This document shows, piece by piece, positions 1 to 24,984 of a stretch of 24,984 bases of DNA. The notes beneath the pieces are model-generated. The model saw only the letters and a list, made by a program, of their open reading frames with translations. It did not search any database and was not told the DNA's origin. Where the stretch lies: positions 1-24,984 of the IMG/VR virus record IMGVR_UViG_3300042569_000466; one strand, given 5' to 3'. Each line of letters begins with the position of its first letter. Position 1 is the stretch's first letter. The translations under genes and the position numbers were made by a program. Origin of the DNA: a virus.

Positions 1-78
1 CATACCATTATCATCACACTCCCACACTTCATACTCAACATCTGCATCGTAGTATTCTTGTTCAAGAATTGTTAGCAT
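1..78 (-). CDS. Small unknown protein, 3' end outside the window
   Basis: A leftward reading frame starts at ATG 78-76 and stays open to the left edge (26 codons seen; peptide begins MLTILEQEYYDADVEYE). The visible part is very acidic (many D and E). AAAGGTG lies about 6 nt upstream of the ATG, a good ribosome binding site. The start lies 1 nt beyond the stop of the preceding 26-aa gene, which fits the tight packing of this block. I do not recognise the family, and the C-terminus is not visible. Confidence 0.55.
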   Translation of the reverse strand, partial: MLTILEQEYYDADVEYEVWECDDNGM

Positions 79-79
79 T

Positions 80-160
80 TTACCAACACCTTTCGATAAT
101 GTACACTGCTATAAGCATTGCTAATACTGGTAGTATTGCGATGTAGAATACTGCTTCCAT
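80..160 (-). CDS. 26-aa hydrophobic peptide, single membrane segment
   Basis: The frame runs ATG 160-158 to TAA 82-80 and encodes a peptide beginning MEAVFYIAILPVLAMLIAVY and ending in a short polar tail (IIERCW). Nearly the whole peptide is one hydrophobic helix of about 20 residues with an arginine near the C-terminus, so a membrane location is inferred. It starts 1 nt after the stop of the upstream gene and ends 1 nt before the start of the next, an exact fit in the operon that supports a real gene. GAGGA lies upstream, inside the end of the previous gene. It is too short to assign a holin or lysis role, so function is unknown. Confidence 0.5.
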   Translation of the reverse strand: MEAVFYIAILPVLAMLIAVYIIERCW

Positions 161-161
161 G

Positions 162-374
162 CTACTCGCCGTCCTCCTCAGCGTAGAACCTGTCCTCTGC
201 GGCCAAGACGTGGACCAGCAACGCACGAGCACGCTTCTGCTCCTTCATGACACTCAGCAACATCATAGCATCATTCTCCTCAACGTAATAGTCAGCGCTC
301 TCATCCGACTTGTGGATGAAACCCCGCAATGCAGCAGCCAGCAAGGACAGATCGTAGTTAGTCAAGTCGTACAT
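162..374 (-). CDS. Small unknown acidic protein (70 aa)
   Basis: The protein runs from ATG 374-372 to TAG 164-162. It begins MYDLTNYDLSLLAAALRGF and has a predicted helical, alternating charged and hydrophobic pattern. The middle is acidic (ESADYYVEEND) and the end is acidic (YAEEDGE). The ribosome binding site is weak (AGAGG about 9 nt upstream). Codons frequently end in C or G, unlike the rightward structural genes. It sits just upstream of the 26-aa membrane peptide with 1 nt between stop and start, so the two are probably co-translated. No family is recognised; early phage accessory genes of this size are often host-takeover factors, but nothing here shows that. Confidence 0.65.
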   Translation of the reverse strand: MYDLTNYDLSLLAAALRGFIHKSDESADYYVEENDAMMLLSVMKEQKRARALLVHVLAAEDRFYAEEDGE

Positions 375-398
375 ATTTTACAGCCTCTCTAAGCATTC

Positions 399-460
399 TA
401 CACCCACACCATGTGGGGTAGTATTCCTACCATACTCAACGTGGCTTAGAAGCCACGCTA
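399..460. other. Two small hairpins in a leftward intergenic gap
   Basis: The 104-nt gap between the genes ending at 479 and starting at 374 holds two perfect inverted repeats. CCCACA (403-408) pairs with TGTGGG (412-417) around a 3-nt loop. CGTGGCT (440-446) pairs with AGCCACG (451-457) around TAGA. Neither is followed by a clear T tract in either direction, so they are not convincing intrinsic terminators. They could protect or process the leftward transcript. Confidence 0.45.
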
Positions 461-478
461 CGCACCTTACAAGGGACG

Positions 479-655
479 TTAGCGTACTACCTGCTCCACA
501 TAAGCAATCTTACACCACTCGTAACCCAACCCCTGCAAATAATCCATGAGTTCCTCAATGAAACTCCACGGCAGGTACTGAGTCTCGTAATCCATGACCG
601 CAGCATAATCAGCCCAACGCATACGATCATCATTAAATTCTACTCGGTAAGCCAT
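479..655 (-). CDS. Small unknown protein (58 aa)
   Basis: ATG 655-653 to TAA 481-479 encodes a protein beginning MAYRVEFNDDRMRWADYAAV and ending WCKIAYVEQVVR. It is rich in aromatic residues (several Y and W) and has a mixed helical pattern. The upstream sequence GGAAGGTGTGTAAGT followed by ATG is almost identical to the leader of the preceding gene (GGAAGGTGTGTGAGC then ATG). This repeated leader with a 9-nt spacer supports both starts. The gene begins 2 nt after the previous stop. No family is recognised. Confidence 0.65.
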   Translation of the reverse strand: MAYRVEFNDDRMRWADYAAVMDYETQYLPWSFIEELMDYLQGLGYEWCKIAYVEQVVR

Positions 656-657
656 AC

Positions 658-873
658 TTACACACCTTCCTTTATGAACACACGCTCAGTCTCAGGATCC
701 ACCCACACCGGGCGATCCATAGCATCCAGCGTAGGATTCAGCGACACCAGAGTAGCAACAAACTTGTCAGCCTCACCCGCAGATGCAAACAGATGCACCG
801 TATCAGGACCATCATGCACACGCTTGTTATCCTGATCGAACAGACGCTCAAACACCATCCAGCACTCAACCAT
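658..873 (-). CDS. Small unknown protein (71 aa)
   Basis: I choose ATG 873-871 as the start. An in-frame GTG lies 6 nt earlier (879-877) and would overlap the upstream stop as GTGA. The ATG has the better spacing, 9 nt behind GGAAGG, and matches the leader of the next gene. The protein begins MVECWMVFERLFDQDNKRVH and ends VFIKEGV, with a predicted mixed alpha/beta pattern. The leftward strand is clearly the coding one here: gene spacing and ribosome binding sites agree. Function is unknown. Confidence 0.65.
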   Translation of the reverse strand: MVECWMVFERLFDQDNKRVHDGPDTVHLFASAGEADKFVATLVSLNPTLDAMDRPVWVDPETERVFIKEGV

Positions 874-875
874 GC

Positions 876-1091
876 TCACACACCTTCCCTTTCATCACCG
901 GGCATCCGGCTGTTAGAACGAAGCCCCAAAGGACTCACAATGTCTGTTACGTGACGCTTGCCACGCTTCGCATAGCCACGGCTCTGACTAGCAAATCGAG
1001 CCGCAACCTTCGCACTATGCCCATCGCCTAGACGCTTGACCGTGAAAACCTTGATCGAACCATCGGGCTGAACCCGCTCAACCTTACGCAT
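876..1091 (-). CDS. Small basic unknown protein (71 aa)
   Basis: ATG 1091-1089 to TGA 878-876. The start is preceded by TTAGGAG with a 6-nt spacer. The protein begins MRKVERVQPDGSIKVFTVKR and is strongly basic in the middle (SRGYAKRGKRH), so binding to nucleic acid is possible but is only inference. A 10-bp palindrome, CGCATATGCG (1088-1097), covers the start codon. The stop overlaps the alternative GTG start of the next gene. C/G-ending codons dominate, as in the neighbouring 126-aa gene. No family is recognised. Confidence 0.65.
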   Translation of the reverse strand: MRKVERVQPDGSIKVFTVKRLGDGHSAKVAARFASQSRGYAKRGKRHVTDIVSPLGLRSNSRMPGDEREGV

Positions 1092-1131
1092 ATGCGCTCC
1101 TAACGTGTGTGTGTGGACAGTGTAGCACAGC

Positions 1132-1146
1132 GGAGTCTACGACTCC
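1132..1146. other. Short hairpin over a stop codon
   Basis: GGAGTC (1132-1137) pairs with GACTCC (1141-1146) around a TAC loop. On the leftward transcript this places the TAG stop of the 126-aa gene in the loop and stem. There is no T tract, so termination is not supported. Confidence 0.3.
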
Positions 1147-1517
1147 AGCCGCACCTTGCGCTGCACCTTGACGCGCTCACCGCCGATGACGACGCTGACC
1201 GTGTTGCGACCACGCTTGCCCTGACGACCAACGACGACGACTGCCTCGTCCGGCGAAGCCGTTGCGAGAGTCACGTAGCAGACCTTGCAAATGCCTTCGG
1301 CATTCACACGCCGAGCCTTCTTAGCGAAGCCACAGCACTTGCACTTGACCTTCTCAGCCTTCGGCGTGGAATCCACGACGACCTCCTCCTGCTCCTTCGG
1401 AGCATCCGACACGATCACCACACCCCGCTCACCATCCTCGGAGAGGATCTGCAAGAGCATCGCTGCCTGCTCCGGGCTGAGGGCTTCGATCTTCTCGACG
1501 ACTTCGGTGCTGTTCAT
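1137..1517 (-). CDS. Zinc-ribbon protein (126 aa)
   Basis: ATG 1517-1515 to TAG 1139-1137. The N-terminal 30 residues look helical (MNSTEVVEKIEALSPEQAAM), followed by an acidic linker. A compact zinc-binding core has two CxxC knuckles, C59-K-C-C62 and C77-K-V-C80, separated by 14 residues. The last 45 residues are basic and beta-rich (GRQGKRGRN, then ERVKVQRKV). Such treble-clef or ribbon domains usually bind nucleic acid or partner proteins; the exact role is unknown. It is the first gene of the leftward block and the most C/G-ending in codon use. TAAGGAG is its ribosome binding site, and part of that site lies in the 3' arm of a long hairpin (1528-1583), which suggests translational control. 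Confidence 0.75.
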   Translation of the reverse strand: MNSTEVVEKIEALSPEQAAMLLQILSEDGERGVVIVSDAPKEQEEVVVDSTPKAEKVKCKCCGFAKKARRVNAEGICKVCYVTLATASPDEAVVVVGRQGKRGRNTVSVVIGGERVKVQRKVRLES

Positions 1518-1523
1518 TCTCTT

Positions 1524-1583
1524 TACTCCTTACTGGTTTCTATCTTCCTTCACTTCGTTCAGGAAGATATAAACCTAGTAAGG
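1524..1583 (-). promoter_or_regulatory. Leader hairpin overlapping the ribosome binding site of the zinc-ribbon gene
   Basis: Three successive arms pair: CCTTACT (1528-1534) with AGTAAGG (1577-1583), GGTTT (1535-1539) with AAACC (1571-1575), and TATCTTCCT (1541-1549) with AGGAAGATA (1561-1569). One C/T mismatch and one bulged T interrupt a stem of 21 pairs with an 11-nt loop. On the leftward RNA, the arm nearest the gene ends in AGTAAGG and runs into the Shine-Dalgarno sequence AAGGAG. Folding would therefore hide most of the ribosome binding site. A translational switch is inferred, not shown. Confidence 0.5.
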
Positions 1584-1954
1584 TAGTAGGGTTTCTGGCC
1601 AAATCTCCATTATCTCTACTCTATAGAGAGTAGAGATAATAAACTATCTTCATAAGTTAGACTAAATAGTGACAAAGTCACCTATTTAGTAACTAACTAT
1701 AAAGATAGAAAAATAGACTACGAAGTAGTCTAAGTGTACAATACTACACAATCTACGATTGTAGTAGTATTTGGCTTAGTTATACACTATCTACTGTTAC
1801 TATGTAACAGATAGAGAGTGTGTAGTTGGGACTATAAAGAATACCAACTATGTTGGTATAAGTATACTACTACTCTGTAGTAGTATATATATTATATACT
1901 ATAGAGTACTATGTACTCTTAGTATATGTGCTGACTAGTAAACTCTAGTACTAA

Positions 1955-1976
1955 TAGGTATTATATATAATACCTA
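1955..1976. repeat. 22-bp perfect palindrome
   Basis: TAGGTATTATA followed directly by TATAATACCTA is a perfect, almost purely A/T palindrome at the right end of the hairpin array. As RNA or single strand it forms a 9-bp stem with a TATA loop; as a duplex it could be a dimeric protein-binding site. Confidence 0.75.
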
Positions 1977-2021
1977 AGTCAATCGTAAAATATGGTGTCA
2001 AATACTACATAGTTCTGGTAC

Positions 2022-2040
2022 TAGGCTCCTGTAGGCTCCT
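2022..2040 (+). repeat. Tandem direct repeat of TAGGCTCCT
   Basis: TAGGCTCCT occurs at 2022-2030 and 2032-2040, separated by one G. The pair also makes an imperfect inverted repeat (ACTAGG 2020-2025 with CCTAGT 2038-2043). It might be a protein-binding iteron pair, but two copies are too few to be sure. Confidence 0.45.
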
Positions 2041-2140
2041 AGTCAAAACTGGCTAGCGCACACTCACATATGCATATGCGTACCCCCGTTACACACCCCC
2101 CACATATATATAATTGTACTGTTTATATTTTTGGTACATT

Positions 2141-2169
2141 TTGGTTTTGGCTTAGTTTGGTACTATATT
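2141..2169 (+). promoter_or_regulatory. Candidate promoter for the rightward block
   Basis: TTGGTT (2141-2146) and TATATT (2164-2169) are 17 nt apart. The -10 box matches the bacterial sigma-70 consensus at 5 of 6 positions, but the -35 box only at 3 of 6. It lies about 110 nt ahead of the tail collar gene, in a T-rich stretch after two C-rich tracts (2082-2100). It is a candidate only, because A/T-rich DNA gives such matches by chance. Confidence 0.3.
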
Positions 2170-2281
2170 ATTAAGGTTGTGTTAAGTTTTGTGTTTTGAT
2201 GTCCGATTGTTGGTGTTGGTGGTGTTATATATGGTGTGGGGTTGTTTTTTTTTATTCTATTTTTGTTTTGGGGGTGGTTGT

Positions 2282-3046
2282 GTGGCTGTTCAGTCTAATG
2301 CGTTGACTAGTGGTTTGTCTGATTTGGCTACTACGGCGAGTAATGCTGTGGCTGATTTGGCGGGTGTTCAGGCGGGTGCGGATGTGTTGGCTTCTCAGTT
2401 TGTGGATGTTAAGAATGCTATGCAGGATTTGGTTGATTTTGCTAATACTATGCGTAATAGTGGTTATTATACTCCTGTTGGCTCGTTAATGCCTTTTGCT
2501 GCTGCTACTGCTCCTGATGGTTGGTATTTGTGTAATGGTGCTACTTGGGCTAGTTTGTCGTTGTCTGCTGGTTCTCCTTTGTATGATTTGTTGCAGCCTT
2601 TGGGTTATCTTGGTGTTCCTGATTTGCAGGGTCGTACTGTTGTTGGTATTGGTACTCATGCTGATGTTAACGATTTGAATGATACTGAGGGCGAGGCTAC
2701 GGTTGCTAATCGTACGCCTAAGCATACGCATAATCTTGGTACTCATACGCATACTATTAATGATCACGCACACAGTAATGGTGATTTGTTTACTAGGCTT
2801 ATTCCTTCTACTCAAAATGTTTGGTATGGTGTTGCCAGCAGTACGAATGATGCTTGGTATAACAATTGGAATGGTGGCGGAATGAGTCTTGTAAATAACT
2901 CTGTTAATAACTATTTTAATGGTGGTATTGATATTGGCGGTAGCACTAGCGGATCTGGTCAATTAACTTCTAATGGGCCTAGCACAAATACTAGTAATAT
3001 TTCTACTGCGCCTTATATCACGCTTAATTATATTATTAAATCTTAG
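2282..3046 (+). CDS. Tail collar domain fibre protein
   Basis: A 254-aa protein with the phage tail collar fold found in short tail fibres and receptor-binding proteins. Residues 65-87 contain the collar signature (PVGSLMPFAA, then APDGWYLCNG), and 110-124 contain LGVPDLQGRTVVGIG. Residues 148-162 hold the His-rich HTH repeats often seen at metal-binding fibre tips, and the protein ends in APYITLNYIIKS, a typical collar C-terminus. The N-terminal 60 residues are Ala/Asp-rich and helical. The frame is open back to 2189, but that extension uses a TTG start and encodes an odd Cys/Phe-rich hydrophobic stretch. GTG at 2282, behind GGGGGTGG, is therefore the better start. It sits apart from the other fibre genes, next to the hairpin array. 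Confidence 0.8.
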   Translation: MAVQSNALTSGLSDLATTASNAVADLAGVQAGADVLASQFVDVKNAMQDLVDFANTMRNSGYYTPVGSLMPFAAATAPDGWYLCNGATWASLSLSAGSPLYDLLQPLGYLGVPDLQGRTVVGIGTHADVNDLNDTEGEATVANRTPKHTHNLGTHTHTINDHAHSNGDLFTRLIPSTQNVWYGVASSTNDAWYNNWNGGGMSLVNNSVNNYFNGGIDIGGSTSGSGQLTSNGPSTNTSNISTAPYITLNYIIKS

Positions 3047-3055
3047 GAGATTAGC

Positions 3056-3193
3056 ATGTTCGGATCTAACGTACAACCCCGTCGTATCGTAAAAGAAACA
3101 CGAAAAGAGCCGTGGTATTGTCACACTTGTAACCTAGAACACCCCGCGTATTATTCTAAATGTCCCAAATGCGGAGAACACCGACCCCATTAA
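3056..3193 (+). CDS. Small zinc-finger protein (45 aa)
   Basis: ATG 3056 to TAA 3191-3193, with TTAGGAG 5-6 nt upstream. Residues 19-40 form a zinc finger, PWYCHTCN followed by KCPKCG, giving two CxxC knuckles (C22/C25 and C36/C39) with W20 and N26. This spacing resembles RanBP2-type or rubredoxin-like ribbons. The N-terminus is basic. The stop codon is part of the terminase ribbon site TAAGGAG, so the two genes are probably translated together. Codons are A/C-ending, like the start of the terminase gene and unlike the tail collar gene before it. A role with nucleic acid or packaging is inferred from context only. Confidence 0.75.
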   Translation: MFGSNVQPRRIVKETRKEPWYCHTCNLEHPAYYSKCPKCGEHRPH

Positions 3194-3202
3194 GGAGCAC
3201 TC

Positions 3203-4663
3203 GTGGGAAACTATACTTATGCAGACAAGAAGTTTAATGCTAAACAATTAGAAAATACGATCCTAGAATTCCCAGAGAAACTAGGCTGGTTCTTATCCAA
3301 AGGATACGCACCACACTATTATCAAGTATTGTTTCATTGTGACAAGAATGGTGCTAATCTGACGCGATTCAGGCACTTGGTAGCGGGGCGGCGCGGTGGA
3401 AAGACTCTTTCTGCTGCTTGGGAAGTACTTTTTTATTGTCTGCATCCAGAACAATTCCACTTGGATGCACATGGACGCAAGAGCGACCAGCCCTTATGGG
3501 TTTGGGCGCTATCCGCCTCGTATAAGGTGGGTCGTCCATCGTATTTAACATTCCGCGAAGCGTGTATTAAAGCGGGACTTACAATTGGTAAAGAAGTAAA
3601 AGAGAACAAAGGCGGCCTTCGCTTCGAATTCGCTAACGGTACACTAGTAGAATTCAAATCAGCCGAAGACCCACAGTCTCTTCGTGGTGCCGGACTAGAC
3701 ATCCTATGGATGGACGAGGCCGCATTCATCAAAAATGAGGAGTCTTGGGGCGTTATCCGCCCATCACTCTCAGATAAACAAGGATTACTAATCACAACAA
3801 CCACGCCAAACCAGAAAAACTGGTTTTACGAGGAATTCTTCTCCGCAGACTCTCGCAAAGACGAGAATAATAGTCGCGTAGAATACAGAAGCATTGATAA
3901 TCCTTACTTTCGCAAACAAGAATGGGAATACGTGAAGTCCCGATATCATCCACTGCTATTCGCACAAGAGTACATGGCGAGTTTTGACAGCATGGCAGGC
4001 AAAGACCTAGCCGGAGATTGGCTTCACTATTATACAAGCGAAGATTTGCTAGATTCGGAAGGAAAACCGCTAAAACTGCGTAAATACATGGGAGTTGACC
4101 CAGCGATCAGCCTATCTGCCAATGCGGACAGGTTTGTAATCACAATTATTGGGGTAGCAGACTCTAACGAGGTGTTTCTACTAGAGCAGTATGCGGCGCG
4201 AATCCCATTCGCAGAGCAACTACTTAAGATTGAAGAGTATTATCTTCGTTTTAAGCCTGAGATTATTGGTATTGAGTCTAATGCGTATCAGGCGGCTCTT
4301 GTGCAGCAGACTGAGCGTCTTACGAGTATGCCTCCTGTGGTGCCTATGTTTGCTAAGGGTAAGAAGTGGGAGCGTATTCTTGCTATGAGTCCTTTGTTTA
4401 GGATTGGTAAGGTTAAGATTAAAAAAGATCATGTTGATTTTATTCAGGAGTGGGTTGATTATGATTCTGCTATTCAGAAGCCTAAGGATGACTGTTTGGA
4501 TAGTATGGAGATTGCTTTGAGGACTGCTGGGGCTTTGTTGGGCGAGTTGATGGATGATTCGCCTAGTTATAATTCTAATTTGCCTGATTGGGTGTTGTTG
4601 GATCGACCTTCTGCTAATAAGGAGGATCGTTATATTGACGAGTTTATGGGGAGTATGTGGTAA
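3203..4663 (+). CDS. terL: Terminase large subunit
   Basis: A 486-aa packaging motor and nuclease that docks on the portal, pumps DNA into the procapsid and cuts it. Walker A is AGRRGGKT (61-68). Walker B is LDILWMDEA (165-173), with D171 and E172 as Mg-binding and catalytic residues. A likely coupling motif is TTTTPN (198-203). The C-terminal RNase H-like nuclease has acidic residues D299 (GVDPA), E358 (GIESN) and D433 (CLDSMEIA). Length is normal for the family. It starts with GTG behind AAGGAG with a 6-8 nt spacer. Codon use changes sharply near residue 342 (about 4225), from A/C-ending to T-ending, within the nuclease domain. The stop overlaps the next start (TAATG). Confidence 0.95.
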   Translation: MGNYTYADKKFNAKQLENTILEFPEKLGWFLSKGYAPHYYQVLFHCDKNGANLTRFRHLVAGRRGGKTLSAAWEVLFYCLHPEQFHLDAHGRKSDQPLWVWALSASYKVGRPSYLTFREACIKAGLTIGKEVKENKGGLRFEFANGTLVEFKSAEDPQSLRGAGLDILWMDEAAFIKNEESWGVIRPSLSDKQGLLITTTTPNQKNWFYEEFFSADSRKDENNSRVEYRSIDNPYFRKQEWEYVKSRYHPLLFAQEYMASFDSMAGKDLAGDWLHYYTSEDLLDSEGKPLKLRKYMGVDPAISLSANADRFVITIIGVADSNEVFLLEQYAARIPFAEQLLKIEEYYLRFKPEIIGIESNAYQAALVQQTERLTSMPPVVPMFAKGKKWERILAMSPLFRIGKVKIKKDHVDFIQEWVDYDSAIQKPKDDCLDSMEIALRTAGALLGELMDDSPSYNSNLPDWVLLDRPSANKEDRYIDEFMGSMW

Positions 4664-5028
4664 TGTCTAATTTTAAGCGTATGGGTACGACGTATGCCGC
4701 TGATGCGATTACTGGTGAGCGTATGAATCTTAATGATCATGTGATTGATACTGGTTATGCTTCGCGTGATAGTTTGTGGTTTCGTAAGACTAGGACTAGG
4801 TTTATTAAGGAGGATACTCTTGTTGAATTGGTGGAGAAGGCGGGATGGACAATTACTGGCCGAGGAGACGCAAAGTCTAACGAGTCTAGTGTTGGAGTTT
4901 CTGAGCCTGCACCGCGAGTGGTCGATGAGGATGCTGGAGTTGGAGCAGGAGAGGTTGCGGTTGGAGAGCCTAAGGTTAGAGGGCGCAAGACCGTTAAGCG
5001 AAGTTCCAATGGGGCAGTTAAGGGTTAG
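4663..5028 (+). CDS. Unknown protein with a disordered tail (121 aa)
   Basis: It starts at ATG 4663, which shares one base with the terminase stop, behind GGGGAG. The first ~75 residues (beginning MSNFKRMGTTYAADAITGER) look folded, with FRKTRTRFIKEDTLVELVEK. The rest is low-complexity Ala/Gly/Val/Glu ending in basic residues (RGRKTVKRSSNGAVKG), probably disordered. Its position between terminase and portal suggests a packaging or head role, but no family is recognised. The last ~100 nt also encode a plausible peptide in the +1 frame. Confidence 0.7.
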   Translation: MSNFKRMGTTYAADAITGERMNLNDHVIDTGYASRDSLWFRKTRTRFIKEDTLVELVEKAGWTITGRGDAKSNESSVGVSEPAPRVVDEDAGVGAGEVAVGEPKVRGRKTVKRSSNGAVKG

Positions 5029-5143
5029 TGAGGATGAGCAGGACGCTGATTGGGCGTTAAGAACAGGACTTATTTCTCCTGCTGAGTATAATGATTTGTT
5101 AGAGAAGGCGGGTTTGAGTCCTTCTGATATTGAATTCGTTTAG
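5009..5143 (+). CDS. Small acidic protein (44 aa), start uncertain
   Basis: The peptide begins MGQLRVSEDEQDADWALRTG and ends GLSPSDIEFV. It is acidic and probably helical. It overlaps the end of the previous gene by 20 nt. In-frame ATGs at 4925 and 4931 would add a Leu/Glu/Arg-rich segment (LELEQERLRLESLRLEG) that reads like a coiled coil but would overlap the preceding gene by about 100 nt. Ribosome sites are weak for all three starts. Its stop TAG is followed at once by GGGAGG, the portal ribosome site. It could be a small head accessory protein, or a frameshifted extension of the previous gene; function is unknown. Confidence 0.5.
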   Translation: MGQLRVSEDEQDADWALRTGLISPAEYNDLLEKAGLSPSDIEFV

Positions 5144-5154
5144 GGAGGCTTGTA

Positions 5155-7458
5155 TTGGCTGAGACTAGTGTTGATAGTATGGGTGATGATGTTCCTACTG
5201 GTTTTGCTTCGGCGGCTAGTCTCGTTAAGCGTGTCGATGAACTTCAGCGTCAGCGGGATGAGATGGAACGACAGTGGAAGTTGAATCTTTCTTTTTATAA
5301 GGGGAAGCAGTACGTGTTTTATAATAAGCGTACTCGTCGTATGGAGTCGCTTCCTACTGAGGATGGGGATAAGCCGCGTTATCGTGTGCGTCTGGTTTCT
5401 AATCAGATTGCGCCTAATACGCAGTCTTTGTTGTCGCGTCTTGTTAAGTCTAAGCCACAGTTTTTTGCTACTCCGGGTCAGGCTTCGTTTGAGGCTCAGA
5501 AGGCTTCGCAGGTTGCTGAGAATCTTCTTGAGTATTGGTGGAGTTCGCTTCATTTGACTGAGAAGCGTGAAGAGGCGATGATGTGGAGTATTATTGCGGG
5601 TAATGGTTTTTGGAAGGTTAGTTGGGATGATAAGGCTGGTCCGGGTATGAAGGTTATGCTTGATCCTAGTGGGCAGCCTATTGTTGATCCTATGGTTAAG
5701 CATTTTTTTGAGAAGAATCTTGAGATTATGGGTGTTGATTCGGATCAGTTTGAGAAGCGTATTTATGAGGGTGAGATTCGTGTTGATGTTTTGTCGCCTT
5801 TTGATGTGTTGTTGGATGATGCGGCTTCTGTGTTTGAGGATTGTAAGTATGCGTTTTGTGTGCATCCTATGAGTCCTGATGAGATTCGGGATCGTTATAA
5901 TATTACGCTTAAGGCTAATGCTATTAATAAGTATCCTGATGAGACTCTTCCGGGCGCGTTTAATGCTGGTGGTAAGACGAAGGAGAATATTCGTCTTGTC
6001 TATTATGGTTATTTTTGTCCGGGTGGTAAGTATCCTGATGGTCGTTTTGTGGTGTTTACTAAGGATCCTAGTATTGTGTTGTATGATGCGCCGTGGCCTT
6101 ATCCTTTTGAGGAGTTGCCGTTGGTGAAGTTTCCGGGTATGCGTGTGCCGGGACAATTGTGGGATTCTAGTGTTGTTGAGCAGGCTATCCCTCTTCAGAA
6201 AGAGTTGAATCGTACTCTTAGTCAGATGATTGAGTATAAGAATCTTACGTTGAAGCCGCAGATGTTGGCTCCGGTTGGTTCTTTGCGTCAGCGTCTTACT
6301 GATGAGCCGGGGGCTATTTTTGAGTATAATCCTGTGGCTGGTAAGGTGCCAGAGTCTATTCCGATTCCTTCTTTGCCTTCGTATGTGTTTGAGCATTTGC
6401 AGGATCTTGGTGTGCGGCTTAAGGATACGTTTGGTTTGAATGAGATTATGGAAGGTAGTGTGCCTCCTAATGTTGAGGCTGGTATTGCTATTGATCTTCT
6501 GCAAGAGGCTGCTACGGATCGTCTTGCTCCGCAAATTATGCTTATGGAGAAGGCGTTGGAGCGTTGTGGTAATCTTATGCTTCAGTTGGCTCAAGAGTAT
6601 TATCAGGAGCCGCGTACTATGATTATTACTGGTTCTGGTTCTAAGCCTAAGGTTGAGCGTTTTGAGGACGCTGATCTTATTAAGGGTGTTAGTGTTCAGG
6701 TTGAGGCTGGTTCTGGTCTTCCTCGTACGCGAGCGGGTAAGCAAGCGCGGGTTATGCAATTATTGCAGATGGGTATTTTGTCGCCTACTAAGGCTTATAA
6801 GTATATGGATATGGCTGATTTTAAGGGTCTTCAGATGCAGTTTGAGGCGGATGAGGAGCAGGCTATGCGTGAGCATGATAAGTTGATGGATGGTGGTATT
6901 ATTAATGAGCAGGCGGCTAAGCAGGCTCAGGAGCAACTTATGATGAGTATGATGGAGGGTGGTCAGGTGGATCCCCAGTTGTTGCAGCAGAGTGTTGAGG
7001 CTGGTTTGCAACCGTTGGCTTATGAGAATAAGGCGGCGCATTTGGAGACTCACGCTTCGTTTATGAAGAGTGCAGAGTTTGAGAGTATGCCTAGTGAGGT
7101 TAAGGATCAGTTCTATAAGCATTTTGAGTTTACTCAGGCGGCTATGCAGGCTGAGGCTAATCCGACTGGTGACGCTCCGAAGGTTAGTCTTCAGTTGCGT
7201 GGTGCTGTTGGTCCGACTGTTGGATCTAAGATCCTTAATCAGGCTGGTGTTAAGGAGGTTACTCCGCAAGAGTTGTTGGAGCCGCCGCTTGACACTGTGG
7301 TTATTGATAATAAGGATAAGCCTAATGCTGAGGGTGGCGCTGGTGGTCAGATGGAAGATTATCAGATGGAGTTGTTGCAGAAGTTACAGGGCAATCAGGC
7401 GCTCGCTGATCAGAAAACGGCTAATACGTTAACTGAGCGAGCAATGAGTAATGGCTAA
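5155..7458 (+). CDS. Portal protein
   Basis: A 767-aa protein recognised as a podovirus-type portal, the twelve-subunit ring at one capsid vertex through which DNA enters and leaves. The N-terminus has a helical segment (VDELQRQRDEMERQWKLN). It continues with WKLNLSFYKGKQYV, RVRLVSNQIAPN and, near 127-165, LLEYWWSSLHLTEKREEAM then AGNGFWKVSWD, typical of this family. The last third is long, helical and Gln-rich (near 560-620), consistent with a barrel-like C-terminus. Length fits P22/N4-like portals rather than the shorter siphovirus type. It starts with TTG at 5155, 6 nt after GGGAGG. Codons are overwhelmingly T-ending. Its stop overlaps the start of the next gene by 8 nt. Confidence 0.85.
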   Translation: MAETSVDSMGDDVPTGFASAASLVKRVDELQRQRDEMERQWKLNLSFYKGKQYVFYNKRTRRMESLPTEDGDKPRYRVRLVSNQIAPNTQSLLSRLVKSKPQFFATPGQASFEAQKASQVAENLLEYWWSSLHLTEKREEAMMWSIIAGNGFWKVSWDDKAGPGMKVMLDPSGQPIVDPMVKHFFEKNLEIMGVDSDQFEKRIYEGEIRVDVLSPFDVLLDDAASVFEDCKYAFCVHPMSPDEIRDRYNITLKANAINKYPDETLPGAFNAGGKTKENIRLVYYGYFCPGGKYPDGRFVVFTKDPSIVLYDAPWPYPFEELPLVKFPGMRVPGQLWDSSVVEQAIPLQKELNRTLSQMIEYKNLTLKPQMLAPVGSLRQRLTDEPGAIFEYNPVAGKVPESIPIPSLPSYVFEHLQDLGVRLKDTFGLNEIMEGSVPPNVEAGIAIDLLQEAATDRLAPQIMLMEKALERCGNLMLQLAQEYYQEPRTMIITGSGSKPKVERFEDADLIKGVSVQVEAGSGLPRTRAGKQARVMQLLQMGILSPTKAYKYMDMADFKGLQMQFEADEEQAMREHDKLMDGGIINEQAAKQAQEQLMMSMMEGGQVDPQLLQQSVEAGLQPLAYENKAAHLETHASFMKSAEFESMPSEVKDQFYKHFEFTQAAMQAEANPTGDAPKVSLQLRGAVGPTVGSKILNQAGVKEVTPQELLEPPLDTVVIDNKDKPNAEGGAGGQMEDYQMELLQKLQGNQALADQKTANTLTERAMSNG

Positions 7459-7963
7459 GACTCGGGTTGAGTGGGACGATAATTCTAAAGCGGCTGCTTA
7501 TGTAATTTGGATTAGTAATGGTAAGAGTGTTCGTCAGACTGCTCGTGAGACTGGTATTCCTGTTTCTACTATCTCTTATTGGGGTAAGGATTGGGAGAAG
7601 AATGGTCCGCCGGATAATCTTAGTCAGAAGATTGCTAATAATGTGTACGAGTTTGTTGCTCATGCGAGTAGTGTGCGTGAGACTGCGATGCAGAAGTTGG
7701 AGGAGTTAATTCCTCAGGCTGAGGTTAAGCAGTTGAGTGCTATTGCTACTGTTGTGGGTATTATGGATGATAAGATTAGGCTTGCTAATGGTCTTGCTAC
7801 TAAGCGGACTGAGACTGTGCATACGCTTCCTTCTAAAGAGGATATGCGCGAGTTAATGAGTGGGTTTAGTGAGGGCCTTGTTGCTGCTGCTGAGGATCGT
7901 GCATCTGAGGTTGTAGTTATTGAGGCTAGTAGTGTTGAAATTAATAGCGACCAACCAGAATAA
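7451..7963 (+). CDS. Helix-turn-helix protein, candidate terminase small subunit
   Basis: A 170-aa protein. Residues 24-47 (GKSVRQTARETGIPVSTISY, then WGKDW) form a clear helix-turn-helix of the homeodomain-like kind used by terminase small subunits and transposase-type DNA binders. The central part (60-115) is helical and may oligomerise. The C-terminus is Ser/Glu-rich. It is translated through an 8-nt overlap with the portal stop; the ribosome site is weak, so coupling is likely. Small terminases usually lie upstream of the large subunit. None is seen there, and this gene between portal and scaffold is the best candidate. A regulatory DNA-binding role is the main alternative. Confidence 0.55.
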   Translation: MAKTRVEWDDNSKAAAYVIWISNGKSVRQTARETGIPVSTISYWGKDWEKNGPPDNLSQKIANNVYEFVAHASSVRETAMQKLEELIPQAEVKQLSAIATVVGIMDDKIRLANGLATKRTETVHTLPSKEDMRELMSGFSEGLVAAAEDRASEVVVIEASSVEINSDQPE

Positions 7964-7993
7964 ACTGGAGTCGTTTGTTTGATAGGAGTCACG

Positions 7994-8803
7994 ATGAGTG
8001 ATATTGATATGGAGAGTGCGGTTGCCGCGCTTTCAGCAGAATTGCCGGATGAGGCGGGTAATTTTGAGTCGATTGATGAGGTTCACGAGGACAATCAACC
8101 CGAGGTTGAATCCTTTACTGCTTTTGATCCGACTATCCTTCCTGAGGATATGCAGACGGTATACAAGTCTATGCAGGCTGATTATACTCGTAAGACTCAG
8201 GAAATTGCAGAGTTACGACGAAATTATGAGTCGTTCTCTGAACAGGGCGTTGATCCTACTGAAGCGTTAGAGGCTGTTAGTCTCTTGCAGCGAATGAATA
8301 ATGATCCAGAGTTTGCCGGTGAGGTGGCTATGGGTATTCAAGCGCGGTTAGAGGAACTTGGTTATTCGGCAAAACAGGTTATGGATAATGCTCCTATTGT
8401 TGATAATAATAATTATGAGGGGCTTCCGGTTGAGTTGCAACAAGAGTTGCGGGAGATGCGTGAGTTTCGTCAACAAATGATGGATTCACAAGAGCAGCAG
8501 AGTATTCTTATGGAGTTAGAGGCTGTGGAGAATACTATTCGTACTACGAATCCTGATTATACGGATGATGATATGGAAGCGGTTTATTCGCTTGCTTATG
8601 CTACTGATGGTGATTTAATGGCTGCTCAACAGCAGTATCATGCTATTCAGCAGCGTCTACTTGGTTCGTATTTGAAGGCTAAAACGGTACCGCATGGTGC
8701 TACTCCTGCTCCTAATACTCCTTTTTCGACTCCTGCGCGGGACTTTGGTTCTGTGGATGAGGCGCATAAGGCTGCAATGGAAGCGCTTCGTAGTATTTCC
8801 TAA
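7994..8803 (+). CDS. Scaffolding protein (putative)
   Basis: ATG 7994 is preceded by ATAGGAG; an in-frame ATG 15 nt earlier lacks a ribosome site, so the product is 269 aa. It is acidic, Gln/Glu-rich and almost wholly helical. Coiled-coil stretches lie near residues 54-84 (MQADYTRKTQEIAELRRNYE) and 143-185 (LQQELREMREFRQQMM onward), with a Pro-rich linker before a short basic/Ala-rich C-terminal helix (FGSVDEAHKAAMEALRSIS). This composition, together with its position directly before the major capsid gene, is typical of scaffolds, which template procapsid assembly and then leave. Scaffolds have little sequence similarity, so the call rests on composition and position. Confidence 0.75.
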   Translation: MSDIDMESAVAALSAELPDEAGNFESIDEVHEDNQPEVESFTAFDPTILPEDMQTVYKSMQADYTRKTQEIAELRRNYESFSEQGVDPTEALEAVSLLQRMNNDPEFAGEVAMGIQARLEELGYSAKQVMDNAPIVDNNNYEGLPVELQQELREMREFRQQMMDSQEQQSILMELEAVENTIRTTNPDYTDDDMEAVYSLAYATDGDLMAAQQQYHAIQQRLLGSYLKAKTVPHGATPAPNTPFSTPARDFGSVDEAHKAAMEALRSIS

Positions 8804-8818
8804 CTATGAGGTGATTTT

Positions 8819-10156
8819 ATGGCTTATGATGGTGCTAATGTAGGGACTATTGGTAATATTCTGAAAGAGTATTACATGGGTCCCGTTAATGAGCAGTTGA
8901 ACAATGAGGTTCTGCTGTTGTCGCGTCTTGAGGCGCGTAGTGAGGATCTGGTTGGTAAGCGCGCTTATGTGCCGCTTCATACTGGTCGTTCGACTGGTAT
9001 TGGTGCGCGTGGCGAGTTGGATACGCTTCCGGCTGCTGGTTCGCAGGTTTACGACAAGGCTGTGTATGATCTGAAGTATCTGTATGGTCGCATTCAGGTG
9101 TCGGGTCCGTCTATGGCTAAGTCGAAGTCGGATGCGGGTTCTTTCCTTCAGATCCTTAAGGGTGAGTTGGACGGCGTTCGTAACGATCTTCGTAAGGATC
9201 TTGCGCGTCAGGTGTATGGTAATGGTACGGGTGCTATTGCTCCGCTGTATCAGATTGTTACGTCGGCTACTACGTCGCAGACGGTTGTGCTTGATTCTAT
9301 TGAGCCGATTCGTAAGGGACAGTTGTATGTCAATATGCTTATTGATGTGCGTGATGCGGCTGGTACGGCTACGTCGAATGGTACGGGTGTTCGGATTGCT
9401 TCTATTAATCCTTCTGATGCTACTTATGGTAATCGTCCGTCTATGGTTCTGACGGTTGCTACTGCTATGAGTCCTGATAGTGCGGGTTCTGACAAGTACA
9501 TCACTCGTGCTGGTGCTTCTGCTGATGCTACTTATCCGTCGGACGCTAATCGTCTGTCGAATGAGGTTGACGGTCTTCAGCGTATCGTTTCGACTAGTGC
9601 AACCAACTCGCTTGGTGGTATTTCTGTAACGGCTAGTACGAATAACTTCTGGGACAATAAGCGTCTTGTGCGCGGCACGGACTGGTCCGATTCGGATCCT
9701 GATGTGGCTTCGTCTCAGACGGGCGTGTCTCTGGACCTGTTGCAGAAGGCTATGAACCTTGTGCGGCTTGAGGGCGCTATGCCTTCGATTATCCTGACTA
9801 CTCTCGGCATTCAGCGTGACTTTTACTCGCTGTTGCAGGATCAGGTGCGCTACACGGAGCCTACACAGTTCCGTGCTGGGTTCTCTGTGCTTGAGTATGC
9901 GGGTATGCCGTTAATCGCGGATATTGATGCTCCGTACGGGAATATGTACGTGCTGGACGAGTCCACTCTTAAGGTGTTCTCGGATCAGGACTTCCACTTC
10001 CTTGACGGTGACGGCAATACGCTGCGTCAGGTGCCGGATAAGGATGCTTATGAGGCTGTCATGGTTCGTTATATGAACCTTGGTGCCACGAAGCGTTCTA
10101 ATCAGATGGTGATTTCTGGTATTCAGGTGGATGGTGCCGACGATCTCGGTATCTAA
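8819..10156 (+). CDS. Major capsid protein
   Basis: A 445-aa protein with an HK97-fold capsid pattern. Residues 20-75 (MGPVNEQLNNEVLLLSRLEA, then KRAYVPLHTGR and TGIGARGE) resemble the N-terminal region of many phage coat proteins. They are followed by LYGRIQVSGPSM and the long helix FLQILKGELDGVRNDLRKDL ahead of QVYGNGTG, the spine-helix region. A Thr/Ala-rich beta insertion (about 180-270) precedes the C-terminal axial domain. The ribosome site is GAGGTG, about 6 nt upstream. Codons include more C-ending forms than the flanking genes, as expected for a very highly expressed gene. A strong intrinsic terminator follows it directly. Confidence 0.85.
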   Translation: MAYDGANVGTIGNILKEYYMGPVNEQLNNEVLLLSRLEARSEDLVGKRAYVPLHTGRSTGIGARGELDTLPAAGSQVYDKAVYDLKYLYGRIQVSGPSMAKSKSDAGSFLQILKGELDGVRNDLRKDLARQVYGNGTGAIAPLYQIVTSATTSQTVVLDSIEPIRKGQLYVNMLIDVRDAAGTATSNGTGVRIASINPSDATYGNRPSMVLTVATAMSPDSAGSDKYITRAGASADATYPSDANRLSNEVDGLQRIVSTSATNSLGGISVTASTNNFWDNKRLVRGTDWSDSDPDVASSQTGVSLDLLQKAMNLVRLEGAMPSIILTTLGIQRDFYSLLQDQVRYTEPTQFRAGFSVLEYAGMPLIADIDAPYGNMYVLDESTLKVFSDQDFHFLDGDGNTLRQVPDKDAYEAVMVRYMNLGATKRSNQMVISGIQVDGADDLGI

Positions 10157-10165
10157 GTGATGGTT

Positions 10166-10200
10166 TGGGTGGGGGGCTACGGCTCTCCACCCATTCTTTT
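10166..10200 (+). terminator. Intrinsic terminator with UACG tetraloop after the capsid gene
   Basis: TGGGTGGGGGGC (10166-10177) pairs with GCTCTCCACCCA (10182-10193): 12 pairs, two of them G-U. They close on C(TACG)G, the extra-stable UNCG class of tetraloop. TTCTTTT follows at 10194-10200. The next gene's AAGGAGG site starts at 10201. The position suggests partial termination that keeps capsid mRNA above downstream mRNA. Confidence 0.85.
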
Positions 10201-10213
10201 AAGGAGGGTTGTT

Positions 10214-10609
10214 ATGGCTAGGACTGATGAACCCCGATGGAAGCGTATTGTTGCAAGTGTTAAGGCGGGGAGTAAAGGTGGTAATCCGGGTCAATGGAGT
10301 GCTCGTAAAGCACAGTTGGCTACGTTGAGGTATAAGAAGTCTGGTGGGGGTTATTCTGGTCCTAAGACTAAGGCTCAAGAAAGTTTGTCTAAGTGGGGTA
10401 AAGAGAAGTGGCGTACTAGTGATGGTAAGCCTGCTAAGCGCAAGGGCGGTACTACTAGGTATCTTCCTGATGCTGCTTGGAAGAGTTTGTCTCCTGCTGA
10501 GAAGGCTGCTACTAATCGTGCTAAGAGGGCGGGTAGTAAAAGCGGTAAACAGTTTGTTAAGAATACTAGGGCTGCTAAGTTGGCTAGTAAAATGGCTAGG
10601 AGGGACTAA
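10214..10609 (+). CDS. DUF5872-like basic protein
   Basis: A 131-aa, very basic protein. ATG 10214 follows AAGGAGG with a 7-nt spacer; an upstream in-frame start at 10157 would read through the terminator hairpin and is rejected. The motifs match, from memory, the DUF5872 family: KAGSKGGNPGQWSARKAQL near 16-36, KSGGGYSG near 43-50, LSKWGKEKWRTSDGKPAKR near 57-76, TTRYLPDAAWKSLSPAEKAA near 80-99 and GKQFVKNT near 112-119. These short proteins occur in many environmental phages and in large DNA viruses. Function is unknown; the charge suggests contact with packaged DNA or RNA. A database profile search would settle the family. Confidence 0.75.
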   Translation: MARTDEPRWKRIVASVKAGSKGGNPGQWSARKAQLATLRYKKSGGGYSGPKTKAQESLSKWGKEKWRTSDGKPAKRKGGTTRYLPDAAWKSLSPAEKAATNRAKRAGSKSGKQFVKNTRAAKLASKMARRD

Positions 10610-10671
10610 TGAGTGTTACTGCGTATAATCGTTATGCTTTGTGTCGTTGGAAGCGTAGGCGTGGATTATGA
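10609..10671 (+). CDS. 20-aa basic mini-protein
   Basis: ATG 10609 shares a base with the previous TAA (TAATG), and the TGA 10669-10671 overlaps the next ATG (ATGA). The peptide is MSVTAYNRYALCRWKRRRGL, with a strongly basic end. AGGAGG lies 5 nt upstream, the best ribosome site in the neighbourhood. It may be a real peptide or may mainly deliver ribosomes to the next gene, whose own ribosome site is poor. Confidence 0.45.
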   Translation: MSVTAYNRYALCRWKRRRGL

Positions 10672-10925
10672 CTGAGGCTTGGACTCGTAAAGAAGGTAAG
10701 AATCCTGAAGGTGGTTTAAACGCGGCTGGTCGTCGCTCTTATACTAAAGGCACTCTAAAACCTCCTGTTTCTGCTAAGCAGGCTAAGAGTAGCCCTAAGG
10801 CTGCTGCTCGTCGTAAGAGTTTTTGTGCGCGTATGAGCGGTATGAAGCGTAAGTTGACTAGTGCTAAGACGGCTAATGATCCAAATAGTCGTATTAATAA
10901 GAGTTTGCGAAAGTGGGATTGTTAA
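10668..10925 (+). CDS. DUF6321-like basic protein
   Basis: An 85-aa basic protein. The N-terminus EAWTRKEGKNPEGGLNAAGR, then LKPPVS near 31-36, SPKAAARRKSFCARMSGMK near 42-60 and the end SLRKWDC match, from memory, the DUF6321 family found in environmental phages and large viruses. The pattern of short conserved basic blocks is like that of the DUF5872-like neighbour, so the two may act together on the packaged genome (inference). Its start overlaps the stop of the 20-aa gene, and its stop overlaps the next start (TAATG). Confidence 0.7.
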   Translation: MTEAWTRKEGKNPEGGLNAAGRRSYTKGTLKPPVSAKQAKSSPKAAARRKSFCARMSGMKRKLTSAKTANDPNSRINKSLRKWDC

Positions 10926-11353
10926 TGAATATTTGGTTGCCTCATAGGGGTGATACTAATGTTGCTGCTTGGAAGGTTGATTCTATGGTGAATCAGTATG
11001 ATGAACGGCTTATGTTTGGTAGAAATGAGGATACGGGTGATTGGTGTGTTTTTATTAAGATGCCTAGTCCTGCTGTGCCTTATCCTATTCTAGGTTTTGG
11101 GGATACTATTCCTGAACCGTCGGAGGCGCTTGATCGGTTAGTTAAGAGCGACACGATGCGGCATGGGGATACTATTTATAAGGATGTTATGCGTTCGCAG
11201 AAGAAGTTTAAGGATGATTTAGAGTATAATTCTAATCAGGCTAGTGAGGATTCTGTTGAGCGTATTGAGCATTTGATGCGTAAGAAAGGCGATTCGCCTA
11301 TTGTTAAGGTGTTTATGAATAATACGGAGGGGGTGGTTTCGAGTGACTCTTGA
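10925..11353 (+). CDS. Unknown head-tail region protein (142 aa)
   Basis: ATG 10925 shares a base with the preceding TAA; an in-frame ATG 12 nt earlier is less likely. The protein begins MNIWLPHRGDTNVAAWKVDS and contains DERLMFGRNEDTGDWCVFIK and a Pro-rich PSPAVPYPILGFGD turn near 48-61. A charged helical C-terminus runs from about 75 (KSDTMRHGDTIYKDVMRSQK). Its position between capsid-associated genes and the adaptor suggests a head completion or structural role. No family is recognised. It overlaps the next gene by 11 nt. Confidence 0.7.
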   Translation: MNIWLPHRGDTNVAAWKVDSMVNQYDERLMFGRNEDTGDWCVFIKMPSPAVPYPILGFGDTIPEPSEALDRLVKSDTMRHGDTIYKDVMRSQKKFKDDLEYNSNQASEDSVERIEHLMRKKGDSPIVKVFMNNTEGVVSSDS

Positions 11354-11987
11354 TGAGATGTTTGATGAGATTGATTTGTACGGGTTTGATGATTTTGAGG
11401 ATGCACAAAAGTTAACGCTTTTGAATGAGGCTTATTTTGATATTGTTACTCGCGAGCCTTGGCCGTTTATGGAGAAGTTGTTGCCTAGCCTTGTTGTTCC
11501 GGTTAATACGGAGAAAATTACTAATAATACTTTTGCTGGTAGTCCGACGGATGTTAGTAGTGTTTTATCGTTTGTGGATCTTACAAATGATACTGTTATG
11601 GTGCCGGAGCGGTTTGATGTTATTGAGAAGATGTATCGTGTGAATGATTTGTCGTCTACGCCTATTAATTATTATTTTGTTGGTGACGAGTTGTATGTTT
11701 ATCCTGTAACTAAGGGTGCTACTACTTATCGTTTGGCTTATATTCGTATTCCTGAAAAGGCTACTACGTCTAGTGATACGTTTCTTATTCCTAGTCGTCA
11801 TCATAGTATTATTGTGTATGGTGCGCTTGTTAAGGCGTTTCTTGTTAATGATGATCCGCAGGCTGCGGTGTTTCAGAATATGTTTGAGTCTCGTTATCAG
11901 CAGATGCGTAATGATGTTTGGATGAATCAGTATGATCGTCCTGATCGTATTCATGTTTTGTCTGATGGTTATGATTGGAATTATTAA
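11343..11987 (+). CDS. Head-to-tail adaptor-like protein
   Basis: A 214-aa protein starting with GTG 11343 behind GGAGGGGGTGG. The N-terminal helices (LTLLNEAYFDIVTREPWPFM near 25-44) resemble podovirus adaptors (T7 gp11 / P22 gp4 type), which ring the portal exit and join it to the nozzle. The middle is beta-rich (YYFVGDELYVYPVTKGATTY, then RLAYIRIPE) and a C-terminal helical bundle follows (SIIVYGALVKAFLVNDDPQA onward). Length and the position immediately before the very large nozzle-like gene agree with this. The call relies on synteny and pattern. Confidence 0.65.
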   Translation: MTLDEMFDEIDLYGFDDFEDAQKLTLLNEAYFDIVTREPWPFMEKLLPSLVVPVNTEKITNNTFAGSPTDVSSVLSFVDLTNDTVMVPERFDVIEKMYRVNDLSSTPINYYFVGDELYVYPVTKGATTYRLAYIRIPEKATTSSDTFLIPSRHHSIIVYGALVKAFLVNDDPQAAVFQNMFESRYQQMRNDVWMNQYDRPDRIHVLSDGYDWNY

Positions 11988-12000
11988 GGGGGTGTTGTGA

Positions 12001-14946
12001 GTGGCTGGTTTGACTTTTATTAATCAGGTTGGTGCTGTGGAGGGTATGAATCAGGCTGCTCCGGGTACTCTTATTCCCGAGTCGTTTGTGCGTTGGTCGC
12101 AGGATGTTTTGTTTGATCGTGCTGGGTTGATGCGTCGTCGGGGTCCTTTTACCAAGTTTGCTACTTATCAGGAGACTTCGCCTAATATTAGGACTGAATA
12201 TGATCCTACTAGTAATTCGACTAGTAATGAGCGCGTGTTAAGTATTTTTTCTACTTATACTCCTGAGGGTGATGTTCGTATTGGTATGCTTGTGCATATT
12301 ACGACTAATGCTGGTGTTCTTTCTGCTGTTCTGCGTGTTTTTGATTCTTATTTTGTTTATCTTGGTGAGGAGACTCTTCCTTTTACTCCTAACATTCTTA
12401 GTATTGTTAGTACTAAGCCTGCTCTTGGTGGTGGTTTGTGGGTGAGTATTTCTGAGAATCCGGCTAATTCAGAAACTCATTACCAGTTCTTTTGGCGTGG
12501 TGGTGTAAGCACTGTTACTACTACGGGGACTTTTACTGTTACTAGTAGTTTGCTTCCGGGCTTTACTTCTAGTAGTCACGGTACTATTAATAAAGAAATT
12601 AGTAGTGTTGGGGCTTTAAGTAGTGTTTTTAAAGGAATGTTTGTTTATGTTCGTTTAGGTTCTAGTCCTTCTTATACTTATCATTATATTGGAACTGTTA
12701 AATCGGTTACAAATACTCAAGTTATTTTAGAAAAGTATCCTTTTATTTGGGATTCTGTTGTAGATTCTAACGAGGTTGCTGCGGGTGTTGGGCATGTAGG
12801 TAGTATGAGTTTAAGTGGTGTTAGTCTTTATTTTACTAGTATTCGTCCTTTTGAGCATGTGCATGGACGCGGCCTTATTACAACTACGCATAATAGTCAA
12901 AATATTGCTACTGGTACTGTAGGTACTAGTGCGGATGGTCATTGGGTGTCGGCTGGGATTGCTGGTTGGTATCTTTATAGGGCTAGCGATAATGCGTTTA
13001 TAGGTAAAGTACAAACTATTACTACAAATGCTGGCGGTTCTTTACATGCTCATCCGGGTGTTACAATTGCGGCGGACGAGTACATTATGAAGCCTTTTGG
13101 CGCTTCTACTATTACTGGTTCTGAAACTGCTTATAAGATTAGTACGCGATTTGCAACTAGTTTTGGTGGTCTATATACGGCTGTGTATGCGGGGTATCAG
13201 TGGTATGGTAACTTTGCTAAGGATGATGCTAATACTAATCGTATTGTGTTTAGCGCAACGCATGATCGCGAAGCAGTAGACTTATCTCGCGATGCAGCAG
13301 ATTCTATTATCTTTCCCGGTAAAAGCAAGTTTCGAGGATTAGGTTCTTCTAATGCGGGACTACTCGTTTTCCTAGAAGATCGTACTTATATCCTTCGTGG
13401 TAATGATCGAACTAACTTTAGTGTAGAGCAACTTGTGCCGGAAGGCTGCTTATGTCCTACTAGTATTGTAGAGTATGGTGGTGGTGTGTTCTGGGCGGGT
13501 AAGAGTGGCATTATGTTCTTTGATGGTGCTAGTGTTCGTAATCTTACTAAGGATAATCTTGGTTTGTATTATACGGATTCTTTGGACGAGTTTGATTCGG
13601 AGCAAGATCGTGTTATTGGTTTTATGCATAAGAATAATCTTATTATGCATTATACGAGTTGGAAGTCTCCTTTTGATCCTATTCGTTATGAGCCTCTTTA
13701 TGCGGATGATTGGCAGAACGCTCCGGATAAGTATGGTAAAGAAACGTATGAGCAGTTTGATCCTGATTTTGCGTTAGAGGATTTTACTACGAATAATAAT
13801 ACTCCTATTTTTTGGGATCAGAAGAAGTTAAATAATCCTGAGGAGTCGGCTAGTACTGGTAAGGCTATTACTTGGCAGTCTGGTTTTTATGCTAAAAATG
13901 TGGCTGGTAGTACAGTGCCAACGACGTTTGATGTTAATTATATTTATATGCCTGATTTAGCGGCTGCTAATCGTTTTAGAAAATGGAATGGTACTTCTTA
14001 TGCTATTGTCGCTCCAGTAGCGGCTATTGGTTCTACTGCTGCTACTAAATTATATGTGTATACTGGTACTAGTTTTACAACAGCGACTATTATTATTTGG
14101 AATGGTTCTGCTTGGATTTCTAGTGCTTCTAGTGCTGTTTTGTGGAGTGTTGGTACTTCTTTGAACAAATGGGGTCCTCTCCGTAACAACACAAGTATTA
14201 CTTTTTGTTACTACACACCAACAGGTAGTATCACAACGCTTAGTAATATGGATTTTAGAGGCGTTACTTCTGCTGAAACTATTCTTGGTCTTAAAACAAT
14301 CCTTGGTGTTAACAGTATCGAATCCGATAAGTATCGTGCTAGGTTTATTGATATTCACCCAGTGTTTGATACTAGCACTAATGGTATTGATAGTTTTCTA
14401 GTTGAAAAGCCTAATATTCCAACAGTAGATCTTGTTCGTGGGCCAGACTTCTACCTACAAACAAAACACTTTACTGTAGGCGACCCTATCCTACGCAAGT
14501 GGTTCCAACGAATTATGCTTAGTATGCTCTTATATGATGGAGCAGTTCGTATGGATCTAATTGACGATGATGATAATGATGAAGTTGATATTAATAAAAA
14601 GAAGCATAAGTATTGGGAAGTGTTTACTGAAAAGGGTTATGATTGGGATTATCTTGGCGCAGGTGAAGGCGCTAATTTTGGTGTTGTATTCCCCAAGTTA
14701 ACTTCTCCTAGTATTTCTTCTTGGCAGAATGTTGAAGGTACTGTAACATTATGGGACGAATTATTTACAAGTGATTTTAATCGTTACTCTAAACGAGTTT
14801 CGTGGCGTAAAACAAGTGTTGGTTTTAGATTATACCAATTAAATAATTATAAGAAGCCTTTTAATGGTGTTGTTACAATACCTAATCGTGTAGAATTACA
14901 AGGGTTTAGTATTGGCTTTAAGCCGCTTCGACAAGGGAGAGTTTAA
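12001..14946 (+). CDS. Tail nozzle-like protein (981 aa)
   Basis: A large beta-rich protein starting with GTG 12001, about 6 nt after GGGGGTG. The N-terminus, with FINQVGAVEGMNQAAPGTLI then VRWSQDVLFDRAGLMRRRGP, is typical of podovirus tail tubular B / nozzle proteins, which form the distal tail tube. Residues about 398-520 carry the characteristic blocks YQWYGNFAKDDANTNRIVFS, GKSKFRGLGSSNAGLLVFLE and GGGVFWAGKSGIMFFDG, consistent with propeller-like repeats. A Thr/Ser/Ala-rich stretch near 640-740 may be an inserted or variable domain. Codon use shifts to A/C-ending in patches near 13215-13470 and 14160-14560. The pairing with the adaptor supports a short-tailed phage. Confidence 0.65.
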   Translation: MAGLTFINQVGAVEGMNQAAPGTLIPESFVRWSQDVLFDRAGLMRRRGPFTKFATYQETSPNIRTEYDPTSNSTSNERVLSIFSTYTPEGDVRIGMLVHITTNAGVLSAVLRVFDSYFVYLGEETLPFTPNILSIVSTKPALGGGLWVSISENPANSETHYQFFWRGGVSTVTTTGTFTVTSSLLPGFTSSSHGTINKEISSVGALSSVFKGMFVYVRLGSSPSYTYHYIGTVKSVTNTQVILEKYPFIWDSVVDSNEVAAGVGHVGSMSLSGVSLYFTSIRPFEHVHGRGLITTTHNSQNIATGTVGTSADGHWVSAGIAGWYLYRASDNAFIGKVQTITTNAGGSLHAHPGVTIAADEYIMKPFGASTITGSETAYKISTRFATSFGGLYTAVYAGYQWYGNFAKDDANTNRIVFSATHDREAVDLSRDAADSIIFPGKSKFRGLGSSNAGLLVFLEDRTYILRGNDRTNFSVEQLVPEGCLCPTSIVEYGGGVFWAGKSGIMFFDGASVRNLTKDNLGLYYTDSLDEFDSEQDRVIGFMHKNNLIMHYTSWKSPFDPIRYEPLYADDWQNAPDKYGKETYEQFDPDFALEDFTTNNNTPIFWDQKKLNNPEESASTGKAITWQSGFYAKNVAGSTVPTTFDVNYIYMPDLAAANRFRKWNGTSYAIVAPVAAIGSTAATKLYVYTGTSFTTATIIIWNGSAWISSASSAVLWSVGTSLNKWGPLRNNTSITFCYYTPTGSITTLSNMDFRGVTSAETILGLKTILGVNSIESDKYRARFIDIHPVFDTSTNGIDSFLVEKPNIPTVDLVRGPDFYLQTKHFTVGDPILRKWFQRIMLSMLLYDGAVRMDLIDDDDNDEVDINKKKHKYWEVFTEKGYDWDYLGAGEGANFGVVFPKLTSPSISSWQNVEGTVTLWDELFTSDFNRYSKRVSWRKTSVGFRLYQLNNYKKPFNGVVTIPNRVELQGFSIGFKPLRQGRV

Positions 14947-15113
14947 TGGATCAGATGCCTAATTTTGATTTAACTACACCACAAGGCAAACAAGAGTTTC
15001 AATCGTGGCTTACGAATATTATTCGTAAGGAAGTTAATTCGTATACTCGTCAAGTTATTGGTTTGGCTAATACTGGCGAGAGTATTGCTAAAGGTAAAAT
15101 TCCTATTACTTAG
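14946..15113 (+). CDS. Small unknown structural-region protein (55 aa)
   Basis: ATG 14946 shares a base with the nozzle TAA; AGGGAG lies upstream. The protein begins MDQMPNFDLTTPQGKQEFQS and continues with an amphipathic helix (WLTNIIRKEVNSYTRQVIGL), ending IAKGKIPIT. It lies between the nozzle and the collagen-like fibre, so it may be a fibre linker or assembly peptide; that is inference from position. No family is recognised. Confidence 0.65.
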   Translation: MDQMPNFDLTTPQGKQEFQSWLTNIIRKEVNSYTRQVIGLANTGESIAKGKIPIT

Positions 15114-15127
15114 AAAGGAGGATATGT

Positions 15128-18100
15128 ATGCCTAATTTATCTACTAGTACGCCGACGTATAATTTTCCGTATCCTCTTCCGGGGGATAGTGTTTCTAATA
15201 CTTATGAGCGTATTAGACAATTAGCGGTTAGGGTTGAAGAGACTTATACTCTTATGGGTATTATTCCTAATACGTTTGCTGGTGTTCAAGGTCCTCAGGG
15301 TCCGCAGGGTTTTCAAGGTCCGCAGGGCTTTCAAGGCGCACAGGGTTTTCAGGGCTTTCAAGGTACTCAAGGATATCAGGGTGCTCAAGGCGCTACTGGT
15401 GCTACCGGCGTTGAAGGACCTCAAGGCAGTCAGGGCGCTCAAGGCGCTACCGGCTCGCAGGGTTCTCAAGGACCACAGGGTCATCAAGGATTTCAAGGTG
15501 CTACTGGTTCTCAAGGTTTTCAAGGAGATACTGGTCCTCAAGGCTTTCAAGGTGCTCAAGGCGCTCAAGGATCTACAGGCGCACAGGGTATTGAGGGACC
15601 GCAAGGAGAAACGGGTAGTCAAGGTAGTCAAGGACCGCAAGGCGCTCAAGGTAACACTGGAGCACAAGGTTCGCAAGGGCCCCAAGGATATCAGGGGCCT
15701 CAGGGCTTTCAAGGTCATGTAGGCGCTACTGGTCCACAAGGATTCCAAGGACCTCAAGGAGCACAAGGATACCAAGGCGATACAGGCGCACAAGGATCTC
15801 AAGGACCACAAGGCTATCAAGGCTTTCAAGGAGCGACAGGTTCGCAAGGTTTTCAAGGCGCTATTGGTCCTGAAGGTACAAGTATTACTTTTAAGGGAAC
15901 TGTTGCTACTGTTGGTAATTTGCCTTCGTCTGGTAATCAAGTTAATGATGCTTGGATTGTTGAGGCTGATGGTGATTTGTATGTGTGGGATGGTTCTGCG
16001 TGGGATAATGTTGGTCAGATTGTTGGTCCTCAGGGTTATCAGGGCGCTCAGGGCGCAACTGGTGCTCAGGGACCTCAGGGTACTACGGGTAGTCAGGGAC
16101 CTCAGGGAGATGTTGGTACGCAGGGCGCTACGGGTCCTCAGGGCGCTCAAGGCGCTCAGGGTTCTACTGGCGCTACTGGTATTGAAGGACCTCAAGGAGA
16201 TACAGGTTCTCAGGGGCCTCAAGGACCTCAAGGTACTACTGGCAATACTGGTGCTCAAGGCTCACAGGGGGCTACTGGTACTCAAGGCGCAGAAGGACCA
16301 CAGGGAGAAATTGGTGCTACTGGTTCTCAAGGGCCGCAAGGACCGCAAGGTCCTACTGGTTCGCAAGGAGCGACAGGTAGTCAAGGCGCTACGGGACCAC
16401 AAGGTGTTGATGGTCCTCAAGGAACACAAGGTCCTCAGGGTAGTACTGGTTCTCAAGGTCCGCAAGGATCTCAAGGCGCAACAGGTTCTCAAGGTAATCA
16501 AGGTCCGCAAGGATCTCAAGGCGCAACTGGTGCTAGTTCTGATCTTAGTAATCTTACCGATAGTACTGTTTTTAATCTGTTTGGTACTACTCAACATATG
16601 TATCCTATTAGAACTAATAGGGGTACTATTAGTAGTTTTGGTTCTTCTACTACGGTTCAACTTGCTTATACTACGCCTATGGGTGCTAATCCTTGGCAGA
16701 ATAGTATGGATATTTATGGTTCAAACGCTGGTTTTGCCGCGGCTGATGCTGCAACGTCTTTTTATGGGTATGCTTGTATTATATTTAATCCCGGTTCGTC
16801 GGGTATGTCTACGCCTGCTTTTAATGCTTATCCTGAAACGCTTGCATTTTATAATAAGGTTGTTGCGCTTCCGGCGGGAACAACGGGTCAGTGTTGGAAT
16901 GGGGCTACAAATAGTTACGTTACATACACTTTAACAGGTGATTATTATGATGGTGGTGGAACTACTGCCGCAACTGATGCTACTAATACTCTTGTGTGTA
17001 AGTGTACTTTTTCGGGCGGTGGTACTGTAAATACTAGTATGTATGCTAATGATGATACTTACTTTTCGGGTGGTAGTGCTACTTTCTCTATGTTTTCTTT
17101 GCTTACAACTGTTTATCCGGTAGTCACTAGTATTACTAATACAACTACCACTCTTGGGTCTTATCCAATTATCATGATTGGTAATAATGAGCCAATTAAA
17201 AATGATAGTTATCTTTTAACTACGGGTAGTAGTATTAATTTTTTGAGCAATCCAAGTGGCATTTATAGTGTTGGTAATACTATTTATACTTTAGGTACTG
17301 TCGGTGATGAGGCGAAATTTACCGGGCATGATACGCTAGGTAATAAGGCTAACTTACGTTATTCTAATGATAAATGGTATATGCCCGATTCTGGTTTAGT
17401 CCTTGGTGATTATGCTACTACTACTGAGAAGTTACTTGTTCGTGGTGGTACTAGTAAGTTTAATAATAGCGCTAATACTAATAAAGTAGAGATTGATAGT
17501 AGTGTTGCTACTCCGTTAATGAAATTAACAACTGCTACTGGTGCCGGTAGCGCTTTAAGCATTGACCATACTGCTAGTGGTACTGCGGCGACTATTACTA
17601 ATAATAGTAGTGGGGCTGCTCTGGAAATTACAAATGCTAATGTTGGTACTTATACTCAAGTACTTAATGTTACTCAAGAATCTTCTGGTAACGCTGATAT
17701 TGCGGCTACATTTTATAATGCTGGTATTGGAGTTTATTTTACTCCTGCAAGTAAATTTGCTTTTTACTCGTCAAGTGGGCTTACTAAGTTTGCTAGTAAG
17801 GTTCTGGGGTCTAATACTGTTACTAGTGTGGCTACAAGTACGCATACTATGGTTGCTGATACTATGCTTACTAATGCGTTCTACAATTATACTGGCAATG
17901 GCGGTGCTTTTACTACGCCTACTGCTTCTCAAATGTATTCTGCTATGAGTGGCACTGAAAGTAGTTCTTTTAAGTTTACTATTGTTAATAATTCAAGTGC
18001 TGGTAATGCTGGTATGGCTACTCTTACAGGCAATACTGGCGTTACTATTTATAATAGTAACGGTTCTAAAATTCCTTATAATAGTAGTAAAACGTTTTTG

Positions 18101-18562
18101 TGGGTTCAAACTAGTTCTACTGCGGCTATTGTTTATAATCTTAGTAGTACTGGGGATGTTAATACTGTCGCGCTTACTTCGCCTATAGAAACATTTACTA
18201 CTCGTGCTGCTATGACGGGTACTGTTAATTATGATGTTAGTACTCAGGCTGTGTTGTATGCTAATACTAATGCTACTGCTAACTGGACTCTTAATGTTCG
18301 TGGAAGTTCTGGTGTTTCGTTAAATACGCTTCTTGCTACTAATCAAGCAATCACTATTGTTCTTATTAATCAGAATGGTACTACGGCGTATTATCAGACG
18401 GCTATGACTATTGATGGTACTAGTGTTACGCCTAAATGGAGCGGTGGTACTGCTCCTACTAGTGGTAACGCTTCGTCTAATGATGTGTATACGTTTACTA
18501 TTATGAAGACTGCTAGTGCTACTTATACTGTTCTGGCTAGTGTTACTAAGTGGGGTGCTTAG
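15128..18562 (+). CDS. Collagen-like tail fibre protein (1144 aa)
   Basis: ATG 15128 follows AAAGGAGG. The short N-terminal domain (1-50, with LPGDSVSNTYERIRQLAVRV) probably attaches to the virion. Two uninterrupted Gly-X-Y blocks follow: 66 triplets at residues 52-249 and 56 at 300-467. They are built of GPQ, GFQ, GAQ, GSQ, GAT and similar units, with Gln or Thr at Y and almost no Pro there. They are separated by a 50-residue beta domain (VATVGNLPSSGNQVNDAWIV, then DGDLYVWDGSAW) that is common in phage fibres. Residues 470-1144 are Ser/Thr/Asn-rich, beta-structured and probably form the trimeric shaft and host-binding tip. No intramolecular chaperone domain was recognised. It is translated just before the glycine-rich adhesin. 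Confidence 0.85.
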   Translation: MPNLSTSTPTYNFPYPLPGDSVSNTYERIRQLAVRVEETYTLMGIIPNTFAGVQGPQGPQGFQGPQGFQGAQGFQGFQGTQGYQGAQGATGATGVEGPQGSQGAQGATGSQGSQGPQGHQGFQGATGSQGFQGDTGPQGFQGAQGAQGSTGAQGIEGPQGETGSQGSQGPQGAQGNTGAQGSQGPQGYQGPQGFQGHVGATGPQGFQGPQGAQGYQGDTGAQGSQGPQGYQGFQGATGSQGFQGAIGPEGTSITFKGTVATVGNLPSSGNQVNDAWIVEADGDLYVWDGSAWDNVGQIVGPQGYQGAQGATGAQGPQGTTGSQGPQGDVGTQGATGPQGAQGAQGSTGATGIEGPQGDTGSQGPQGPQGTTGNTGAQGSQGATGTQGAEGPQGEIGATGSQGPQGPQGPTGSQGATGSQGATGPQGVDGPQGTQGPQGSTGSQGPQGSQGATGSQGNQGPQGSQGATGASSDLSNLTDSTVFNLFGTTQHMYPIRTNRGTISSFGSSTTVQLAYTTPMGANPWQNSMDIYGSNAGFAAADAATSFYGYACIIFNPGSSGMSTPAFNAYPETLAFYNKVVALPAGTTGQCWNGATNSYVTYTLTGDYYDGGGTTAATDATNTLVCKCTFSGGGTVNTSMYANDDTYFSGGSATFSMFSLLTTVYPVVTSITNTTTTLGSYPIIMIGNNEPIKNDSYLLTTGSSINFLSNPSGIYSVGNTIYTLGTVGDEAKFTGHDTLGNKANLRYSNDKWYMPDSGLVLGDYATTTEKLLVRGGTSKFNNSANTNKVEIDSSVATPLMKLTTATGAGSALSIDHTASGTAATITNNSSGAALEITNANVGTYTQVLNVTQESSGNADIAATFYNAGIGVYFTPASKFAFYSSSGLTKFASKVLGSNTVTSVATSTHTMVADTMLTNAFYNYTGNGGAFTTPTASQMYSAMSGTESSSFKFTIVNNSSAGNAGMATLTGNTGVTIYNSNGSKIPYNSSKTFLWVQTSSTAAIVYNLSSTGDVNTVALTSPIETFTTRAAMTGTVNYDVSTQAVLYANTNATANWTLNVRGSSGVSLNTLLATNQAITIVLINQNGTTAYYQTAMTIDGTSVTPKWSGGTAPTSGNASSNDVYTFTIMKTASATYTVLASVTKWGA

Positions 18563-18563
18563 T

Positions 18564-19517
18564 ATGAGTCCTATTAGGTCTAGTTTTAGTGGTATGAGTA
18601 GTCGTGGTTATTTTCCGGGTAGTGCTGTGGCACTACCTGTTGTTACTGGTGGTACACTTACAAGTGATGCTACTTATTATTATCGTACTTTTACTTCGTC
18701 TAGTTCGCTTATACTAAGCGGCGATAGTCTTTTAATGGATTATTTAGTTGTAGCAGGTGGCGGTGGAGGGGGCGCTGCAATACGTAGCAACAGCGGCAAT
18801 CCTCAATTTGCTGGTGGCGGCGGTGCCGGGGGTAAGCAAAATGGGACTGTTTTAGTAACTCCTGCAACATATTCTATAGATGTTGGAAATGGAGGGGCCG
18901 GTTCTACTAATAACGCGGCTACAGGAACTAGTGGTCAGAATTCAACTGTTTTTGCAACAACGGCTTTGGCTGTAACTGCTACAGGCGGTGCTGGTGGACA
19001 AAGTATAAGTGGTTTAGTGCTTCGATCAGCGCATGTTACTGGCGGTTCTGGTGGCGGTTCTGCCGGAACTTTTCAAAATGTGAGTATTGCTGCTGGCGGG
19101 TCAGGTACGGCGGGACAGGGCTTTAATGGAGGTGCTAACATTGTTGTCGCAACTTTTCAACGGGCTGGCGGAGGCGGAGGCGGGGCTGGAGGTGTTGGAG
19201 GCGGAGCAACGTATGCAGTAACCCCTAATGGTGGGCCGGGTTATACATGGGTAGATGGCGTAACATATGCTGGTGGCGGCGGTTCTGGTGGCGCAGACTC
19301 AAGTACAGGAGTACTTAACAGGGGAACTACTACGGCTGGTGGCGGTAGGGCCGGGGCTTTTACTCAAACTGTTGGAGCAGCAGGGCTTCCCGGAACGGCT
19401 AATACGGGTGGCGGCGGCGGCGGTGGTGGTTCTCCACAAGCCATAACTTATGCTGGAGGTGCCGGGGGTTCTGGTATTATTATTATTCGATATCTTCGTA
19501 GCGCCGTCGGCGGTTAA
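18564..19517 (+). CDS. Glycine-rich adhesin-like protein (317 aa)
   Basis: It starts at ATG 18564, 1 nt after the fibre stop, with GGGGTG upstream; the in-frame extension back to 18516 is hydrophobic and lies inside the fibre gene. The product carries at least ten Gly-rich runs, for example VVAGGGGGGA, AGGGGAGGK, TGGSGGGSAG, AGGGGGGAGGVGGGA and TGGGGGGGGS. They are separated by Ser/Thr/Asn loops, and the end is GSGIIIIRYLRS. The MDYLVVAGGGGGG start is the hallmark of the phage glycine-rich domain; in Salmonella phage S16 gp38 such runs pack as polyglycine II helices with the loops binding the receptor. Codons include more GGC, GGA and GCA than in neighbours. It probably sits at the fibre tip. 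Confidence 0.75.
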   Translation: MSPIRSSFSGMSSRGYFPGSAVALPVVTGGTLTSDATYYYRTFTSSSSLILSGDSLLMDYLVVAGGGGGGAAIRSNSGNPQFAGGGGAGGKQNGTVLVTPATYSIDVGNGGAGSTNNAATGTSGQNSTVFATTALAVTATGGAGGQSISGLVLRSAHVTGGSGGGSAGTFQNVSIAAGGSGTAGQGFNGGANIVVATFQRAGGGGGGAGGVGGGATYAVTPNGGPGYTWVDGVTYAGGGGSGGADSSTGVLNRGTTTAGGGRAGAFTQTVGAAGLPGTANTGGGGGGGGSPQAITYAGGAGGSGIIIIRYLRSAVGG

Positions 19518-19542
19518 TTATTAATTTTAAAGGAGGTGTTTA

Positions 19543-19821
19543 ATGGCTTTAGCAACAGGAGAAAAAACAAATAAGTATTCTTTTAATACTATTAAAGGAA
19601 CAGACACAGCAGGATATACTAGTATTAATGATGTTATTACTAGTATTGATACTGAAATTAGTGATCATTTTATTGGTATGATTATTCTTGTGGCTTCTGA
19701 TTGGGTTAGTCCTAAGGCTAAGGATAATAGTGATATGTGGGAGGATTATACTACTGGGAATGGGTATACTAATGTTCCTGCTCCTCCTAATATTTATCAT
19801 AAGTATGTTATTAGAATCTAA
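19543..19821 (+). CDS. Unknown small protein (92 aa)
   Basis: ATG 19543 follows AAGGAGGTG, a near-perfect ribosome site. The protein begins MALATGEKTNKYSFNTIKGT, has a helical middle (INDVITSIDTEISDHF) and a hydrophobic stretch (IGMIILVASDWV), and ends in a Pro/Tyr-rich tail (APPNIYHKYVIRI). Its place right behind the adhesin suggests a fibre or virion component. The stop TAA is joined to the next ribosome site (TAAGGAGGTG). No family is recognised. Confidence 0.7.
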   Translation: MALATGEKTNKYSFNTIKGTDTAGYTSINDVITSIDTEISDHFIGMIILVASDWVSPKAKDNSDMWEDYTTGNGYTNVPAPPNIYHKYVIRI

Positions 19822-19832
19822 GGAGGTGTATT

Positions 19833-20573
19833 TTGGCGGGTGAAGATCTACTTACTTATACGGGTCAGGCTAGCATTGCTTATCAGGATGCGCTTAATCA
19901 GGCTCGTAATGCTCAGAATTCTTTATTAAGACAGTATGGTTTCACTGCTCCTAGTGGTTCTGATGGTTATAGTGTTGAAGGCGCTCAAGCAGCGTTTAAT
20001 CCTAATGATCTTTTTGATAAGACTACTGGTGGGCTTAATAAGGATAAGTTGAGTTCTCTAGTTAGTGGTTTGCAGGTTGGTGGTACTGGCTTGTTGTCTG
20101 ATATTAGTCGTGCTGGTGCTAGTGAAGAGTCTGCGGCTGTTGAAGAGATGCGGGGTCGTGGTTTTAGTGGTGATATTGGTGGTGGACTTATGCAGCAGCG
20201 TAGAAATCTTGCTGAGGCTCAGACTAGTGGTAGGATTGGTTCTGCTAAGAACGAGTTTATTGCTGGTATTGCTGGTGCTATTAGTCCTATTGGTGGTGCT
20301 TATCAAAATCTTCAGAATGCTGGTATTTATGATCAGGCTGCTATTGAAGAGGCTAATGCTTATAAGGCTTCTTTGTCTAGTCCTGTGGATCTTACGCAGA
20401 GTAATCAGGTTGCTTCTGCTCCTCCGGTTGCGGGTGGTAAGTATAGCACTAAGGGTACTCCGGGTGGTAAGCCTCCGACGGCTCCTAAGGGTGGTTCTAT
20501 TTATAAGGGTCCGGGTGGCGTTAGTTGGCAGTATCGTATGAATGGTCCTAATGGTAAAGGTTGGTATAAGTAA
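19833..20573 (+). CDS. Candidate internal virion protein (246 aa)
   Basis: It starts with TTG 19833, about 6 nt after AAGGAGGTG. It begins MAGEDLLTYTGQASIAYQDA and has a helical, Ala/Gln-rich N-terminus, a Gly-rich centre (near 77-125, with MRGRGFSGDIGGGLMQQRR) and a Pro/Gly/Lys-rich C-terminus (TKGTPGGKPPTAPKGG). Low-complexity, Ala/Gly-rich helical proteins after the fibre genes are typical of short-tailed phage internal or ejection proteins. Composition and synteny are the only evidence. The stop overlaps the next start as TAATG. Confidence 0.55.
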   Translation: MAGEDLLTYTGQASIAYQDALNQARNAQNSLLRQYGFTAPSGSDGYSVEGAQAAFNPNDLFDKTTGGLNKDKLSSLVSGLQVGGTGLLSDISRAGASEESAAVEEMRGRGFSGDIGGGLMQQRRNLAEAQTSGRIGSAKNEFIAGIAGAISPIGGAYQNLQNAGIYDQAAIEEANAYKASLSSPVDLTQSNQVASAPPVAGGKYSTKGTPGGKPPTAPKGGSIYKGPGGVSWQYRMNGPNGKGWYK

Positions 20574-21379
20574 TGGCTAAAAATTGGATGAGTGCGTATA
20601 TGAATCCTTCTAAGGCTTCGTATAAGAATTGGATGAAGAAGCAGACGGGCCAGTTTAATCCGCTTCTTAATGTGTTGACTGATCAGCGTAATGCTATGAG
20701 TCCTGAGAATGATTATCAGGTTCAGGCTTATGATAAGTTGCTTGGTGCGTTGCCTTCTCGTGAGAAGATTAGTGAGGGTTATAAGTCGGGTTTGTCTAAT
20801 CTTGCTGGTTATATGCGGGGTATTGATACGACTCGTGGCGCTCAGGGTGTTTCTGATATTATTAGTAGTCTTGGTGCTGGTATTGGTGCTGATGTTGGTG
20901 CTAGTCGTGATTTGGCTACTACTGCTGGTACGCTTAGTGGTGTTGGTAGTGCTGGTGGTGATGTTATGTCTAAGGCGCTTATGCAGGGTGCGGCTGGTCG
21001 TTTTGCTGGTTTGGAGGCGCAGCGTCTTGGCGAGGTTGAGGGTCGTCAGCAAGAGTTGACGCTTGGTAAGGGTGCTGCTGAGAGTGCTGCTAAGGCTAGT
21101 CAGCGTGAGATTGCTAAGTTGATTGCTCAGACTAAGGGTCAGCAGAGTGCTGCTACGCTTAATCCGTTTGATGTTGGTAATGCTATGATGACGTTTGGTA
21201 GTAATCAGATTAACTTTTCTAAGTTGTTAAAGTCGTTAAATGAAGATGGTAAAAGCGGTAAGAAGAAAAAGGGCGGTAAACCCCCTATTTGGCAGCAAAT
21301 GGGTTTTAATACTATGCCCGGTATGAGCGAGAATGATCTGACACAAATGTGGAATATGAACACAGGATATAATAAGTAG
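20573..21379 (+). CDS. Candidate internal virion protein (268 aa)
   Basis: ATG 20573 overlaps the previous stop. The N-terminus is basic (MAKNWMSAYMNPSKASYKNW). The middle is Gly/Ala-rich with weakly hydrophobic helices (VSDIISSLGAGIGADVGASR; TLSGVGSAGGDVMSKALMQG), followed by a Gln/Glu/Ala helical stretch. A Lys-rich patch (GKSGKKKKGGKPP) precedes a short C-terminal helix. It resembles the previous gene in composition and may be its partner in a DNA-ejection complex. That is inference; no catalytic motif was seen. A 51-nt gap without features other than a small inverted repeat separates it from the next gene. Confidence 0.55.
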   Translation: MAKNWMSAYMNPSKASYKNWMKKQTGQFNPLLNVLTDQRNAMSPENDYQVQAYDKLLGALPSREKISEGYKSGLSNLAGYMRGIDTTRGAQGVSDIISSLGAGIGADVGASRDLATTAGTLSGVGSAGGDVMSKALMQGAAGRFAGLEAQRLGEVEGRQQELTLGKGAAESAAKASQREIAKLIAQTKGQQSAATLNPFDVGNAMMTFGSNQINFSKLLKSLNEDGKSGKKKKGGKPPIWQQMGFNTMPGMSENDLTQMWNMNTGYNK

Positions 21380-21430
21380 TACTTAGGCCACTTACGGGTG
21401 ATGTTCCGGCGTACTAGAATGGAGTGTTAA

Positions 21431-24400
21431 ATGGCTGAGGGTAGAAATGTACAAGGCGGGGTTGGTTCGGCAGGACTAAATTGGTGGCAGAAAGGCTCTA
21501 ACGAGCAGAAGCCAACATACTTTAAGCAAATTACTTTAAAGGATGTTGTTACGCCTAAAATGAAGCAGGCTACTAAGTATTATGCTAATCAGCAGAAACT
21601 TATTGGTGCTCGTAACCAGTTCTATTCGTCGTATAATCCTAATACTAACGAGCCTAAGTACTCGTTCTCTGAGGCTATGCGTCTTTCTTCGCGTGGCTAT
21701 ACTGGTTTGTATGGTCGTACTGAGGCTAAACAAACGCTAGGTATTATGGGAGAAGAGTGGCAGCGTGCTTATGCGCTTGATCGTCTGCGTAAGAATAAGG
21801 ATATGCTTGCTTTTAGTATTATGAATAATACTAGTCCTAGTGTTCTTAAGGACATTACTGCGGCCACTCAACTTACTCCGGGCAGTAAAAAGTTTAATCG
21901 TCTTGCGGATTTGTATATTACGTTTGGTGATAAGTATGGAACTAATGGCTCTAAGTATGTGGATCGTTATGGTCATAAGCCTGAAGTAGGATCTAAGTAT
22001 GGTATTCTTTTTAATACTGATAATAAAAAGATCCGTAAAGATGATGTTGATGTAACTTATCAGAATAATAATGCTCAAGGCTTGTTTAAGTATGGTCAGG
22101 CTTTGTTTAAAGATGGTGAGAAGACTAATAATGATGCACTTAAGGCTGTTGGTTTGCAGTATATGGCGTATAAGGATTATCTTGTTAAGTCTTCGCGTGG
22201 TGAGTATAGTCCTGAGAAAGTAAAAGAGATGGAGGATGCTTTTTCTGACGCTATTAGCATGGATGGTTCTGTTGCTAGGGCTGTTGGTGGTGAGGAGCAG
22301 TCTCGGTTTACTAGTGTGGGTACTGGTCTAGTTGCGGCTACTGCTGCGGCTTTTAGTGGTAATGTTGGTAGTGTGGCTAGTGCTTATAATTTTGGTGCTA
22401 GTGCTGGTGGTAATAAACTGGCTGGTGATGCTATTGAGTATATGAATGGTCAGGCTGATTCTGATGTTCTTCGTGCTCGTAAAACGTACTGGTCTGGTCA
22501 GAATGTGCCTCTTAGTCAAAAGGGACTTATTGGTTTTACTGGTAATGCTCTTCGTGGTTTTGCGCGTATGGGTCTTGGTTTGCCTGCTGGTCTTGCTATG
22601 GCTGGTGACGAGTCTTATATTGCGGCTAAAGAAACGTTTAAGTGGGCTACTAATGATAATTATAGTTGGGGTGATGATGTAGATTTTCAGATGGGTGATG
22701 CTATTTGGAAGGATTTTTCTACTCGTTATTATGATCCTTTTGCTAAGGATGGTAGTGGTAAGGATCGTTCGTGGCTTGATGGTTTGAGTGATCCTACTTC
22801 TTATGATCGTTTTGGTGAGGAGATTAATAAGGATCCGGCTGCGTATGCGTTGGATGTTCTTGATCTTGCTCCTATTATGGGTTTTACGGCTAAGGCTGGT
22901 GTTGCGTTTGGTACTACTGGTAGGTCTGCGCGTATTTTTGGTGGTGCTGGTCGGATGGGCGTTGAGGCTTCTGATCGTGCTGCGTTTAATGCTGCGCGTA
23001 ATGCTAGTAGGGAGATTCTTACTCCTGAGGTTGCTAATGATAGGCTTAGTAATGTTGAGGGTTTGCAACGAATCTTTGGTACTGTTGATGAGTCTACTAT
23101 TAATGCTGCGGAGGCTGCTGTTAATGCTTCTAAGTTTGATGCGGCTCCGAATGCTCGTACTTGGCGTAAAACTGTTCGCGCTGCTTATAATGGTGATGAT
23201 CTTGCTGCGGCAGAGTTATCTCGTTGGCAGGCGCTTGGTTTAGAGTTTAATGGTTTGGAGACTGGGTGGGGTGTACGCGCTACGGCGCTGTTTGAGCCTC
23301 GTACGAAGGTCTTAGAGAAGCCTGAGAGTGTGTTAGAGGCTAATCCTAATGCTGTGTACCGATTGCCTGCTAGCCCTATTGTAAGGGGCTTAAAAGAGGC
23401 GTTCTTCTGGGTGGGTCGTGGTGTTGATAAGGCTACTATTAATGCGTCTGCTAGTCCTACTCTTACGGGTAAACTCGCGGGTAAACTAGTGGATATGCCT
23501 TTATTGTCGTATCGTTATAATTATACTAAGGCTATTAAGAATGCTGCTGTGTATGAGTGGGGTGATGTTGCTACTGAGTTGCAACGAGCGGCTAGGTTGT
23601 TGCGTATTAATAATGAGACTGAGTTGAGTGCTCCTATGCGAGCGGCTATTGAGGCTCGGCTTATGGGTGGCTCGGGTCCTAGTCCTTTGCAGAATCCTGC
23701 TATTCAGCGTCAACAGGTTCGTGATAAGATTGATAAACTTCCTCGTGATAAGGATACGGGAGAGATTATCCCTAGTGCTCGTAAAACTCTTGCTAACTTA
23801 GAGTTAAAGTTAACAGAATTATTAGACGAGACGATTAATGATATTGAAGAGGCAGCGGCTTCTTTTGATGATTTGTTTGATAAGAACCTTACGGATCTTG
23901 ATATGCGACTTGCGGATTCTACTTATGAGGCTGGTAATCTTGATTTAGATAAGGCTGTTGATTTGTATAATCGTCTTGATCGTCAGGATCAAGCGACTCG
24001 TTCGCGTATCGCGCATGATGATACTACGCCTCGTACTCTTAAACAATTAGAATTATTGTATAAGGAGGCTATGGAAGGTCTTGGTCTTAATCCTTATCGT
24101 TTGTTTGGTAAGAGTGGTACTAAGGGTCGTCTTGGTCGTTTTGCTAATCGTATTCTACAGGTTAATACTAATCTATTGCTTACTGGTTTGGCTGCGCGTG
24201 GTAATCGTGAGGCTCTTATTAATATTGCTCAGAAGGCTGATGAGGCTGGTACAGTGTTTGATGATATTAAGGATCCGATTATTCGTAAACAGCGTGAGGA
24301 TCAGATGGTTGCTGCTGTTGAAGCGTTAGAACGAATAGGTGTCTTTACTGATGGTCTAGGTTCTTATGGTGTACCGGGTCGTCCTGTCCTTATTAAGGCG

Positions 24401-24984
24401 AAAGATAATGTTGGCAAGGACTTTGTGGCTTTTCATATTCCTACTCTTAGGCACGAGGTTGGTGGCGGTAAAGTTTATGAAGGCAAGTTGGTAGATAATA
24501 ATGAGGTTTTTGTTCTGCCTAAGGTTTTCTTTAATGCTAAGAATAAGGGTGCTGGTGCGCCTATCCTAGAAGATATTGATGTTGGTCGTAAACTCTTGTA
24601 TGAGGGTGCTCTTAATGGTATGGCTAGTGTGTATCCTGAGGCTCGTTTTTATTCTCAGAAAGTTAATGATACGGGTCGTACTGGTGTTAGGCAGAATGAG
24701 CAGATTATTGGTAATGAGAATCGTGTTGCTCTATCTGGTATGCGTCAACATGCTCTTAGTCGCATTATTCAGTCGCGCGTTAATTTTATGAAGAATCGTA
24801 TTGAACGGGATCTTCGTACTCTTGCTGAGACTGCTGCTGTGCTTATTCCGGCTAGTCAAGTTACTGGTAGGACTGCTGCTGATTCTGGTTATCATACGCT
24901 GCATAATGTTGGTGTTTTTGAGACTGCTGATGAGGCTCTTGATTTTGCTAGGCTGCGTGGCGTTGGTGCCGAAGCAGAGGATGC
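21431..24984 (+). CDS. Very large candidate ejection protein, cut by the window edge
   Basis: The frame is open without a stop from ATG 21431 to the last base (1184 complete codons), so the true length is unknown. It begins MAEGRNVQGGVGSAGLNWWQ. A ribosome site (GGAGTG) lies about 5 nt upstream. Two Gly/Ala-rich hydrophobic regions lie near residues 295-325 and 370-392 (NALRGFARMGLGLPAGLAMA), with another near 476-493. The rest is mostly charged helix, with a Glu/Asp-rich coil around 795-830. Such size, position and amphipathic helices fit a podovirus internal core protein ejected into the host. A virion RNA polymerase is an alternative, but I saw no polymerase or lytic transglycosylase motif. 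Codons are strongly T-ending. Confidence 0.6.
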   Translation, partial: MAEGRNVQGGVGSAGLNWWQKGSNEQKPTYFKQITLKDVVTPKMKQATKYYANQQKLIGARNQFYSSYNPNTNEPKYSFSEAMRLSSRGYTGLYGRTEAKQTLGIMGEEWQRAYALDRLRKNKDMLAFSIMNNTSPSVLKDITAATQLTPGSKKFNRLADLYITFGDKYGTNGSKYVDRYGHKPEVGSKYGILFNTDNKKIRKDDVDVTYQNNNAQGLFKYGQALFKDGEKTNNDALKAVGLQYMAYKDYLVKSSRGEYSPEKVKEMEDAFSDAISMDGSVARAVGGEEQSRFTSVGTGLVAATAAAFSGNVGSVASAYNFGASAGGNKLAGDAIEYMNGQADSDVLRARKTYWSGQNVPLSQKGLIGFTGNALRGFARMGLGLPAGLAMAGDESYIAAKETFKWATNDNYSWGDDVDFQMGDAIWKDFSTRYYDPFAKDGSGKDRSWLDGLSDPTSYDRFGEEINKDPAAYALDVLDLAPIMGFTAKAGVAFGTTGRSARIFGGAGRMGVEASDRAAFNAARNASREILTPEVANDRLSNVEGLQRIFGTVDESTINAAEAAVNASKFDAAPNARTWRKTVRAAYNGDDLAAAELSRWQALGLEFNGLETGWGVRATALFEPRTKVLEKPESVLEANPNAVYRLPASPIVRGLKEAFFWVGRGVDKATINASASPTLTGKLAGKLVDMPLLSYRYNYTKAIKNAAVYEWGDVATELQRAARLLRINNETELSAPMRAAIEARLMGGSGPSPLQNPAIQRQQVRDKIDKLPRDKDTGEIIPSARKTLANLELKLTELLDETINDIEEAAASFDDLFDKNLTDLDMRLADSTYEAGNLDLDKAVDLYNRLDRQDQATRSRIAHDDTTPRTLKQLELLYKEAMEGLGLNPYRLFGKSGTKGRLGRFANRILQVNTNLLLTGLAARGNREALINIAQKADEAGTVFDDIKDPIIRKQREDQMVAAVEALERIGVFTDGLGSYGVPGRPVLIKAKDNVGKDFVAFHIPTLRHEVGGGKVYEGKLVDNNEVFVLPKVFFNAKNKGAGAPILEDIDVGRKLLYEGALNGMASVYPEARFYSQKVNDTGRTGVRQNEQIIGNENRVALSGMRQHALSRIIQSRVNFMKNRIERDLRTLAETAAVLIPASQVTGRTAADSGYHTLHNVGVFETADEALDFARLRGVGAEAED

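Follow-up and report, generated by a model that had tools for sequence, protein, structure and literature searches.

A Chain of Hairpins With a Conserved Fold and Free Sequence Ahead of a Zinc-Ribbon Gene in Related Phage Contigs

We propose that a dense array of hairpins in the virus record IMGVR_UViG_3300042569_000466, all 24,984 bases of which were analyzed (the window), is a structured phage element in which the sequence changes freely in matched pairs and the fold is conserved. The same array with strong compensatory change is present in more than 30 related contigs, and this change exceeds both column-shuffle and slid-partner controls, as in a covarying structured element; sequence change that is restricted to pairs implies that the folded shape matters. 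The one-directional -35-like boxes beyond the far end of the array make it probable that this is a transcribed 5' leader. Our preferred interpretation, which we hold tentatively and at a little less than an even chance, is that the array is a multi-hairpin leader tract that would act in cis on a leftward early operon. Few natural elements keep their fold through an almost complete turnover of sequence by perfect paired changes, and this tract does so across a leader and a protein-coding gene simultaneously.

Fold and Covariation of the Array

The array is made up of ten strong hairpins in series (P1-P10) at 1528-1976, in agreement with the original observation of ten inverted repeats, the stem lengths and loops of which were also correct. 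P1 (1528-1582, - strand) has 21 bp and shares part of its basal arm with the Shine-Dalgarno sequence (AAGGAG) of the leftward zinc-ribbon gene, and in most relatives its apex on the - strand is C-GNA-G (GAA or GTA). The other nine hairpins are not assigned to a strand. P2 (1609-1640) has 14 bp, of which 13 change on both sides among relatives, and P3 (1644-1708) has 26 bp, a conserved bulged C, a 2-nt bulge, and a tip that is near-invariant among relatives (TGNC-RAA-GNCA-C). The triloop of P4 (1714-1732, 8 bp) is GAA, AAA or TTC among relatives, P5 (1740-1771) has one bulge and both-side changes in 12 of 14 pairs, P6 (1784-1821) also has a bulge, and the loop of P7 (1841-1859) is TAT, inverted to ATA in near-identical phages. 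P8 (1863-1887, 11 bp with a triloop) and P9 (1894-1927) are followed by a weak additional hairpin near 1934-1951 and by P10 (1955-1976), a palindrome in which a leftward promoter-like site has its -10-like TATAAT.

Comparison with dinucleotide shuffles, which had been suggested as a check, bears out the structure on both strands. The RNA fold of 1528-1976 has an energy of -180.6 kcal/mol on the + strand, against a shuffle mean of -104 (z -14.9), and -171.9 kcal/mol on the - strand (z -11.5); the fold with DNA energies likewise has a z of -14.9, and none of the shuffles folds as well as the native sequence. When the whole contig is scanned in 200-nt windows, the three lowest z values (-9.3, -8.9, and -8.6) all lie inside the array and the contig mean is -0.7. 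The stems had been described as unrelated in sequence, and the hairpins do differ from each other, but the 5' arms of all array stems are built from a few A/C/T words. In the arrays of relatives, 5'C-3'G pairs outnumber 5'G-3'C pairs about fourfold (381 vs. 89), whereas other hairpins of the same genomes have 247 and 275, respectively. The idea that the G-free 5' arms guard against misfolding between hairpins was rejected, as randomly flipped pairs keep the hairpins equally well or better in most arrays. A long-range helix between a GGCTGA linker and the P1-P2 linker was also discarded, since by inspection it is not kept in L007, L008, and L018.

A terminase search gave 80 related loci, and extra array members came from searches with the neighboring gene and with the P3 motif. 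Most of the related loci that reach far enough upstream have the hairpin cluster at the same place and with the same order of stems, namely ~14 bp (4-nt loop) followed by 8, 7-8, 7, 8-9, 11, 7-8, and 9-11 bp, mostly with triloops, and in the complete or long relatives that have the array it is the only such cluster in the genome. In the alignment of P2 and P3, 91.3% of the cells pair and both sides change in 29 of the 39 pairs; a covariation score of 0.469 is obtained, compared with 0.167 for shuffled columns and at most 0.133 for the slid-partner control, and it is reached by none of 500 shuffles. For P5 the score is 0.470 (vs. 0.158), again with 0 of 500 shuffles reaching it. The expectation that relatives would retain the stems with compensatory changes was thus borne out. 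One-sided changes of pairs are almost absent from P2 and P3, and the bulges of P3 are conserved while the stems are otherwise perfect. A covariance model of P2-P3 matches the more diverged loci L096, L130, L141, L144, and L033, and has no match in the array-less genomes or in phages Jasmine or Shocker; the group formed by L055 and L057-L060 has the array with no P3-like match. Some relatives have extra long hairpins past the right end of the array (L036, for example with an 11-bp stem, and L141), and the hairpin tract can therefore grow on the right side too.

The Zinc-Ribbon Gene and the Leftward Operon

The array always lies directly upstream of the start of the zinc-ribbon gene (1137-1517, - strand), with P1 against its ribosome-binding site, and the gene on the other side varies, in that a collar gene may be present, absent or replaced. 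The zinc-ribbon protein (126 aa), the product of the first gene of the leftward operon, has an invariant CxxC...CxxC and a basic GRxGKxGxN motif. An HMM search finds the gene in every array locus with coverage, with no match in L061, L063, L065, L066, or the other array-less loci; L061, for example, has neither array nor zinc-ribbon gene. The protein has no recognizable nucleic-acid-binding relative and no relative in PHROGs, Pfam or the PDB, it is absent from isolated phages and from a set of 84,980 genomes of bacteria and archaea, and its predicted structure (mean pLDDT 66) has no fold match. In L025, L028, L036, L038, and L042 it is fused to a protein that is encoded separately in the window at 876-1091 (- strand). 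Further to the left in a complete relative, and reading in the same direction, are genes for an ArdC-like anti-restriction protein, DNA polymerase A, a primase/helicase, and ribonucleotide reductase, and because of this gene content the leftward operon is predicted to be an early or replication operon.

The spacer to the right of the array (1977-2085, - strand) has directional -35-like TTT(T/G)AC boxes that read leftward into the array. Within 1.5 kb of this spacer from 14 relatives, there are 36 GT(A/C)AAA words, which become these boxes when read leftward, and 2 of their reverse complements, and a leftward promoter match of 10/12 is located at 1989-1960 in the window, with its -10 inside P10; the consensus promoter scan as a whole gives 9 matches vs. 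7.1 in shuffles, which is no excess. From these boxes we infer that the array would be transcribed leftward from promoters in the spacer. A possible rightward promoter is present at 2079-2113 (+ strand), where CCCCCGTT is followed by a TATAAT-like box. Both are conserved among array-bearing relatives and are probably part of a rightward promoter region, one that the consensus scan did not flag; CCCCCGTT also occurs in the array-less G005 (L114; G005 position 17402).

A structured noncoding RNA had been among the original hypotheses and the array is indeed structured, but its position, together with the promoter-like boxes that flank it and the ribosome-binding site next to it, suggests a 5' leader rather than a free-standing RNA. 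A free-standing noncoding RNA of the ornate type that acts in trans strikes us as very doubtful. The size and covariation of the array do resemble those of the large phage RNAs ROOL and GOLLD, which are likewise large covarying phage-encoded structures from environmental sequence (PMC12286853), but these are often near tRNA islands and have complex folds (PMC12286853), and they have no match to the array in sequence or structure. None of the 4227 Rfam families, ROOL and GOLLD included, has a match in the window at the curated (gathering) score, those at a relaxed threshold are at chance level, and an Rfam search of eight relatives gave tRNAs only. The array is also a series of simple hairpins with no multibranched fold, and it leaves no room for a terminator ahead of the zinc-ribbon gene.

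The array had been placed between genes at 1528-1976, and it does fold there, but the tract of hairpins runs past 1528 into the adjacent coding sequence. In the zinc-ribbon gene, stems of 5 bp or more number 10 (in 432 nt) in L055 and L096, 8 in L059, 7 in L017, and 4 in the window, compared to a background density of ~2 per kb. Synonymous-codon shuffles of L055, L059, L017, and L096 give 1.1-2.1 stems and the observed counts are reached in 0 of 300. The corresponding p values are 0.007 in L057, L018, and L011, 0.02 in the window, and 0.04 in L036, whereas L038, L028, L025, and L042 have no significant excess. Among control genes from the window, one is marginally enriched in hairpins (0.04) and the others are not. 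On the sense strand, GAA is the loop of half of the coding-sequence hairpins (20/41). The tract therefore covers the leader and the first gene, for up to ~0.85 kb.

Loop Types, Template Switching, and DNA-Level Alternatives

Triloops are found in 103 of 155 distinct array hairpins and C-G loop closure in 93 of the 155. Of the triloops, 26 of 126 are GNA when read on the - strand and 13 of 127 when read on the + strand, against an expectation of ~6%, and the C-GNA-G triloops lean to the sense strand (26 vs. 13). There are no GNRA or UUCG tetraloops in the arrays (0 of 59), and G-U pairs are very rare on both strands, to be read with the limits that the rRNA control is small and that the method also undercounts wobble pairs there. 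A wobble asymmetry (on the + strand, 1 G-T vs. 11 A-C) was not decisive as a marker of the RNA strand: several of these pairs are artefacts of the alignment near bulges, and the control with E. coli rRNA is too small.

The C-G closure, the enriched C-GNA-G triloops, the lack of RNA-type tetraloops and the near absence of wobble pairs are all features that favor the main rival explanation, in which the hairpins form in single-stranded or supercoiled DNA and, at the divergent junction, serve as a replication origin, as a site where a primosome or primase is loaded, or as a promoter region of the N4 type with extruded hairpins. Extrusion of the N4 promoter hairpins needs a C-G closing pair and a 5'G...A3' triloop, and the N4 early promoter hairpins resemble those of the array in having short perfect stems and 3-nt loops closed by C-G (PMC4496689). 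However, the C-GNA-G loop of N4 is in the minority among array hairpins, with GNA loops making up only about one-fifth of the triloops, and the array stems are often longer, have no shared promoter sequence and stand ten in series. Nor is a virion RNA polymerase recognized, as the 1924-aa candidate in the virion region has no polymerase match in PHROGs, Pfam or the PDB by sequence methods. The array region is AT-rich and, in complete relatives, coincides with the lowest point of cumulative GC skew, but this minimum is at the same junction in array-less relatives, so that it is no marker of the array and is not decisive as evidence for an origin. An origin, moreover, would not need the array to be tied to one gene. 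On this balance we consider a DNA-level element unlikely, while still giving it substantial weight. A packaging or recombination site had also been suggested originally, and nothing in the analysis points to it directly.

The loops also bear on how the stems remain perfect. When fully different loops on identical arms are compared, 10 of 23 pairs are exact reverse complements of each other, where chance predicts about 1 in 27. Between the window and L009, whose TerL sequences are <1% apart, the arrays are distinguished by a single paired change accompanied by a loop deletion, a single inverted loop, and a single loop with a substitution, and no stem has an unpaired change. Such loop inversions and immediate paired changes are the signature of DNA template switching, the marks of which have been described for RNA genes (PMC8794818). 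The process itself is a known one (PMC3820800), as are palindromes in coding sequence (PMC6649704), and it probably helps to keep the stems perfect. The original claim that each helix must be kept by selection was consequently too strong by itself. Because template switching can perfect stems without selection, evidence for selection has to come from elsewhere, and it is provided by the order of the hairpins, their bulges, the tip of P3, the absence of such clusters elsewhere in the genome, and the bias at synonymous sites.

A mostly mutational account, in which template switching in a locally single-stranded and strongly transcribed stretch perfects near-palindromes that have little function of their own, would explain the loop inversions and the differences from L009, but we regard it as improbable. 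The order, number and spacing of the hairpins, as well as the bulges and the P3 tip, are kept over a large divergence, these genomes have no other hairpin cluster, and synonymous sites bend to form hairpins. The coding palindromes of Nematomorpha mitochondria are comparable in that they are perfect inverted repeats in functional coding sequence with dynamic gain and loss (PMC6649704), whereas those of the array are short triloop hairpins that are limited to one phage gene and its leader. Because loop inversions and paired changes are seen between phages that are ~1% apart, the tract also allows a direct test of how compensatory change comes about, whether in two steps under selection or in a single template switch.

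A Cis-Acting Leader, Known Elements, and Likely Hosts

We favor the cis-acting leader described above because covariation is far above both controls, because the array stays upstream of the zinc-ribbon start even in relatives that lack or have replaced the gene on its other side, and because the zinc-ribbon gene is found at all array loci with coverage and never in array-less relatives. The same conclusion is drawn from the directional -35-like boxes (36:2) with the 10/12 promoter match, the excess of coding-sequence hairpins over synonymous shuffles, the lean of C-GNA-G triloops to the sense strand, the survival of the P3 bulges in otherwise perfect stems, and the replication genes that read in the same direction further left. 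Its observed basis is the position at the ribosome-binding site, the conservation of the fold, the linkage to the gene, and the extension into coding sequence. Leftward promoters in the far-side spacer (~1960-2060) would start transcription through the array, and a chain of some nine or ten hairpins would then form on the nascent RNA. In what is the least certain step, the chain would act in cis on the operon, either by keeping RNA polymerase processive or by shielding the untranslated leader from termination and decay, much as HK022 put RNA serves a phage early operon. P1 may also control how accessible the ribosome-binding site is, the zinc-ribbon protein translated from the array RNA is a candidate partner or autoregulator, and at the DNA level template switching within the hairpins would help to keep the arms perfect. 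Several observations run counter to a leader function, including the lack of GNRA and UUCG tetraloops, the preference for DNA-type triloops, the rarity of G-U pairs and the nearly equal folding of both strands. In addition, the putative partner protein lacks a recognizable nucleic-acid-binding relative and the predicted promoters are consensus matches only.

The HK022 put RNA is a cis-acting early-leader antiterminator that binds the zinc-binding domain of the RNA polymerase beta' subunit and suppresses termination (PMC9378689). Like the proposed leader it is a structured RNA ahead of phage early genes, just downstream of an early promoter (PMC9378689), which for the array is predicted from the directional -35-like boxes. 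It is, however, ~70 nt in length with two stem-loops of shared sequence (PMC9378689), in contrast to the approximately ten hairpins of the array, which extend over ~430 nt, are free in sequence and continue into the coding region. A type III toxin-antitoxin RNA (ToxI-like) was rejected because it requires tandem direct repeats of one unit ahead of the toxin gene and the array hairpins differ in sequence. In phage lambda, the hairpin element nutL separates an early promoter from the first early gene, and the N protein is small and basic. The arrangement in the window is similar in having a hairpin element ahead of the first early gene for a small basic protein, but nutL has one boxB hairpin compared to ten in the array, and the zinc-ribbon protein is unrelated to N by any search used.

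Neither the array nor the zinc-ribbon protein has a match in Rfam, PHROGs, Pfam or isolated phages. We are somewhat inclined to see the array as a structured phage early leader that could well form a separate class, put-like in position and N4-like in loop type; in the full sense of either definition, it is neither a put RNA nor a set of N4 hairpins. A more specific possibility, which we put forward as speculative, is a new class of phage element in which a sequence-free chain of DNA-type triloop hairpins over an early leader and its own zinc-ribbon coding sequence would be kept by template switching together with selection, with protein and tract as one module, for example in a complex that is bound to the leader and serves antitermination, protection or the start of replication. 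Should protein and tract indeed form such a module, they would represent a new form of phage control over an early operon or the start of replication.

To the right of the array are podovirus-type genes for a tail collar, terminase, portal and major head protein. The major head protein of the window is closest to those of Arthrobacter phage Jasmine and its relatives (~30% identity), and Jasmine is described as a podovirus of actinobacteria whose direct terminal repeat measures 1330 bp (PMC5513430). Actinobacterial hosts are likely since the head protein is nearest to the Jasmine group, and the array-bearing phages are probably a group of uncultured phages that infect actinobacteria. No nucleotide relatives of the window were found among isolated phages, and a tRNA/tmRNA search of the window found none. 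The structural block encodes a 1144-aa protein (15128-18562, + strand) with a long collagen-like GPQGxQG repeat region. The tail collar gene (2281-3046) differs by 24% from that of L009 and by 8% from that of L004, with terminases that differ by <1%, and it is missing from L018, L019, L022, and L068; it is a swapped gene that is possibly related to host range. In L061, a contig of 46,281 bases, the terminase segment is 89% identical to that of the window and the other structural genes ~34%, which represents strong mosaicism at the array junction. Hairpins, strain variation or a terminal repeat may disrupt assembly at the array, as the metagenome contigs L004, L005, L014, L021, L023, L033, and L034 end inside or next to it, with L004 and L005 ending at nearly the same base of P3.
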